Assembly (NCBI RefSeq): GCF_029537375.1
Contig: NZ_CP120679.1
Coordinates: 4,197,501 to 4,261,500 of the forward strand
Length of the DNA stretch: 64,000 nucleotides
Origin: Bacillus sp. HSf4
GTDB lineage: Bacteria; Bacillota; Bacilli; Bacillales; Bacillaceae
Reading direction: 5' to 3'
The translations under genes and the position numbers were made by a program. Positions 1 to 64,000 of this stretch are shown here, piece by piece. Position 1 is the first letter of the stretch; each line of letters opens with the position of its first letter. Below the pieces are notes generated by a model. It was not told the DNA's origin, did no database searches, and saw only the letters and a list, made by a program, of their open reading frames with translations.

Positions 1-2020
1 AGATACGATCGAGGACATCTCTTTTTGTCTGTGCCTTCCATATCTTCGCTGAGTCATTCAAAAACAAATCGTTCAAATGCAGAAGAGTAGGTACATGATG
101 ATGTTCATCTTCGGGAGCCAGCACGACAATCGCTTTTGCAGCATTTCCGTCAGGCATGACCACACGGTGCCTGCATATCAAAATGCTGAAATCCTCATGC
201 ACCACCCCATCGTCCGGCTTCGCGTGCGGGAGATAGATGAACGGGCCAATCATCATTCTGCGGCTTTCCTCCGCAAACAGTTCCGTCAGCCGCCGCTTAT
301 AATTTTCATTGATGGACCCCCTTAACTTCATGGGCTTAATCGCTTGTTCAAGCGCTTCTTCCCAACTCATGTCCCTTTCAGTAAAACCGATATGGTCTTC
401 TGAAAATGGGAACAGCTTTTCACCTTTAATGCGATCGTCGTTTGCACATGCAGAAGAAGATGATTGATTAAAGAAAGACATGAGTTTCTCTTGCACAGCC
501 GGATAATCCTTTTGATCGATATAATCTTTCAAATGAAATAATAATTCGCGCGCCTTTTTTTCACTATCTTGTTCTATATATTTTTGAATCTCTTTTTTTA
601 ATAAGAAGCGATCTTTCTCATTTAAAATCGGATCGACTAAAAACGTTTTTTTCACAGTATTTAAAGGGACGGTTGAAAAAATAAAATCCACCTTTTGTTC
701 GTGTTCTTTAAAATTCCGCTCCGCATATGCGCCAATGAACTGAAAATGGGGAAACATTCCTTTTAATGTTTCAAGGAGAAGCTTTGATACAGAAATTCCG
801 TTCCGGCATACAACCAAAGCTTTAAAGACAAAATCCGCTTCTCCTTCTGTCTGATGAATCCAGGCCTGTACAATCATCGCAAGATAAGCGACCTCTTCCT
901 GCGAGAGCGGCAGCCCGATAACCTTTTCGATCGGAAAAACGGAATTGCTGACGATGGAATAGACGGATGGAAATTCGCCGATAAATTGATCCTTTAATGG
1001 ATTGTCGATGTTCAGCCCCATCTTTATTCTGTAAACCGCAGGCCGCAAATGGAGAAGCAGCCTATGTTTAAGCTCTTCTTTCTTCATTAAATCTGTCGCC
1101 AGCTGTCCTTCAAGCACATCGAGGAATTCATGGACGCAATTCACCAGATCCCCGCCGCTTGAAAGATCAAGTGCAGATTCAAGCTTGTTGGATGACAGCA
1201 CCTGAAGAGACAAATACAATTTATCGTTTTCACTCAGCTCGGTCATACCCCAAAATATATTTTTAAGACACTGATATTCCTTTGTATGGATGAGGTCCGC
1301 CTCTTCAAATTCAAGCGTCCACTCCCGCCTGCATTCCTTGATCCGCCTGATCAGCAAGTAGAGGACGATCGGTAAATCTTCAATTTGTTCGTCAGTCAGC
1401 GAAATCTTCAATTCTTTTTCCGCTTTCATTAAGCGTTCTTTTAAAAGGAACAGCTCATTTTGATCGATCAGCCCTTTCCGCTCCAATAAGGCGGCGCCGG
1501 CATCGCGAGTCAGCAGTTTTTTCGTCTCAATGACCAGCTTTTTGCGAATGCGATACTCAGAGCCGATCAACTGATAACCGTCTTTTCTCGAATATTGCAA
1601 ATCCAGCGATTCGTTTCGCAAAGATTCCTTGACGGCCTTCATATCATGGAGCATCGTATTTTTGCTGACCGCTGCAAAGTCAGCCAGCTCTTTTAAAGAA
1701 TCACGGGCCGGATTTGTGGAGAGTTTAATGACGATCAGGCCCGTTCTCAGTTCCGGCGGAATGTAGTCCAGTTCAACAAATGTTGCCTTTTTCAGCATGA
1801 TATAAAGGTATTCCCGCGTTTTGTCAGAGATCAAAATGCGGCCGTCTTCTCGGGTAATTTGAATCAAATCCAGCTTCTGCTTGCCAATGTAGTCATTCAG
1901 CTGTCTAATATGGCTGCAAATTGCACTTTTATTTTGGCTGATCTCTTTTTCGATCCAATCGACCGTAGAAGAACGATTCATCACTAAATGCTGAACAACG
2001 TCTTTTAATTTATTTTTCAT
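1..2020 (-). CDS. BglG-family PRD transcriptional regulator with PTS EIIB and EIIA domains (3' end outside window)
   Basis: The frame is open from an ATG at 2020 to base 1, giving 673 visible residues and no stop, so the C-terminus lies outside the window. Reading the translation: an N-terminal winged-helix segment (about 1-60, starting MKNKLKDVVQHLV), a second HTH-like part (about 80-150), two PRD-like helical domains (about 190-400), a PTS EIIB-like segment with a Cys motif (LVVCRNGISVSKLL) and an EIIA-like domain with an active-site-type His (YLPHAKPDDG). This order is that of LicR/MtlR/ManR-type activators, whose activity is set by PTS phosphorylation. The sugar cannot be told because the neighbouring PTS genes are not in view. 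A cre-like site lies about 80 bp upstream of the start. The family is confident; the specific name is not. Confidence 0.85.
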   Translation of the reverse strand, partial: MKNKLKDVVQHLVMNRSSTVDWIEKEISQNKSAICSHIRQLNDYIGKQKLDLIQITREDGRILISDKTREYLYIMLKKATFVELDYIPPELRTGLIVIKLSTNPARDSLKELADFAAVSKNTMLHDMKAVKESLRNESLDLQYSRKDGYQLIGSEYRIRKKLVIETKKLLTRDAGAALLERKGLIDQNELFLLKERLMKAEKELKISLTDEQIEDLPIVLYLLIRRIKECRREWTLEFEEADLIHTKEYQCLKNIFWGMTELSENDKLYLSLQVLSSNKLESALDLSSGGDLVNCVHEFLDVLEGQLATDLMKKEELKHRLLLHLRPAVYRIKMGLNIDNPLKDQFIGEFPSVYSIVSNSVFPIEKVIGLPLSQEEVAYLAMIVQAWIHQTEGEADFVFKALVVCRNGISVSKLLLETLKGMFPHFQFIGAYAERNFKEHEQKVDFIFSTVPLNTVKKTFLVDPILNEKDRFLLKKEIQKYIEQDSEKKARELLFHLKDYIDQKDYPAVQEKLMSFFNQSSSSACANDDRIKGEKLFPFSEDHIGFTERDMSWEEALEQAIKPMKLRGSINENYKRRLTELFAEESRRMMIGPFIYLPHAKPDDGVVHEDFSILICRHRVVMPDGNAAKAIVVLAPEDEHHHVPTLLHLNDLFLNDSAKIWKAQTKRDVLDRI

Positions 2021-2100
2021 CTAATCCCCCCTTCTATCCCGAGACCTTAGTTCTATTATATTTTTAAAGCGACCGGAAATATGGTAGTTGAACACAATTT

Positions 2101-2115
2101 AGAAAACGCTTTCAA
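2101..2115 (-). promoter_or_regulatory. cre-like CcpA site upstream of the PTS regulator
   Basis: Read on the minus strand, TTGAAAGCGTTTTCT fits the consensus WTGNAANCGNWNNCW at every fixed position. It sits about 80 bp upstream of the PRD regulator start, where carbon catabolite control would be expected. CcpA control is inferred. Confidence 0.5.
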
Positions 2116-2538
2116 ATATCGATTGTGATCATCTTTTTCTGTTTCCGGGATATGATAAATATCTGAAGAAATACCGCCTGAAGGCAGTTTGTCGAAAACC
2201 CATTGATCCGGTGTTTTTCCCACAATCTATAAATCAAAGATGTTTAAAATGGACCATTTGATTCATACGTATTTTGCAAACCTGGAATTGAAAGATAACA
2301 CACTTCAATATGAAGCCTTTGATGCATCACCTTGTTGAACGTTCTCACAACTGCTTTTCAGAAAAAATCACACCTTGAGTCGATTTAATATCATTCAAGG
2401 CCATAGACATTTATACGATGCTGTCCAATCCGAAGACATCAAGCAAACCTCGAATGGAACGAATGGCTGCAGAGGAAAATGAAAAATATCAAACGGTATG
2501 GAAAAATACCTAAACAGAGAGATTTTTGCCAAATACCA
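2116..2538. other. Intergenic stretch with a possible decayed reading frame
   Basis: No intact gene is visible. A 31-codon open frame at 2418-2513 (+), starting MLSNPKTSSKPRMERMAAEE, reads like the C-terminal tail of a normal protein but has no RBS and is closed upstream by a stop. It may be the remnant of a lost gene between the regulator and the S-box gene. I could not identify its family. Confidence 0.2.
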
Positions 2539-2566
2539 TTGACATTTTCATAAAAAGTATTAATAT
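2539..2566 (+). promoter_or_regulatory. SigA-type promoter of the SAM-riboswitch transcript
   Basis: A perfect -35 TTGACA (2539-2544) is followed after 16 bp by TAATAT (2561-2566), a 4/6 match to TATAAT. Initiation would fall some 30 bp before the aptamer, a normal layout for an S-box leader. Confidence 0.55.
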
Positions 2567-2601
2567 TAAAATTATTATAAAAATCGCATAAAAAAGGTTT
2601 T

Positions 2602-2709
2602 CCTTATCAAGAGTGGTGGAGGGACTGGCCCTGTGAAACCCGGCAACCGCTGTCTATGACAGAATGGTGCTAAATCCTTAAGAGCGTATTCGCGTTCTTG
2701 AAGATAAGG
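2602..2709 (+). promoter_or_regulatory. SAM-I (S-box) riboswitch aptamer
   Basis: The closing helix P1 is CCTTATC (2602-2608) with GATAAGG (2703-2709). Inside are the conserved S-box blocks AGAGTGGTGGAGGGACTGGC, CCTGTGAAACCCGGCAACC and ATGGTGCTAAATCC. The class senses S-adenosylmethionine and terminates transcription of methionine genes when SAM is high. An intrinsic terminator follows directly, and a MetE-like gene lies downstream. Confidence 0.95.
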
Positions 2710-2724
2710 AGGAGATTGTCTATC

Positions 2725-2755
2725 AAGCTCTTCCTTATCAGGAAGAGCTTTTTTA
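2725..2755 (+). terminator. Riboswitch-controlled terminator
   Basis: A 10-bp stem AAGCTCTTCC/GGAAGAGCTT (2725-2734 with 2741-2750) around a 6-nt loop runs into a T tract. The loop repeats TTATC of P1, consistent with mutually exclusive pairing with the aptamer region. Confidence 0.9.
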
Positions 2756-2784
2756 TGTTACCAAAACAGAAAGAGGGATCAATC

Positions 2785-3915
2785 ATGACAAATCCAGCAG
2801 CTGAACTGTCACAAACGCCAAATCAAAAAAAGGGGCCGTACCGGGCTGATCAAGTGGGCAGCCTTTTGCGGTCAGAACCTGTGAAAAGAGCGCGCCTTCA
2901 AAAAGCGTCCGGTGAAATCACCACTGAACAATTGCGCGAAGTCGAGAACGAAGAGATCAAGCGCATCGTTGAAAAACAAAAAGAGATTGGGCTTCAAGCC
3001 GTGACAGACGGCGAATTCCGCCGCTCATGGTGGCACTTCGACTTTCTGGAGGGCCTTGACGGTGTAGAGGGTTATACAGCGGACAAGGGAATTCAATTTC
3101 ACAATGTAGTAACAAAACCGCGCGGCATAAAAGTGACCGGCAAAGTCGATTTTACGAATCATCCAATGCTTGACGATTATCGTTTTCTTCATCGTATTGC
3201 CGGAGACCATACGGCGAAAATGACAATTCCGAGCCCGAATATGCTGTTTTTCAGAGGAAAGCTTGATGAAAGCCCGTACGCGGATCTGGATGAGTTCCAT
3301 CATGATGTGGCCCAAGCTTACAAAAAAGCGATCGACGCGTTTTATGATGCAGGCTGCCGCTATCTGCAGCTTGACGACACAGCTTGGTCCGTATTTTTCT
3401 CTGAAAAGGGACACGAACAAATCAAAGCGTTCGGACGCCAGCCTGATGAACTGCGTGAATCCTTCGCCAAAACGATCAATGAAGCGCTTGACGGACGCCC
3501 TGATGATTTGACCGTCACCATGCATATTTGCCGCGGAAACTTCCGTTCGACATATGTGGCCTCAGGCGGCTACGACGCGGCCGCGGAAACGATTTTCGAC
3601 GGACTGAACCTTGACGGACTCTTCCTGGAATTTGACGATGAACGCTCCGGCGGGTTTGAACCGCTTCGTTACGTCAAACGGAAAGATTTACAGATCGTCC
3701 TCGGCTTAATTACTTCTAAGTTTGGAGAGCTTGAAGACCCTGCAGCCGTCAAGCGCCGTATTGAAGAAGCTTCCCGCTATGTTGATCTGAGCCAGCTCTG
3801 CCTGAGTCCGCAGTGCGGCTTCGCTTCAACGGAAGAGGGAAACCTTTTAACGGAAGAACAGCAGTGGGAAAAACTGCGCCATGTAATTGACATTGCAGAA
3901 GATGTGTGGAAATAA
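2785..3915 (+). CDS. yxjG: MetE-like cobalamin-independent methionine synthase family protein (YxjG/YxjH type)
   Basis: A 376-residue protein starting MTNPAAELSQ. The ATG at 2785 is chosen because the AGAGGG box lies just upstream, whereas the earlier in-frame start at 2698 lies inside the riboswitch. It matches the C-terminal catalytic half of MetE only: zinc-ligand-type motifs include MHICRGNFRS (His/Cys), the acidic FLEFDDERSG and a C-terminal CLSPQCGFAS. The family transfers a methyl group to homocysteine or a related thiol; YxjG/YxjH proteins are thought to serve methionine salvage or synthesis. Expression is set by the S-box leader. B. subtilis has tandem yxjG and yxjH copies, while only one is seen here, so which orthologue it is remains open. 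Confidence 0.88.
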   Translation: MTNPAAELSQTPNQKKGPYRADQVGSLLRSEPVKRARLQKASGEITTEQLREVENEEIKRIVEKQKEIGLQAVTDGEFRRSWWHFDFLEGLDGVEGYTADKGIQFHNVVTKPRGIKVTGKVDFTNHPMLDDYRFLHRIAGDHTAKMTIPSPNMLFFRGKLDESPYADLDEFHHDVAQAYKKAIDAFYDAGCRYLQLDDTAWSVFFSEKGHEQIKAFGRQPDELRESFAKTINEALDGRPDDLTVTMHICRGNFRSTYVASGGYDAAAETIFDGLNLDGLFLEFDDERSGGFEPLRYVKRKDLQIVLGLITSKFGELEDPAAVKRRIEEASRYVDLSQLCLSPQCGFASTEEGNLLTEEQQWEKLRHVIDIAEDVWK

Positions 3916-3927
3916 AAACACGCGTTT

Positions 3928-3961
3928 GAGACATACCGTAATCGGTATGTCTCTTTTTTTT
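3928..3961 (+). terminator. Rho-independent terminator after yxjG
   Basis: Stem GAGACATACCG (3928-3938) pairs with CGGTATGTCTC (3943-3953) across a TAAT loop, followed by eight Ts. Confidence 0.92.
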
Positions 3962-3999
3962 GCCCGCGTTTTTACAATTTAAAAATCCTTCTTGATTTG

Positions 4000-4031
4000 T
4001 TCATAGTTTGATCATATTTGGCTTCTATAAT
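4000..4031 (+). promoter_or_regulatory. ykcB promoter with 11-bp-spaced direct repeat (OmpR-type operator candidate)
   Basis: TTCATA (4000-4005) and ATCATA (4011-4016) are repeated at an 11-bp period. The second half starts 15 bp before a perfect -10 TATAAT (4026-4031), and no good -35 is present. Identical geometry occurs before the second ykcB copy at 28796-28827. This suggests activation by a response regulator of the OmpR class. From memory it resembles the operator proposed for B. subtilis YclJ; that link is inference. Confidence 0.55.
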
Positions 4032-4055
4032 GCATGTAAGTGAGGTGACCGAATA

Positions 4056-6275
4056 ATGGAAAAGAAAAGGAAAATTGATATCTTTCTTGTATTGATTCTC
4101 GCATTATCTGCATGTTTAAACCTTTACGGCATCTGGAATAACGACACAGACAACGCCTACTATACGGCGGCCGTTGAGAGTATGACCCAAAGCTTTCATA
4201 ATTTCTTTTACGCATCTTTTGACCCGGCAGGCTTTGTAACGGTTGATAAACCGCCTGTCGCATTATGGATTCAAACACTGTTCGCTCTCGTATTCGGCGT
4301 GCACGGCTGGAGCGTCGTTCTGCCCGAAGCGATTGCTGAAGTGATCTCTGTATCACTCTTGTACTTTATTGTAAAACCGACCTTCGGAAAAACGGCGGCA
4401 AGAATAGCGGCTCTCGTGATGGCATGTACACCGATTGCCGTTGCCGTCAGCCATACAAACAACGTTGACAGCATTCTCGTCCTTTGTTTGATGATCGCAA
4501 CATGGATGTTGTTTAAAGCCGTCCGCAAAGGAAAAATCGGATGGCTGCTCGGAGCCTTCTGTATGGTCGGCGTCGGCTTTAACGTCAAAATGCTGCAAGC
4601 TTATATGGTATTGCCTGCATTCATGCTATTTTACCTGATGGCAGCAAAGACGACGATTCGCAAAAAAATCGTTTCCCTTATCACAGCAGTTATCGTTCTG
4701 GCAGGTGTTTCCGTTTCCTGGGCGGTCATCGTCGACAGCCAGCCGGAAAGTTCGCGGCCTTATATCGGAAGCAGCCAAACCAACTCGGTACTGGAGCTCG
4801 CTTTTGGCTACAACGGAATCCAGCGTCTTACCGGACAAAACGGTTCAGGCGGAGGAGCTGCTTCTGATCAAGAGCAAAAGAACCAGCAGCAGGAAACACC
4901 ACAGCAACAAAACGATAGTTCCGATAACAGTTCGGACTCAGAAACTGAACAAATGACTCCGCCAAGCGGAAGCGAGATGCCTTCAGGCGGACCTGGCGGC
5001 CAAATGGGCGATGTCCAAAACGGCGGCGGTCCCGGAGGCGGCGGAAACGGTGCAGGTTCTTTCGGCACAGGAACACCCGGGCCACTGAGATTGTTCCAAT
5101 CTGAGCTTTCCGGACAGGCAAGCTGGCTGATTCCGTTCGTCTTCTTCGGCATCATCGGTTTACTAATTACAGGCCTTCGCGGTCAACGAAAATTCAATGA
5201 GACAACGAATGAAACGATTTTCTGGACAATGTGGCTGTTGCCGGTCGCTGGATTCTTCAGTGTCGCCGGATTCTTCCACCACTACTATCTGATCATGCTG
5301 GCAGCACCGATTGCCGCCTTGTCAGGTGCGGGATGGACGGAATTAGTCCGCCTCTATCAGGATGAAAACGGCTGGAAAAAATGGCTTCTTCCGAGCGGTG
5401 TTCTGCTGACAACCGCGTTTGAATTGTATATCTTCAGCCCTTATCTCAGCGAGATCGGAATCGGCTGGAGCATCGCGATCGGCGCTTTCGGAGTCGTCAC
5501 AAGCTGTCTGCTCATCTTTGTCAAAAAAGGAAAGTCGTTCAGCTACTACGTTTCAGTTGCAGCGCTTCTCGGCATGCTGATCGGTCCTTTCTACTGGACT
5601 GCCGCGACCCTCGCTGACGGGGTGAACGGGATGATCCCGCAAGCCGGACCTACATCCGCACAATCATTTGGCGGCGGGGGAGGCGGCAAGATGAACAACA
5701 GCGGCGGACCTCCTGGATTCGGCAGCCAAAATGGCCAAACAGACAATAATGAAAACAACGATAATAACGGGTCAACAGATTCCGACTCCAAGCAAAACAG
5801 CCAAAACGCCAATGAAGCTCCAGCAGGCATGAGCCCTGACAGCTCCGGCCAGTTTCAGCAAGGCAGACGGGGCAGCGGCGGACCTGGAAGCGGCGAATCA
5901 GTCGATGAAGAACTGTTGAGCTACCTGGAAAAGAACAACACTGGAGAAAAATATTTATTTGCAGTCTCCAGCGCAACTTCAGCTCAATCTTACATCATCA
6001 AAACAGGCAAAGCTGTGATGGCGATGGGCGGATTCTCAGGAAGCGACCCGATTTTGACCGTTGAAAAACTCGAAAAGCTTGTCAAAAACGGTGAAGTCAA
6101 ATACTTCATGATTGGCGATGGCAGAGGCCGAGATCATTCGGAACTCACCAACTGGATTAAAGAAAACGGCACGAAGGTTTCCAAAAGCGAATACAGCAGC
6201 TCTTCTTCAGATAACAGTTCTCAGTCGGGCGGACCTGGTGGAAATCAGACGCTCTATAAAGTGGAGCTGGATTGA
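4056..6275 (+). CDS. ykcB: GT39-type polytopic membrane glycosyltransferase (YkcB-like)
   Basis: A 739-residue membrane protein of the ArnT/PMT (GT39) superfamily, which uses polyprenyl-phosphate sugars to modify extracytoplasmic acceptors. The first TM is near residues 9-27. A short acidic loop (NDTDNAYYTAAV) and the conserved segment FVTVDKPPVALWIQ follow, as expected for the catalytic face. About ten hydrophobic helices come next, interrupted by two low-complexity loops rich in Gly, Pro, Gln, Asn and Ser (about 262-345 and 540-620). The C-terminus is a soluble domain including SYIIKTGKAVMAMGGF. The start has the RBS GAGGTGA at correct spacing. The stop overlaps the next gene's start region, and ykcC downstream would supply the lipid-linked sugar donor. 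A paralogue lies at 28854. Confidence 0.88.
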   Translation: MEKKRKIDIFLVLILALSACLNLYGIWNNDTDNAYYTAAVESMTQSFHNFFYASFDPAGFVTVDKPPVALWIQTLFALVFGVHGWSVVLPEAIAEVISVSLLYFIVKPTFGKTAARIAALVMACTPIAVAVSHTNNVDSILVLCLMIATWMLFKAVRKGKIGWLLGAFCMVGVGFNVKMLQAYMVLPAFMLFYLMAAKTTIRKKIVSLITAVIVLAGVSVSWAVIVDSQPESSRPYIGSSQTNSVLELAFGYNGIQRLTGQNGSGGGAASDQEQKNQQQETPQQQNDSSDNSSDSETEQMTPPSGSEMPSGGPGGQMGDVQNGGGPGGGGNGAGSFGTGTPGPLRLFQSELSGQASWLIPFVFFGIIGLLITGLRGQRKFNETTNETIFWTMWLLPVAGFFSVAGFFHHYYLIMLAAPIAALSGAGWTELVRLYQDENGWKKWLLPSGVLLTTAFELYIFSPYLSEIGIGWSIAIGAFGVVTSCLLIFVKKGKSFSYYVSVAALLGMLIGPFYWTAATLADGVNGMIPQAGPTSAQSFGGGGGGKMNNSGGPPGFGSQNGQTDNNENNDNNGSTDSDSKQNSQNANEAPAGMSPDSSGQFQQGRRGSGGPGSGESVDEELLSYLEKNNTGEKYLFAVSSATSAQSYIIKTGKAVMAMGGFSGSDPILTVEKLEKLVKNGEVKYFMIGDGRGRDHSELTNWIKENGTKVSKSEYSSSSSDNSSQSGGPGGNQTLYKVELD

Positions 6276-6295
6276 TGAAAGGAAAGGTGATCAAT

Positions 6296-7273
6296 ATGAA
6301 CGAACCCGTCACATTTTCAATTGTTGTTCCCGTCTTTAACGAGGCGGAAGTCCTCGACAGCACCTATGAAAGACTGAAAAGCGTCATGGATTCAACCGGA
6401 GAACCATATGAGCTGATTTTTGTAAATGACGGCTCCAGCGATAACAGCATCCATATGCTGAAGTCGCTGGCTCAGGCCGATCCGGCTGTCAAATGCATCA
6501 ATTTCTCAAGAAACTTCGGCCACCAGATTGCGATCACCGCCGGCACGGACTATGCTGCCGGCAAGGCGATCGTCGTCATCGACGCCGATCTTCAGGATCC
6601 TCCTGAACTGATTTTGGAAATGGCTGAAAAATGGCGCCAAGGCTTTGACGTGGTCTACGCCGTCCGAACGAAGCGCGAGGGAGAGACATTTTTCAAAAAG
6701 CAGACGGCCTCCATGTTTTACCGCATGCTAAGACGTCTCACAGATGTCGACATTCCGGTCGATACTGGAGATTTCCGGCTCATGGACCGCAAAGTCGTCA
6801 ATGAAATGAACAAGCTGAAAGAGAAAAACCCGTTTGTCCGCGGGCTTGTCAGCTGGCTCGGCTTCAAGCAGACGGCCGTCTATTACGAGCGCCACGAACG
6901 GCTTGCAGGGGAAACGAAGTATCCGCTCAAAAAAATGCTGAAGCTGTCGCTCGACGGCATCACTTCATTTTCCTTTCAGCCTTTGAAGCTGGCAAGCTAC
7001 TCAGGAATCACGCTGTCAGCGATCGGCTTTATATACGCTTTCATCGTCGTCTGCCTGAAGCTGTTTACGACAAGCACCATTACCGGCTGGTCATCGATGA
7101 TTATTCTGCAATGTCTGTTCAGCGGCTTCATCCTGATCATCCTCGGAGCCATCGGCGAATATATCGGCCGCATTTATGATGAAGTGAAGGACCGGCCGCT
7201 CTACATTGTAGATGAAAAATACGGATTTGAAGAACAAAGGCGGGCTGTCGCACCGCAGCGTCATATCATGTAG
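6296..7273 (+). CDS. ykcC: Family 2 polyprenyl-phosphate glycosyltransferase (YkcC, GtrB/DPM1-like)
   Basis: A 325-residue protein starting MNEPVTFSIVVPVFNEAEVL. The ATG at 6296 has GGAAAGGTG at good spacing; an earlier ATG at 6275 overlaps the ykcB stop. The GT-A fold shows FVNDGSSDNS, the metal-binding VIDADLQDPPELI and the later DTGDFRLMDR typical of GtrB/DPM1-like enzymes. Two C-terminal TM hairpins (about 225-250 and 260-285) anchor it. It should load a nucleotide sugar onto undecaprenyl phosphate for the YkcB-type transferase, a standard two-gene arrangement. The sugar is not known from sequence. Confidence 0.9.
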   Translation: MNEPVTFSIVVPVFNEAEVLDSTYERLKSVMDSTGEPYELIFVNDGSSDNSIHMLKSLAQADPAVKCINFSRNFGHQIAITAGTDYAAGKAIVVIDADLQDPPELILEMAEKWRQGFDVVYAVRTKREGETFFKKQTASMFYRMLRRLTDVDIPVDTGDFRLMDRKVVNEMNKLKEKNPFVRGLVSWLGFKQTAVYYERHERLAGETKYPLKKMLKLSLDGITSFSFQPLKLASYSGITLSAIGFIYAFIVVCLKLFTTSTITGWSSMIILQCLFSGFILIILGAIGEYIGRIYDEVKDRPLYIVDEKYGFEEQRRAVAPQRHIM

Positions 7274-7302
7274 CCAAAATGAACCAAAAAGGAGAGATTT
7301 CG

Positions 7303-8283
7303 ATGAGTATACTCGTTGTCGGGGGAGCCGGTTATATCGGTTCCCATGCCGTTTACACATTAATTGAGAAAAATGAAAAAGCCGTCGTTGTCGACTCCCT
7401 GGCAACCGGACATGCTGAAGCCGTTCACCCTGAAGCCGTTTTTTACAAAGGAGACATCCGGGACCGGCATTTTCTCAGGCAGGTATTCGAAAACGAGGAC
7501 ATCGAAACGGTGATGCATTTCGCAGCTTCTCCTATTTCAACCGAGTCAAATCGCGTGTTTTCTTCTTTCAATGAAAACATCTCAGGATTGGAAACACTGC
7601 TTGACGTCATGAAAGAATTCGCCGTTAAGCAGATCGTCTTCGCCTCAAGCGCGGCCGTCTACGGCAGCACAAAAGATGTGCCGATTACAGAGGAATCAAA
7701 ACCGCAGCCTGTCCATCCCCACGGAAAAGTCAAATGGCTGATGGAGAATATGCTGATGGAAGCGGAAAAAGCCTGCGGTCTCAACTATGTGATTCTCCGC
7801 TCCTTCAATGTCGGCGGGGCCCACCCATCCGCAGCGATCGGCGAAGACCGTACGGATGATGCGCATCTGATTTCAAATGTTTTGCGTGCTGCTATCGGAA
7901 CGAAACATGACAGGACCGCATGCACAGCAGGAATTCGCGATTATGTCCACGTACAGGATCTCGCCGAAGCCCACGTTCTCGCCATCAACCATTTACGGCA
8001 AGGCAAGGGGAGCCGGACATTCAATCTCGGCTATGGCGAAGGCTATTCAGCCGAACAAGTCATCCAGGCCGCCCAATATGTCACAGGCATCGGCCTCATT
8101 CCCGTCACACCCGGTGACAGTACAGACACCCCGGATGCCTTGATCGCTTCCTCTTCCCGCGCCAGAAAGGAATTAGGCTGGATCCCGAAACACAACAGCC
8201 TGATCGCCATCATCCGCGACGCCTGGAACTGGCATTCTGCGAATCCGAATGGATATGCATCGGAGAAGGTGGGGGAAGGGTGA
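7303..8283 (+). CDS. UDP-glucose 4-epimerase-like SDR protein with His in place of the catalytic Tyr
   Basis: 326 residues; ATG at 7303 with RBS AAAGGAGAG, 30 bp after ykcC. The N-terminal Rossmann motif VVGGAGYIGSHAVYTL and the FASSAAVYGST serine block are of extended-SDR/GalE type. The expected YxxxK catalytic motif is written HPHGKVKWL, so the Tyr is replaced by His (codon CAC) while Lys is kept. The substrate strand IRDYVHVQDLAEAH is retained, but the preceding loop has lost the usual GTDYPTPDGT pattern. Position after ykcBC suggests a role in providing or binding the UDP-sugar, but the altered active site means normal epimerase activity should not be assumed. Confidence 0.75.
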   Translation: MSILVVGGAGYIGSHAVYTLIEKNEKAVVVDSLATGHAEAVHPEAVFYKGDIRDRHFLRQVFENEDIETVMHFAASPISTESNRVFSSFNENISGLETLLDVMKEFAVKQIVFASSAAVYGSTKDVPITEESKPQPVHPHGKVKWLMENMLMEAEKACGLNYVILRSFNVGGAHPSAAIGEDRTDDAHLISNVLRAAIGTKHDRTACTAGIRDYVHVQDLAEAHVLAINHLRQGKGSRTFNLGYGEGYSAEQVIQAAQYVTGIGLIPVTPGDSTDTPDALIASSSRARKELGWIPKHNSLIAIIRDAWNWHSANPNGYASEKVGEG

Positions 8284-8289
8284 AAAATG

Positions 8290-8342
8290 AACTGCACCCC
8301 TATAGTTAGATAGTGTCTAACGGTGGAGGTGCAGTTTTTTTC
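8290..8342 (+). terminator. Terminator-like hairpin after the epimerase gene; possible IS-end remnant
   Basis: AACTGCACC (8290-8298) pairs with GGTGCAGTT (8328-8336) and seven or so Ts follow. An inner dyad GTTAGA/TCTAAC sits in the loop. The sequence recalls terminal repeats of Bacillus IS3-family elements, but no transposase is nearby. Confidence 0.75.
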
Positions 8343-8388
8343 TCCGTGATGAATATCTACTGTAAATCTAGTCGACTACCCAATCATC

Positions 8389-9486
8389 CTAATAATCTAT
8401 CAAGTAAGCAGTCGGGTGTTTTTTGTCCTGCAAATCAATCAGCATATCAATATATCCCGAGCCATACCAGATGAAATCATATGAAAATTGGATAGCCACA
8501 AAATTTTTATTAAAATATTTAATTTCAGCTGAATTGACTTTTTTCACTTTCAAACCTGCTCCGTCAAAAGCCTTTTCAAAATCCAAATTAAATTGCACTT
8601 CATCCTTATGATTTCTTTTTAGATAATTTTCCACAGTTTGAATGCGCTGGACACCTTCAGATATGATATCCTTGTCTTCAGCCCCGTTGAGATATACATA
8701 TTTGCCGTCTTCGCTTAAATAATCATCGTCACTGATTTTTCTGACTAGGTTTGTCTTTTTTTCAAAAATGTATTTGTCAAATAAGTGCAGATAGGATCCA
8801 TCCTCCGTCACCTTTGGAAAAACAGACAGGTAATCATTTAGTTTTCCTGACTCGATTGTTGCGGGCAATTCATCTTTATTGACAATCTGGTATTTTAAAA
8901 GATTTTGTTTTAAAAATATATAATATGTCTTCGTATCTCCATCGCCTGTATAATCCTCTACTCCGATCAGCATGTTTTTTTTATCAATAGCATAAAGATA
9001 GAGATAAATATCTTCAGAATCAGCTGTTGCCTTTATGGGCAGTTTTATCTTCTTTTCACCTAATTCCGTTTTCACTTGCAGCATATTTTTATGATCCAAC
9101 CGCAATTCAGGCAGCTGACGTTCTATTATATAGCTAAGGGGGCCTTTGGCATCCAAAAACTTGCTATTGTTTATGTGGTGAGAGTAAAACATTTGATCAG
9201 GTGAAAAAATTGACGCATATGAATCCTGAAGCTCTTTATCTGTATATTGATAATAACGAAGACCACCCTTATCACCGCGCATAATCGTATACTTATGATT
9301 TTCATGCCTTAACGTCGCATCGCCCGCTAATCCACTTTCAATTCGTATATACTCTTTAAATGCCGGACTGTCTTCTTTTGGATATCCTTTTTGATATGTG
9401 AATGCATCATCGTCTTTTCCACAGTTGGTGATCGCCAACAAACATATTGTGAAAATACCTAAGTATATAAACCATCTTTTTTTCAT
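8389..9486 (-). CDS. Putative lipoprotein, paralogue of the upstream gene
   Basis: 365 residues. The N-terminus MKKRWFIYLGIFTICLLAIT followed by NCGKDDD is a type II signal peptide with an imperfect lipobox (Asn at -1), so membrane anchoring through Cys22 is likely but not certain. The rest is a hydrophilic, beta-rich secreted domain without a family I recognise. It aligns by eye along its length with the protein at 9596-10714, sharing for example YTIMRGD..GLRYYQYT, SGKLNDYLSVF, KVTEDGSYL and LSEDGKYVY. The pair is therefore a tandem duplication. Beside a DUF4176 remnant, an immunity or surface role is possible but unproven. Confidence 0.7.
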   Translation of the reverse strand: MKKRWFIYLGIFTICLLAITNCGKDDDAFTYQKGYPKEDSPAFKEYIRIESGLAGDATLRHENHKYTIMRGDKGGLRYYQYTDKELQDSYASIFSPDQMFYSHHINNSKFLDAKGPLSYIIERQLPELRLDHKNMLQVKTELGEKKIKLPIKATADSEDIYLYLYAIDKKNMLIGVEDYTGDGDTKTYYIFLKQNLLKYQIVNKDELPATIESGKLNDYLSVFPKVTEDGSYLHLFDKYIFEKKTNLVRKISDDDYLSEDGKYVYLNGAEDKDIISEGVQRIQTVENYLKRNHKDEVQFNLDFEKAFDGAGLKVKKVNSAEIKYFNKNFVAIQFSYDFIWYGSGYIDMLIDLQDKKHPTAYLIDY

Positions 9487-9595
9487 TGAAATATTTCTAT
9501 CCTTTATGTTCCTATTTATTTAACTTCCAAAAAATTCTATATGATTATCCCAGCTTTGTGACCTGTGTCAAATGAATAAAAACTCTTCAGTCCCT

Positions 9596-10714
9596 CTATG
9601 ATTCAATTCCTAAATCAACTAAGTAAGCAGTTGGCTGTTTTTTGTTTTTTTGTAAGTCAATCAGTACATTAACAGAGCCTGCTGTGCCAATTGTCTTCCC
9701 ATGATAGGAAATATACAAAACTACATAATCTTTATTAAAATAATGAATATTGGCTATCCTTGCATCGCCCGCGTTAAAATCCATCTCTTTTGCAATTTGT
9801 TTGAAGTCAATCTTAAATTGAGCTTCATATTTTTCATTTCCTTTTAAATAGTTGTCCACTGTTTGTATCTGTTGAACACCATCGGAAATTACAAAGTTTT
9901 CTTCTTCTTTTGCTCCGTTAATATAGACATACTTACCATCTTCGCTTAGAATATCAGTGTCTTTGATTTTTCTGACTTTGTTCGTCTTTTTTTCGAAAAT
10001 ATAGTTGTCGAATAACTTAAGATATGATCCATCCTCTGTTACTTTTTGAAATACTGAAAGGTAATCATTTAACTTTCCAGACTCAACTGTTGTATGTAAT
10101 GCTTCTTCTTTCACTAGCTGATGTTTTGAAAGATCTTGTTTTAAAAACAAATAATATGTTTGTCCGTCTCCCTTTTTTCCATTTACCACCACTTTTATCT
10201 GCATGTTGTCTTCGCTAACAGCTTCAAGAGCCAGAATTACTTTCTTGCCTCTGGCTGATGGTAACTCATACTTTTTTTCTCCGAATTTTGTTTTCACCTT
10301 GAGAACATTCTTTTTATCTAAAGTCATTTCCGGCAGATGATGTTCTATTTTATTGCGAATAAGCTTTTCTTTCGTTAGAAAGTTAGTTGTTTGTAAATCA
10401 TACAGTTTTGCTCCGGGATATTTTTCAGAAAATAAAGGATTGTAAAAGTCCTCAAGCTCTTTACTCGTATATTGATAATAGCGTAGTCCATCTACATCAC
10501 TGCGCATAATCGTATAAGTATGATTTTGATAATTCAATGTCGCATCACTCACTAAATCAAGTTCATGTCTCATAAATTCTTTAAATGCAGGGCTGTTTTC
10601 TTTTGGTAAGCCTTTTTTATAGACGACTTCTTGATAATCATCTTTTCCGCATCCGGTGATCACAACTAAAAGCACTATTAATACACTTAAACTTAAAAGT
10701 CTATATTTCATCAT
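9596..10714 (-). CDS. Putative lipoprotein, tandem paralogue
   Basis: 372 residues starting MMKYRLLSLSVLIVLLVVIT followed by GCGKDD; the lipobox VITGC is good. The start at 10714 is preferred over 10750 because AGGAG lies 8 bp upstream. The secreted part parallels the downstream copy, with KGLPKENSPAFKEF at the N-terminus and conserved mid-protein blocks, ending PTAYLVDLGIES. Only about 10 bp separate it from the frameshifted DUF4176 gene, so they were probably co-transcribed. Function unknown. Confidence 0.72.
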   Translation of the reverse strand: MMKYRLLSLSVLIVLLVVITGCGKDDYQEVVYKKGLPKENSPAFKEFMRHELDLVSDATLNYQNHTYTIMRSDVDGLRYYQYTSKELEDFYNPLFSEKYPGAKLYDLQTTNFLTKEKLIRNKIEHHLPEMTLDKKNVLKVKTKFGEKKYELPSARGKKVILALEAVSEDNMQIKVVVNGKKGDGQTYYLFLKQDLSKHQLVKEEALHTTVESGKLNDYLSVFQKVTEDGSYLKLFDNYIFEKKTNKVRKIKDTDILSEDGKYVYINGAKEEENFVISDGVQQIQTVDNYLKGNEKYEAQFKIDFKQIAKEMDFNAGDARIANIHYFNKDYVVLYISYHGKTIGTAGSVNVLIDLQKNKKQPTAYLVDLGIES

Positions 10715-10724
10715 TGAACTGCTC

Positions 10725-11247
10725 CTATTCCGCTTCTTTTTTGTTAACATCTTGTATCAAATCCACAAAATCAGAATCTTCAGCTTCATAAAGATGTTTA
10801 AGGCCAGACTCCTCTATTTCAAACTGAGGCTTATTATCAATGAGATCATCCAGTATTTCTCCATTCTGACTCTCTACCGAAACGATATCATCACTATATT
10901 TAGTGTAAGGGCCTGCTCCTGCCGCAGCGGTAATATCCATTTTCTGAAGCTTTTCATAGACTTCAGGATTGGCGGATTTTAAATGATTAATGTCTTCAGT
11001 CATCGCCTCACTGTCCATATCTGTGTAAGCATTGCTGTAATCTTTTCCATTATCATTGTTTCTGTTCTCTTCATTAAAATCTAAATAGTCACTCGTGTCC
11101 GTAGTTTGGATAGTCGACAGCTGCATAATCTCTGATGACATGGTTCGTCTCAGAAAACATTTGCCGTCCAATGACAAGCACACGTCTTGAATCATTATGT
11201 AAGCCGACAACACTGCCGACAGGAAGATAGTTCTTTTTTAACAGCAT
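10725..11247 (-). pseudogene. DUF4176-like gene split by a frameshift
   Basis: An ATG at 11247 opens a 52-residue frame, MLLKKNYLPVGSVVGLHNDS and onward, with RRVLVIGRQM and DYAAVDYP. This matches the start of DUF4176 proteins, which are linked to type VII secretion/LXG toxin loci. It hits TGA at 11089. The sequence that should follow (SDYLDFNEEN ... YTDMDSEAMTEDINHLKS) continues in another frame to 10725. A single-base change near 11089-11100 would restore one protein of about 173 residues. A genuine start for the second frame alone is not visible. Acid-rich C-terminal tail of unknown role. Confidence 0.55.
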
Positions 11248-11253
11248 AATTCA

Positions 11254-11733
11254 TTATCCCTCTTTTTCTCTGAAATTGGACGTATATACAAGTTGTAAAA
11301 ACATAGGAAAATCATAGCAAAAAAGTTTCATTTCATTCAACAAACTAAAGTACCGTGAAATTATACCCAGAGACTTTTGATTTAATGTTTGCTCTTTGCA
11401 AAGGGTTTGTCGGTGTCATTAGTATGTTGTTTGTCACTGGAGAGATTCATCAACCTTACGGGGACAAAAAACCACCATATAGGCTGCTTTGGATTTCGAA
11501 AAAGATATAAAGCGCAATCAACTTAAGATTTACCTTTGATCAAGTTGAAGAAGTAATCTCCATTTTCGCCACCTTACAGATTCAACTTCCACTTTTCGTC
11601 TTTTGTTCTGGAGCGTCACTTCTATCATTTTTCCCGCTTGAAAGCCGGCTTTCAAAGACTAAGAAACAAGCGCCCTGCCCCTTCCCTAGACATGATTTCA
11701 TATGAAAAATTATTGTGAAAATATATTTTTAGC
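11254..11733. other. Intergenic stretch without an intact gene
   Basis: About 480 bp separates the DUF4176 remnant from the nupG promoter. Short frames exist: 11530-11628 (-), starting MIEVTLQNKRRKVEVESVRW, and 11385-11510 (+). Neither has a convincing RBS. The former could be a relic of a small gene of the same toxin-associated locus. No repeats or RNA structures were recognised. Confidence 0.3.
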
Positions 11734-11762
11734 TTGAATTTTAAACAATCTCGAGATAAAAT
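11734..11762 (+). promoter_or_regulatory. SigA promoter of the nupG riboswitch transcript
   Basis: TTGAAT (11734-11739), a 17-bp spacer, then TAAAAT (11757-11762). The aptamer begins some 20 bp later. Confidence 0.7.
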
Positions 11763-11784
11763 ACAGTCAAAATAATAGAAGCTC

Positions 11785-11861
11785 ACTTCTTGTATATAAT
11801 CAGTAATAGGGTCTGATTGTTTCTACCTGGCAACCGTAAATCGCCAGACTACAAGGAAGTT
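11785..11861 (+). promoter_or_regulatory. Purine (guanine-type) riboswitch aptamer
   Basis: The purine aptamer core is clear: TATAATCAGTAATAGGGTCT, then GTTTCTACCTGGCAACCGTA and the closing CCAGACTACAAG, with P1 formed by ACTTCTTGTA and TACAAGGAAGT. The specificity nucleotide in GACTAC is C, which in this class selects guanine/hypoxanthine rather than adenine. A terminator and a purine-nucleoside transporter gene follow. Confidence 0.95.
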
Positions 11862-11920
11862 TGAATAGATTTGATCATGTAAAAAGTGTATTGCGCAAAC
11901 AATATATCTATTTTTCATTT

Positions 11921-11976
11921 GCTCTTATTTTTCATGCTTTCTTTATCGGAACCCATGAAAAATAAGAGCTTTTTTA
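11921..11976 (+). terminator. Guanine-riboswitch expression-platform terminator
   Basis: A perfect 16-bp stem, GCTCTTATTTTTCATG with CATGAAAAATAAGAGC (11921-11936 with 11954-11969), is followed by a T run. It lies between aptamer and start codon, so guanine binding should switch the gene off. Confidence 0.92.
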
Positions 11977-12005
11977 TTTTCAAAAAACATTCGGGAGTTG
12001 AAATC

Positions 12006-13199
12006 ATGTATTTTCTCATTAATATTTTAGGCCTGTTCATTGTCATGGCCGTCGTTTTTCTCTGTTCCCCGCAAAAGAAATCAATCAAATGGCGGCCGAT
12101 TCTTTCGCTTTTTGTCGTTGAGCTTTTGGTGACATGGTTCATGCTTGGCACGAAAGTAGGCGGATGGGTCATCAACCAGATCGCTGCTTTCTTTTCTTGG
12201 CTGATCGCCTGTGCAAGCGATGGAATCGCCTTTGCATTTCCTTCCGTTATGAGCAATGAGACCGTAGACTTTTTCTTCAGCGCTCTATTGCCGATCATCT
12301 TTGTCGTCACATTTTTTGACATTCTTGCTTATTTTGGGATTTTAACGTGGTTGATCGATAAGATCGGCTGGGTGATTTCAAAAGTGTCGCGTCTGCCCAA
12401 ATTAGAAAGCTTCTTCTCCATTCAAATGATGTTTTTGGGCAATACAGAAGCGCTCGCTGTCATTCGCCAGCAGCTGGCCGTTTTAAAGGACAACCGCCTG
12501 CTGACATTCGGCATCATGAGCATGAGCAGCATCAGCGGCTCGATCCTCGGCTCCTATTTAACTATGGTTCCCGCAACCTATGTCTTTACAGCGATCCCGT
12601 TAAACTGCTTGAACGCGCTCATTTTAGCAAGCATCTTAAATCCGGTGGATGTCAAAAAAGACGAAGACATCATTTATGTACCGCCCAAAGAAGAAAAGAA
12701 AGATTTTTTCTCAACGATTTCCAACAGCATGCTGGTCGGAATGAACATGGTGATTGTCATTCTGGCCATGGTGATCGGCTATGTTGCCCTAACGTCATGC
12801 TTAAACGGCCTTCTGGGGCTGATCATGGACGGGCTGACCATCCAAAAAATCTTTTCTTACATCTTCAGTCCGTTTGCCTTTCTGCTCGGACTGCCCGCGC
12901 ATGATACGATGTATGTCGCACAGCTGATGGGTATGAAACTCGCCACAAATGAGTTCGTCGCGATGATGGATTTGAAAACACAGTTAAAAACGATTTCGCC
13001 CCACACTGCCGCCGTTGCAACGACGTTTTTAACATCGTTTGCAAACTTCAGCACGATCGGCATGATCTATGGAACGTACAACTCCTTATTCAATGGAGAA
13101 AAGTCAGCGATCATCGGCAAAAACGTCTGGAAGCTCCTTGTCAGCGGTATGGCTGTTTCACTGCTGAGCGCGGGGATTGTCGGACTGTTTGTCTGGTAA
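12006..13199 (+). CDS. nupG: NupG-type nucleoside permease (purine nucleoside uptake)
   Basis: 397 residues starting MYFLINILGLFIVM. The ATG at 12006, with GGGAG upstream, is chosen because an earlier in-frame start (11886) lies within the terminator region. It belongs to the concentrative nucleoside transporter family (NupC/CNT): N-terminal helices, a gate domain, the FLGNTEALAVIRQQL region and the C-terminal LTSFANFSTIGMIYGT motif. The guanine riboswitch and similarity to B. subtilis YxjA/NupG indicate purine nucleosides such as guanosine and inosine. A second family member, NupC, lies at 50880-52061 in the deoxynucleoside operon. Confidence 0.92.
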   Translation: MYFLINILGLFIVMAVVFLCSPQKKSIKWRPILSLFVVELLVTWFMLGTKVGGWVINQIAAFFSWLIACASDGIAFAFPSVMSNETVDFFFSALLPIIFVVTFFDILAYFGILTWLIDKIGWVISKVSRLPKLESFFSIQMMFLGNTEALAVIRQQLAVLKDNRLLTFGIMSMSSISGSILGSYLTMVPATYVFTAIPLNCLNALILASILNPVDVKKDEDIIYVPPKEEKKDFFSTISNSMLVGMNMVIVILAMVIGYVALTSCLNGLLGLIMDGLTIQKIFSYIFSPFAFLLGLPAHDTMYVAQLMGMKLATNEFVAMMDLKTQLKTISPHTAAVATTFLTSFANFSTIGMIYGTYNSLFNGEKSAIIGKNVWKLLVSGMAVSLLSAGIVGLFVW

Positions 13200-13203
13200 A
13201 TCG

Positions 13204-13234
13204 GCTTGCCATATTAATGGCAAGCTCTTTTTTA
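13204..13234 (+). terminator. Terminator after nupG
   Basis: GCTTGCCAT (13204-13212) pairs with ATGGCAAGC (13217-13225) over an ATTA loop and is followed by TCTTTTTTT. Confidence 0.9.
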
Positions 13235-13242
13235 TTTATTTT

Positions 13243-13282
13243 GTAAAGTAAGCTTTACGTAAAGCTCACTTTACTTTATAAT
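13243..13282 (+). promoter_or_regulatory. Promoter overlapped by a 32-bp dyad (autoregulatory operator candidate)
   Basis: Two 16-bp arms, GTAAAGTAAGCTTTAC (13243-13258) and GTAAAGCTCACTTTAC (13259-13274), are inverted repeats with one mismatch. Each arm also contains a GTAAAG/CTTTAC dyad. The -35 TTTACG (13254-13259) and -10 TATAAT (13277-13282) are 17 bp apart, so the dyad covers the -35 and spacer. The next gene encodes a small Cro/CI-like repressor, which makes autoregulation likely. Confidence 0.7.
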
Positions 13283-13315
13283 GGATATGAATAACAGCGA
13301 AGGAGATTTGAATCC

Positions 13316-13513
13316 TTGAAAAACAAATTAGCTGAATTTCGAAAACAGAAGAAGTATTCACAGGATAAATTGGCCGAAATTCTTGGCGTCAGCCGGCAGA
13401 CAATTATCTCAATCGAAAAAGGGAAGTATAATCCGTCTCTTCCCCTGGCGCTTCAAATTGCCCGTACATTTCATACACAGGTGGAAAACATCTTCTTTTT
13501 AGATGATGAATAG
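13316..13513 (+). CDS. Small Cro/CI-family HTH transcriptional regulator
   Basis: 65 residues from a TTG start at 13316, with AAGGAG upstream. Nearly the whole protein is an HTH_3 domain: YSQDKLAEILGVSRQTIISI forms helices 2-3 and KYNPSLPLALQIARTF the rest, ending FFLDDE. It resembles the short regulators that pair with a small integral membrane protein in many Firmicutes, and such a gene follows 20 bp downstream. The dyad at its own promoter is the obvious target. Confidence 0.85.
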   Translation: MKNKLAEFRKQKKYSQDKLAEILGVSRQTIISIEKGKYNPSLPLALQIARTFHTQVENIFFLDDE

Positions 13514-13533
13514 ATTGGCAAGGAGGAGATTTT

Positions 13534-13908
13534 ATGGCATTGCGAAAAGCATACTATATCATTGGCGGACTGTTTGTCTTTATATTTCTTGTGAAAATGA
13601 TCTTCGGCATAGCCAGTGATTCTTTATCTTTAATCGAACTTTTCATGTGGGGCGGTCTGGCTTTTTTAAGTTTTGCAGCAGGCTACCTCTATCCGCAATT
13701 CAAACAAAAAGATGAAAGGTCACAGCACATCAGACAAAAAGGAATGCAGTATTCCATGATCGCTTTATCCGTTTACTTGCTTGTGCTCATTTTCGGAATG
13801 CAGCTCGGCTATATTACATTAGCGGGAGTTGATGTTGTTCGGATTTTGGTTTCTTTACAGGTGATTACAGTATTTTCATCATGGATTGTATTATCAAAGA
13901 AATTATAG
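13534..13908 (+). CDS. Small integral membrane protein of the HTH operon
   Basis: 124 residues with four likely TM helices (about 7-25, 33-52, 75-95, 101-120) and a short cytoplasmic hinge KQKDERSQHIRQKG between pairs. RBS AAGGAGGAG precedes the ATG. The DERxxxIRxK-type hinge is seen in DUF2178/DUF3796-like proteins encoded beside YozG-like HTH regulators. Function unknown; probably co-transcribed with the regulator. Confidence 0.7.
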   Translation: MALRKAYYIIGGLFVFIFLVKMIFGIASDSLSLIELFMWGGLAFLSFAAGYLYPQFKQKDERSQHIRQKGMQYSMIALSVYLLVLIFGMQLGYITLAGVDVVRILVSLQVITVFSSWIVLSKKL

Positions 13909-13921
13909 TGGTCAATTAAAT

Positions 13922-13945
13922 TAGCACCCTTGAGACAGGGTGCTA
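13922..13945. terminator. Convergent hairpin between the small membrane protein gene and katE
   Basis: TAGCACCCT (13922-13930) pairs with AGGGTGCTA (13937-13945). It lies between convergent genes and overlaps the katE stop codon. T runs are weak on both sides, so efficiency is uncertain. Confidence 0.55.
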
Positions 13946-16027
13946 TTTAACGGTCCGATCCCAATGGCGGTCCAGGGCGATTGCTTCAAGCAGCTCTTTC
14001 GTGAATGCATCGATTGTTTTGCCGCCGCACGCCGTGATAATGCCCGGCTCTTGAGCGGCATCTGTTCCGGCGGCTGACAATAGCAGATCGACTGCCTCAC
14101 CTGAAGCTCCGATCGTTTTATAATGTCCGAAGGCTTCACGAATAAAATCCAAAGCGGCTTTTTCCTTTTTCAACCGCTCAACGCTTTCTTGTCCGCTTGG
14201 AATATAGACGGCGTCATACAGAACCGAATCAACCGTCCGCAATGAGTGAACCGCTTCTAATTCTCGGCCGCCGGCCCCTTTGACCGCTCCTAAAGCGGTG
14301 CTGATGATGTCCGGGATGACACCCGCTTTTCTGAAGGCTTTTACCGCCCGGCTGACTTCGGACTCATCGAAACCGGCTTCGGCTATAATGGCGACCGTTC
14401 TTGTCAGCGGTGTTTTCACCGTATTTTCCTGGTTTAAGGCCGGCGACTTGAGCGTGACGTCAGAACCTTCGTCTTTTTCCGGCGGCTCAACACCTACTCC
14501 GGCGGCGATTTGCTTGGCCAAATCACCGTCGACACGGTTGAACATTTCAACGACCTGGCGGCGGACGTCTTTGCTTTTCACCTTCCCGACTTCAAAGTGA
14601 AACGCGGCAATGATATGTTCTTTTTCGACCGGGGACATGCTGTTCCAAAACAGCTTCGCCTGTGAGTAAAAGTCTTGAAAGCTGTCGCTGCGCTGGCGGA
14701 TTTTTTTGCCCTCGACTTTTTCCTGATAATGGACATATCCGCCTTCTTCCGCTGACGCGGGAGCCGGATCGTTGTTTTGCAGCGAGTTTTGATGATAGGC
14801 GACAGGCCCCTGATTGATCGTCATCCGGTGGTAGCCGTCATACTGGTTGTTATGGAACGGGCAGACCGGCCGGTTGATCGGAATTTCATGAAAGTTCGGA
14901 CCGCCTAACCGGATCAGCTGTGTATCCGTATATGAAAAGAGACGTCCCTGGAGTAGCGGATCGTTCGTAAAGTCGATTCCCGGAACGACATTGCCCGGAT
15001 GGAAGGCCGCCTGTTCCGTCTCCGCAAACACGTTGTCCTGGTTTCGATTCAGCGTCATTTTGCCGATAATTTTGACAGGAACCGCCTCTTCCGGCCAGAG
15101 CTTTGTCGGGTCGAGGATATCGAAATCAAATTTGAACTCATCTTCTTCCTCAATCATTTGCACGCCGAGCTCATACTCCACTTCATCGCCTCTTTCGATC
15201 GCTTCCCAGAGATCGCGGCGGTGATAATCGGGGTCTTTCCCGGCGATTGTCTGCGCTTCGTCCCAGACGAGCGAATGGACACCGAGGACGGGCTTCCAGT
15301 GAAATTTAACAAAACGCGCCTTGCCTTCTTCATTAACAAACCTGAACGTATGCACGCCGAAGCCTTCCATCATCCGGTAGCTGCGCGGAATCGCCCTGTC
15401 TGACATAATCCACATGATCATGTGGGCTGTTTCTTCGTTATTGGCAACAAAGTCCCAGAACGTATCGTGAGCCGTGGAAGCTTGCGGCATCTCGTGATGA
15501 GGCTCAGGTTTAAACGCGTGCACCAAATCGGGGAACTTGATGGCATCCTGAATAAAGAAAACAGGCATGTTGTTCCCGACGAGATCATAGTTCCCTTCCT
15601 CTGTGTAAAACTTTGTGGCAAACCCTCTGACATCCCGGACCGTATCACCCGATCCCCTCGAACCGGCTACAGTCGAAAACCTGACAAACACCGGTGTTTT
15701 CACCGACGGATCTTGAAGAAACTTCGCTTTCGTATACTCTGTCATCGGTTCGTAAACCTGGAAGTAGCCATGCGCGCCGAATCCCCGGGCATGGACGACG
15801 CGTTCCGGTATCCGTTCATGGTCAAAATGGGTCATTTTTTCGCGGAAATGAAAATCCTCCATCAGCGTCGGACCGCGCACGCCTGCTTTTAAGGAGTGTT
15901 CGTCTTCAGACACGCGCAATCCTTGGTTCGTCGTCATTTTTTTGCCCCGGTTGTCAGACCGGTACTGTTCAAGTTGTTGATCCTTGCTGTGTTCATTGAC
16001 TTTACGGCGGCCATCATTGTGATTCAC
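13943..16027 (-). CDS. katE: Large-subunit monofunctional haem catalase (KatE type)
   Basis: 694 residues from a GTG at 16027, with GGGAGGG upstream. The catalytic His lies in PERVVHARGFGAHGYF, the distal Asn in VGNNMPVFFIQD and the haem-ligand Tyr in RLFSYTDTQLIRLGG. The extra C-terminal domain (about 540-694, TVAIIAEAGFDESEV onward) is the flavodoxin/DJ-1-like fold of clade 2 large-subunit catalases. It breaks down hydrogen peroxide in the cytoplasm. B. subtilis KatE is a SigB general-stress protein of almost the same size, and a SigB promoter is visible 60 bp upstream here. Confidence 0.95.
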   Translation of the reverse strand: MNHNDGRRKVNEHSKDQQLEQYRSDNRGKKMTTNQGLRVSEDEHSLKAGVRGPTLMEDFHFREKMTHFDHERIPERVVHARGFGAHGYFQVYEPMTEYTKAKFLQDPSVKTPVFVRFSTVAGSRGSGDTVRDVRGFATKFYTEEGNYDLVGNNMPVFFIQDAIKFPDLVHAFKPEPHHEMPQASTAHDTFWDFVANNEETAHMIMWIMSDRAIPRSYRMMEGFGVHTFRFVNEEGKARFVKFHWKPVLGVHSLVWDEAQTIAGKDPDYHRRDLWEAIERGDEVEYELGVQMIEEEDEFKFDFDILDPTKLWPEEAVPVKIIGKMTLNRNQDNVFAETEQAAFHPGNVVPGIDFTNDPLLQGRLFSYTDTQLIRLGGPNFHEIPINRPVCPFHNNQYDGYHRMTINQGPVAYHQNSLQNNDPAPASAEEGGYVHYQEKVEGKKIRQRSDSFQDFYSQAKLFWNSMSPVEKEHIIAAFHFEVGKVKSKDVRRQVVEMFNRVDGDLAKQIAAGVGVEPPEKDEGSDVTLKSPALNQENTVKTPLTRTVAIIAEAGFDESEVSRAVKAFRKAGVIPDIISTALGAVKGAGGRELEAVHSLRTVDSVLYDAVYIPSGQESVERLKKEKAALDFIREAFGHYKTIGASGEAVDLLLSAAGTDAAQEPGIITACGGKTIDAFTKELLEAIALDRHWDRTVK

Positions 16028-16086
16028 TTGTCATCCCTCCCCATTCTTATTTCCTATGTAGTTGATCTGGATTGCTATTTTATGAT

Positions 16087-16112
16087 TTACCCTGTCTGCC
16101 AGCGAGTTAAAC
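16087..16112 (-). promoter_or_regulatory. SigB promoter of katE
   Basis: On the minus strand, -35 GTTTAA (16107-16112) and -10 GGGTAA (16087-16092) are separated by 14 bp, matching the SigB consensus GTTTaa-N12-14-GGGwAw. It lies 60 bp from the katE start. Confidence 0.8.
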
Positions 16113-16226
16113 GCAACGCTCGTTAAAGGGAATTGTCATTTTAATACATTCAAAGTTTGGACAAGAAGCGATCTGCTGATAACTTCTTGTCCTCTCCTCC
16201 CTGTGACACCTACACAAGAAAACGAA

Positions 16227-16679
16227 TTAAACCGATTTTAAAGGTACACATATTTCGCAATACGGGTTGCTCACCATATCACCCATGTATTTTTCCATCA
16301 TTGGTCTATTGTCCGGTTGAAATTCATTGTTTTGCAGAGATGAAAAAATATCAGAATATGCTTTTTGAATATCCTCTGCTGTATGTTTAACATCGTACAT
16401 CAGGTATTTTCCGCCAGAAATGTCCCCTTCAAGTACTGAATCATCGACTTGATAATCATGCGGTATCACGATACAAGCATCAAATCTACACTGATCAGGA
16501 GGTGTTGTTTCCGGGTTATCCTGTGGAATCGCAAACAGAATGGCAGACTCAAGAAGACCTTTTTTCTTAGCCCATTTTTTTAACGCCTCCATGACATCAA
16601 TATTGGCAGGACCGTAGGGACCAACTCTTCGCATATAAGCAATGCGATAGTTTGGAAGTGTTTCGATTTTGAATGTCAT
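16227..16679 (-). CDS. GyrI-like small-molecule-binding domain protein
   Basis: 150 residues starting MTFKIETLPNYRIAYMRRVG. The ATG at 16679 is supported by a GGAAAGAA box; longer in-frame starts lack one. The fold is that of stand-alone GyrI/SOUL-type domains (SbmC family), with two similar halves: IAYMRRVGPYG and DVKHTAEDI followed by a C-terminal SNPYCEICVPL. Such proteins bind hydrophobic drugs or, in E. coli, protect gyrase. It stands alone between katE and the bgl operon. The ligand is unknown. Confidence 0.75.
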   Translation of the reverse strand: MTFKIETLPNYRIAYMRRVGPYGPANIDVMEALKKWAKKKGLLESAILFAIPQDNPETTPPDQCRFDACIVIPHDYQVDDSVLEGDISGGKYLMYDVKHTAEDIQKAYSDIFSSLQNNEFQPDNRPMMEKYMGDMVSNPYCEICVPLKSV

Positions 16680-16781
16680 AGGTTCTTTCTTCCTTTCCTC
16701 ATTGTTGTTCGTTCCGTTTCGAATGTAACACGGTTTAAAAATATATACATTTATATTTTTAAAATTTTCTGTCATTTATTT

Positions 16782-16820
16782 AAAAAAGAGGATATTCAGA
16801 GATCATCTGAACATCCTCTT
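16782..16820 (-). terminator. Terminator of the licT-bgl operon
   Basis: A 15-bp stem (16786-16800 with 16806-16820, one A/C mismatch) built on AAGAGGAT/ATCCTCTT, followed on the minus strand by a T run. It lies directly after the 6-phospho-beta-glucosidase gene. Confidence 0.88.
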
Positions 16821-16827
16821 TCTTTGT

Positions 16828-18264
<1,437 letters not shown>

Positions 18265-20073
18265 TTACCTTAATGTGATGATCCATTTTCCTGTTTCGAC
18301 CCGGTTTTGGCCGGTTTTCTCAATATCACTGTATTGGTGCGGATTTGTCACCACAACCGGTGTTGTGACATCAAAGCCCTCCTGTTTTAGCGCTTCCAAA
18401 TCGAATTCCGCGAGAATATCACCCCGTTTCACTTTTTGCCCTTGAACGACTTTTGGATCAAAATGCTTCCCTTCCAGTTTGACAGTATCGATACCGATAT
18501 GAATGAGGATTTCGGCTTGATGTTCGGTTGTGATGCCGTATGCATGCCCTGACGGAAAAACGGTTGTCACAACCCCGTCCGCCGGGGCAGCAGCGATCCC
18601 CTTTGCCGGCAGCACAGCAATGCCTTCCCCGATCGCTCCCGATGAAAAAACGTTGTCGGATACTTCCGCCAGCGGCAGCACATCTCCCTGCAAAGGGCTG
18701 AAAATCTGTTCACCGGAATGCCGCTGCTTTTTCTCTTCTGCAGGATCATCAAAGCCGACAATATATGTGAGTGCAATCGATAAAACAAAAGAGACTGATA
18801 TTCCGGTGATAAAGCCGAGAAACCCCGGTCCGTAAAAAATCGGAATCGTCAGCAACCCCGGCGCACCCGAAGCGATGGCAATGCTGTGGGAATAGCCGAT
18901 GATCGCTCCGCCGACAGCGGCGCTGATGACACCGCATACAAACGGCTTTTTCAGCCTCAGAGTGACACCGTAGACAGCCGGCTCAGTGATGCCGAACATC
19001 CCCGTTATGGCGGTTGATCCTGCCAAAGCCTTCAGCTTCTTGTTTTTCGTCTTGAGCATGACCCCGAATGCCGCCCCTGTTTGGGCAAACACGGCGGCGG
19101 CCGTCGCAGGCTTGATATAATCCTTTCCATGGACGGCAATGTTATTGAGAATCACCGGAACGATGCCCCAGTGAATCCCGAAGATGACAAGGATTTGCCA
19201 CAGCGCCGCAATGATCGCCCCGGCCAGAACCGGACTGACATCAAAAACGGATAAAATCGCAGCTGCGATACCATTTCCCGCATATACGCCAAGCGGTCCG
19301 AAAATGATTAAGGTCAGCGGCACCATCACCACCAGACAGATTAAAGGGGTGATAAAATTTTTAACGCTTTCATGAATGACATGCATGCAGTACTTTTCAA
19401 GCCAGCTCATCACATAGACGGCAAGAATGATCGGGATCACCGTCGAAGTGTAATTCATCAAAACGACGGGAATTCCGAAAAACACCGGATCTGCCCCGCT
19501 GTTTTTCAATTCAAGGATGGATGGATAAATTAAAGCTCCCGCAATCGTCAGCGCCACAAAAATGTTCGCGCCGAATTTTCTGGCTGCCGTGACGGCCAAT
19601 AGAAGAGGCAGAAAGTAAAATAAACTGTCGGCTGCCGCGTACAGAATCGTGTAAGTCGTCTCCTCGGCCGTCAGCCAGCCGGCGTTTGTGCAAATCAAAA
19701 GCAGCCCTTTTAAAATCCCGGCTCCCGCCATGACGCCAAGCAGGGGCGTGAAGATGCTGGATACGATATCTACTAATCTTCCAGCAAGATTCCCTTTTTC
19801 ACCGGAATCAGCCGCCGGCTCTGCCAAGATATTCGATATCCGGCCGATCTCTTTGTAGACCTCGGGAACATGGTTGCCGATGACGACCTGAAACTGGCCC
19901 CCGCTCTCCACCACCGTCACAACTCCGTCGGTCTCTTCAAGCGCTTTTTGATCCGCCCTTGAGCGATCCTTTAATGTAAAACGCAGCCTTGTTGCACAAT
20001 GAACTAAAGAAGCGACATTTTTTTCTCCCCCTACAAGTCTTAAAATATTCTTGGCTAAAGTTTGCACATCCAT
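18265..20073 (-). CDS. bglP: Beta-glucoside PTS permease EIIBCA
   Basis: 602 residues from the ATG at 20073 (GGGAGGG upstream); the longer start at 20094 has no RBS. Order is EIIB (phospho-Cys in LVHCATRLRF), EIIC with about ten TM helices (about 95-450), then EIIA with His in [16 protein letters not shown], all as in BglP/BglF. It imports and phosphorylates beta-glucosides such as salicin or arbutin, and in the family also controls the cognate antiterminator by phosphorylation. Two antiterminator sites precede it. Paralogous to 37072-38916. Confidence 0.93.
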   Translation of the reverse strand: MDVQTLAKNILRLVGGEKNVASLVHCATRLRFTLKDRSRADQKALEETDGVVTVVESGGQFQVVIGNHVPEVYKEIGRISNILAEPAADSGEKGNLAGRLVDIVSSIFTPLLGVMAGAGILKGLLLICTNAGWLTAEETTYTILYAAADSLFYFLPLLLAVTAARKFGANIFVALTIAGALIYPSILELKNSGADPVFFGIPVVLMNYTSTVIPIILAVYVMSWLEKYCMHVIHESVKNFITPLICLVVMVPLTLIIFGPLGVYAGNGIAAAILSVFDVSPVLAGAIIAALWQILVIFGIHWGIVPVILNNIAVHGKDYIKPATAAAVFAQTGAAFGVMLKTKNKKLKALAGSTAITGMFGITEPAVYGVTLRLKKPFVCGVISAAVGGAIIGYSHSIAIASGAPGLLTIPIFYGPGFLGFITGISVSFVLSIALTYIVGFDDPAEEKKQRHSGEQIFSPLQGDVLPLAEVSDNVFSSGAIGEGIAVLPAKGIAAAPADGVVTTVFPSGHAYGITTEHQAEILIHIGIDTVKLEGKHFDPKVVQGQKVKRGDILAEFDLEALKQEGFDVTTPVVVTNPHQYSDIEKTGQNRVETGKWIITLR

Positions 20074-20100
20074 CCGTGACCATCCCTCCCGCATCTTTAA

Positions 20101-20173
20101 AAAATAAAAAACCTAAACAAAGCCCGTCAAAAAAGGCTTTGCTTAGGTTTTGCCTGCCGAACAGTAACAATCC
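20101..20173 (-). promoter_or_regulatory. LicT-type antiterminator site (RAT) and overlapping terminator, proximal copy
   Basis: The minus-strand RNA begins GGATTGTTACTG and ends GGCAAAACCTA (20144-20173), the conserved RAT pattern. Its 3' end overlaps the stem AACCTAAGCAAAGCC/GGCTTTGTTTAGGTT (20110-20149) followed by a U run (20101-20109). Binding of an active BglG-family protein would hold the RAT and let RNA polymerase reach bglP. Confidence 0.92.
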
Positions 20174-20194
20174 TTATGCTGAAGTATGATAAAC

Positions 20195-20284
20195 ATAAAA
20201 AAACCTAAATTACTCATGATAAACAGGCGCACACGTCCCGCATCACAGTAATTTAGGTTTTGCCTGCATGACCAGTAACAATCC
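20195..20284 (-). promoter_or_regulatory. LicT-type RAT and terminator, distal copy
   Basis: A second RAT (20254-20284; GGATTGTTACTGG ... GGCAAAACCTA) overlaps a 13-bp stem (20202-20214 with 20247-20259) enclosing about 32 nt and ending in a U run. It lies between licT and the proximal RAT, so read-through from licT must pass two switches in series. Confidence 0.92.
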
Positions 20285-20341
20285 TAAATAATAGATTGAT
20301 ATTTTTTGATTTAAGTCCAAATTAGCATACCTGCAACAGGT

Positions 20342-20355
20342 TGTCAACGCTTTCA
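20342..20355 (-). promoter_or_regulatory. CcpA cre site in the licT-bglP interval
   Basis: Minus strand TGAAAGCGTTGACA fits the cre consensus fully. The same 14-mer occurs at 39184-39197 before the second bgl operon. Confidence 0.75.
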
Positions 20356-20372
20356 TTTTTCGTATAATCCCT

Positions 20373-21206
20373 CTATCCTTGATGAACGACTCTCTCGATG
20401 TGAATCGTTAAATACAACAGTTCTTCGCTTGTTAGTTCATGACCGTATTCCTTTTGAATGTACTGCCTGATTTTTTCGGTGCATACATAAGCATCACGGT
20501 ATTTATTTTTCACAGTATCAAACAAAAAGTCGTCTTTGCTTTTCATATAGGTGCCGCTGAACAGCCGCTGCGCAAAAAACTTTAAATGGGTGATGAATCG
20601 GTAATAATGGAGCGATTCTTCATCAAAATCGATATGAAAATGATATTTGACGATGCTTAATATTTCCTGCATCACTTTTGTGATGTTGACAATGTTCGGC
20701 ATTTCTTCATTCAGCTCGGCGTTCACAATATGGAGCGCGATAAAAGCGGCTTCGTCTTCAGGAAGAGCGATCCCCGTCTTATCTTCAATGATCTGCAAGG
20801 CCTCTCTGCCAATGGCAAACTCGTCTTTATAAAGCCGCTTTGTCTCCCAGAGCAAGGCGTTTTTAATCTCAAGACCCTTTTGCTGCCTTTCGACCGCAAA
20901 ATGAATATGGTCTGTCAGCGATACATAGATGCTGTCATTCAGTTTTTTGCCGAGCTTCATTTTCGCATAGCTGATGATCTCTTCCGATATTTCCATAAAT
21001 TCGATCGGAATTTCGTCCAACAGCGTCTTAAACCGTTCTGATACATCTTTATTGTCAAGCCTGAAAATCTTTTCGATCCTCGTTTCATCGACCGGCTCGC
21101 CGGGCTTTTTTTGAAAAGCGATTCCCCTGCCCATGACCACTAATTCCTGACCTTGTTCATTCCAAACGCTGATCACATTATTATTGATCACTTTGGCAAT
21201 TTTCAC
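20373..21206 (-). CDS. licT: LicT/BglG-family RNA-binding transcription antiterminator
   Basis: 277 residues from a GTG at 21206 (MKIAKVINNNVISVWNEQGQ), with GGGAG upstream; a longer ATG start at 21227 lacks the conserved N-terminus. The CAT RNA-binding domain spans about 1-55 (VVMGRGIAFQKKPGE), followed by PRD1 (His in SLTDHIHFAVER) and PRD2 (His in YRFITHLKFFAQR and LYLTIHIERV). B. subtilis LicT has the same length. Phosphorylation of PRD histidines by EII or HPr sets activity. The three RAT sites in the window are its expected targets. Confidence 0.93.
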   Translation of the reverse strand: MKIAKVINNNVISVWNEQGQELVVMGRGIAFQKKPGEPVDETRIEKIFRLDNKDVSERFKTLLDEIPIEFMEISEEIISYAKMKLGKKLNDSIYVSLTDHIHFAVERQQKGLEIKNALLWETKRLYKDEFAIGREALQIIEDKTGIALPEDEAAFIALHIVNAELNEEMPNIVNITKVMQEILSIVKYHFHIDFDEESLHYYRFITHLKFFAQRLFSGTYMKSKDDFLFDTVKNKYRDAYVCTEKIRQYIQKEYGHELTSEELLYLTIHIERVVHQG

Positions 21207-21277
21207 ATCGCGCCACTCCCATCTCATATAAACTAAGGGGATTTTTTATGTTGCTTTTTTCTTATCTTTACACATTG

Positions 21278-21305
21278 ATTGTACAACCTTTTTAAATTGG
21301 GTCAA
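21278..21305 (-). promoter_or_regulatory. SigA promoter of licT
   Basis: Minus strand TTGACC (21300-21305), 16-bp spacer, TACAAT (21278-21283), about 70 bp upstream of the GTG start. Confidence 0.65.
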
Positions 21306-21346
21306 TGATTTTCAGTCAATCGTCCCCTGAAAGTTTCTGATTTCTA

Positions 21347-21371
21347 ATAAAAAAAGAGCCGTTTTCGGCTC
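21347..21371 (-). terminator. Terminator of the tenA-ykoEDC operon
   Basis: GAGCCG (21356-21361) pairs with CGGCTC (21366-21371) over TTTT; a run of Ts follows on the minus strand. It also closes the region upstream of licT. Confidence 0.85.
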
Positions 21372-21400
21372 TGACATCATGAAAATGTTATTTTATCCCA

Positions 21401-22135
21401 TTATGTTATCCGTAAAATGACCGCCACGGCCAAGAGCAGCCCTGCCAAATAAACAGCATCTTTTGCGTAAAGCCGTGTCGTTTGATAATATGTCCTGTTT
21501 TTCGTACCCGTAAAACCGCGCGCTTCCATGGCCACCGCGATTCTTTCAGATTTGCGGATACCTTGCGAGAACAGCGGCAGCGCATAGCGGATAAAAGCTT
21601 TCCAGCTGTTTTTTTGCTTATAGCCCCTGATTTTATGGGCCGCTTTCATCTGCGCCAGCTCTGATTGAAACAACGGAATGAACCGGAAACCAGCCAACAG
21701 ACCGTACGCCCATTTTGGCGGCATTCTGCATTGATGGATCAAGCTCATGATAAACCGCGTTAAATCGGTTGTCGACGTAAACAGCAGGCCGTATGTAACA
21801 AACCCGAGCATCCTTAGTGCAATCGTCAGGCCATGGCTGGCGCTTTCCTTGGTCACATGAAACCAGGCCCATTGCCACAGCGTTTCTTCGCCTTTTCCGA
21901 AAGCGGCCATCATCCAAAAGACGAGAATGAAAAACATGAGATAAGGCAAAAAACGTTTCAGCAAATAAGCCAATGTCCAGCCGCCGAGAAAGATGCCGAT
22001 CAATAACGCGAGCAGCCAAATCAAAAATGTTGCTTTCGGATTTGTTACAGCCATTAAGATGCACATCACAAGCAGATTGGAAAAGAGCTTTGCACTGGGG
22101 TTCAGTGTTGACAGAAGCGATTGATTGCTTTTCAT
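21401..22135 (-). CDS. ykoC: ECF transporter transmembrane (T) component, YkoC-like
   Basis: 244 residues with five or six TM helices. The two coupling-helix signatures of EcfT proteins are present: AHKIRGYK in the middle and AMEARGFTG near the C-terminus. Its ATG overlaps the stop of the double-ATPase gene by 4 bp (ATGA), so translation is coupled. With YkoD and YkoE it forms a dedicated ECF importer for hydroxymethylpyrimidine/thiamine-type substrates, as the TPP riboswitch upstream implies. Confidence 0.9.
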   Translation of the reverse strand: MKSNQSLLSTLNPSAKLFSNLLVMCILMAVTNPKATFLIWLLALLIGIFLGGWTLAYLLKRFLPYLMFFILVFWMMAAFGKGEETLWQWAWFHVTKESASHGLTIALRMLGFVTYGLLFTSTTDLTRFIMSLIHQCRMPPKWAYGLLAGFRFIPLFQSELAQMKAAHKIRGYKQKNSWKAFIRYALPLFSQGIRKSERIAVAMEARGFTGTKNRTYYQTTRLYAKDAVYLAGLLLAVAVILRIT

Positions 22136-23721
22136 ACCGGCACCTGCTCCTTTCTGGCGTGCAGCAGCTGGTAGTGAAGCGGCGGCAGCAATGAAAATGT
22201 CCGCACCAACCGTTGATCGGAGAATAACCGGGACGGGGTTCCTTGAAAAGCGGCTTTTCCTTGATGGAAGACGATGACTTGATCCGAATGCTCATCAACG
22301 ATATCCATGTCATGAGTTACCATGACGATCGTCGTTCCCCGTTCCTGCCGCTCTTTTAACCGTCTGATCAGTTCCCCCGCCGTTTTTTCGTCCTGGCCGA
22401 ATGTCGGTTCATCAAGCAGCAGCAGATCCTGATCGAACAAAAGCATCGTCGCCACGCTCAAGCGCCGTTTCTGCCCCAGACTCAGTGTAAAGGGATGGGC
22501 CTGCGCATGTGAGACGAGTCCGAATTCCTCCAGCAATTCTGCCGTCTTCCGCTGAACAAGTTCTTCTGACCAACCTCTCTGTCTTGCGCCAAAAGCGATT
22601 TCCTCAAATACCGTATCCTGAATAAATTGGAGCTCCGGGTTTTGAAAGACAAAGCCGGTTTTTTCGTACAATAGACGGTCAGGCCATTTTTTCAGCTCGC
22701 AATCCTCCAGATAAATCCGGCCTTTCTTGACTGCTTCCAGCCTGATCAAACTTTTTAAAAAGGTGCTTTTTCCGCTGCCGTTTGCACCGATAACCGATAC
22801 CCATCCTCCTTTTGGAATCCGGAGGTTGATACCGTCGGCCACCGTTTTTTTCAGGTAGCCGATCGCCGCATCTTCGATCCTGATCAAAGCATCGCTCTTC
22901 TTCGGGTCGCTTTTTTCAGCAAGCTCCTTCCTTTTCAGCCTGGCGGAAAGCTTGACGGCAAGCGGGTGCTGTTCGTCTTCGACGACTTCATGCCATGCCG
23001 CCGGATACAGCTTTGGCTGCCAAATCCCAGCAGCTTTCATTTGCTGTCGATAGCGGACGAGAATGTCTTCCGGCTTCCCGTCGGCTATAATCCGCCCGTT
23101 ATTGTCCAACAGGACGACGCGGTCCATCCATTCGATGCAGCCATCCAAGACATGTTCGACAAACACCATCGTCTGGCCGTTTTTTGCGGAAAGGTCTTTC
23201 AGTAAAGCAAATATTTCCTTCCTGCTCGCCGGATCAAGCTGTGCCGTCGGTTCATCAAAAAACAGCATTTCCGGCTCCAGTGCCAAAAGACACGCTAATG
23301 CGAGACGCTGCTTCATTCCGCCTGACAGGGCTTCGATCGGCGTCTTTCTGTCAATATTCAGTCCGACTTGCTCCATGACATTGTCGATGATCTCATTCAT
23401 CTGCTCCGGGGGAACGGAGCGATTTTCAAGGCTGAACGCGATCTCTTCATCAACACGAAGCATACAAAATTGTGTATCAGGGTCTTGAAACATAACCCCT
23501 GCGCTTCTTCTGCGGTCGATCTCGCCTGTGATTTCGGCTTCAATATGTTGAGGGATGATGCCGGAAAGAGCGGAAATCAGCGTCGATTTCCCGCTTCCGC
23601 TCGGACCGAGGATCAACACCTTCTCACCCCTGTGAATCGATAAGGTCACACGGTCCAAAATCGTGTCAGACCGGTTGTAAAAGCGCACGGAAAGATTATT
23701 GCAGCCTAGAAATGAAGTCAT
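22132..23721 (-). CDS. ykoD: ECF transporter ATPase with two fused ABC domains, YkoD-like
   Basis: 529 residues from the ATG at 23721 (MTSFLGCNNLSVRF), which has AAAAGGATG at better spacing than the ATG at 23730. Two ABC cassettes: Walker A GPSGSGKST with signature LSGGMKQRLALA and Walker B MLFFDEPTAQLD, then Walker A GANGSGKST with LSLGQKRRLSVA and LLLLDEPTFGQD. Its start overlaps the end of ykoE by about 26 bp. It energises the ECF vitamin importer. A fused pair is normal for the YkoEDC group. Confidence 0.92.
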   Translation of the reverse strand: MTSFLGCNNLSVRFYNRSDTILDRVTLSIHRGEKVLILGPSGSGKSTLISALSGIIPQHIEAEITGEIDRRRSAGVMFQDPDTQFCMLRVDEEIAFSLENRSVPPEQMNEIIDNVMEQVGLNIDRKTPIEALSGGMKQRLALACLLALEPEMLFFDEPTAQLDPASRKEIFALLKDLSAKNGQTMVFVEHVLDGCIEWMDRVVLLDNNGRIIADGKPEDILVRYRQQMKAAGIWQPKLYPAAWHEVVEDEQHPLAVKLSARLKRKELAEKSDPKKSDALIRIEDAAIGYLKKTVADGINLRIPKGGWVSVIGANGSGKSTFLKSLIRLEAVKKGRIYLEDCELKKWPDRLLYEKTGFVFQNPELQFIQDTVFEEIAFGARQRGWSEELVQRKTAELLEEFGLVSHAQAHPFTLSLGQKRRLSVATMLLFDQDLLLLDEPTFGQDEKTAGELIRRLKERQERGTTIVMVTHDMDIVDEHSDQVIVFHQGKAAFQGTPSRLFSDQRLVRTFSLLPPLHYQLLHARKEQVPV

Positions 23722-24295
23722 TTGATTCATCCTTTTTCCGGTGTTCCTTCATGATGTCATACTGGTCAAGGACGCCGGTTTTCGCGAGGGCGCCGACAAC
23801 GGCTTTGGCCAGCCAGCCGCCCAGAATCATGCCGCTTATGACTTGAATGACAAAAGTCAGAATCAGGGTTTCTGTCGTATAGTAGGCAAATCCGTTCGCG
23901 ATCAGGCTGTAGGTCATGCTGCCGACAGCTGCAAGTGCACCGGACAGCATCAGGGTAAACAGGTTGTAGCGCTTATAGCGAAATATCGCAAACGCGATTT
24001 CCGCACCGGCCCCTTGAAAAACGCCGATCAGCAATGCGGACAAGCCGAAATGACTGCCTGTCAACAGCTCAACCGAGGCCGCGGCCGTTTCGGCAATCAG
24101 CGCCGCCCCGGGCTTGCGGATGATATAGGCAACAATCGGGCTTGCAATCACCCAAATGCCGAACATAAAGTTGGCGCCGACAGGTCCGACAATGGCCGAG
24201 ATCGGCAGCCACAGCGTTGACCAGCCCAAATAAATGACACCGCACGCAACGGACAAAATCACCATCATCACGACTTCTTTTATATTCCAATTCAT
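23696..24295 (-). CDS. ykoE: ECF transporter substrate-binding S component, YkoE-like
   Basis: 199 residues, about six TM helices (MNWNIKEVVMMVILSVACGV onward). It shows features of the YkoE family: WSTLWLPISAIVGPVGANFM and the Gly-rich FQGAGAEIAFAIFRYKRYN. S components bind the substrate; YkoE is assigned to hydroxymethylpyrimidine/thiamine. The ATG overlaps the tenA stop by 4 bp. No ykoF-like binding protein is encoded here, and tenA takes that first operon position. Confidence 0.88.
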   Translation of the reverse strand: MNWNIKEVVMMVILSVACGVIYLGWSTLWLPISAIVGPVGANFMFGIWVIASPIVAYIIRKPGAALIAETAAASVELLTGSHFGLSALLIGVFQGAGAEIAFAIFRYKRYNLFTLMLSGALAAVGSMTYSLIANGFAYYTTETLILTFVIQVISGMILGGWLAKAVVGALAKTGVLDQYDIMKEHRKKDESNDFISRLQ

Positions 24296-24978
24296 CGAGT
24301 CACCGCCTCCATTTCAACCGGCCAGTCTTCCACTGTATAGGCCATTTCCCAAAAACCGTATTCCAGCTGGCAGCTTTGCAAAAAGAGCTCTTTCATTTTC
24401 TTCTTCTCTGCTGCGCCCGCTTCTTTCGCCCATTCATCCAAACGGGCGCAGAACTTCGTGGTGATGGAGACGGTTCTGCCCCCGTAAAAATGGATCCAGT
24501 CATAGAACGGATGTGACGAATCAGGCTGTACTTCTTCAAGGAGCTTTTTGCCGATTTCCCAATATGTCCATGGACAAGGCAGCAAGACAGCTAAAATCTC
24601 TCCAAGCGTCCCTTCGTGCGCCGCCGTCAGCATGTGGCGGATATAATGATGGGCGGACGGGGCCAATGGATAGCCCTGCAGAGATTCATAGTCTGCGCCC
24701 GCAGCCCGGCACAGATTATGATGCGGGTGTACTTCGCTGTTTAAAACAAAGGAAATCTGCTGATGAAACATCTCCATATCTTGGCGGTTATCACACTTGG
24801 AAATGGCGATTCCATAGATTTGGATAAAGGAATTCAAATACTCGACATCTTGTTTCACATAATGGATCAGCTGTTCCTTTTCCAGGCGGCCTGCAGCCAG
24901 TCCCTGAACAAACGGGTGCTGAAAAATCGCTTCAAAAATGGGGTCTGCCTCTCGGCGAAGTTGTGCTGAAAAACTCAT
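24292..24978 (-). CDS. tenA: Aminopyrimidine aminohydrolase TenA (thiaminase II)
   Basis: 228 residues; RBS AAGGAGG precedes ATG 24978. The all-helical TenA fold is recognised by HPFVQGLAAGRL, FYDWIHFYGG and the catalytic Cys in LLPCPWTYWEIGK, with a conserved C-terminal YGFWEMAYTVEDW. It hydrolyses aminomethyl-HMP to HMP so that degraded thiamine can be re-used. It leads an operon with an ECF importer and a TPP riboswitch, which fits a salvage pathway: take up base-degraded thiamine, then regenerate HMP. Confidence 0.93.
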   Translation of the reverse strand: MSFSAQLRREADPIFEAIFQHPFVQGLAAGRLEKEQLIHYVKQDVEYLNSFIQIYGIAISKCDNRQDMEMFHQQISFVLNSEVHPHHNLCRAAGADYESLQGYPLAPSAHHYIRHMLTAAHEGTLGEILAVLLPCPWTYWEIGKKLLEEVQPDSSHPFYDWIHFYGGRTVSITTKFCARLDEWAKEAGAAEKKKMKELFLQSCQLEYGFWEMAYTVEDWPVEMEAVTR

Positions 24979-25043
24979 GACAGAAAGCCTCCTTCATCGA
25001 TTTTAAAAGGAAGGCACAGGGGGATGTAAGAGCGGCTGTTATG

Positions 25044-25074
25044 CAAAAAAGCCGCCCCGACATGGAGCGGCTTT
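25044..25074 (-). terminator. TPP-riboswitch terminator
   Basis: AAAGCCGC (25048-25055) pairs with GCGGCTTT (25067-25074), followed by Ts on the minus strand. It lies between the aptamer and tenA. Confidence 0.88.
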
Positions 25075-25099
25075 GACATAATCACATCAAAAAGAAACC

Positions 25100-25196
25100 G
25101 ACTCCACTTCCCTACGCTAGTATGAACTAGATCAGGTTCAAAGGGTCCAAGATCACTTCTTGTCTCAGCCAGCATGTGGCTCCCCTAGTGGACTTC
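25100..25196 (-). promoter_or_regulatory. TPP (thi-box) riboswitch
   Basis: Minus strand shows the thi-box blocks: CACTAGGGGAGCC, GCTGAGACAAG, GATCTTGGACCCTTTGAACC and TGATCTAGTTCATACTAGCG with GTAGGGAAGTGGAG. TPP binding is expected to favour the terminator ahead of tenA-ykoEDC. Confidence 0.95.
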
Positions 25197-25214
25197 CTAT
25201 TAACATTAACTTTT

Positions 25215-25243
25215 ACTCTACACATCAATGGCCTTGATGTCAA
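25215..25243 (-). promoter_or_regulatory. SigA promoter of the tenA operon with a dyad in the spacer
   Basis: Minus strand -35 TTGACA (25238-25243), 17 bp, then TAGAGT (25215-25220). The spacer holds an inverted repeat ACATCAA/TTGATGT (25222-25240) of unknown meaning. Confidence 0.55.
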
Positions 25244-25377
25244 CCTGCGCCGCGTCAATTGTAAAGATGATGAACACCATTTTAAAACATTTATAGAAAA
25301 ATATTAATTTTCTGAAACTTTTTCTTGCGGTCATCCGTCTAATATATAGAAGTCAAAACCATTTGGAGGGGATATTG

Positions 25378-25539
25378 ATGATGATGTTGATCTTGATTTT
25401 GACGATGACCGGATATTTGTTTTACTCTTTCAGCAAAGACAACCGGCCGGCCAAAAGAAGACAAAAACCTCGGCAGCCTAAACTGACTGTGCTTCGGGAA
25501 CGTCCTTTGACAGCCCCTTCCAATGATGCCAACTGTTAA
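25378..25539 (+). CDS. Small membrane-anchored peptide, 53 residues
   Basis: An ATG at 25378 with TTGGAGGGG upstream opens 53 codons. The N-terminus MMMLILILTMTGYLFYSFSK is a single TM helix; the rest is a short, highly basic then Pro/Thr-rich tail (RPAKRRQKPRQPK ... NDANC). I do not recognise it. It is divergent from the TPP-controlled operon, and a strong hairpin follows, so it is likely a real short transcript. Confidence 0.6.
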   Translation: MMMLILILTMTGYLFYSFSKDNRPAKRRQKPRQPKLTVLRERPLTAPSNDANC

Positions 25540-25556
25540 TTGAACATGAATAATCA

Positions 25557-25583
25557 AAACAGCCGCCCGCAAGGCGGCTGTTT
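25557..25583. terminator. Bidirectional terminator between the small peptide gene and aceA
   Basis: A perfect stem AAACAGCCGCC/GGCGGCTGTTT around CGCAA. A T-rich flank is present on both strands. It serves convergent transcripts. Confidence 0.8.
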
Positions 25584-25590
25584 CGTTGTG

Positions 25591-26868
25591 TTACGGCTGA
25601 AACTGCTCCGCTTCGGTTGACCCTTTCAGCGCTGTTGTAGAGGATGTGCCGCCTGAGACGACCTGTGCCACCTCATCAAAATAGCTTGTTCCGACCTCAC
25701 GCTGGTGCCGTGTCGCAGTATAGCCGTATTTTTCACTGGCGAACTCAGCCTGCTGCAGCTCGGAATACGCCGCCATTCCGCGGTTCTTATACTGGCGGGC
25801 CAGCTCAAACATGCCGTGGTTCAATGCATGGAAACCGGCAAGTGTTACAAATTGGAACTTATACCCCATTTCACCGAGTTCTTTTTGGAAATTCAAGATG
25901 CTGGCATCATCCAGTTTGGCCTTCCAGTTGAACGAAGGAGAGCAGTTATATGCGAGAAGTTTCCCCGGGAATTTTTCATGAATCGCCTGCCTAAACCTGC
26001 GCGCTTCCTCAATGTTCGGTTCAGATGTCTCACACCAGATCAAGTCGGCGTATGGCGCATAGGCCAGGCCTCTGGCAATCGCCTGGTCAAGGCCCGATTT
26101 CGTCTTATAAAACCCTTCTGAGGTGCGTTCACCCGTTAAAAACGGCGCATCATACGGATCAATATCACTTGTGATGAGATCGGCCGCATTGGCGTCCGTC
26201 CGTGCGATCAGAATGGTCGGCACGCCCATGACGTCTGCGGCAAAGCGCGCGGCAATCAGATTGCGAACCGCCGTCTGTGTCGGCAGCAAAACTTTGCCCC
26301 CCAAATGGCCGCATTTTTTTTCGGAGGAAAGCTGGTCTTCAAAATGAACCCCTGCGGCGCCCGCCTCAATCATGCTTTTCATCAGTTCGAACACATTGAG
26401 CTGTCCGCCGAAGCCGGCTTCGGCATCGGCTACGATCGGCGCATACCAATCGATATCTTCTTTCCCTTCCATATAATGAATCTGGTCGGCACGCTGAAGA
26501 GCGCGATTGATTCTTTTCACGACATCCGGAACACTGTTGGCCGGGTACAGGCTTTGATCGGGATACATGCTTCCAGAGAGATTGGCATCGGCGGCCACCT
26601 GCCAGCCGCTTAAATAAACCGCTTTCAACCCAGCCCTTACTTGCTGCATCGCCTGATTTCCGGTTAGAGCCCCGAGCGCCGGGACGAAGTCTTCTGTATG
26701 CAATAGCTTCCACAGCTTTTCCGCGCCCCGCCTTGCGATTGTATATTCCACCTCAAGCGAGCCCCTCAGGCGGATTACGTCTGATGCCTTATACGGCCTA
26801 TTGATTCCGTCCCAGCGTTTATCCTTCTCCCAGCTTTCCTCCATTTGCCTTGCCTTTTCTGACATCAT
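25591..26868 (-). CDS. aceA: Isocitrate lyase
   Basis: 425 residues. The ATG at 26868 is chosen because GGGGAGG lies 9 bp upstream; an earlier ATG directly abuts the aceB stop and would consume this RBS. Signatures: the catalytic Cys loop [14 protein letters not shown], substrate-binding NCSPSFNWK, the TRTD-like [11 protein letters not shown] and the C-terminal [17 protein letters not shown]. It cleaves isocitrate to glyoxylate and succinate. With malate synthase upstream it forms the glyoxylate shunt for growth on acetate, acetoin-derived C2 units or fatty acids. B. subtilis lacks this pair. Confidence 0.96.
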
Positions 26869-26886
26869 CTTCATATTCCTCCCCAT

Positions 26887-28476
26887 TTATATTTTTTCAT
26901 AAGCGGGAATCGTGAGAAATTCCGCAAATTCATCATCCAAAATCAGTTGTTCAAACACCTGTCCGGCCTCTTCGAAGCGGTCGCGCTGATATTGTTCCTT
27001 CCCGACTTCACCGATGATTTTCTGCATTTCTTCCTCTTTCATCGCTTTCACCATCTCAGCCGTCACTTTCCTGCCGTCATCAAGAATCCCCTTTGGATGG
27101 CGAATCCATTGCCATAGCTGCGCTCTTGAGATTTCCGCTGTTGCCGCATCCTCCATTAAGTGGTCAATCGGTGCAGCGCCTCTTCCCGACAGCCAGGAAG
27201 CGATGTAGCGGATGCCGGCGCTGATATTGGTGCGGACACCTTCCTCTGTAATCCGACCCTTCGGCACTTCAAGCAAATCCGTCGCTTTAATCTTGATATC
27301 ATCCCGTTCTCTATGAATCTGGTTGGCTGTCGGCATATGCTCATTAAATACATCAAGGGCTGTTTGAATCATGCCGGGGTGTGCGATCCATGTACCGTCA
27401 TGGCCGTCTTTTGCTTCACGCTCCTTGTCTTCGCGGATTTTGGCGAAAGCGGCCTCATTGATTTCCGGCTGGTCTTTCGCGGGAATCTGTGCGGCCATCC
27501 CTCCGATGGCGTGGACCCGCCGTTTATGGCACGTTTTGATGGCGAGCAGCGAGTAGGCTCTCATGTTGGGAACGGTCATCGTCACCGCCGAACGATCCGG
27601 AAGAATGACCTCATCACGGTTCTTGAATTTCTTAATGAAGCTGAAGATGTAATCCCAGCGGCCGCAGTTGAGACCTGCCGAGTGTTCCTTTAATTCGTAC
27701 AATATTTCATCCATTTCAAAAGCCGCCAAAATCGTTTCGATTAAGACCGTCGCTTTAATCGTCCCCTGCGGAATGCGCAAGTCGTTTTGCGCATAGACAA
27801 ACACGTCGTTCCAAAGCCTTGCTTCCAGATGGTTTTCGATTTTCGGGAGGTAGAAATAAGGGCCGCTTCCTTTTTTGATCAAAGCTTTGGCGTTATGAAA
27901 GAAATAAAGGCCAAAATCGAACAGGCTCGCTGACACAGGCTTGCCGTCGGCCAACACGTGTTTCTCCTCCAAATGCCACCCCCGCGGCCTGACCATGATC
28001 ACAGCCGGATTCTCCTTCAGCCGATAGTGTTTTCCGGCATCATTCGTAAACGAAATCGTCCCCCTGACCGCGTCTCTCAAATTGATTTGGCCTTCAATAC
28101 AATTTTTCCAAGTCGGTGAATTGGCATCTTCAAAATCGGCCATAAACACCTTAGCTCCGGAATTCAAGGCATTGATCACCATTTTTCTATCGACTGGCCC
28201 GGTGATTTCAACCCGACGGTCTTCCAAATCCGGCGGCAGCGGTGCGACCGTCCAGTTTTTTTCCCTGATGTATTTCGTCTCTTTTAAAAAATCGGGATTC
28301 TTTCCTTGATCAATTTCCGCCTGAACGATTTTCCGCAAATGCAGTAAATCCCGCCTTCTCCCGCCAAAATGGCGTTCAAGCCGCCCGATAAATTGAAGCG
28401 CTTCCTTTGTTAACAATTCTTCGTATTGCTGATTCATCGTTCCCGTCACTTTAAGCCCGATCTCTTCGGTTTTCAT
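26887..28476 (-). CDS. aceB: Malate synthase A
   Basis: 529 residues, a normal length for the A isoform. The RBS AAGGGGTAGGA precedes ATG 28476. Family landmarks include VFMADFEDANSPTWKN, MVRPRGWHLEEKH, the catalytic region NCGRWDYIFSFIKKFKN and DGTWIAHPGM near the C-terminus. It condenses glyoxylate with acetyl-CoA to malate. Its stop codon is immediately followed by aceA, so the two are co-transcribed. No obvious terminator separates it from the small zinc-ribbon gene upstream. Confidence 0.96.
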   Translation of the reverse strand: MKTEEIGLKVTGTMNQQYEELLTKEALQFIGRLERHFGGRRRDLLHLRKIVQAEIDQGKNPDFLKETKYIREKNWTVAPLPPDLEDRRVEITGPVDRKMVINALNSGAKVFMADFEDANSPTWKNCIEGQINLRDAVRGTISFTNDAGKHYRLKENPAVIMVRPRGWHLEEKHVLADGKPVSASLFDFGLYFFHNAKALIKKGSGPYFYLPKIENHLEARLWNDVFVYAQNDLRIPQGTIKATVLIETILAAFEMDEILYELKEHSAGLNCGRWDYIFSFIKKFKNRDEVILPDRSAVTMTVPNMRAYSLLAIKTCHKRRVHAIGGMAAQIPAKDQPEINEAAFAKIREDKEREAKDGHDGTWIAHPGMIQTALDVFNEHMPTANQIHRERDDIKIKATDLLEVPKGRITEEGVRTNISAGIRYIASWLSGRGAAPIDHLMEDAATAEISRAQLWQWIRHPKGILDDGRKVTAEMVKAMKEEEMQKIIGEVGKEQYQRDRFEEAGQVFEQLILDDEFAEFLTIPAYEKI

Positions 28477-28522
28477 TTGTTGATCCTACCCCTTTCCCCA
28501 TTTGTTATAAAACAGCCGCGGT

Positions 28523-28660
28523 TTATTCGCCCTTTTTGGCAAGACAGCGTTCACATTCCATGAAATAAGATTCAGCCTGCTCCTCTACCTGCTCTCCGCA
28601 TTCAGGACACGTTTTTTTCGGAAGCGTCCGGAAAAATTCCAGCGGACTTTTCATACTCAT
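28523..28660 (-). CDS. YhfH-like small zinc-ribbon protein
   Basis: 45 residues from ATG 28660, with an excellent RBS (AAGGAGGGAGG). It contains two CxxC motifs, KTCPECGEQVEE and MECERCLAKKG, the pattern of the YhfH family of about 45-residue proteins. Zinc binding is expected; the role is unknown. It lies 46 bp upstream of aceB on the same strand and may be co-transcribed. Confidence 0.8.
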   Translation of the reverse strand: MSMKSPLEFFRTLPKKTCPECGEQVEEQAESYFMECERCLAKKGE

Positions 28661-28795
28661 TTGCCTCCCTCCTTTTATAAAACAGTTTTATGTTTTTATT
28701 TTCTGTTGTAGTACAGTATACAGTGCAAAGATGAAAATGTACACACTTTTTCCAAAATTTTTTTGCCTAAATAAAAAAAGAATGTTCTCTTTTTA

Positions 28796-28827
28796 TTCAT
28801 AACTTGTTCATATTTATCTTTTAGAAT
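28796..28827 (+). promoter_or_regulatory. Second ykcB promoter with the same direct-repeat geometry
   Basis: TTCATA (28796-28801) and TTCATA (28807-28812) are an exact repeat at 11-bp period. A -10 TAGAAT (28822-28827) starts 15 bp after the second half, exactly as upstream of the first ykcB. Confidence 0.6.
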
Positions 28828-28853
28828 AGGGATCATAAAGAGGTGACATGATG

Positions 28854-30953
28854 ATGAAAATGAAAAAACCCGATTGGATACTTACAGTCATTTTGCTTGC
28901 AGCACTTATTCTGAATACATATAACATTTGGCAGGATGATGCCGCCAATCAGTATTACCTGGCGGCGGTGAAAAGCATGACGCAAAGCTTCCACAATTTC
29001 TTCTTTGCTTCATTTGACTCTTCCGGCTTTGTATCAGTTGATAAGCCGCCCGTAGTATTATGGATTCAGACCATCTTTGCAAAAGTTTTCGGTGTGCACA
29101 CCTGGAGCGTCATCCTTCCTCAGGCACTGGCCGGGGCCGGCTCCGTCTATCTGCTTTACAGGCTCATCAAGCCGAGATTCGGCAAGGGCGCGGCCCGCAT
29201 CTCAGCTCTTGTGATGGCGCTGACGCCGATCGCCGTGGCGGTCAGCCGGACGAACAACATCGACAGCATGCTTGTATTCACATTGCTTCTCGGCACATGC
29301 TGCCTGATGAAGGCGGTCAAACAAGGGAAGCTCATCTGGCTTCTCACCGCATTCGGAATCATCGGTCTCGGATTCAATATGAAAATGCTTCAGGCCTTAA
29401 TGGTGCTCCCGGCCTTTCTATTGTTTTATCTCATCGCGGCAAAGGCCAAATGGAAGAAAAAAATGGTATCGGCTGTACTGTCGCTCATTGTGCTCACAGG
29501 CATTTCGCTTTCATGGGCGCTTGTCGTCGACTACACATCGTCTGACAGCCGTCCGTATGTCGGAAGCAGCCAAACCAATTCCGTTCTTGAACTGGCATTC
29601 GGCTACAACGGTACGGAGCGCCTGCTCGGGCAAACGACAGGTAATGCGCGCGGAGACATGAACGGCTTGCAGCAGCCGACACAGAATGGAAATAACTCAT
29701 CTGACGGCGGGCCAAATGGCGGCATGCAGCCGCCGGGCGGCAAAAGCTTTTCTGACGACAATTCCCAAGCACAGGATGGAAATACGGCAAACGGCAGCTC
29801 TAATGGCCAAAACGGCAACATGCCGGGCGGCGGGCAGCAGCCCGACGGCGGAGGACAAGGCGGGCCTGGCGGTGGAAACGGAGGTCCCGGAGGGGGCAAT
29901 GGCGGAGGACAGAGCATGAACATGTTCGGCATCGGATCAGCCGGCCCATTCAGACTGTTCCAGTCGGCGCTATCCGGGCAGATCAGCTGGATGCTTCCAT
30001 TCGCACTGTTCGGCCTGCTCGGAGCGTTCATCAGCTGGTTCCGCGACCGCCGCGAAAAAGCGGGTGAAATGAAGGAAACCCTTTTCTGGGCAGCATGGCT
30101 CTTCCCTGTCGCCGGATTTTTCAGTATCGCAGGATTCTTCCACCATTACTACTTGATCATGCTGGCACCGCCGATCGCCGCACTGTCCGGAATCGGATGG
30201 TACGCGATGTACGGGTTGTACAAAAGTCAAAAGGACTGGGCAAGCTATCTGCTGCCGGCAGCCGTTCTGACGACGGCCGCATTCCAAGTCTATATTTTAA
30301 GCGGCTATACTGAGCAAATCGGCACCCTCTGGATGTATGTCCTGGGGATCTTGGGACTGGGCCTTACCATCGCCCTTCTCATCCTCAAGCGAAGCCATCC
30401 ATTCGGCAAGCAGCTGACGATCATCAGTTTGCTGATCCTTCTTCTGACACCTGTCTATTGGTCAGCGACACCGCTTCTATACAGCGGCAACAGCGTCCTT
30501 CCTGAATCAGGACCGCAGCTGCAAAGCTCAATGGGCGGAAGCGGAATGTTCAGCTCAGAAGTGGATGAAGGGCTGCTCTCATATCTTCGGGAACATAACA
30601 CGGGCGAAGAGTATTTATTCGCTACCTTGACGACAGTGACCGCAGCGCCGTATATCATCAATGCCGACGAAAACGTGATGGCGCTCGGCGGCTTCAACGG
30701 CACAGATCCGATCCTTTCGGTCAGCGAGCTGAAAAAACTCGTCCAAGAAGGAAAAGTGAAATACTTCCTGATCACAAGCGACAACTCAGGAAACAGTGAG
30801 CTTGTCTCCTGGATCAAAGAAAACGGCACGAACATTTCATCTGACGAATACAGCAGCACCGCAAACACGGACAGCACCGCACAACAGGGCATGAGGGGCG
30901 GCCCGGGCGGCGGACAGCAGCAGACGCTCTATAAGGTGGAGCTGTCGACATAA
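28854..30953 (+). CDS. GT39-type membrane glycosyltransferase, second YkcB paralogue
   Basis: 699 residues from the third of three tandem ATGs (28848, 28851, 28854); the RBS AGGTGA is 7 bp before the third. It is closely similar to the copy at 4056-6275 (SMTQSFHNFFFASFD, FVSVDKPPVVLWIQ, YVGSSQTNSVLELAFGYNG). It has one long low-complexity loop (about 260-360) rich in Gly, Asn, Gln and Pro, while the second loop of the first paralogue is missing. The C-terminal soluble domain is conserved, ending QQTLYKVELST. Unlike the first copy it has no adjacent ykcC, so it may depend on YkcC or another donor transferase in trans. Confidence 0.86.
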   Translation: MKMKKPDWILTVILLAALILNTYNIWQDDAANQYYLAAVKSMTQSFHNFFFASFDSSGFVSVDKPPVVLWIQTIFAKVFGVHTWSVILPQALAGAGSVYLLYRLIKPRFGKGAARISALVMALTPIAVAVSRTNNIDSMLVFTLLLGTCCLMKAVKQGKLIWLLTAFGIIGLGFNMKMLQALMVLPAFLLFYLIAAKAKWKKKMVSAVLSLIVLTGISLSWALVVDYTSSDSRPYVGSSQTNSVLELAFGYNGTERLLGQTTGNARGDMNGLQQPTQNGNNSSDGGPNGGMQPPGGKSFSDDNSQAQDGNTANGSSNGQNGNMPGGGQQPDGGGQGGPGGGNGGPGGGNGGGQSMNMFGIGSAGPFRLFQSALSGQISWMLPFALFGLLGAFISWFRDRREKAGEMKETLFWAAWLFPVAGFFSIAGFFHHYYLIMLAPPIAALSGIGWYAMYGLYKSQKDWASYLLPAAVLTTAAFQVYILSGYTEQIGTLWMYVLGILGLGLTIALLILKRSHPFGKQLTIISLLILLLTPVYWSATPLLYSGNSVLPESGPQLQSSMGGSGMFSSEVDEGLLSYLREHNTGEEYLFATLTTVTAAPYIINADENVMALGGFNGTDPILSVSELKKLVQEGKVKYFLITSDNSGNSELVSWIKENGTNISSDEYSSTANTDSTAQQGMRGGPGGGQQQTLYKVELST

Positions 30954-30959
30954 CAAAAT

Positions 30960-30992
30960 GCCCGCCGGATGAATCCGGCGGGCTTTTGTTTT
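30960..30992 (+). terminator. Terminator after the second ykcB
   Basis: GCCCGCCGGAT/ATCCGGCGGGC-type 10-11 bp GC stem (30960-30983) followed by TTTTGTTTT. Confidence 0.92.
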
Positions 30993-30997
30993 ACATC

Positions 30998-32938
30998 CTA
31001 CAGCGCCGACTTAATAACCTTTCGATAATAAAGTACCGACAACAGACCGAAAATAGAATACAAAGCGGTATACAACACCATCACGATAATCATCGGCGTC
31101 CACAGCTCTGCCCCGAACAAGAACCATCCGGACTTGACGGCAAAGTAGCTGTGAAAAAGACCAATGACCAACGGAATGCCGAAGTTGTAGATTTGCTTGA
31201 TCTGTATGCCCTTCAGCAAGTCCCCCCTTGTAAAACCGAGTTTTCTCAGTATCGTGTAATTCGGTTTCTCATCTTCGCTTTCATCCATTTGTTTAAAATA
31301 AAGGATGCATCCAGATGTGATCAAGAACGTCAGTCCTAAAAAGCCGACGATAAACATGAAAAGGCCGTAAATCGCTTTTTGAGACGTGCGTTCATCGAGG
31401 AGCGACAAATGCCGATCGCTTTGATTCACTTTTGCAAACAGCTTATTTGCCTGCTGCAGCTGATCTTCATTTTTCAGATTGATCCCGATAAATAAACTCG
31501 GTTCTTGCTGTAAGTTTGGATCTTTATTATCGTTTAGACGTTGAAACAGCGCATCATCGACAACCACAGCAGGCAATCCTCCACTGGTGAACTCATAGGA
31601 TAAGAGAAATTCCTTCCTTATCCCTACAAAGTTTAACGATGCCGTCTCCTGTCTGCTCTTGACTTGAATGGTGCCGGAATCTTTAAAAACCATCATGGTT
31701 TGCAAAAGATCATTATATCCGGATAAAATCACGTCTCCCTTCGGTATATCAATCCCGTTAATCTCTTGATCGCTGACAACAGGAAGGGAGAGGTTACGCG
31801 GGTCCCCAGCCATATCTTCAGGATCTCCCTCTAAAACCTGTTCCAGATTGAAGGACGCTTGCAGAACATGGATTTCTTCTTTGCTATAAGAAATGCCATT
31901 TTCGTCTAAGAGCCCCGCAAACCGCTTGGCATCCTTCTGACTGGTCATGGCAAAATCAGCCGCCACACTTTGTTCAGCCACTTTCTCTACGGAATAGTAC
32001 GCAATATAGCATAGGGACAATAAACTGATCGCCAGCGCCGAAACAGCTGTGATAATCGTTAATAACAGCGCGTTTGATTTCATTCGAAACATAATCGACG
32101 ACAAGGATAACACTTCGTAAACATTTAAGTAGCCTCCCTTGCTTTTGCGAATGATGTTGGAGACAAAGCTGACTGAACCTTTATAAAACAGGTACGTGCC
32201 GATCATGACAGACCCGAGAATCAAGCTCATCGCATAGAACAATTCGTTTATGGTCTTGAATTTTCCGCCAAACAGCTCGGTGGAAATGTAATACCCCGAC
32301 AAAATGAACACGATCCCCATTAAACCGATGATCATTTGGAAAACGGATATTCGTTTGACTTGATCCTCTGTAGATGAAGCTGCCTTAAACAAAGATAAAA
32401 TGCTTTGCTTTTTGATAAACGCGTAGTTCATCATCATCACCAAAAGGTAGATTCCGCAGAAGACAATGATGGTTTGGATTAATGCTTCCCAGGAAAAATT
32501 CAGTTTAGCTTTCGCTTGAACATCGACAATTTTGAACAAAATCATCAGCACGAGTTTTGATATCGAAAACCCGGCAAATACACCGATGACTAAAGAGCCA
32601 AAATACAGCATGACATTTTCCGCGCTCAGGATGCGGAAGATTTTTTGCTTCCTCATGCCGATTAATTGAAACAGGCCGATTTCTTGGCTCCGCCTCTTGA
32701 TAAAAATCGTATTGGCGTAGAGAATAAAAACCGCTACAACGGCCACGAGCAAAATAGAGGCTGTTTTTAATGCAGCCGCGCCTTTGATCGAAGATTTCAC
32801 TTCATTGATTGAAGGATCATACTGAAGCGTGACAAATGAGAAATAAAGCGCCACGCTGAAGACTAGCGCAAACACATAGAGGTAATAGTTCCTGATGTTT
32901 TTTCTTAAGTTTCGAAAGATCAGCTGATGAATGCTCAT
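30998..32938 (-). CDS. BceB-type ABC transporter permease (peptide antibiotic detoxification)
   Basis: 646 residues, the size of B. subtilis BceB. About ten TM helices: a first FtsX-like half (about 15-300), a large extracytoplasmic loop (about 315-510) between TM7 and TM8 that defines the Bce family and binds the drug complex, then three final helices. The start overlaps the ATPase gene stop by 4 bp. Bce modules free lipid II-cycle intermediates from peptides such as bacitracin or lantibiotics and also act as the stimulus sensor. The actual drug cannot be told; BceB, PsdB and YxdM are all candidates. Confidence 0.9.
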
Positions 32939-33690
32939 GCTAAAACCCCGCCTAACACACCCTGCGTCTTCATGATATCCTCGAAGAACATCTGCCTGTC
33001 CTGGCCGCCTTTATTGAGCTGCGAATACATTTGGCCGTCCTTTATAAAAACAACCCTGCTGCAGAAGCTGGCGGCGACGGGGTCGTGGGTGACCATAACG
33101 ATCGTAGCATGACGCTTTTGATTTAATCGGCTCAGCTTGTTTAATAAGTCTGATGCGGATTTTGAATCAAGCGCACCTGTCGGTTCATCTGCGAAAATAA
33201 TGTCCGGTTCATGAATAAATGCCCTCGCGGCTGAAGTCCGCTGTTTTTGGCCGCCGGAAATTTCATTCGGATATTTATTTTTCAGCTCGTAGATGCCCAG
33301 TTCATTCGCCACTTCCTCAAACTTTTGATTGGCTTCTTTTTTAGACATCTTCGTAATCGACAACGGCAGCAGAATATTTTCTTTCACCGTCAGCGTGTCT
33401 AATAAGTTGTATTCTTGAAAGATAAATCCGAGATGCTGCTTCCGGAATTCAGCGAGCTGTTTTTCCTTCATACCGGTCATCTCAACCTGGTTGATCGCAA
33501 TCGTTCCGTCGCTTACCTGATCAATGGAAGACAGCACATTCAGCAATGTTGTTTTACCCGAACCAGAAGGCCCCATAATGCCGACAAATTCACCCTTTTC
33601 GATATTGAGGTCGATTCCCTTTAATACTTCTTGTTTATTGAATTTATTTCCGTAGCTTTTTCGAATTTTATTCGCTTCTAATATCATCAT
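32935..33690 (-). CDS. BceA-type ABC transporter ATPase
   Basis: 251 residues; RBS AAAGGAG. Walker [17 protein letters not shown]-loop [12 protein letters not shown], signature [15 protein letters not shown] and Walker [17 protein letters not shown]. The signature reads [11 protein letters not shown], slightly different from the usual GGQQQRVAIAR but normal in Bce ATPases. Its own promoter lies in the gap behind the kinase gene, consistent with induction by the response regulator. Confidence 0.92.
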
Positions 33691-33722
33691 GTCGCAAAAC
33701 TCCTTTTTGTTGGATCATTTTC

Positions 33723-33728
33723 ATTATA
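33723..33728 (-). promoter_or_regulatory. Probable -10 of the bceAB-like promoter
   Basis: Minus strand TATAAT with no recognisable -35 at 17 bp, as expected for a promoter needing a response regulator. I could not find a clear Bce-type binding box in the gap. Confidence 0.4.
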
Positions 33729-33765
33729 AAAAGGCGGACAGCCGTTTTCCTTCGATTTACCTAAC

Positions 33766-33800
33766 AAAAAAGAAAAGCATGTGACATTATTGTCACATGC
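33766..33800 (-). terminator. Terminator after the histidine kinase gene
   Basis: Perfect stem GCATGTGAC/GTCACATGC (33777-33800, overlapping the kinase stop) followed on the minus strand by TTTTCTTTTTTG. It separates the regulator pair from the transporter genes. Confidence 0.85.
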
Positions 33801-34800
33801 CTATGACACGCACAAATTCATTTCGTTTCGGAAAAATTAATGTAAAGGTTGCACCCGCTCCTGGTTTTGAGTCGATTTCAATATCGATCAGCAGCGACTT
33901 GGCCGCTTTTTTTGCTAAATAAAGCCCCATTCCGGTAGATGCTTGATCATGGTGCTCCATTGTTGATGTAAACCCTTTGTCAAACACGCGCGGTATATCT
34001 TTAGGATCAATGCCCCGCCCAAAGTCTTTTACTTCGAGATGCACACGTCCGTCCACTTCATAGCTTTTCACGATAATATCGGACGCTTCACTGTATTTCA
34101 CTGCGTTGGTCAATAGCTGCCGAATGATAAAAGCCAGCCATTTCGAATCGCTGAGCACTTCCCCCGCCTCAAGCTGTATCTCAAACCCGATCCCTTTTTG
34201 AATGCACCAGGATTGTAAATCTTTTATTTCTTTAAATATCAATGATTTCAGTTCAAGGACTTCCGGTGAAAAGTCATTTTCGATAAAGGATATCCTTTTT
34301 TGATGAAGCTGCCGGTCGAGAAGCAGGTGAACGCGCAGCCATTCATACGAGAGCCTCGACTTTAGCGGTTCGTCTTCAATTGTCTCAATGATCAAATGCA
34401 TCGCGGAAAGCGGCGTTTTGACCTCGTGGATCCACGCCATCAGTTCATCCTTTTCATTGTCAAGCGCCAAGCGGTGACGCTTCGCCTCTTGCTTCAATTT
34501 CTCCGTCTGTCCGGTAATATTTCTTTCAACAAGCATTTCAAACGGTGTTTCCGCTTCATGAATATTTGTCACATCAAGATTGTTTTCCCATGCATCAAGG
34601 CTTTTGTAAAATTTGCTTTCCTTCCGAAAGCGGACAAAGATAAAAATCATCAATATCAAAAGCGATAAATAGACGATGTAAAGGATCGGCGTCAATGGGA
34701 TGGACGTATCGACAAAAGCGATCAACACAATCAGAAGCTGCTGACATAAAAATATGGCGATCCAGCTTCGCCTTTCAGTTAAAAATGCTTTGAGCATCAT
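33793..34800 (-). CDS. Intramembrane-sensing histidine kinase, BceS-like
   Basis: 335 residues, the size of BceS. Two TM helices (about 13-33 and 37-58) with almost no extracellular loop, then a coiled linker and DHp/CA domains: H-box MAWIHEVKTPLSAMH, N-box RQLLTNAVKYSE, DFGRGIDP and the G2 box TGMGLYLAKKAAK. Kinases of this group do not sense the drug; they read the flux of the partner Bce transporter, which is encoded just downstream. The start overlaps the regulator stop by 4 bp. Confidence 0.92.
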   Translation of the reverse strand: MMLKAFLTERRSWIAIFLCQQLLIVLIAFVDTSIPLTPILYIVYLSLLILMIFIFVRFRKESKFYKSLDAWENNLDVTNIHEAETPFEMLVERNITGQTEKLKQEAKRHRLALDNEKDELMAWIHEVKTPLSAMHLIIETIEDEPLKSRLSYEWLRVHLLLDRQLHQKRISFIENDFSPEVLELKSLIFKEIKDLQSWCIQKGIGFEIQLEAGEVLSDSKWLAFIIRQLLTNAVKYSEASDIIVKSYEVDGRVHLEVKDFGRGIDPKDIPRVFDKGFTSTMEHHDQASTGMGLYLAKKAAKSLLIDIEIDSKPGAGATFTLIFPKRNEFVRVIGM

Positions 34801-35486
34801 CGTGATCCTTCTTCTTTCGCCATATAGCCTTGGCCGACTTTCGTCTCGATAGATTGTCCCAGGTTCAAGGCATCCAGTTTTTTTCTCAGCCGGTTCACAT
34901 TGACCGTCAGCGTATTATCGCTGACAAAACGCTCATCGTTCCACAAGCTTCTGATCAGCTCTTCCCGGCTGACAATTTTATTTTTTTGGTCTATCAGCTG
35001 CTTCAATATAAACATTTCATTCTTCGTCAGTTCTATCGCTCCTTTTTCATTGCTGACGCGATTTTGTTCAACGTCAATGGTCGCTCCACACCACGTTTTC
35101 AGGATGTGAGGCTCTGTATTATAGTCATACACGCGACGGAAAATCGCTTGGATTTTGGCGATCAGGACATCAAAATGAAACGGTTTTTGTATAAAATCAT
35201 CCGCTCCCAGCTTCATGGACATGACCATATCAGCAGGATGGTCGCGCGAGGATAAAAAAAGAATCGGAACATTTGAACGGGAACGGATCAACCGGCACCA
35301 ATGAAACCCGTCAAATTTAGGGAGCTGAATATCGATGATGACGCAGTCTGGTTTGACCGCCGCAAATTCCTGCGTCACTTCGCTGAAATCGCTGATGCCG
35401 TACACATCATAGGACCAGCCGGATAAGCGTTCTTTTATTTCTTGAAACAGCGATTCATCATCTTCAATCAGCAACAGTTTAAACAT
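34797..35486 (-). CDS. OmpR-family response regulator, BceR-like
   Basis: 229 residues from ATG 35486 (MFKLLLIEDDESLFQEIKER), preferred over the longer frame from 35540. The receiver domain has DD at 9-10, phospho-Asp in CVIIDIQLPKFDG, the conserved Lys in ADDFIQKPF, then a C-terminal winged helix (ELTKNEMFILKQLIDQKNKI and VNRLRKKLD). It should activate the adjacent ABC genes in response to the kinase. Positional similarity to B. subtilis yxdJKLM is possible, while sizes match BceRSAB. Confidence 0.92.
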   Translation of the reverse strand: MFKLLLIEDDESLFQEIKERLSGWSYDVYGISDFSEVTQEFAAVKPDCVIIDIQLPKFDGFHWCRLIRSRSNVPILFLSSRDHPADMVMSMKLGADDFIQKPFHFDVLIAKIQAIFRRVYDYNTEPHILKTWCGATIDVEQNRVSNEKGAIELTKNEMFILKQLIDQKNKIVSREELIRSLWNDERFVSDNTLTVNVNRLRKKLDALNLGQSIETKVGQGYMAKEEGSR

Positions 35487-35563
35487 GGACCTCACCGCGC
35501 TTTTCTTTTTTATGTCAAGTGTATAGCAAATTGTTTTCACATGCTACAGAGAAGGGACAGAAT

Positions 35564-35595
35564 CAAAAAAAGCTGCTCCCCCAAAGGGAACAGCT
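35564..35595 (-). terminator. Terminator of the second beta-glucoside operon
   Basis: AGCTG-TCCC/GGGA-CAGCT stem (35571-35580 with 35586-35595, one mismatch), T run on the minus strand. Confidence 0.85.
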
Positions 35596-35600
35596 CAATC

Positions 35601-37013
<1,413 letters not shown>

Positions 37014-37071
37014 TCACCTCAAAATGATTTTTTTGTCCCCCTCCCGATGGGGAGAGGGGTGATCTTTATAT

Positions 37072-38981
<1,910 letters not shown>

Positions 38982-39038
38982 ATTGCATTTCTTTTTTAAG
39001 ATTTTAATAGCTTCGCCTCACCTCCTTATTTCAGGCAC

Positions 39039-39128
39039 AAAAAAAACCTAAATTACGCCGCCATTTTCGGGACAATATCCCAAAAATGATGCGCAACTTA
39101 GGTTTTGCCTGCATAGCAGTAACAATCC
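39039..39128 (-). promoter_or_regulatory. LicT-type RAT and terminator of the second bgl operon
   Basis: RAT at 39099-39128: GGATTGTTACTGCTATGCAG then GCAAAACCTA. Its 3' end overlaps a 14-bp stem (39045-39058 with 39091-39104) that contains two G-U pairs only in the minus-strand RNA, fixing its direction; a U run follows. No antiterminator gene lies upstream, so the LicT encoded at 20373 is the likely regulator. Confidence 0.92.
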
Positions 39129-39183
39129 TTAGGAACTTGGTGATATTAGTTTGTAACTATACTTTAGCACCTGGGTTTGTTTA

Positions 39184-39197
39184 TGTCAACGCTTTCA
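39184..39197 (-). promoter_or_regulatory. CcpA cre site of the second bgl operon
   Basis: The 14-mer TGAAAGCGTTGACA is identical to that at 20342-20355, upstream of the RAT. Confidence 0.75.
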
Positions 39198-39305
39198 TTA
39201 CGTATGATTCATAAAAAGTGTAATTAACTGCTTTGATCTCACTGTGTGGCAGCTCTCCAGTTTATTTCCTGCCCTTAGATTCAAGGGTTCCCAAAGTATT
39301 GGCAT

Positions 39306-39374
39306 TTCCTTAAAGGTAGATTGAAAGAATCAGGAATAATCGAATCAAAAAGTCCCGGATATTTTGTTAAATAA
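39306..39374 (+). pseudogene. Possible remnant of a GntR-type HTH gene
   Basis: A short open frame reads LKGRLKESGIIESKSPGYFV then Lys and stop, closely resembling the recognition-helix end and beta-wing of a GntR-family DNA-binding domain. No start or RBS is present upstream. It may be what is left of a bgl-operon regulator. Confidence 0.35.
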
Positions 39375-39405
39375 GGATATTTATTCAAAAAATATTAAAT
39401 TATCC

Positions 39406-39434
39406 TTGAAAATGGGTTTCTTCAGTAATACAAT
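39406..39434 (+). promoter_or_regulatory. SigA promoter of the peptide/E1-like island
   Basis: TTGAAA (39406-39411), exactly 17 bp, TACAAT (39429-39434). Start of transcription would be near 39441, 50 bp before the peptide gene. Confidence 0.7.
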
Positions 39435-39490
39435 GGAAATGTCAGCAAATTCAAATCTTTCCAACTATTATTGTGAAAGGCGGTGATACT

Positions 39491-39568
39491 ATGAATTTTG
39501 AAGAATATAAAGTTAGCGCTTCAAATATCCAGCTAAATGGAAAAGTTGTCATTAGTATTTATAAGTAA
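39491..39568 (+). CDS. Candidate RiPP precursor peptide, 25 residues
   Basis: ATG at 39491 with AAAGGCGGTGA upstream. The product begins MNFEEYKVSASNIQLNGK and ends VVISIYK; it is charged at the N-terminus, beta-prone at the C-terminus, and has no Cys. It is followed by a strong hairpin, then by a gene combining an RRE-like domain with a ThiF/E1 domain, and an exporter. This is the arrangement expected for a ribosomally made, modified peptide. A Glu-Glu pair (residues 4-5) recalls pantocin precursors; the C-terminal Lys argues against a microcin C type. It could instead be a leader peptide controlling translation of the next gene. Confidence 0.5.
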   Translation: MNFEEYKVSASNIQLNGKVVISIYK

Positions 39569-39607
39569 TAGAGAGAATACTTAAAGATTGAAGGAGCTGA
39601 CACTATA

Positions 39608-39640
39608 TACAAGAGCCATACATTTTGTACGGCTCTTGTA
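39608..39640 (+). other. Strong hairpin between peptide gene and enzyme gene
   Basis: TACAAGAGCC (39608-39617) pairs with GGCTCTTGTA (39631-39640), extended by TAC/GTA inside. The T-rich tract comes only after about 8 nt, so it is a weak terminator at best. It may set a high peptide-to-enzyme ratio or protect the peptide mRNA. Confidence 0.65.
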
Positions 39641-39676
39641 GTCGATCATTTTTATTGAAAAGAAGGAGCCAAATTA

Positions 39677-40714
39677 ATGAAGTACTACTTAAAAAAAGGA
39701 ATGTTTTGGACTAAAAAAGAGAATGAAATCATCGTTTATTACACAAATTCCAGTTTAAGAAAAGGGATTCGTTCTTCCGATAATGAAAAGCTGTTCCAGC
39801 TTCTCACAATATTATCAGAACCAAAAACATACTCTGAATTGGTTGAAGCAGCCCCATTTGAAAAAAAAGAAAATTTAGATGCCACTCTTTCTTATTTATT
39901 ATCAAAAGGATATATTGCCGTTCAAGAAAGAGACGTTCAGAAAGTTGAAAATCGAGTCCGCAGTTTTGTAGACAGCATCCCAAATGTTTCATATAACGAC
40001 TACAGCCTTTCCATCGAAAAGACGCATATATGTATCATTGGTACCGGTACCGCGGGAAGTTATATACCCGAATGCTTAATTAAGCTAGGATTAAATAGAT
40101 TCACTTTGATTGATCCTGATAAAGTAGAGGAAAATAATTTATATGCCCAGAATTTCTCTTTTCGGGATGTCGGAAGATATAAAGTCGAAGTTCTAAAACA
40201 TAAATACGAAAATGAGTTTAAAACAAGCAACATTACGGCAATTATTCGACAATTGAGCAACTATGAAGATCTTAAGCATGCAGTCGCTCTTGAAGAAATT
40301 GATTATCTGGCATTATGCGCAGATAACAACACTTTAATCATAGATGTTTTGGAAAATATATTTTTGGATTTCCCCAACATCAAAATCATTATTAGCGGTT
40401 ATGCAGTTTTCCAGCAGCATTGTTATTTAATCGATAGAGAAACAAACGCTTCCATTTTAAAAGAGATTAAGCAAAATGTCAGCACGCTAAATGAACTGGA
40501 TGAAGTCATTGTAGAAAATAGCGGTGTTATATTTGATTCCTTATTTTCAGCCATTTCGATTTCAAAAATCATTTTTGATCATGTATTAAACATAAACTCC
40601 CCACAAATTGCCAAAGCGGACTTTCTCAACAACAGGTACTTTATCGGCAATGAGGACGAATACAAAATCCATGAAGAATATGAACACAGATTCACCGATC
40701 AAACTGTTTTGTAA
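39677..40714 (+). CDS. ThiF/E1-like adenylating enzyme with RRE-like N-terminal domain
   Basis: 345 residues; RBS AAGAAGGAGCC. Residues 1-100 form a small winged-helix-like domain (FQLLTILSEPKTYSELVEAA, LLSKGYIAV) of the kind seen as RiPP recognition elements. The E1/ThiF core follows: ATP loop IIGTGTAGSYIPECLIKLGL (120-139), FTLIDPDKVEENNLYAQNF (142-160) in place of the usual D-x-D..SNLxRQ, and LALCADN (211-217). The paired CxxC zinc motifs of ThiF/MoeB are absent. The family activates a carboxyl group as adenylate; in PaaA and MccB the target is a peptide. With the tiny gene upstream and the exporter downstream, peptide modification is the leading idea. The region is visibly AT-rich against its flanks. 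Confidence 0.75.
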   Translation: MKYYLKKGMFWTKKENEIIVYYTNSSLRKGIRSSDNEKLFQLLTILSEPKTYSELVEAAPFEKKENLDATLSYLLSKGYIAVQERDVQKVENRVRSFVDSIPNVSYNDYSLSIEKTHICIIGTGTAGSYIPECLIKLGLNRFTLIDPDKVEENNLYAQNFSFRDVGRYKVEVLKHKYENEFKTSNITAIIRQLSNYEDLKHAVALEEIDYLALCADNNTLIIDVLENIFLDFPNIKIIISGYAVFQQHCYLIDRETNASILKEIKQNVSTLNELDEVIVENSGVIFDSLFSAISISKIIFDHVLNINSPQIAKADFLNNRYFIGNEDEYKIHEEYEHRFTDQTVL

Positions 40715-40743
40715 TGAACCCTAAAAAATAGGTGGGTATTCGA

Positions 40744-42000
40744 ATGATAAGTGTACTAAAGATAAAAAATTTCTTTCTATTATTCAGTGGCAGATTGTTA
40801 ACGAATTTGGGGGACAGCATCTATAGCGTCGCGGCTATGTGGCTTGTATTTAAATTAACCGGAAGCTCTTTTTACACCGGTCTCGCGGGAATGCTGATCA
40901 TGCTTCCGGGAATATTTGAGTTTTTAGTTGGGCCCTTAATTGACAGATGGCGTTTAAAATCAATCTTGATTTATACTCAGTGGATTCAGGCTTTTGTTGT
41001 CATGGCCGTTCCCCTCTCATACTTTCTCGGTTTTTTAAATGTATGGCTTGTCATTTTTGTCATGCTTATAGCTACTTCTATTGAACAAATCGTCTATCCG
41101 GCACAGCAAGCAGCTTTACCGAAGCTATTGAAAAAAGAGGATCTTGTAGCCGGCAACTCTTTGATGACTTTTGCTTATCAGGGAACAGATATTGTTTTGG
41201 TTGGATTATCCGGTATGTTAATTGTATACATAGGTGTCATCAATATATATCTGATTGATGTATTGACATTTGTTTTAGCTGCGCTCATCTTTGGGCTCAT
41301 GAAATTTCCCCTAACTGACACGAACCCTTCATCATTAGAGAGCAAGAAATCTTACTTCAGTGAATTAAAAGAAGGAAAAGATTTCGTTAAAAACTCAATT
41401 ATTCTTAAAATGTTGATTCCTTTAACAATTATAAACTTCATTTTTGGTATGATTACAGCAATTATGCCTGAGTTTTCAAGCCATATAGGAGGAGAAGCAT
41501 TTTACGGCTATTTTCTGTGTACAATGTCTATTTCTTTATTGCTGGGTTCGCTATTATCCCAGATTCTAACTAAATTACCTTTAGGATATACGACCATTTC
41601 TTGCTTTTTTCTCTCAGCGTTCTTTTGGTTTTGCTCATACTTATCAAGCCATCCTCTCATGATTTTAATCAATTTCGGACTTGCTTTTATTCCCATTGGA
41701 ATTCATAACGTTATATTAATTTCTACGATTCAATCATTGGTACCTGAAGAGCTTACAGGAAGGGTATTTGCGTTGGTCGGTTCCCTGTCGGCATTGTTTT
41801 TACCGATAGGTTCCCTTTTGGGAGGCTTTTTATCAACTCAAATCGAAGTTAAATTAATATATGGATTGGGGAGTTTTGCAATCTTATTTATTGCAGCGTA
41901 TTGGCTGCTGACTTCAAAATTACGGGCACTGCCTGCACCAGGCGATGTTTCTGAAGATCATCCTCAATTATCTGCTAACCATGAAAACAGTTTCAACTAA
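40744..42000 (+). CDS. MFS exporter of the peptide island
   Basis: 418 residues from ATG 40744 (GGTGGG 7 bp upstream; a GTG at 40732 is less likely). Twelve TM helices of the MFS_3/MefA-EntS drug-efflux type, beginning MISVLKIKNFFLLFSGRLLT; motif A-like GPLIDRWRLKSILI follows TM2. The C-terminal tail is acidic and soluble. Thirty bases after the E1-like gene, it probably exports the modified product and may confer self-resistance, as PaaB-like and other small-peptide exporters do. Confidence 0.85.
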   Translation: MISVLKIKNFFLLFSGRLLTNLGDSIYSVAAMWLVFKLTGSSFYTGLAGMLIMLPGIFEFLVGPLIDRWRLKSILIYTQWIQAFVVMAVPLSYFLGFLNVWLVIFVMLIATSIEQIVYPAQQAALPKLLKKEDLVAGNSLMTFAYQGTDIVLVGLSGMLIVYIGVINIYLIDVLTFVLAALIFGLMKFPLTDTNPSSLESKKSYFSELKEGKDFVKNSIILKMLIPLTIINFIFGMITAIMPEFSSHIGGEAFYGYFLCTMSISLLLGSLLSQILTKLPLGYTTISCFFLSAFFWFCSYLSSHPLMILINFGLAFIPIGIHNVILISTIQSLVPEELTGRVFALVGSLSALFLPIGSLLGGFLSTQIEVKLIYGLGSFAILFIAAYWLLTSKLRALPAPGDVSEDHPQLSANHENSFN

Positions 42001-42004
42001 ATCT

Positions 42005-42032
42005 AATAGGGGGCACATGTCCCCCCCTATTC
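42005..42032. terminator. Hairpin between convergent genes
   Basis: AATAGGGGG/CCCCCCCTATT-type stem around CACATGT. GC-rich and stable but without a T run on either side, so termination is likely only partial. Confidence 0.5.
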
Positions 42033-42036
42033 AAAA

Positions 42037-42573
42037 TTATCTATAATGTCTTCTTTTCCATCTTTTCCGAACACCAACCGCTCTTTGAGCATATAATGTT
42101 CTCCGGCGTTTTTTATAATGCTGCTCGTTTGTTTCATCCTCTTCCGGCTTCTTCTCCTTTTGAAGAATAAATCCCGCGACTAAAAAAGGGATGCCTGAAA
42201 GATTTGTGAAGATATTTTTAATCCCCATGGCTAAAATAAAAGCTCCCCAACCAGAAAATGGGTTGTTTCTGATTTTTATATAGGCCGTGATTTCCAGGGC
42301 AATAAAAAGAAGCGACTGCGCTAATATCACAATCAGCATGATCAAAATGAAAAGGAGGACTAAATTAAAGAAAGTGCCCGAGTAAACCATCATTTTCAGC
42401 ATGTCGACGAAAGTCGCAGCCTGCATATATCCGTCTGTGACATTTGGATTCCAAACAGCATAAGAATCAAACTGATGTTTGATATGAAAAAAAGCGAATA
42501 AAATGATAAACCAATAAATGATATGTAAGCTGATGCCTAATAAGGTGAGTCTGTTTGCTGCTTTGTTTTGCAT
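42037..42573 (-). CDS. Four-helix membrane protein downstream of yxeI
   Basis: 178 residues from ATG 42573 (AGAAGGA upstream; ATG 42594 overlaps the yxeI stop). Four TM helices (about 8-28, 60-95, 105-125, 127-145), a small extracellular domain (HQFDSYAVWNPNVTDGYMQ) and a very basic C-terminal tail (KKRRRTLYAQRAVGVRKRWK). This resembles DUF4064-like proteins, but I am not certain. Translationally coupled to yxeI. Function unknown. Confidence 0.65.
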   Translation of the reverse strand: MQNKAANRLTLLGISLHIIYWFIILFAFFHIKHQFDSYAVWNPNVTDGYMQAATFVDMLKMMVYSGTFFNLVLLFILIMLIVILAQSLLFIALEITAYIKIRNNPFSGWGAFILAMGIKNIFTNLSGIPFLVAGFILQKEKKPEEDETNEQHYKKRRRTLYAQRAVGVRKRWKRRHYR

Positions 42574-42590
42574 GTCGTTCCTTCTTTCTG

Positions 42591-43580
42591 TCATGATTGA
42601 AGAGAATGAACCGCCTCTTCATGGTTTGCCGGAAACGATTTTAATTCGCGCTGATCCAAGTCTTCGTCTAATAAGCAAACCTTTTGAATCTGCCTGTTTT
42701 GGTAGTGGTGATAATAATAGCTGCACGTTTCACTGCACATGACCGCCGTGTATTGGGTATAGTCATCTTCACCCTGCTCTGTGATGACAATTCCTTTCGG
42801 GATATTCATATTGGAGAGAATATGAAATGCCGCCGATACGCCTTCTGTCTCGCCGGAAACCGGTTTAATGTGTTCTTTCAAATACGCGGCCCTTACAAAC
42901 CGAGATGGCGGTGTGAAGTCTCCCGGCAGACCCGCTAATCCCGAACCTTGGCCAAAAGCTGACAATGTCAGCTTTCCCACTTTTTTCGCAGTGAATTGGC
43001 CCGGGCGCAGCCCGATGTAGTTTCGCAAATTGGTTAAATGCCATGGGAATTCCGGGCTGTTCGTCAGCACGCCAACCGGATTGTCATGAATTTGGATGCC
43101 GGCTGCCGTCGGTTCAACAACGATACTGTGGCCGGAACCGTCCGATAATATCCAGTGAAGCGGAGTGACCGTCTTCAGCAAAGCAACCTCTCTCTCCACG
43201 ATGGCAAGCGAAGCGGCAGCTTTTTTCACTTCTTCCACATCACGGCACTGTGACAGCACCCATGTCACAAATTCATGCGGCGCGATGTTATGATATTGAT
43301 CCTGCGCCTCTTTTTCATAGACGGCATAACCCGGGAAATAAAGTGCTGCACAAGCCAAGCCTTTTTCATTCACCCCATCGGCGAATAAAGCATTGTTCAG
43401 CTTCCTGCCCATGCCGATAAACGCATAGCCTCCCTCATGCTCCTTGCCGTCCGCTTCGCTTTTCCATTTGTAATGCCGCGGATGCAGCAGCACTTCTCCA
43501 TCTAGCTGAAAAGCAAAATCCATCGTTCTGGCCAACAAATGCTCCTGACTGGCAGTCGCCAGCGTCATACTTGTACACAT
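42591..43580 (-). CDS. yxeI: Penicillin V acylase / bile salt hydrolase family amidase (YxeI)
   Basis: 329 residues from ATG 43580 (GGATGGAG upstream); the longer frame would bury the catalytic residue. Cys2 (MCTSMTLAT) becomes the N-terminal nucleophile after Met removal, as in Ntn hydrolases; RTMDFAF carries the conserved Arg and Asp, and [20 protein letters not shown] the Asn residues. B. subtilis YxeI is nearly the same length and hydrolyses penicillin V. The natural substrate may be an N-acyl-homoserine lactone or similar amide. Confidence 0.9.
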
Positions 43581-43674
43581 TGCGCTCCATCCTTTTTGTT
43601 TGATATTACACTTAGTGAACAATTCATGTTCATGTTACCGAATTGGAAAAGATTCGTCAAAATGAAAGGGTAAT

Positions 43675-43703
43675 AGAAAAAAGCCGAGATAAAAACCTCG
43701 GCT
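43675..43703 (-). terminator. Terminator of the 43731 gene
   Basis: AGCCGAG/CTCGGCT (43682-43688 with 43697-43703), followed on the minus strand by six Ts. Confidence 0.85.
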
Positions 43704-43730
43704 AGTTAATTAAATATATTCCTCTAGCTG

Positions 43731-44849
43731 TCAAAAAGAAGTATTATCTTTTTTATATTCTAACTTTCTAATTATGTCATAAGTTTTTTGATTGTTGTAA
43801 AATAAAATACGATAAGAGTCCCCTCCATAAAAACAAGATTTTTTAATGTTTAATAAAATGTCATCTTCATATTCAGTTACCATATTATCTTCATATATAC
43901 AATTTTGAACTTTTAAAAAATACTTCATCGCCTTTTCTTCAACCTTTTTGCTTACATGTTCTAATATTAGTTTTGCTATCAGTATTGTTGATATAATAGG
44001 AAAGCTTATAAAAGCAATGTATATAGATACTTGTCCAGAAATAAAATGATTGTGGCTCAGCATACTTACCCCTAAGTTTAAAAAATTAAAGATCACTATA
44101 ATTGAGCTTGCAATATTAAGATAATTGAGATACTGTTTTAAGTTCAATGTTGATTGGAATATAAGGATATAAATCAATAACAAACAACATGATAGAAAGG
44201 TAAATATAAGTAACCCCCATAAATCATGTAGTATGTTCAATAGTTTTTTATCATTTATTCTATATAATCCGGTTGGAAATAACCAATATTTCGCTCTTTC
44301 TTGAATGGATAAAATCAAACTTATGCTTTGAGTAATTATAGAAATTTTTAATCCCCACTCCAAAAAATAACCGAAAATGATTTCAAATATATTATGTGTT
44401 TTTTTGAGGTGAATGCAAAAGGAACCTAGCAGGTAAATAATTAAAATGAATATAGGAAATTGGGCAATATAATCATTGCTATCAAAAAAAAATAGAATAG
44501 GTATACTTATTGTCATTAATATTGCTGAAATAATAGCATTTTGAAACTCTTTTAGTCTGTTATGGTAATCTTTTTTATAATCAATGTAATAATAATCAAA
44601 AAGTTTATTACTATTATTGTAACATTTAAATAAATATTGAAATCGAAAATAAAGTACACTCACAAAAAATAAAAAAAATATACTGTAAGAAGATACTCTT
44701 ATTATTTCTTCAATAAAAGAGTTACCTAATTTTCTATCTAAGTATTGAACACAGAAAAAAGGTGTAAAAACCAGATAAAAAAAACCCAAACTTGAAATTT
44801 TGATAATTTTATTTATATTATATTTCAAGAAAGTTATTATTTTCTTCAT
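43731..44849 (-). CDS. AT-rich orphan membrane protein
   Basis: 372 residues with about eight predicted TM helices, many Ile, Phe, Lys and Asn, and codon use far more AT-rich than its neighbours. No family recognised. N-terminus MKKIITFLKYNINKIIKISS; a C-terminal cytoplasmic segment (KKVEEKAMKYFLKVQNCIYE and on) follows the last helix. Its composition and isolation suggest recent acquisition. Confidence 0.6.
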   Translation of the reverse strand: MKKIITFLKYNINKIIKISSLGFFYLVFTPFFCVQYLDRKLGNSFIEEIIRVSSYSIFFLFFVSVLYFRFQYLFKCYNNSNKLFDYYYIDYKKDYHNRLKEFQNAIISAILMTISIPILFFFDSNDYIAQFPIFILIIYLLGSFCIHLKKTHNIFEIIFGYFLEWGLKISIITQSISLILSIQERAKYWLFPTGLYRINDKKLLNILHDLWGLLIFTFLSCCLLLIYILIFQSTLNLKQYLNYLNIASSIIVIFNFLNLGVSMLSHNHFISGQVSIYIAFISFPIISTILIAKLILEHVSKKVEEKAMKYFLKVQNCIYEDNMVTEYEDDILLNIKKSCFYGGDSYRILFYNNQKTYDIIRKLEYKKDNTSF

Positions 44850-45044
44850 AGATTCTAAACTCCTCTTGCTTCAGACAATGTCTATATGCATGGCAACAGC
44901 ATTAGATATGTCGGAAATAAATTGAATTTAATAAGAATAACTATGTATTACGTTTTAAATAATTCCCCTTAATTAACTTATTTTAAAGACTTTATCTTTA
45001 ATTATCGTATAATTCATTTGGTTTTTCCATATAAAAGCCGATCT

Positions 45045-45076
45045 AAAAAAGCACATACCTTAAATAGGTATATGCT
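45045..45076 (-). terminator. Terminator of abn2
   Basis: GCATATACCT/AGGTATGTGC on the minus strand (45051-45074, with a G-U pair), followed by Ts; A/T-rich on the other side, so it may act both ways. Confidence 0.75.
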
Positions 45077-45103
45077 TTTTTGTTATCCTCACTTTATCTA
45101 ATC

Positions 45104-46516
45104 TTAATCCTTATTTCCCCAAACCGCATCCCCTTCACGAGACAACGCGCTAAATGTCATTACTTTCCGCCCGGCGCTCGCATCCCACTGCCGCAGAAAC
45201 ACGCCGTCGTATTGTTTTCCGTCGATCTTGAGTTCAATTCGGTTGTGTCCTGTTTTCTTCCATGTTCCCGTCGCCGCGCCAGACACTTTTCCATTCTGAT
45301 GTAAATGAATGTCCGTTGATTGTTTGATGTCTGCGGAGATGTCTTTGCCGTGCCGCACCAATTCGTAATCGCCAATCACATCCGCTTTTTTCACCTTCCC
45401 GGGCTTTTCTCCCGCATAGCGGTGAGGCGCGACGACAGGCCAGCCCTCTTTGTTCATCAGCATTTGATGGACGCGGACTTCATGCTCCTCGCCTCTTTCC
45501 GGGAAACGGGTGTGGAAAATCAAGTAGGATTGGCCGCTTTTTTCATCATAGAAAGCGGAATTATGCCCTGGTGAGACATAGCCGCTTTTATTTTCAAACT
45601 GAAAGTTCCCCATGAGCTTGACGCCGTAAGGTTCAATGGAACGGTCATCAAAAAGCGTGCCTTCTTTGCCGCGAACATCGATCATCGCATTGCCTTCTGC
45701 ATCATAGTATGGGCCGTCCGGCTGTTTGGAGCGGGCGACACGGATGTTGTACCCGCCGTCAGCGGCAAGTCCCCCGAAGGACATGTACAGGTAGTAATAC
45801 TGTGTTTCAGGATTGTAGAGAATGTATGCACCTTCAATCCGGCTGTGGTTGCCGCCAATCAGCTTTTTCCCGTACCCCTGGCCGGGAAGCGGGAGTCCGG
45901 TTTTCCGGTCCATTTCTAAAATGAAAATCCCGCCTGAATAGGAGCCGTACACCATCCACAGTTTTCCGTCCCGGTCAAAAAATGTGTGCGGATCGACGAC
46001 ATTCGGATGCTTTGTCGCGTCATAAAGGGTGCCGTCATTGCTGATTCCGTCCATTCCCGACTTTAAAAATATGCCTTTGTTTTTGTACGGGCCTTCGATG
46101 TCGTCGGCGACGGCCAGACCGAGGGCCGATCGCGGCGAATCGCCGCGGCAGGCGTTGTAATACATATAAAATTTGCCGTCCTCAAGCTGTGTGACATCCG
46201 GCGCCCACAATGTATCGCTTTCCGCCCATTCAAAGGTTTCTTTTAATTCTTCATATACATTCGGAATCAGGGGATTGTTGTTGTTTACACTGGAAGAAAT
46301 CTGCGTCCATTGCATAAGGTCGTCTGACTTGGCGGAAGCCAAATGCGAGCCGAATACATAGTACGTATCATCGACCTTGATGACGGATGGATCATGAACG
46401 GTCACATCGGAAAAAATCGGTTTTTGAAATGTTGCAAATGCAGTGCCTGGCACTAAACAGGCAGTGATGATGAAAGTCAATGCAAGAATCCGAAAGAAAC
46501 GCTTACTCATCTTCAT
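45104..46516 (-). CDS. abn2: Secreted endo-alpha-1,5-L-arabinanase, GH43
   Basis: 470 residues from ATG 46516 (GAGAGGAGAAC upstream); B. subtilis Abn2/YxiA has almost the same length. Signal peptide MKMSKRFFRILALTFIITAC... with cleavage after AFA. The five-bladed propeller carries base Asp (VHDPSVIKVDD), the pKa-modulating Asp (PNVVDPHTFFD), acid Glu (SRIEGAYILYN) and the metal-site His (SPGHNSAFYD). A C-terminal beta-domain (about 380-470) is typical of the Abn2 type. It degrades linear and branched arabinan outside the cell. A cre-like site overlaps its leader. Confidence 0.93.
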   Translation of the reverse strand: MKMSKRFFRILALTFIITACLVPGTAFATFQKPIFSDVTVHDPSVIKVDDTYYVFGSHLASAKSDDLMQWTQISSSVNNNNPLIPNVYEELKETFEWAESDTLWAPDVTQLEDGKFYMYYNACRGDSPRSALGLAVADDIEGPYKNKGIFLKSGMDGISNDGTLYDATKHPNVVDPHTFFDRDGKLWMVYGSYSGGIFILEMDRKTGLPLPGQGYGKKLIGGNHSRIEGAYILYNPETQYYYLYMSFGGLAADGGYNIRVARSKQPDGPYYDAEGNAMIDVRGKEGTLFDDRSIEPYGVKLMGNFQFENKSGYVSPGHNSAFYDEKSGQSYLIFHTRFPERGEEHEVRVHQMLMNKEGWPVVAPHRYAGEKPGKVKKADVIGDYELVRHGKDISADIKQSTDIHLHQNGKVSGAATGTWKKTGHNRIELKIDGKQYDGVFLRQWDASAGRKVMTFSALSREGDAVWGNKD

Positions 46517-46531
46517 TTGTTCTCCTCTCTT

Positions 46532-46546
46532 TTGAAACGCTTTCAT
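46532..46546 (-). promoter_or_regulatory. cre-like site before abn2
   Basis: Minus strand ATGAAAGCGTTTCAA matches the cre core with one mismatch near the 3' end; arabinanase genes are under CcpA control in B. subtilis. Confidence 0.5.
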
Positions 46547-46591
46547 TTTTGACAATCCATCATATGCCGCTTATCCGTTGTTTATTACGAA

Positions 46592-46621
46592 CAAAAAGGC
46601 TCTCGACAAAGTCGACAGCCT
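46592..46621 (-). terminator. Terminator of dbpA
   Basis: AGGCT-TCGAC/GTCGA-AGCCT stem (46597-46607 with 46611-46621), five Ts on the minus strand. Confidence 0.88.
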
Positions 46622-46625
46622 GAAA

Positions 46626-48074
46626 TTAGCTCTTCCTTGCTTTATGCACTTTCAACAATTTCCCTTTGACGGTTGTTTCTTTCATCGCATTTAACACGAG
46701 CGGGCCTTTTCCGTTTAATATCTCAACAAATGAACATTGCTCTTGAATCGTGATAATACCGATATCTTCCGCAGACACACCATCGATTTTAGCAATCGTT
46801 CCGACGAAATCAACGGCTCTCAATTTCTTCTTCTTTCCCCCATTAAAATAGAGCTTCATGATTGCTTGATTTAACGATTCACTCTTATCTTTTTTAAGCT
46901 CGGGTTTTTTATTGATATTCTGTTGAAACGCCGCTTTTGCTTGCGCCACTTCTTTTTTTGACGGAGCCTCGATGACAGGAATGGCTAAACCGATATAGTC
47001 TTCAATTTCCGCCACGATGTTCTTTTCAGACGGTGTGGCAAAGGTGACCGCTTTTCCCCGGCTGCCAGCTCGTCCCGTTCTTCCGGTACGGTGCACATAG
47101 CTTTCTTTATCTAATGGAAGGTCATAGTTGATCACATGTGTCATGTTCTCAATGTCGATACCCCTTGCCGCCACATCGGTGGCTATCAAATAGCGAAATG
47201 CTCCGCGTCTAAAGCGGTTCATCACGGCAAAACGTTCTTCTTGAGACATTCCGCCATGGATTTTCATGCAGGGATAACCTAAACCGGCCAATCGCCGGTG
47301 CAATTCGTTCACATGTTCCTGTGTGCGGCAAAACATGATGCAGCTGTCCGGGTTCTCAGTAATTAAAACATCCCGCAAAAGTGAAAACTTGTCATGTTCG
47401 TTTACAATGATCAGTGCATGATCAATGTCCGCGGTTGTCATACCGCTTGCTTTGATCTCGATTTTCAAAGGGTTTTTCATATATTGATCGGCAAGGTGCT
47501 CCACATCCTCCGGAAAGGTCGCTGAAAACAGCATGGTCAGCCGTTCATCAGGCAGATGACGGATGATCGCTTCAACCTGGTCGATAAATCCCATATTCAG
47601 CATTTCATCAGCTTCATCGATGATCAGGTATTGCAGTTTTTCCAGCGGAAGCGTTCCTTTTTCAATGTGCTCTAATAAACGGCCCGGAGTCCCGACAACC
47701 ACATGGCATTTTTGTTTCAGCTCCGTTTTTTGCCGCTCAAAGGACGATTTTCCGTAAACAGCTGCTGCTTTTATTCTTTTATAGCGGCCGATGTTGATCA
47801 AATCCTCTTTTACCTGAGCGGCCAGCTCGCGCGTCGGTGTCAAAACCAGGGCTTGAGGCTTGTTTTCTCCCCAGTCCGACAACTCGCAAACCGGAATTCC
47901 AAACGCAGCCGTCTTCCCGCTCCCCGTCTGTGCTTTCACGATCACATCCCGACTTTTAAGCACCGCGGGGATCACTTCGCTCTGCACCGCGGTCGGATGC
48001 TTATACCTTAGATGATCGAGGGCTTTCACGATATCTCCGCTTAACCTAAAGCTTTTAAAACTGGTTTTGCTCAT
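46626..48074 (-). CDS. dbpA: ATP-dependent RNA helicase DbpA/YxiN
   Basis: 482 residues from ATG 48074 (AAGGAG upstream). All DEAD-box motifs are present: [50 protein letters not shown] and [10 protein letters not shown]. The C-terminal domain (about 405-482; [20 protein letters not shown]) is the RNA-recognition fold that binds hairpin 92 of 23S rRNA in B. subtilis YxiN. It assists assembly of the large ribosomal subunit. Confidence 0.95.
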
Positions 48075-48327
48075 AAATGGACTCCTTTTGGTCATATGTT
48101 TTCCAGTGAATGATGGCGTATGTATATGAATGTGATTATACGCTAAGGCTCCTTGATTTTAAAAGGCATTAAAAAAGAGGCTGGATAAAAACAACCCCTA
48201 AAAATGCAATAACATAAGCTCTACAACAATGGGAGTCCAAACTTAAACAAACTACTTCAGATAATTAAACATGAAATAAATTAATCGATAGAGACGACAA
48301 CTTTAAGTATTTCTATAAAATAATTGT

Positions 48328-48924
48328 TTAAAAAATAGAGGCTATTGAAGCTATTGAAAAGATTAATGCTATGATGAAAATAATTCCCATTAAACGCTGC
48401 AAAAGAAAAGGAAGACGGGCTAAAACAACCTGAACTTCGTAATTTATTGTCCAAGCAAAAAATAAGAAATATCGTAAAAAATCGTTTATCCACCCACCCG
48501 GTTCTTCATATATATTAACTTCATACTGTTTTATTACCCATGTAGGAAATAGCAATGAAAATATTGCCATGATAAAATTGATAGTCAACGACACATACAA
48601 TAAAGCGCTTGGATATGGAATATGTTCTCTTAAAACAAAACTTAAAAATAAACTTAAAACAATGAATGTAGTAATGCCTACTATTAGATTTGATTTTTTA
48701 AATATATTTGTCCTCGGACTAATATATATTTTTTTTGTTTTAAAACCATAAACAAAAGAAAGTAAAATCAAAAAACATTCTGCAAAAAATATAAATAAAA
48801 ATAACGAAATACCGCTGTCATCTTGATTCCAATATGGAATATTTATCAGTAAAAGTGCCACTAACAACAGGAGTAAAGCATTGCTTCTCAACAAAAAAAT
48901 ACAGCTTTTTTTCATGGAAAACAT
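48328..48924 (-). CDS. Orphan membrane protein, 198 residues
   Basis: Starts MFSMKKSCIFLLRSNALLLL with AAAAGGATA upstream. Five to six TM helices and a conserved-looking loop (YEVNIYEEPGGWINDFLRYF) before the last ones. AT-rich, no family recognised. It stands alone between dbpA and the next small membrane gene; the 250 bp downstream of it hold no clear terminator or gene. Confidence 0.6.
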   Translation of the reverse strand: MFSMKKSCIFLLRSNALLLLLVALLLINIPYWNQDDSGISLFLFIFFAECFLILLSFVYGFKTKKIYISPRTNIFKKSNLIVGITTFIVLSLFLSFVLREHIPYPSALLYVSLTINFIMAIFSLLFPTWVIKQYEVNIYEEPGGWINDFLRYFLFFAWTINYEVQVVLARLPFLLQRLMGIIFIIALIFSIASIASIF

Positions 48925-49045
48925 AAATCCGTTATCCTTTTCTTTTCCTAAAAAGAGAAGAGATATCGCTTTCTAAAGAGGAGATTTTAGCAGCATGGTT
49001 GGACATATCATTCACCCCGGTATGAAGATTTCCTCATGAATTAAA

Positions 49046-49285
49046 CTATTGTTTAAAATCCTGTTTGCAAAAATAAACAACTGCGAAAACAAATCCCGTC
49101 ATAACGGCTAAAATGAAAGATATCCCCAACAAGCCTAAATAACCAAATCCCAGCCCGGCATCTCTTGCAGGATCACCAGTTGCCAACAACATGAGCAAAA
49201 AATAAGAGAGAAGTGCATATAAAAAAAAAGATGTGACACCTGTAAGAATAAATATCATCAAACTTGCAAAAGCCGCCGTTAACAT
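49046..49285 (-). CDS. Small membrane protein, 79 residues
   Basis: ATG 49285 chosen for GGCGGAGGAAC upstream; earlier in-frame ATGs (49327, 49315) have none. Two hydrophobic stretches (1-33, 47-72) are joined by LATGDPARDAGLGFGY. Function unknown. Confidence 0.6.
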   Translation of the reverse strand: MLTAAFASLMIFILTGVTSFFLYALLSYFLLMLLATGDPARDAGLGFGYLGLLGISFILAVMTGFVFAVVYFCKQDFKQ

Positions 49286-49501
49286 AAAATTGTTCCTCCG
49301 CCATAAGTCGTTCATAATTTTTAACATTCAGGTTGAAAGACCACTTTTTCGTGAAATTTCCCCTACATTCCGATCTTGCACAAGCTATAAATCGAGACCT
49401 TTTTCATAATACAATATGTACCAAAACAGGTAAATAGGAAATAAGGCTTGTCTTGAATGGTTGATCTTGCATCCATTTTTTAGAGTGGGGGGCTGAATAG
49501 A

Positions 49502-49537
49502 TAAAAAAACAGCACATCCCCTTAAGGCCTGTGCTGT
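49502..49537 (-). terminator. Terminator of the deo operon
   Basis: ACAGCACA/TGTGCTGT stem (49509-49516 with 49530-49537) and a T run on the minus strand, directly after pdp. Confidence 0.88.
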
Positions 49538-49549
49538 CCTCATGTTCTT

Positions 49550-50851
49550 CTATTCGGTAATCACCGTATGCACCAGCTTCGGCGCTTCGGCTTTTGCTGC
49601 GATATTAATGTTTTCATACACCTTGGCGATGACGTCATCAACATTTTCGCGGTTGGCGTAAAGTGTGACCAAAGGTTCTCCTTTTTCGACCGTGTCACCG
49701 ACTTTTTTGCGGAGCATGATGCCGACGGCAAGGTCGATTTGGTCTTCTTTTGTAGCGCGTCCCGCTCCTAAGAGCATGGCTGCGACTCCGATTTGGTCGG
49801 CGACGATTTCAGAAACGACACCCGCTTCTTTGGCAGGAACGTCGATTTTGTAGGCGGCTTGCGGAAGCTTCGCCGGGTCATCTGCAACCGAGCTGTCACC
49901 GCCTTGGTTTTGCAGGAAGCCTTTAAATTTTTGCAGGGCTTTGCCGTTTTTCATCACTTCCAGCAACTGCTCTCTGGCTTCGTCTAGTGTTTCGGCTTTT
50001 TTGGCGAGAACGACCATCTGGCTGCCCAACGTTAAGACAAGCTCGGTTAAGTCGTCCGGTCCTTCTCCCTTTAATGTGTCGATCGCTTCTTTTACTTCAA
50101 GTGCGTTTCCGATGGCAAATCCAAGCGGCTGAGACATATCGGAGATGACAGCCATCGTTTGGCGGCCGACATTGTTTCCGATGCGGACCATCGCTTTTGC
50201 AAGGTTGACGGCGTCTTCGTCCGTCTTCATGAATGCGCCGGCGCCTGTTTTGACGTCAAGGACGATGGCGTCTGCCCCGGCGGCAATTTTCTTGCTCATG
50301 ATCGAGCTTGCGATCAGCGGAATTGAATTGACCGTCCCTGTCACATCGCGGAGAGCATACAGTTTTTTATCCGCAGGCGTCAAGTTCCCGCTTTGTCCGA
50401 TGACGGCGACCTTGTCGCGGTTGACAAGATCAATGAACTCGTCTTTTGAAAGTTCCACGTGAAACCCTTCTACCGCTTCCAGCTTGTCAATTGTCCCGCC
50501 TGTATGCCCGAGGCCGCGTCCTGACATTTTGGCTACCGGTACGCCGAGAGCGGCGACAAGCGGTGCGAGCACAAGCGTTGTCGTGTCGCCGACGCCTCCT
50601 GTTGAGTGCTTATCGACCTTGATGCCTTCAATGGCGGAGAGGTCGATCGTCTCCCCGGAATTGACCATCGCCATCGTTAAATCGGCGCGCTCTCTGTCTG
50701 TCATGTCTTGAAAATAAATGGCCATGGCAAGCGCGCTTGCTTGATAGTCAGGAATGCTTCCATCTGTATAGCCTTTGACGAAGAATTGAATTTCTTCTGT
50801 CGTCAATTCTTTGCCGTTTTGTTTTTTAGTGATGATATCGACCATTCTCAT
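49550..50851 (-). CDS. pdp: Pyrimidine-nucleoside phosphorylase
   Basis: 433 residues from ATG 50851 ([16 protein letters not shown]), the same length as B. subtilis Pdp; the ATG at 50863 overlaps its own RBS. Family signatures: [20 protein letters not shown] (phosphate loop), [17 protein letters not shown] and [10 protein letters not shown]. It cleaves thymidine, deoxyuridine and uridine to base and (deoxy)ribose-1-phosphate. Last gene of the dra-nupC-pdp unit. Confidence 0.96.
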
Positions 50852-50879
50852 TGTGATCACCATTCCTTTACGTCAATGT

Positions 50880-52061
50880 TTAATAGATCAAACCTACAAC
50901 AGTAGCTGTTAAGAAACTGACGAGTGTGGCCCCGTACAAAAGCTTCAACCCGAAGCGGGCAACGACATTTCCTTGTTTCTCATTCAGCCCTTTCACAGCG
51001 CCGGCAATGATGCCGATGGATGAGAAGTTGGCAAAAGAGACGAGGAATACGGAAACAATCGCTTCCGTGCGGCCGCTGAAATGGAGTCCGCCTTGTGCGA
51101 GCGTCTGCATGGCGACAAACTCGTTCGATACCATTTTCGTCGCCATGATGCTTCCGGCATTCACGGCTTCATTCCATGGAATACCCATCAAGAAAGCAAA
51201 CGGCGCAAACACATATCCGAGCAGTTCTTGGAAAGATATCCCCAGTACGGCATTGAAAATACCGTTGATCATTGCGATGATCGCCACAAAGCCGATCAAC
51301 ATGGCCGCCACGACAACCGCAACTTTAAAGCCGTCCATAATATATTCGCCGAGCATCTCGAAAAAGGATTGCTTTTCCTCTTCCTGCACTTCTACCATAT
51401 CATGTTCTTGATCCACCTCATAAGGATTTATGATCGAGGCGATGATAAACCCGCCGAACAAGTTTAAAACGAGTGCTGTGACGACATACTCCGGTTTCAG
51501 CATCGTCATGTAGGAGCCGACGATAGACATCGATACGGTGGACATCGCTGAAGCGCACAGTGTATAAAGTCTGTGCTTAGGCAGCATGCCCAATTGTTTT
51601 TTTAATGAGATGAATACTTCTGATTGGCCTAAAATCGCCGATGCCACGGCATTGTAGGATTCAAGTTTTCCCATCCCGTTGACTTTGCTGAGCGCCAGAC
51701 CAATATATTTTATTATAAACGGAAGGATTCTCCAATATTGCAGAATTCCAATTAAAGCAGAAATAAATACAATAGGCAGCAGCACGCTCATGAAGAATGT
51801 GGACTCATTCACATTCACAAGCCCGCCGAACACAAAGTTCACACCTTCAGCTGCGTATTCAAGCAAATAGCTGAACCCTTTCGCAAATCCGCCGACAAGG
51901 TAGTTTCCGACGCCTGTGTTCAACAAGATATATCCTAGTACAAATTGCAGTACGATCATGACGATAACCGGACGATACTTGACTCCTTTTTTCCCGTTGC
52001 TGAACAGCCATGCCATACCTAAAATAACAATTAATCCTATGATCCCGATGAGATACTTCAT
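50880..52061 (-). CDS. nupC: Pyrimidine nucleoside permease NupC
   Basis: 393 residues of the CNT family, starting MKYLIGIIGLIVILGMAWLF. Contains ILGQSEVFISLKKQL and VSFANFSSIGIIAGAVKGLN, equivalent to the motifs in NupG at 12006. Its place between dra and pdp marks it as the pyrimidine (deoxy)nucleoside importer. RBS AGGATC is visible ahead of ATG 52061. Confidence 0.95.
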   Translation of the reverse strand: MKYLIGIIGLIVILGMAWLFSNGKKGVKYRPVIVMIVLQFVLGYILLNTGVGNYLVGGFAKGFSYLLEYAAEGVNFVFGGLVNVNESTFFMSVLLPIVFISALIGILQYWRILPFIIKYIGLALSKVNGMGKLESYNAVASAILGQSEVFISLKKQLGMLPKHRLYTLCASAMSTVSMSIVGSYMTMLKPEYVVTALVLNLFGGFIIASIINPYEVDQEHDMVEVQEEEKQSFFEMLGEYIMDGFKVAVVVAAMLIGFVAIIAMINGIFNAVLGISFQELLGYVFAPFAFLMGIPWNEAVNAGSIMATKMVSNEFVAMQTLAQGGLHFSGRTEAIVSVFLVSFANFSSIGIIAGAVKGLNEKQGNVVARFGLKLLYGATLVSFLTATVVGLIY

Positions 52062-52143
52062 ATGTTGATCCTCCCGAGGATGAATTCGCTTACAATCTTT
52101 GCGTCAATATACGGGAAGCTAAAGCTTCCCGCTTATCCCGAAC

Positions 52144-52815
52144 TTAATAGTTGTCTCCGCTTTTTCCTTCCGCTCCGCTGACGATGGAAACTCCTGCGCT
52201 CGCCCCGATTCGGCTTGCTCCGGCTGAGATCATGTTTTCTACATCCTCTTTAGTGCGAATACCTCCGGATGCTTTCACCCCAATATCAGGTCCGACGGTT
52301 TTCCGCATTAAAGCAATGTCTTCCGCTGTCGCACCGCCTGTGGAGAATCCGGTTGAGGTTTTCACAAAATCGGCTCCGGCCGCGACAGCCAAGCGGCATG
52401 CGCGTTCTTTTTCTTCATCTGTGAGCAGACATGTTTCAATAATCACTTTGACAAGCGCTTTTCCTGCGGCCGCTTCCACCACTCCGCGGATGTCAGCTTG
52501 TACAAAATCATCGTCACCGTCTTTTAACGCGGCAATGTTGATCACCATGTCAACCTCTGTCGCTCCTTTTGCAATCGCGTCTTTTGTCTCGAACGCTTTT
52601 GTTTCCGTCGTATTGGCGCCAAGCGGGAAACCGATGACAGTGCAAACGTCAATTTCCGTTCCCGCAAGCTCTTTCGCGGCGAACTCGACCCATGTTGGAT
52701 TGACGCAGACGGAAGCGAATTGGTACGTTTTCGCTTCTTCGATCAGCTTTTTGATTTCTTCTTTTCGTGTATGCGGTTTCAATGCTGTATGATCAATGAT
52801 TTTTGCAATCTCCAT
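52144..52815 (-). CDS. dra: Deoxyribose-phosphate aldolase
   Basis: 223 residues from ATG 52815 (AAAGGAAG upstream), as long as B. subtilis Dra (DeoC). TIM barrel with the Schiff-base Lys in [13 protein letters not shown], second Lys in [13 protein letters not shown] and Asp in [14 protein letters not shown]. Splits deoxyribose-5-phosphate into acetaldehyde and glyceraldehyde-3-phosphate. Confidence 0.96.
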
Positions 52816-52848
52816 ATACAAGCACTTCCTTTGTTTTAAGATAGTTTC

Positions 52849-52900
52849 AGCATAACCGATTTCTGAACAAATGTAAATTATGATGTGAACTTTTGTTCAC
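52849..52900 (-). promoter_or_regulatory. dra-nupC-pdp promoter and DeoR operator candidates
   Basis: Minus strand -35 TTTACA (52872-52877), 17 bp, -10 TATGCT (52849-52854). A perfect dyad GTGAACAAAAGTTCAC (52885-52900) lies upstream, and a further half-site TTGTTCAG falls in the spacer. The dyad is close to the B. subtilis DeoR operator ATTGAACAAAATTTCAAT. Confidence 0.7.
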
Positions 52901-52941
52901 TAGAAAATAAAGTAAAATCCAGGCTGTTCACCTTGGACAAT

Positions 52942-53880
52942 TCAATCTTTTAACAGTTCTTTTGCCGTATGCTGATCGATAATCAGGACATTGGCATATT
53001 TCCCATTGAGCGCGCCGTGGATGGCGGCCGTTTTGCGGATGCCGCCGGCAACAAGAATCGACCGTTCTTTCTGCCTGAGATCAGCAAGTTCGACACCGAT
53101 TGTCCGGGAATTGATCGCATCGCTGCAGATCTTTCCGTCCGCATCAAAAAAGCGCGAGCAAATATCGCCGACTCCGCATGATTTCAAGAGCTCTTTTTCC
53201 TGATCATTAAAGTAGCCGAGCCTGAACAAAAGGGCTTCATCCCGAACCGTCCCGACCGTAAAAATGGCGATGTTCGCCTGCCTGCCCATTTCCATGATCC
53301 GTTTGATATGCCTGTCCTGCTCAACCATCTGCTTGACCTCGGCGTTGTCAAACACAACCGGCAGCGGAAGGTATCTCGGCATTGTCTGAAAGGCCTCGGC
53401 AAACAGCTGAATCGTTTCAGACGAATAGGTATTGACATTCGAGTGGCTGATACCGCCTTTCAGCTGAACGACTTCGACGCCTTTCACCTGCTTGGCGTGG
53501 AGATTTTGCGCGATCTGATACATCGTCGTTCCCCAGCTGACGCCGACGATGTCGCCGTCCTTGACGGCTCCATGCATGTATTCGGCGCCGAAGCGGCTCA
53601 GATAATGCGTGATGGTCGTATAGTCGGAGGTCGGCGAAAAGACGACGTGCGCTTCAAGCAGCCCGTATTTTTCTTCAAGCATCGCACCGAGCGCATTCAT
53701 GTCCTCAAACGGATCCATGACGCGAATCTGGACATACCCCTTTTCCTTTGCATACTGAAGCAGCCTCGATACAGTCGGCCTTGAAATCTCAAGCTGCTCG
53801 GCGATTTGCTGCTGGCTATAATCCGACTGATAGTAAAGCCTGGCCGCTTCAATGCTCAATTGCTGTTTTTCCTTGTCCAT
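52942..53880 (-). CDS. deoR: Deoxynucleoside operon repressor DeoR (SorC family)
   Basis: 312 residues from ATG 53880 (GGGGAGG). N-terminal HTH YSQQQIAEQLEISRPTVSRL followed by an effector-binding SorC/CggR-type domain (DGDIVGVSWGTTMYQIA, VVQLKGGISH, LVAGGIRKTAAIHGAL). It represses dra-nupC-pdp and is released by deoxyribose-5-phosphate. It is encoded directly upstream of its target operon, same strand, as in B. subtilis. Confidence 0.95.
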   Translation of the reverse strand: MDKEKQQLSIEAARLYYQSDYSQQQIAEQLEISRPTVSRLLQYAKEKGYVQIRVMDPFEDMNALGAMLEEKYGLLEAHVVFSPTSDYTTITHYLSRFGAEYMHGAVKDGDIVGVSWGTTMYQIAQNLHAKQVKGVEVVQLKGGISHSNVNTYSSETIQLFAEAFQTMPRYLPLPVVFDNAEVKQMVEQDRHIKRIMEMGRQANIAIFTVGTVRDEALLFRLGYFNDQEKELLKSCGVGDICSRFFDADGKICSDAINSRTIGVELADLRQKERSILVAGGIRKTAAIHGALNGKYANVLIIDQHTAKELLKD

Positions 53881-54030
53881 CACGTGCCTCCCCTTTAGAG
53901 AACCGTTTTAATCCATATTATATAGGCTGAGGGCCTTTTTCATCCAGATGAACTTTAAATAAAGCTTCCCCTTTTTCCAAACTGCTGTAGCCTAAAATTC
54001 AAAAAACTCGCGAATACTAACAGTTGTTTT

Positions 54031-56804
54031 TTAGCCATTTGTTAAAATTGAATTTAAAAACTCTTTAATTTTATTATTTTCGTCACTCTCAATTGTTTTT
54101 AATCTAAGGAGGGGTATATCTGATTTTCTAAGAACTGAATCCTTCAATGAATCTCGTCTAAGTTGCTCCTTATTCGATCTATTGTGATATGCCGAACCGT
54201 CTACTTCAATCACTCCTGCAGGTTCATTCCCCATTTTATAATGAATGAGGAAATCACAGCGTGCCGAAGTTTGTATAAACTTTTGCTCTTCCGAACTTAA
54301 ATGGGATGTCTTCCTGATCAAATCCTTCAAGCGATACTCTCTTTTAAAACTAAATTTTTTATACTTATCTTCCTCGTCAAATATGTCCCTTAACAGACTG
54401 GCAATAATCCGTTCAGATTTAAATTTAGAATCACTGTCCTTTAGCTTTCTTTCCCTATCAAGAAGGACTTCAGAAAACTCTTTGTATAATAAATCAAAAA
54501 CTGAAATAACTTGACTCTCATGATAAAGACTGAACTCAGTATAATATTCCATATAGCGTATTAACTCAGAAATTTCTTTATTGCTCCTTTTGAAAATATC
54601 AACATTAGAAACTAAAACAAATCTCTTTTTTGCTCTAGAAACAGCTACATTGATTAAGGCAGCATCGTCCACAAATTCAATATCTTTTTTACTGGCTTTT
54701 TTATCAAGAACAGTTGAAAAGATGATTCCGTCACATTCCCGCCCCTGAAACTTATGTACGGTGTTTTTTATAATTTTTTTCTTCATATATTCATTTGCAG
54801 CATTGATTTGCCCATTGTATGGCGCAATAAAACCAATGTCTTGATAATCGTTTGAAAAAGTCAAATCTCTTATTGCCTCTTCTTGTAATGACTCTATTTC
54901 ACGTACATTATAACGTCCTCCGTTCCCATAAAAACGCATATGATTCCCCTTAGCGGTCTTAATAAGAACAATTGATGGCTCACTTTTATCATCAGTTTTA
55001 GTTAATGGTATCAGCTCACCATTATAATACCGCTCGTTACAAAACTTAATAATCATCGGATGACATCGATAATGCTCTTTCAACAAAGTAACAGGAATGT
55101 TTTTTTAAATACTTCTAAAACCGAGTGAAGCATACTATGTTTTGCATAGTCAAAGCAAGGTTCAATTCCCATCGTTCCGGAAGAGATTTTTTGATCTGGA
55201 ATATGTGGGAGCTGTTTTGTATCTCCGACAATGATCACATTTTTAGCACAGCTTAATGCAAGAATACCTGGAACCAGCTCTAACTGGGATGCTTCGTCAA
55301 TGATTAAATAATCAAATAAAAAACCTCTTGGAATTGAATCCATTAAAGAAAAAGCAGTACTTAATACAATTGGAAACCTCTTTTTGAAGATATTAAAATT
55401 TGATGAACGTTTATAATTTTTTTGATCAAAATGAAGCAAAAAATCTCTTTTTTGAGCTTGGTGGATTTTACCCTTAAAATATAAAACAGAATGATCCTGA
55501 ATTCGCTTATTGATTTCTTTAAAGTTTTTTGTCCCCAATGTTTTATTCACTTGCTCAAGTTCACTTTCAAGTTCTATTAATTTTTGATTATAGAATTTAT
55601 ACTGTAGTTCTGTGAGTACTTTCTGCTTTTGCAAACTATCTCCCATCAGTTTGAAATCATATAAACCATAATAAAGTAAATATTTCATCTTTTTAAAAAA
55701 TGTCATTCTCTTCTCACTATTCATCACCTCATCCACCATAAAATTTAAGATCTTTGAATTATCAAAGCTATAGAACGGGAGCAGTTTAGGGTCTAAACGT
55801 TCTTGTGTTCTCATGTGTTCTTTGTAGTACACTCTTTCCGTTTTAAGATCTTTTATCTGTTGTTTTAAAATAGCTTGTCGGTTTTGAAGATGAAAAAGAT
55901 CTTTAATAAGTGCTGTATCTTCAATAATATTATGTAATAGCTCAGCTTCCTTTTCTGGTTCAATTGACCAATCATTAATATCCTCGGGGACTTGAGATAA
56001 CTGATTGAAGAATTGTTTCTGATTTTCTTTGTTTCCTAAGGAAGCCATAAGAAAACTGAAACCTGCTTTCTCCAACTTTTCCTTCACATTAGAAACAGCT
56101 GCATTATTGTTTGAAACAACGGCTGCTGTTTGACCTTTCATCATGATGTTAGCAATAAGGTTTAAGATCGTTTGTGTTTTACCTGTTCCGGGCGGCCCTT
56201 CTATGACACTAATCTGCGAAGAAAAAGCAGACTCTATTGCTTGAATTTGACTTAAATTCAGACCGAATGGAAAAATAATGTTATGAGTTTCTCCAAGAAC
56301 CTTGCTCTTTTTTTCAAAATACGCATAAAGAGCGCTATCTAATCTGATATTTAACGCTTCAAATTGACGTTTTAGAGGAGGAATATCATTTGGCGTTTTA
56401 TCTTTTTCTTCAGCCACATATCTAAAATAATCTATATAGCTCTTAAATCGTTCATTACCAGTTTTAACCTTTGTAACATCTTTTAAATGATAAATATAAG
56501 ATCGTTTACTATTTTTAAAAGTCACAATCGCATACTTTTCACCGTAAACTACTATACTTTCAATTCCCTGTTTGATCTCTTGCTTTAAAAAAACCTGTTC
56601 GTTTTCTCCGATTGTTATTTTACGGACAGGTTTGATTCTGCACCTTTCTAAACTCCAGTACTGATATCCTCCTGTTTTTAAAGTCACTTTAATGTAGAGT
56701 TCATTATTCTCTTGATGTATAACCAATTTCCAATCTGATATTCGATCTGTCCAATCTTGATGGTCTTTAATTATTGTTGTGGATATCTCCATAAAACCCT
56801 CCAT
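54031..56804 (-). pseudogene. SF1 helicase with C-terminal DUF2726-like nuclease domain, split by a frameshift
   Basis: Two adjoining frames, 55080-56804 (574 codons) and 54031-55086 (351 codons), are halves of one helicase. The first has Walker A EGPPGTGKTQTILNLIANI, Walker B DYLIIDEASQLELVPG and GDTKQLPHIP, then ends just after SVLEVFKK in FLLLC-stop. Removing one base from the A7 run at 55096-55103 would instead read NIPVTLLKEHYRCHPMIIKF, the next helicase motif. The second half has motifs IV-VI (HKFQGRECDGIIFS, INVAVSRAKKRFVLVS) and a C-terminal restriction-like fold with EVDGSAYH and RRDSLKD. It could be inactive, phase-variable, or recoded. Such helicase-nucleases often act in defence or repair. 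Confidence 0.75.
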
Positions 56805-56995
56805 CTTTCCCTTTCATTGGTATTCTCTATTATATTATAAATTTAAGTTGAATGATCATAATTTCCCATCAAACTTATTTCTGTAACTTGTTGACTACAG
56901 TAAACTTGTACTCTTTATAACTATCAACATACCAATATTATGATAAAATGGATATTGTAGGACGGAGATGATATTGGTGAACGGAGGGTATTAGA

Positions 56996-58105
56996 GTGGC
57001 GGCAAAAATTGCATTCGAAGCAGTGGGAAACAGCTTAAATCAATGGTATGGGCTGATCAGGCAGAATCATATTGCCGAAGCGGCCGCGATGAGGGAAGAA
57101 ATCAAAAGAACGCTGGAAACGATGGAAGAAAATCAGGATGTGCTTTTGTACTTCAATCTCATTGATTCGCGATTTAAGCTGTTGACTGAACGATACGAGG
57201 AATCCGGGACGCTTTTGCAAAACATGAGAAAAACACCGGAAGAAATCGGAACGGACAATATGCTCCAATACTATTTCTACTTTTTCGGCGGTATGTACGA
57301 GTTTTATCAAAAAAATTTCACCACTGCCATTAACTTTTACAAAATCGCCGAGCAGTCGCTCCACAAAATCCCTGATGAAATCGAAATAGCCGAATTTCAC
57401 TATCAACTGTCCATTGCTTACTATGAAATCAGACAAAACTTCTTCTCGATCAATCACGCGGAAAAAGCGCTGGAAAGCTTTTTGGCGATTGAACATTACG
57501 AGCACAGGGCCGCCTCCACCCAAATGATCATCGCGGCGAACAAGCTGGATCTATTCAAGTATGAATCGGCTGAAGCGCTGTTTCAAAAAGCGATCAACAT
57601 GGCGGCGGACACCAAGCAGCTGTATGCAGAGGCCCTTGGATATCATAACCTTGGAATCTGCTATGAAAGACAGGAAAAGCTTGATCCGGCCCTAAAAGCG
57701 TTCGCATCAGCCTTCGGCATCTTAGAACAGCTTCACTCCAAACTCTCCACACTCAGAACTTCCTACATGTTGGCAAGGGTTTTATTCAAAAAAGGTCTGA
57801 TCGAAGAAGCAACAGGATGGTACAAAAAAGCGGCCGGCCTTGCAGCAGAGTTGGATGAAAAAACATATAAAGCCAAGCTTCTGGTGATTCATTCCATTTA
57901 TAAAGAGCAAGACGAAGCACTGCTCGACAAAGGCTTGGATATGCTTAGAAGCAAGAATCTTTGGTCAGACGCGGCAGACCTGGCCATCAATGCGGCCAGA
58001 TACTTCAAAAGCAAGAATTGTCTTAATCAAGCGGCAAAGTACTTTGACGAAGGCATTATTGCCTTCGACCACATTCAAACAAGAAAGGAGGAACTTGCCC
58101 CATGA
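56996..58105 (+). CDS. Rap-family response regulator aspartate phosphatase
   Basis: 369 residues from GTG 56996 (CGGAGGG 7 bp upstream). An N-terminal three-helix bundle (about 1-75) is followed by TPR repeats, e.g. ALGYHNLGICYERQEKLDPA and EEATGWYKKAAGLAAE, to the C-terminus. Rap proteins either dephosphorylate Spo0F or sequester ComA and are inhibited by a Phr pentapeptide. The next gene overlaps its stop by 4 bp and encodes the Phr precursor. Which pathway this Rap controls cannot be told from sequence. Confidence 0.93.
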   Translation: MAAKIAFEAVGNSLNQWYGLIRQNHIAEAAAMREEIKRTLETMEENQDVLLYFNLIDSRFKLLTERYEESGTLLQNMRKTPEEIGTDNMLQYYFYFFGGMYEFYQKNFTTAINFYKIAEQSLHKIPDEIEIAEFHYQLSIAYYEIRQNFFSINHAEKALESFLAIEHYEHRAASTQMIIAANKLDLFKYESAEALFQKAINMAADTKQLYAEALGYHNLGICYERQEKLDPALKAFASAFGILEQLHSKLSTLRTSYMLARVLFKKGLIEEATGWYKKAAGLAAELDEKTYKAKLLVIHSIYKEQDEALLDKGLDMLRSKNLWSDAADLAINAARYFKSKNCLNQAAKYFDEGIIAFDHIQTRKEELAP

Positions 58106-58233
58106 AGAAATGGCTTTTAGGCCTGGCGATTGCAGGCGTTGTCATCACTGGCGCTCTCCAATTTGCTCCGCATGGCGATGCCGAATTTGCAGCAGGTGAA
58201 TTCAAAACAACTGAAAACTGCTGGTTCGGTTAA
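58102..58233 (+). CDS. Phr peptide precursor
   Basis: 43 residues, ATG overlapping the rap stop (ATGA). Starts MKKWLLGLAIAGVVITGALQ, a secretion signal, with the expected short soluble tail (APHGDAEFAAGEFKTTENCW then FG). Phr signals are usually the last or an internal pentapeptide with a positively charged residue at position 2. This tail ends in NCWFG, which lacks that charge and contains Cys and Trp. It is therefore an unusual Phr, or the mature signal lies elsewhere in the tail. Confidence 0.82.
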   Translation: MKKWLLGLAIAGVVITGALQFAPHGDAEFAAGEFKTTENCWFG

Positions 58234-58263
58234 TCCACGAATTGCACCAAACTGTTAAAAACC

Positions 58264-58294
58264 AGAGAAAGTTGGCGGCCACCCAACTTTCTCT
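58264..58294. terminator. Long hairpin between phr and the convergent secreted-protein gene
   Basis: A perfect 12-bp stem AGAGAAAGTTGG/CCAACTTTCTCT with a 7-nt loop. No T run follows on either strand. Possibly a convergent terminator. Confidence 0.55.
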
Positions 58295-58305
58295 GCCACA
58301 TTTGA

Positions 58306-58539
58306 CTATCTTTTCACAAAACATTTTCCATATTCAACTAAATCACAATCCACATAAAAGTAGTTTTTAGAGTCTCTCCAAATTTGGACTCTTTTGTGTA
58401 CTGAGTCATAAACATAATCGTACATGTTTGGATATGCATCCCTGACCCACACGTACTCAGCTGCGCTTGCAGGCAGCGCTGAGAAGAGAATTGCCGCTGT
58501 AACAGCAACCGTTCCCACTGACTTTTTGAATTTCCCCAT
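58306..58539 (-). CDS. Small secreted protein with two Cys
   Basis: 77 residues from ATG 58539 (a TTG two codons earlier is possible). Signal peptide MGKFKKSVGTVAVTAAILFS then ALPASA; mature part about 51 residues, rich in Tyr, Asp, Lys, with DSKNYFYVDCDLVEYGKCFV near the end. Two Cys could form a disulfide. I do not recognise the family. It is convergent with rap-phr and resembles secreted peptides of unknown role in Bacillus, possibly antimicrobial. Confidence 0.65.
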   Translation of the reverse strand: MGKFKKSVGTVAVTAAILFSALPASAAEYVWVRDAYPNMYDYVYDSVHKRVQIWRDSKNYFYVDCDLVEYGKCFVKR

Positions 58540-58970
58540 ACTCAAACACTTCTTTTTTCATTTTTTTCCTATTAAACATCAAGATGATTAATAGGCTGTT
58601 ATAAAAATTATGATATTTGTAAAAACTTAAATATAATATGCACTCAAGGAAAATAAAGGGCCCCCCCTTCCTTTTGCCTCTCGTGATGATCTCCTTAATT
58701 TTTCGAAAGTCTTCCAAAGAAGATGCCCTCCTTCCCTCACCCCTGGCGCTCCAATTGGTTATTTTTACATTCCCAAATGAAAGGGAAATGATGAGATGAT
58801 ATCTATAGCTAAAAAAATCGAACGGCAGTCTTTAGCCCCTTATAAAAATAGTTCAAAAAGATTAAAAAACCCCTAGCAATCTCCATTTTTTCATTTATAA
58901 TTAATGAAATATGTCATGGTTTTTCCCAGCAAGCTGGACATTCAGGTGATGTAAAGGAGGGGGGCGCCCC
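58540..58970. other. Intergenic stretch between the secreted-protein gene and ydaJ
   Basis: About 430 bp. A poly-C/G-rich patch (58659-58670) lies in the leader of the secreted protein gene. A -10 TATAAT (58896-58901) without a clear -35 lies 70 bp before ydaJ. No gene was identified: the minus-strand frame 58457-58717 overlaps the secreted gene and begins with TTG, so it is probably fortuitous. Confidence 0.4.
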
Positions 58971-60053
58971 GTGAGGTATGTATTGATCGGTTTCATCTTA
59001 TGCGCTTTAACCATTGGTCTTTCCATCGGCTTTATCCAAGCCGGAAACAAGCATAGCGCGGAGCAGGACAATGAATCGCGGCAGCCTGCCGAGCATTTCA
59101 TTTTTCATCATTTAATAAGTGATGAGGGGCTTATGAAAACAAGTCTCTCGGATCAGCCTGTTTACTTATCCGAATCACTCGGCTTGTGGATGGAATTTTT
59201 AGTTGACAAAAAGGACGGAACTCATTTTCAAGAGCAATATCAGCACTTGACCGAATCGTTTCTCATGAACAGCGGCCTGGTGACATGGAAAATTGAAAAT
59301 GGACAAGCGAGCGGGGCGAACGCCCTGATAGATGATCTCAGAATCATGCTGACCCTGGATCAGGCAGCCGATCTGTGGGGAAACCGGAAGTATAAGAAAA
59401 CAGCACGACAAATCGGCGCTGCTTTAAAAACATACAACATGAACAACGGGATTTTTACCGATTTCTATGACTCTTCTTCCAAAGCGGCGTCAAAGGATAT
59501 CACCCTTTCGTATATTATGCCTGATGCGTTAGCCGTATTGAAAAAGAATGGAACCATCGATGAAGAGACCGTAGAGCGGAATGTCAATATTCTTTATACC
59601 GCTCCTTTGAAAAACGGTTTTTTGCCGAAATTGTACAACACAGAGACAAAGGAATACAGCTATGACAACGAGATTAACCTCATCGATCAGCTGTATGCGG
59701 CATGGCATTTGCAGCAGGGGGATCAAAAAGCCGCTGTTTTGGCGGATTGGATCAAACAGGAGTTTCAAGCGAATGGAAAGCTGTATGGACGGTATTGGGC
59801 GGATACGAAAAAACCGGCCGTTCAATACGAGTCGCCATCCGTTTACGCTTTGACCATTTTGTTTTTCATAAATCAAGATGAAGACAAAGCCGTGGTCAAA
59901 GCGCTTTATGAAAAGATGATCGAGTTTGAAATTCTTGATTCGTCTGAAACGTATTATGGCGGATATATGAGCGGCGATAATACGCACTCTTTTGACAACC
60001 TGCTGCCTTTACTGGCGGAAAGGAAGCTTTTTGATGAAAATATCATTCACTGA
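58971..60053 (+). CDS. ydaJ: YdaJ-like GH8-type secreted glycosidase of an exopolysaccharide operon
   Basis: 360 residues from GTG 58971 (AAAGGAGGGGGG upstream). The N-terminal signal anchor MRYVLIGFILCALTIGLSIG is followed by an (alpha/alpha)6-barrel-like domain: SLGLWMEFLVDKKDG, DDLRIMLTLDQAADLW and a C-terminal YGGYMSGDNTHSFDNLLPL. B. subtilis YdaJ is similar in length and first in ydaJKLMN. It probably trims the polymer outside the cell. Its stop overlaps the start of ydaK by 20 bp. Confidence 0.88.
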   Translation: MRYVLIGFILCALTIGLSIGFIQAGNKHSAEQDNESRQPAEHFIFHHLISDEGLMKTSLSDQPVYLSESLGLWMEFLVDKKDGTHFQEQYQHLTESFLMNSGLVTWKIENGQASGANALIDDLRIMLTLDQAADLWGNRKYKKTARQIGAALKTYNMNNGIFTDFYDSSSKAASKDITLSYIMPDALAVLKKNGTIDEETVERNVNILYTAPLKNGFLPKLYNTETKEYSYDNEINLIDQLYAAWHLQQGDQKAAVLADWIKQEFQANGKLYGRYWADTKKPAVQYESPSVYALTILFFINQDEDKAVVKALYEKMIEFEILDSSETYYGGYMSGDNTHSFDNLLPLLAERKLFDENIIH

Positions 60054-60885
60054 TTTACAGAAAATGTTTGCCTACATGACTGGGCTTGCAGCGGCTCTTT
60101 CTCTGTTTATTTATTATGTCTCAGCCGAGCAGTCCGAAGCCGTTTTGATCATTTGTATTTCATTTGCCGTCATCGGAGCGGGAATATGGCTTGGACCGAT
60201 TTACGCGCTGGCGGGAACCATCGTCGTTTTATTTGTTCTCGGAACCTTAATGATGGTTTTGCAAGCGAGCCAGGCCGCGGTTTTTCCGCCTGAAGAAGGC
60301 ATGAAAATGCTCGTCGTCTGGGGAATGGCCCTCTTGCTCTTTTCCTTTTTCTCAGGAAGAATTCACGATATTGCAGTTGAACTTCAGCATTCAGTCAAAC
60401 GACTTCAGTCTGAAATCAAAAGCTTTGTCGCGATTGACAGAGTGACGGGCTTTGATAATAAAGAGAGAATGAAGCTGGAGCTGTCAGAAGAAATGAAGCG
60501 CGCGGAGCGGTACGGTAATTCATTTGTTTTCTTGCTGCTGCAGATGCATTATTTCAAAGAGTTTAAATCCTTGTATGGAGAAAAAGAAACCGATCGGCTC
60601 TTTCAATTTGTCAGCAGCCAAATCAGATCCTGTGTACGGGAAACGGACAAAAAATTCCGTCCTTCTGAAGAACGATTCGGGATCGTTCTGACCCACACGC
60701 CGGCTGAACATATGCCCGCTGTCCTGGCAAAGCTGAAAAAACAACTGGACACGTACCAGCTGCAAAATGGCAAATATATCACCTTAACCTTTCACGTATG
60801 TTACTTAACATATCGCAAAGATTTGCAGACGGCGGATCAATTTTTAGAAGAACTGGAGAATGAGATGATGATGAATGAACTGTAA
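60034..60885 (+). CDS. ydaK: YdaK-like degenerate-GGDEF membrane c-di-GMP receptor
   Basis: 283 residues from ATG 60034 (AAAGGAAG), the same length as B. subtilis YdaK. Four TM helices (about 10-105) precede a GGDEF-fold domain (about 125-283; RVTGFDNKERMKLELSEEMK, KEFKSLYGEKETDRLF). The signature is RPSEERFGIV instead of GGDEF, so catalysis is lost. The family member in B. subtilis binds c-di-GMP and activates the YdaLMN synthase. The operon context here fits that role. Confidence 0.9.
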   Translation: MKISFTDLQKMFAYMTGLAAALSLFIYYVSAEQSEAVLIICISFAVIGAGIWLGPIYALAGTIVVLFVLGTLMMVLQASQAAVFPPEEGMKMLVVWGMALLLFSFFSGRIHDIAVELQHSVKRLQSEIKSFVAIDRVTGFDNKERMKLELSEEMKRAERYGNSFVFLLLQMHYFKEFKSLYGEKETDRLFQFVSSQIRSCVRETDKKFRPSEERFGIVLTHTPAEHMPAVLAKLKKQLDTYQLQNGKYITLTFHVCYLTYRKDLQTADQFLEELENEMMMNEL

Positions 60886-62605
60886 GCGAAGCTTTCTTCT
60901 ATACGCAGCTGTACTCATACTCTCAGCCGTTTTTTATCGCCCGGACGCGGCGGCAGCGACGCAGGAGAATGGCGGAATTCTCATCATCTATTCGACCTTG
61001 GATGGAAAAGAATCGTCAGAAGTGAAAATGCTCGATCTGATCGCAGGTCATTTCTCGTCCCGTGTCACTGTCAAAAAAGATGCTGATGTAAAGCAAACGG
61101 ATCTCGCAGAGAAAAAGCATATCATCTATTACGGCCAAACCAAAAGAAAGCTGAATAAGCAGCTTGTGTCACAGATCAATGCCTGCGAAACGCCCGTGAT
61201 TGCGATCGGTTTTAACGCCGGGCAATTCAGCCAATTTTCCGGCCTTTCTTTAACAAACGAAGAAAATGTCTTCCAAGTCCGCAGCACGAGTGAAAACAGT
61301 GCGGCCTCATTGAAAAGCGGGCTCAATGTCCTCGGCGTATCAGGTTTGAAGGGGAAAGCATTGTATACATACACATCAGATGATGGGAAGGCACACCCTT
61401 TTGTATGGGAAACCGATAAGGCAAATGTGTATATCGGCTTAACCAACCTGTTAAACAACAACCTGCTCTTGGCCAAACAGCTCAGACAAGCATTCGGGAT
61501 AGCGGCGGGGAACACACTCTTATATTTGCGGCTGGAAGACATCAGCCCGATGTCAGATGAAAAATTGCTGCTGCAGGCGGGTTCTTATCTGCATGAGAGA
61601 AACATCCCTTTTATCTTGGCTGTTATTCCGGTTTATTTGAACCCGAAAACAGGCGAAAAGGTCTATCTGTCTGACAAGCCGAAGCTGGTCAAAGCTTTGC
61701 GGAAGCTGCAAAGCATGGGAGGCAGTGTGGTTGTTCATGGATATACCCATGCCTACCGCTACGATGAAACCGGGGAAGGCTTCGAATTTTGGGATGCCAA
61801 GGCTGATCAGCCGATCACATCGCAAAATGCGGAGGATGACCCGTCCCTCTTAAAAAAAGAAGCGGATTTTCCGAATGAAGCGGCTTATAACCGTTATTTG
61901 AAGCCGTTCAGAGAAAATGAAGAGACCTATACGCGACAAAAGCTGACGCACGCTATTGAGGATTTAACCGCGGAAGGGCTGTACCCGCTGGCATTTGAAG
62001 CGCCGCATTACACGATGTCAGAGCATGGTTACCAGATCACTTCACAGTATTTCTCAAGCATCATCGGCCAGGTCCAGCTTAGTGATGAAACATGGAAAAC
62101 CTCCGGTACGGGACCGTTTGTGACGAAGCCAGCCATGCTGCATGGAATGACGCTGTATCCTGAAACTCTGGGCTATGTCGATGCGTCAGATGCGAATCCG
62201 CTCGGCAATATCGAAGACCATATCTCGCAAATGATCGATTTTGAAGGCGGAGTAGCCGGAGCATTTTACCACCCCTATCTCGGCATGGAATATTTGCCCG
62301 AGCTGGTTGATCAAATGGAACACATTCCGAACAGCGAATGGCTTGATTTAAAGAAAACAAAGCAAACGGTTCAAACAGACAAAGTGACCATTCGCACGAG
62401 CGGAGACGGCACCATTCACGTCAATAGCAAGGTGAATGCCATGGAAGAGTTTTTCGACCATCATCAGCAAAGCCCGCTGGAAAAGGCGCTTTGGATTCTC
62501 TCAAGCGTCGTGCTCTTATTTGTCGTCATGTTTTTCAGCTACACCCTTTACTTGAGAGCCACATTAAAAAAACGCATCTTTAAGGAGAGAAAAAGCCGTG
62601 GGTAA
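60875..62605 (+). CDS. ydaL: YdaL-like DUF2334 polysaccharide deacetylase-related protein
   Basis: 576 residues, overlapping ydaK by 11 bp. Signal peptide (MNCKRSFLLYAAVLILSAVF), a Rossmann-like N-terminal part, then a DUF2334 carbohydrate-esterase-4-like domain (LRLEDISPMSDEKLLLQAG, SVVVHGYTHAYRYDE, FEAPHYTMSEHGY, FYHPYLG) and one C-terminal TM helix (about 540-562). Probably modifies the nascent exopolysaccharide, for example by deacetylation, at the outer face. Confidence 0.88.
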   Translation: MNCKRSFLLYAAVLILSAVFYRPDAAAATQENGGILIIYSTLDGKESSEVKMLDLIAGHFSSRVTVKKDADVKQTDLAEKKHIIYYGQTKRKLNKQLVSQINACETPVIAIGFNAGQFSQFSGLSLTNEENVFQVRSTSENSAASLKSGLNVLGVSGLKGKALYTYTSDDGKAHPFVWETDKANVYIGLTNLLNNNLLLAKQLRQAFGIAAGNTLLYLRLEDISPMSDEKLLLQAGSYLHERNIPFILAVIPVYLNPKTGEKVYLSDKPKLVKALRKLQSMGGSVVVHGYTHAYRYDETGEGFEFWDAKADQPITSQNAEDDPSLLKKEADFPNEAAYNRYLKPFRENEETYTRQKLTHAIEDLTAEGLYPLAFEAPHYTMSEHGYQITSQYFSSIIGQVQLSDETWKTSGTGPFVTKPAMLHGMTLYPETLGYVDASDANPLGNIEDHISQMIDFEGGVAGAFYHPYLGMEYLPELVDQMEHIPNSEWLDLKKTKQTVQTDKVTIRTSGDGTIHVNSKVNAMEEFFDHHQQSPLEKALWILSSVVLLFVVMFFSYTLYLRATLKKRIFKERKSRG

Positions 62606-63860
62606 TGTTCTGTTCTTTATCTCATTAAGCTTAATATGGGTGATGCTGCTGTACCACATGTTTCTGATGCAGGGCGGATTTCGCCACTACATGACCTACG
62701 AGCTGAACATCCCGAAGTGGAAAGAGAACTTGAAAGACCTTCCGAAGGTCAGCGTTCTGATTCCAGCCCACAATGAAGAAGTCGTGATTCGGCAGACGCT
62801 GAAAGCGATGGTCAACCTCTATTACCCGAAGGACCGGCTGGAGATCATCGTCATCAACGACAATTCGACCGACCGGACGGGTGACATCGTGGGTGAGTTT
62901 TCCAGACAATACGATTTCATTAAAATGGTGGTCACCAAACCGCCGCATGCGGGAAAAGGCAAATCCTCCGCGCTCAATTCCGGGTTTGCCGAATCGAACG
63001 GGGATGTCATTTGTGTATATGATGCTGACAACACACCGGAGAAAATGGCTGTTTACTACCTTGTTCTCGGTCTGATGAACGACCGGAAAGCGGGTGCCGT
63101 GGTGGGAAAATTCCGCGTCATCAATGCGGCGAAAACATTGCTGACAAAGTTTATTAACATTGAGACCATTTGCTTTCAATGGATGGCGCAGGGCGGAAGA
63201 TGGAAATGGTTCAAAATCGCCACGATCCCTGGCACCAACTTTGCCATCCGCCGGAGCATTATCGAACAGCTCGGCGGATGGGATGATAATGCGCTGGCCG
63301 AAGATACCGAGCTGACGATCCGCGTATACAACCTCGGCTACCACATCCGTTTCTTTCCGGCCGCCGTTACATGGGAACAGGAGCCGGAAACGTGGAAGGT
63401 GTGGTGGCGCCAGCGGACAAGATGGGCGCGCGGCAATCAATATGTCGTCCTGAAGTTTTTAGCCCAGTTTTTCAAGCTGAAACGGAAGCGGATTATCTTT
63501 GACCTGTTTTATTTCTTCTTTACGTATTTTTTGTTTTTCTTCGGCGTGATCATGTCAAATGCGATTTTTGTTATCAATTTATTTTATGATCTGCATCTCT
63601 CGGTTGGTTTTTTGTCAATGATCCTGTGGATTTTGGCTTTCTTCCTCTTCATGACAGAAGTCATGATTACACTGAGCATTGAAAAAACAGAAATGAACAA
63701 GCAAAACGTTTTCATCGTTTTTCTGATGTACTTTACATACTCGCAGGCGTGGATCGTCCTTGTGATTTATTCTTTATTCGTAGAAATCAAGCACCGTCTG
63801 TTCAAGCAAGAAGTGAAATGGTACAAAACAGAGCGATATAATCAAAAGAAAAGCGGGTGA
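62598..63860 (+). CDS. ydaM: YdaM-like family 2 glycosyltransferase (exopolysaccharide synthase)
   Basis: 420 residues, overlapping ydaL by 8 bp. One N-terminal TM helix, a GT-A core (SVLIPAHNEEVVIRQTLKAM, INDNSTDRT, VYDADNTPE, ALAEDTELTIRVYN and the QxxRW motif WWRQRTRWARGNQY), then four TM helices at the C-terminus. This is the cellulose/PNAG-synthase pattern of a processive polymerase coupled to export. It is the probable target of YdaK control. Confidence 0.93.
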   Translation: MGNVLFFISLSLIWVMLLYHMFLMQGGFRHYMTYELNIPKWKENLKDLPKVSVLIPAHNEEVVIRQTLKAMVNLYYPKDRLEIIVINDNSTDRTGDIVGEFSRQYDFIKMVVTKPPHAGKGKSSALNSGFAESNGDVICVYDADNTPEKMAVYYLVLGLMNDRKAGAVVGKFRVINAAKTLLTKFINIETICFQWMAQGGRWKWFKIATIPGTNFAIRRSIIEQLGGWDDNALAEDTELTIRVYNLGYHIRFFPAAVTWEQEPETWKVWWRQRTRWARGNQYVVLKFLAQFFKLKRKRIIFDLFYFFFTYFLFFFGVIMSNAIFVINLFYDLHLSVGFLSMILWILAFFLFMTEVMITLSIEKTEMNKQNVFIVFLMYFTYSQAWIVLVIYSLFVEIKHRLFKQEVKWYKTERYNQKKSG

Positions 63861-63865
63861 CTTTT

Positions 63866-64000
63866 TTGAAACATGCATTTATATGTCTCTTAAGTTTCAT
63901 GCTGGCGGCGATGACCGGACAAGCGGCCTTGGCTAAGGACATCGAAGTAGACGGCTCGATTCTGGGGGAAAACAGCGGCAAACAATCCAAAGAGCAAATG
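63866..64000 (+). CDS. ydaN: YdaN-like BcsB-family protein, N-terminus only
   Basis: From TTG 63866 (GGGTGA upstream), 45 codons are visible before the window ends. Signal peptide KHAFICLLSFMLAAMTGQAA, then KDIEVDGSILGENSGKQ. Location after ydaM matches B. subtilis ydaN, which encodes a BcsB-like accessory subunit. Too little is seen to confirm by domain. Confidence 0.75.
   Translation, partial: MKHAFICLLSFMLAAMTGQAALAKDIEVDGSILGENSGKQSKEQM

Follow-up and report, generated by a model that had tools for sequence, protein, structure and literature searches.

A candidate TLAT-type RiPP cassette with a lysine-terminated precursor in Bacillus sp. HSf4

We analysed a window of 64,000 nucleotides from Bacillus sp. 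HSf4. It contains an accessory insert in which a short peptide gene, an RNA hairpin, a gene for an E1-like enzyme and an MFS gene follow each other head to tail. Positions are those of the window.

39218..42127, no strand: accessory insert (cassette) between a PTS gene and a DUF4064-like gene
39406..39434, + strand: promoter TTGAAA-17-TACAAT, from a motif scan and the aligned WMMC1349 counterpart
39491..39568, + strand: precursor peptide gene, 25 aa, C-terminal Lys; an ORF conserved at L001:4838-4915
39608..39640, + strand: RNA hairpin between the precursor and enzyme genes, from folding energy, kept in WMMC1349
39677..40714, + strand: RRE-like + ThiF/E1 adenylyltransferase, 345 aa, from PF00899, profile and AlphaFold2 model
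40744..42000, + strand: MFS exporter gene, 418 aa, from PF07690 and PF05977

The homology of relatives ends at 39201-39217 and restarts at 42128-42140 in all five genomes compared (five of the six fetched; L116, with a contig end nearby, was omitted). These relatives have 0.13-0.19 kb at the site as compared to 2.9 kb in the window, and the insert is absent from all of them. All four elements lie within an AT-rich patch, with a GC content of 0.33-0.38 in 1-kb windows across 39000-42499 vs 0.48-0.51 across 36000-38999. The initial annotation had described a 25-codon gene, a hairpin, a 345-residue ThiF/E1 protein and an MFS gene on one strand of such a patch, and the coordinates, the PF00899 match and the GC content agree with this. 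The insert holds three genes only (precursor, E1 and MFS), about 2.6 kb from promoter to pump end, and no further enzyme; there is no peptidase, immunity gene or regulator within it, nor an E2, ThiS/MoaD or thiamine gene. As had been noted, YcaO is not found near the locus: the genome, a single contig, has one copy (1,086,852-1,087,868), separated from the window by over 1 Mb either way round, and membership in the YcaO-dependent azol(in)e RiPPs was rejected on this ground. A phage link of the cassette was also rejected, since phage records gave no match and viral contigs held no confirmed relative. Further along the window, at 43.7-44.8 kb, a 372-aa neighbour has no Pfam, NCBIfam or PADLOC match and no relative in 298 other genomes searched.

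The only other intact locus found is that of Bacillus sp. WMMC1349 (L001). It keeps every element of the cassette, from promoter and peptide to hairpin, E1 and MFS, and the alignable DNA spans window positions 39387 to 41957, from promoter to pump end. The SigA promoter had been called good; a scan by itself gives no significance (18 sites vs 13.1, sd 3.8, in shuffles), but the site aligns with TTGAAA-17-TACGAT in WMMC1349. The ribosome binding site of the peptide gene, AAAGGCGGTGAT, had been regarded as strong; it is fair, but not perfect, and a strict SD pattern misses it. The hairpin has a folding energy of −18.6 kcal/mol (z −6.2), and none of 200 shuffles was equally stable. In comparison with WMMC1349, 12 pairs are shared, 2 are changed on both sides and 0 are broken; the WMMC1349 hairpin is not followed by a canonical U-tract.

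The peptide, MNFEEYKVSASNIQLNGKVVISIYK, ends in Lys, has an EE pair near its start and lacks Cys, just as first described. Its WMMC1349 counterpart has the same length, is identical at 15 of 25 residues and keeps the C-terminal Lys, the ends in the two loci being SIYK and SGWK. Between the two genes dN is 0.35 and dS 2.32 (dN/dS about 0.15). When the same 27 substitutions were placed randomly in 200,000 simulations, the frame remained open, with an identity no lower than observed, in a fraction of 0.000145. Matches to the peptide at E<=0.05 occur in only two of 199 genomes (G000 and G006), the two with an intact E1. The peptide gene is under purifying selection, a conclusion drawn from one pair of loci since only two are intact.

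The same order of elements would suit a regulatory leader peptide, where ribosome stalling on the short ORF and the hairpin would control expression of E1 and pump, the E1 acting on another substrate. Attenuators, too, can have a short ORF and then a hairpin ahead of an enzyme gene, and leader peptides may likewise be conserved. We nevertheless consider this quite improbable. The hairpin leaves the ribosome site of the E1 gene uncovered, and short ORFs are a common companion of such enzymes. The initial annotation had proposed to look for a short ORF ahead of homologous E1 genes. It is kept at the sole other intact locus, and more generally an SD-preceded micro-ORF lies directly upstream in 17 of 25 RRE-E1 genes (L046 and L090 doubtful; the window's own peptide scored as a miss, its SD being off pattern) vs 7 of 90 control genes. 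The 25 were chosen among loci read with wide flanks, omitting L038 (in a thiamine operon), L048 (MoeB-like), L051 (whose E1 is longer and different), L088, three near-duplicates (L033, L034 and L084) and P0003, for which there is no locus. In two loci the micro-ORFs are three tandem copies, as for precursors, and the one at L089 is IndA-like, a type of peptide proven to be an enzyme substrate (PMC12150305).

The EE pair occupies residues 4-5, inside FEEY, which can be compared to FEEI in an IndA-like peptide. The motif [FI]E[ED][ILY] is present in 7 of 18 peptides and none of 20,000 shuffles reaches 7; it is important to note that the motif was chosen after the peptides were seen and that some of the 18 are closely related to each other. 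Judged from sequence, EE is probably a part of a leader motif common to other TLAT (ThiF-like adenylyltransferase) peptides, and therefore the idea of a pantocin-like core was abandoned. In a fused peptide-linker-E1 model (mean pLDDT 78.4) peptide residues 3-7 are drawn as a strand. Local confidence of this model is low (62 for the first block, below 50 for residues 8-23 and 31-60), and the strand agrees at most weakly with leader docking.

The enzyme matches PF00899 at residues 112-256 with 68.6 bits. Its AlphaFold2 model (pLDDT 86.9) has strands at 9-14, 17-22 and 24-31, helices at 36-45, 52-58 and 64-77 and a strand at 80-83, i.e. strands and three helices ahead of the Rossmann core. The model thus agrees with the winged-helix-like N-terminus proposed earlier, which appears RRE-like. 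The closest solved structures to the family profile (22 relatives) are MccB (E 2.9e-65) and then PaaA (E 4.4e-44), the alignments starting at positions 59 and 43, respectively; an IndF-like protein is matched with 98.8% probability. The ATP-site residues GxGxxG, D146, D148, N154, Q158, K169 and D216 are present, K169 and D216 being invariant across 22 aligned E1s. The Arg of the NLxRQ motif is replaced by Ala157, and CxxC pairs are missing. Spacing suggests that this Arg corresponds to Arg167 of EnfB.

Could this be an ordinary ThiF/MoeB-like or a defence-type E1 that has no relation to the peptide? Models for ThiF, MoeB and PADLOC E1-E2 systems give partial matches along the E1 domain, which point that way. 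However, the best NCBIfam score is far under the cut-off (56.1 vs 159 bits), the genes for E2, ThiS/MoaD or thiamine synthesis are missing from the insert, and the model predicts an additional winged-helix-like domain at the N-terminus. We find this explanation hardly credible; a thiamine, molybdopterin or ubiquitin-like role was rejected on the same model searches. Such neighbours, named at the outset as a sign against a RiPP role, surround the E1 neither in L001 nor in L. plantarum. One plasmid match, in a thiamine operon of S. saprophyticus, is far weaker, covers 26% of the protein and is an ordinary ThiF.

Our results indicate that the cassette is likely a TLAT-type RiPP locus whose substrate is the 25-aa peptide. 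A conserved peptide gene together with an enzyme and a pump in one insert means that the product is probably a small modified peptide; the conserved precursor gene is adjacent to the enzyme gene and the MFS gene supplies an exporter. The RiPP-like character proposed in the initial annotation is therefore well supported, with peptide, E1 and MFS kept in WMMC1349. Several points speak against the TLAT reading: Ala157 in place of the NLxRQ Arg, conservation seen in a single pair of loci, an insert lacking peptidase, immunity gene and regulator, a different peptide in L. plantarum, an MFS protein that is not TLAT-specific and a WMMC1349 hairpin lacking the canonical U-tract.

Pantocin A and microcin C, to neither of which the locus was said to belong fully, are not the only relevant systems, as TLAT-RiPPs of the GRC, enterofaecin and indolylamide types have already been published (PMC12250964, PMC12150305). 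Pantocin A (PaaP/PaaA) pairs an RRE-E1 enzyme with a short precursor, comparable to the RRE-like E1 protein and peptide of the window, but the core is EEN where the window has EEY (residues 4-6), the PaaB 2OG-Fe(II) oxygenase gene is absent from the insert and the transporter is EamA, not MFS. Indolylamide clusters (IndA/IndF) are similarly minimal and have an FEE leader-like motif, whereas the window lacks the C-terminal Trp-x-x-Ile (Trp at −3, Ile last) and an M16 peptidase in the insert, and the E1s are distant in the tree. Unlike EnfA, the peptide has no WWIVI-type end or (V/I)RKA leader, and the window E1 lacks the Arg that has been called essential to ATP binding by EnfB. Unlike in GRC (GrcA/GrcB), the peptide has no C-terminal Cys and the insert no radical SAM gene.

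Microcin C shares the layout. The mcc operon has the order mccA-hairpin-mccB-mccC (hairpin and pump: PMC6495379), as in the window, and MccB is the top solved structure. The locus might therefore make a peptide-nucleotide, a microcin-C-like Trojan horse in which the E1 leaves the nucleotide on the C-terminus without forming a ring; the insert has no leader peptidase and microcin C is exported whole. Against this, MccB chemistry requires the side chain of a C-terminal Asn, present in the microcin C heptapeptide, while the 25-aa precursors at both loci end in Lys, on which ground membership was rejected. The window E1 also differs by the missing NLxRQ Arg and CxxC pairs, and MccD/E/F genes, including an MccE/MccF-like immunity gene, are absent from the insert. 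A peptide-nucleotide product is in our opinion unlikely. The locus, which is very rare, probably belongs to the TLAT kind (with microcin C, pantocin A, GRC, enterofaecin and indolylamide) but matches no described class, so it can still be called undescribed, within a known kind.

If the TLAT reading is true, the RRE would bind the peptide through its N-terminal FEEY strand, and E1 with ATP would adenylate the carboxylate of the conserved Lys25. RRE-ThiF enzymes of enterofaecin and GRC activate the precursor carboxylate (PMC12250964). Ring closure by an internal nucleophile would follow, releasing water (−18.01 Da). We favour, with some reservation, cyclodehydration of any type. The first-choice nucleophile is the epsilon-amine of Lys25, by analogy to the C-terminal Asn side chain forming a succinimide in MccB; the resulting Lys caprolactam is a tentative assignment. 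The second choice is Ser22, also conserved, which lies three positions before the end; the Trp-Ile ring of IndA has this spacing. The MFS protein would export the product and protect the producer, and the hairpin, by analogy to the mcc operon, probably lets precursor outnumber enzyme. ThiF-like RiPP enzymes are a young family whose described classes differ in the bond made. A conserved C-terminal Lys is seen in none of the described TLAT classes, and the active site of the window clade lacks the Arg described as essential in EnfB. A speculative possibility is that the Arg-less E1 turns the C-terminal Lys into epsilon-caprolactam (or forms a Ser22-Lys25 lactone) and founds a TLAT-RiPP class of Lys-terminal peptides that has solved the ATP site in its own way, among the smallest complete cassettes possible. 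As the whole pathway comprises three genes, it is directly testable by co-expression.

The MFS protein, 418 aa from the ATG or 422 aa from an alternative GTG start at 40732, is 77% identical to that of WMMC1349. An E1 is nearby in only 4 of 30 similar MFS loci (window, WMMC1349, G109 and a decayed copy in G014); with 26 lacking it, a TLAT-specific pump was rejected. E1-MFS loci are also found on plasmids, in L. plantarum (L032), L. salivarius (L035) and G205/G245 (L083/L084; in L084 the start is frameshifted or differently read and the MFS frame shorter). Like the window, these have a short ORF, then an Arg-less E1 (AQ or HQ), then MFS. Unlike in the window, the E1s of these loci are extended at the C-terminus by a stretch containing an HExxH motif, and the peptides end in WILI, CLAFC and CVAFC instead of Lys. 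The L. plantarum locus additionally has an Rgg regulator, which the insert lacks; its E1 and the window clade are sisters (100/100), while its peptide, read in L032 and not in L033 or L034, is quite different. If the CxAFC-ending peptides of these E1-protease fusions cyclise between the two Cys-containing ends, they would be five-residue thiolactones like autoinducing peptides, made by another route.

The cassette in the window is probably a very rare, minimal variant of the TLAT-RiPPs (RiPPs made with a ThiF-like adenylyltransferase) and is new within that kind. The initial annotation rightly recognized a peptide ORF, a hairpin, an RRE/E1-type protein and an MFS gene, all on the forward strand in an AT-rich patch; its reading of them as an undescribed RiPP-like locus holds in kind but only partly in detail. 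GC content is 33–38% in the patch and 48–51% in the adjoining DNA. The features are as follows:

Left of cassette, −, PTS transporter and GH1 enzyme, bglP/bglH-like
39019–39178, −, BglG/LicT cis-regulatory element preceding the PTS gene, sub-threshold (35.1 of 80 bits)
39491–39568, +, peptide ORF (sequence reading of the window)
39608–39640, +, hairpin (RNA folding)
39677–40714, +, RRE/E1-type protein gene (sequence reading of the window)
40744–42000, +, MFS gene (sequence reading of the window)
Right of cassette, −, DUF4064-like protein (score under the Pfam cut-off)
Right of cassette, −, choloylglycine-hydrolase-type (CBAH-type) protein and GH43 enzyme

The last two genes are presumably yxeI and abn2. 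The genome consists of one contig of 4,423,396 bases. In five relatives collinearity extends up to 39201–39217 and resumes at 42128–42140 with only 0.13–0.19 kb in between, as compared to 2.9 kb here, and therefore the cassette is one insert. Its insertion point lies just behind the sub-threshold BglG/LicT element. DNA alignable to Bacillus sp. WMMC1349 spans 39387–41957, from slightly upstream of the promoter to the pump end, and marks the functional unit. Among 44 genomes of the genus, intact copies are present in the window's genome and WMMC1349; a third genome (G014) carries a deletion-decayed copy, of which E1 residues 264–320 and MFS pieces remain. A search of about 5.8 billion clustered proteins placed the E1 in a cluster to itself (6 member sequences, 4 contigs) and gave one close relative, in WMMC1349 (64%), and one distant match; two profile searches added the Lactiplantibacillus plantarum type and one weak match. 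The pump is of a common type: an E1 lies nearby in only 4 of 30 similar MFS loci.

Two other regions of the window were noticed. At 43731–44849 (−), in DNA of 24–28% GC between the CBAH-type and GH43 genes, a 372-aa protein of unknown family is encoded. In the vicinity of their CBAH-type gene, six relatives lack it, and a search of 298 other genomes found no relative; this region is a second insert, separate from the cassette. A response regulator, sensor kinase, ABC ATPase and 646-aa permease at 30998–35540 (−) resemble a BceRS-BceAB peptide-antibiotic module.

The peptides of the window and WMMC1349 have 25 residues each, 15 of them identical (M.FEEY....SN.QLNG.V.IS..K). The C-terminal Lys is kept, while the preceding residues vary (IY vs GW). 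Constraint on the peptide (dN 0.35, dS 2.32) is comparable to that on E1 (0.27, 1.95) and MFS (0.14, 1.58). In 199 genomes, matches at E ≤ 0.05 occur only in these two; a third (G153, E 0.0997) has an internal stop. Between the two loci the promoter hexamers align, and in the hairpin 12 pairs are kept, 2 are changed on both sides and none is broken. As this is a single pair of loci, conservation of peptide, hairpin and promoter is support rather than proof; judged by it, we consider the peptide gene real. In the mcc operon a hairpin terminator separates mccA and mccB and the peptide is produced in excess (PMC6495379). The cassette hairpin likewise lies between the peptide and E1 genes, but in WMMC1349 no U-tract follows it, and it may therefore act through processing or stability instead.

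Pfam matches ThiF at E1 residues 112–256. With a profile of 22 relatives the best solved structures are MccB (E 2.9e-65) and PaaA (E 4.4e-44), and a profile of the Arg-less types aligns to an IndF-like protein (columns 48–221, 98.8% probability). In the AlphaFold2 model (mean pLDDT 86.9, pTM 0.75) the predicted N-terminus has strands 2–5, 9–14, 17–22 and 24–31, three helices and strand 80–83 before the E1 core, as expected for an RRE. Across 22 aligned E1s, G122, G124, G127, D148, N154, K169 and D216 are invariant, and D146 and Q158 nearly so. The Arg of the NLxRQ motif is missing in 6 of 26 E1s: it is Ala in the window (Ala157), WMMC1349, L. plantarum and Ligilactobacillus salivarius, and His in loci L046 and L083; direct reading finds it retained in L090. 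Two CxxC pairs occur in 8 of the 26 and one pair in 2, but none in the window's E1 or its clade. The tree of these 26 groups the window's E1 with those of WMMC1349 and L. plantarum (100/100); this clade sits on a long branch, apart from the IndF-like row. Long branches affect several rows of the tree, and support is weak at most of its deep forks.

The initial annotation had proposed looking for a short ORF before E1 homologues. With the E1 alone as the starting point, an SD-preceded micro-ORF (15–60 codons, ending at most 250 bases upstream) is found at 17 of 25 E1 genes; of 90 control genes from these loci, each 250 codons or longer, 7 have one. At one locus (L089) the peptide is IndA-like, with the ending NTTNWYFI, the E1 is IndF-like and a further protein has a start that, read by eye, is M16-peptidase-like; this locus ties the E1 set to published biochemistry. 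The motif [FI]E[ED][ILY], picked after the peptides were inspected, occurs in 7 of 18, a count reached by none of 20,000 shuffles. It is FEEI in L089 and FEEY in the window, and because of this recurrence FEEY can be read as leader. C-terminal residues are diverse among the 18, Lys being found only in the window and WMMC1349.

As described in PMC12150305 and PMC12250964, RRE-ThiF enzymes adenylate the precursor carboxylate, which differing nucleophiles then attack: MccB gives a phosphoramidate, PaaA a bicyclic core, GrcB a thiolactone, EnfB an imide and IndF an indolylamide. The network of 27,400 RRE-ThiF proteins in PMC12150305 may include the window's E1 without comment. Searches of the open-access literature for TLAT-RiPPs of these Bacillus species, or for Lys-terminal or caprolactam RiPPs, listed nothing on the cassette locus. 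The sequences show that the cassette is conserved, how it is laid out and that its peptide is under constraint. By analogy with the family, the RRE would bind the leader, E1 would adenylate the C-terminal carboxylate, a ring would close and the product would leave via the MFS protein. Lys25 is our first choice as both activated residue and nucleophile, because it is kept and MccB offers a precedent for C-terminal side-chain attack; Ser22, at IndA spacing, is the second. What calls most for caution is the absence of the NLxRQ Arg: the phosphates may be handled by a different residue, or a different reaction may take place. The lack of a peptidase points to export of the full-length peptide or to trimming by a protease of the host.

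Loci L043 and L047 carry three tandem micro-ORF copies ahead of the RRE-E1 gene (MKIEELELEVELDELVHRC; MKKIVVRKLETVSVPQLRPGT). Peptides ahead of E1-protease (HExxH) fusions end in CLAFC on an L. salivarius plasmid (L035:5467–5571) and in CVAFC in L083 (reverse strand, about 5714–5770; genomes G205 and G245); with Cys at −4 and last, both would permit a five-residue thiolactone resembling an autoinducing peptide. An L. plantarum plasmid (L032:6887–9806) encodes an Rgg regulator, a 23-aa hydrophobic peptide, an E1-HExxH fusion and an MFS protein. This peptide ends in WILI, with Trp at −3 and Ile last as in IndA, and may be a modified Rgg pheromone.
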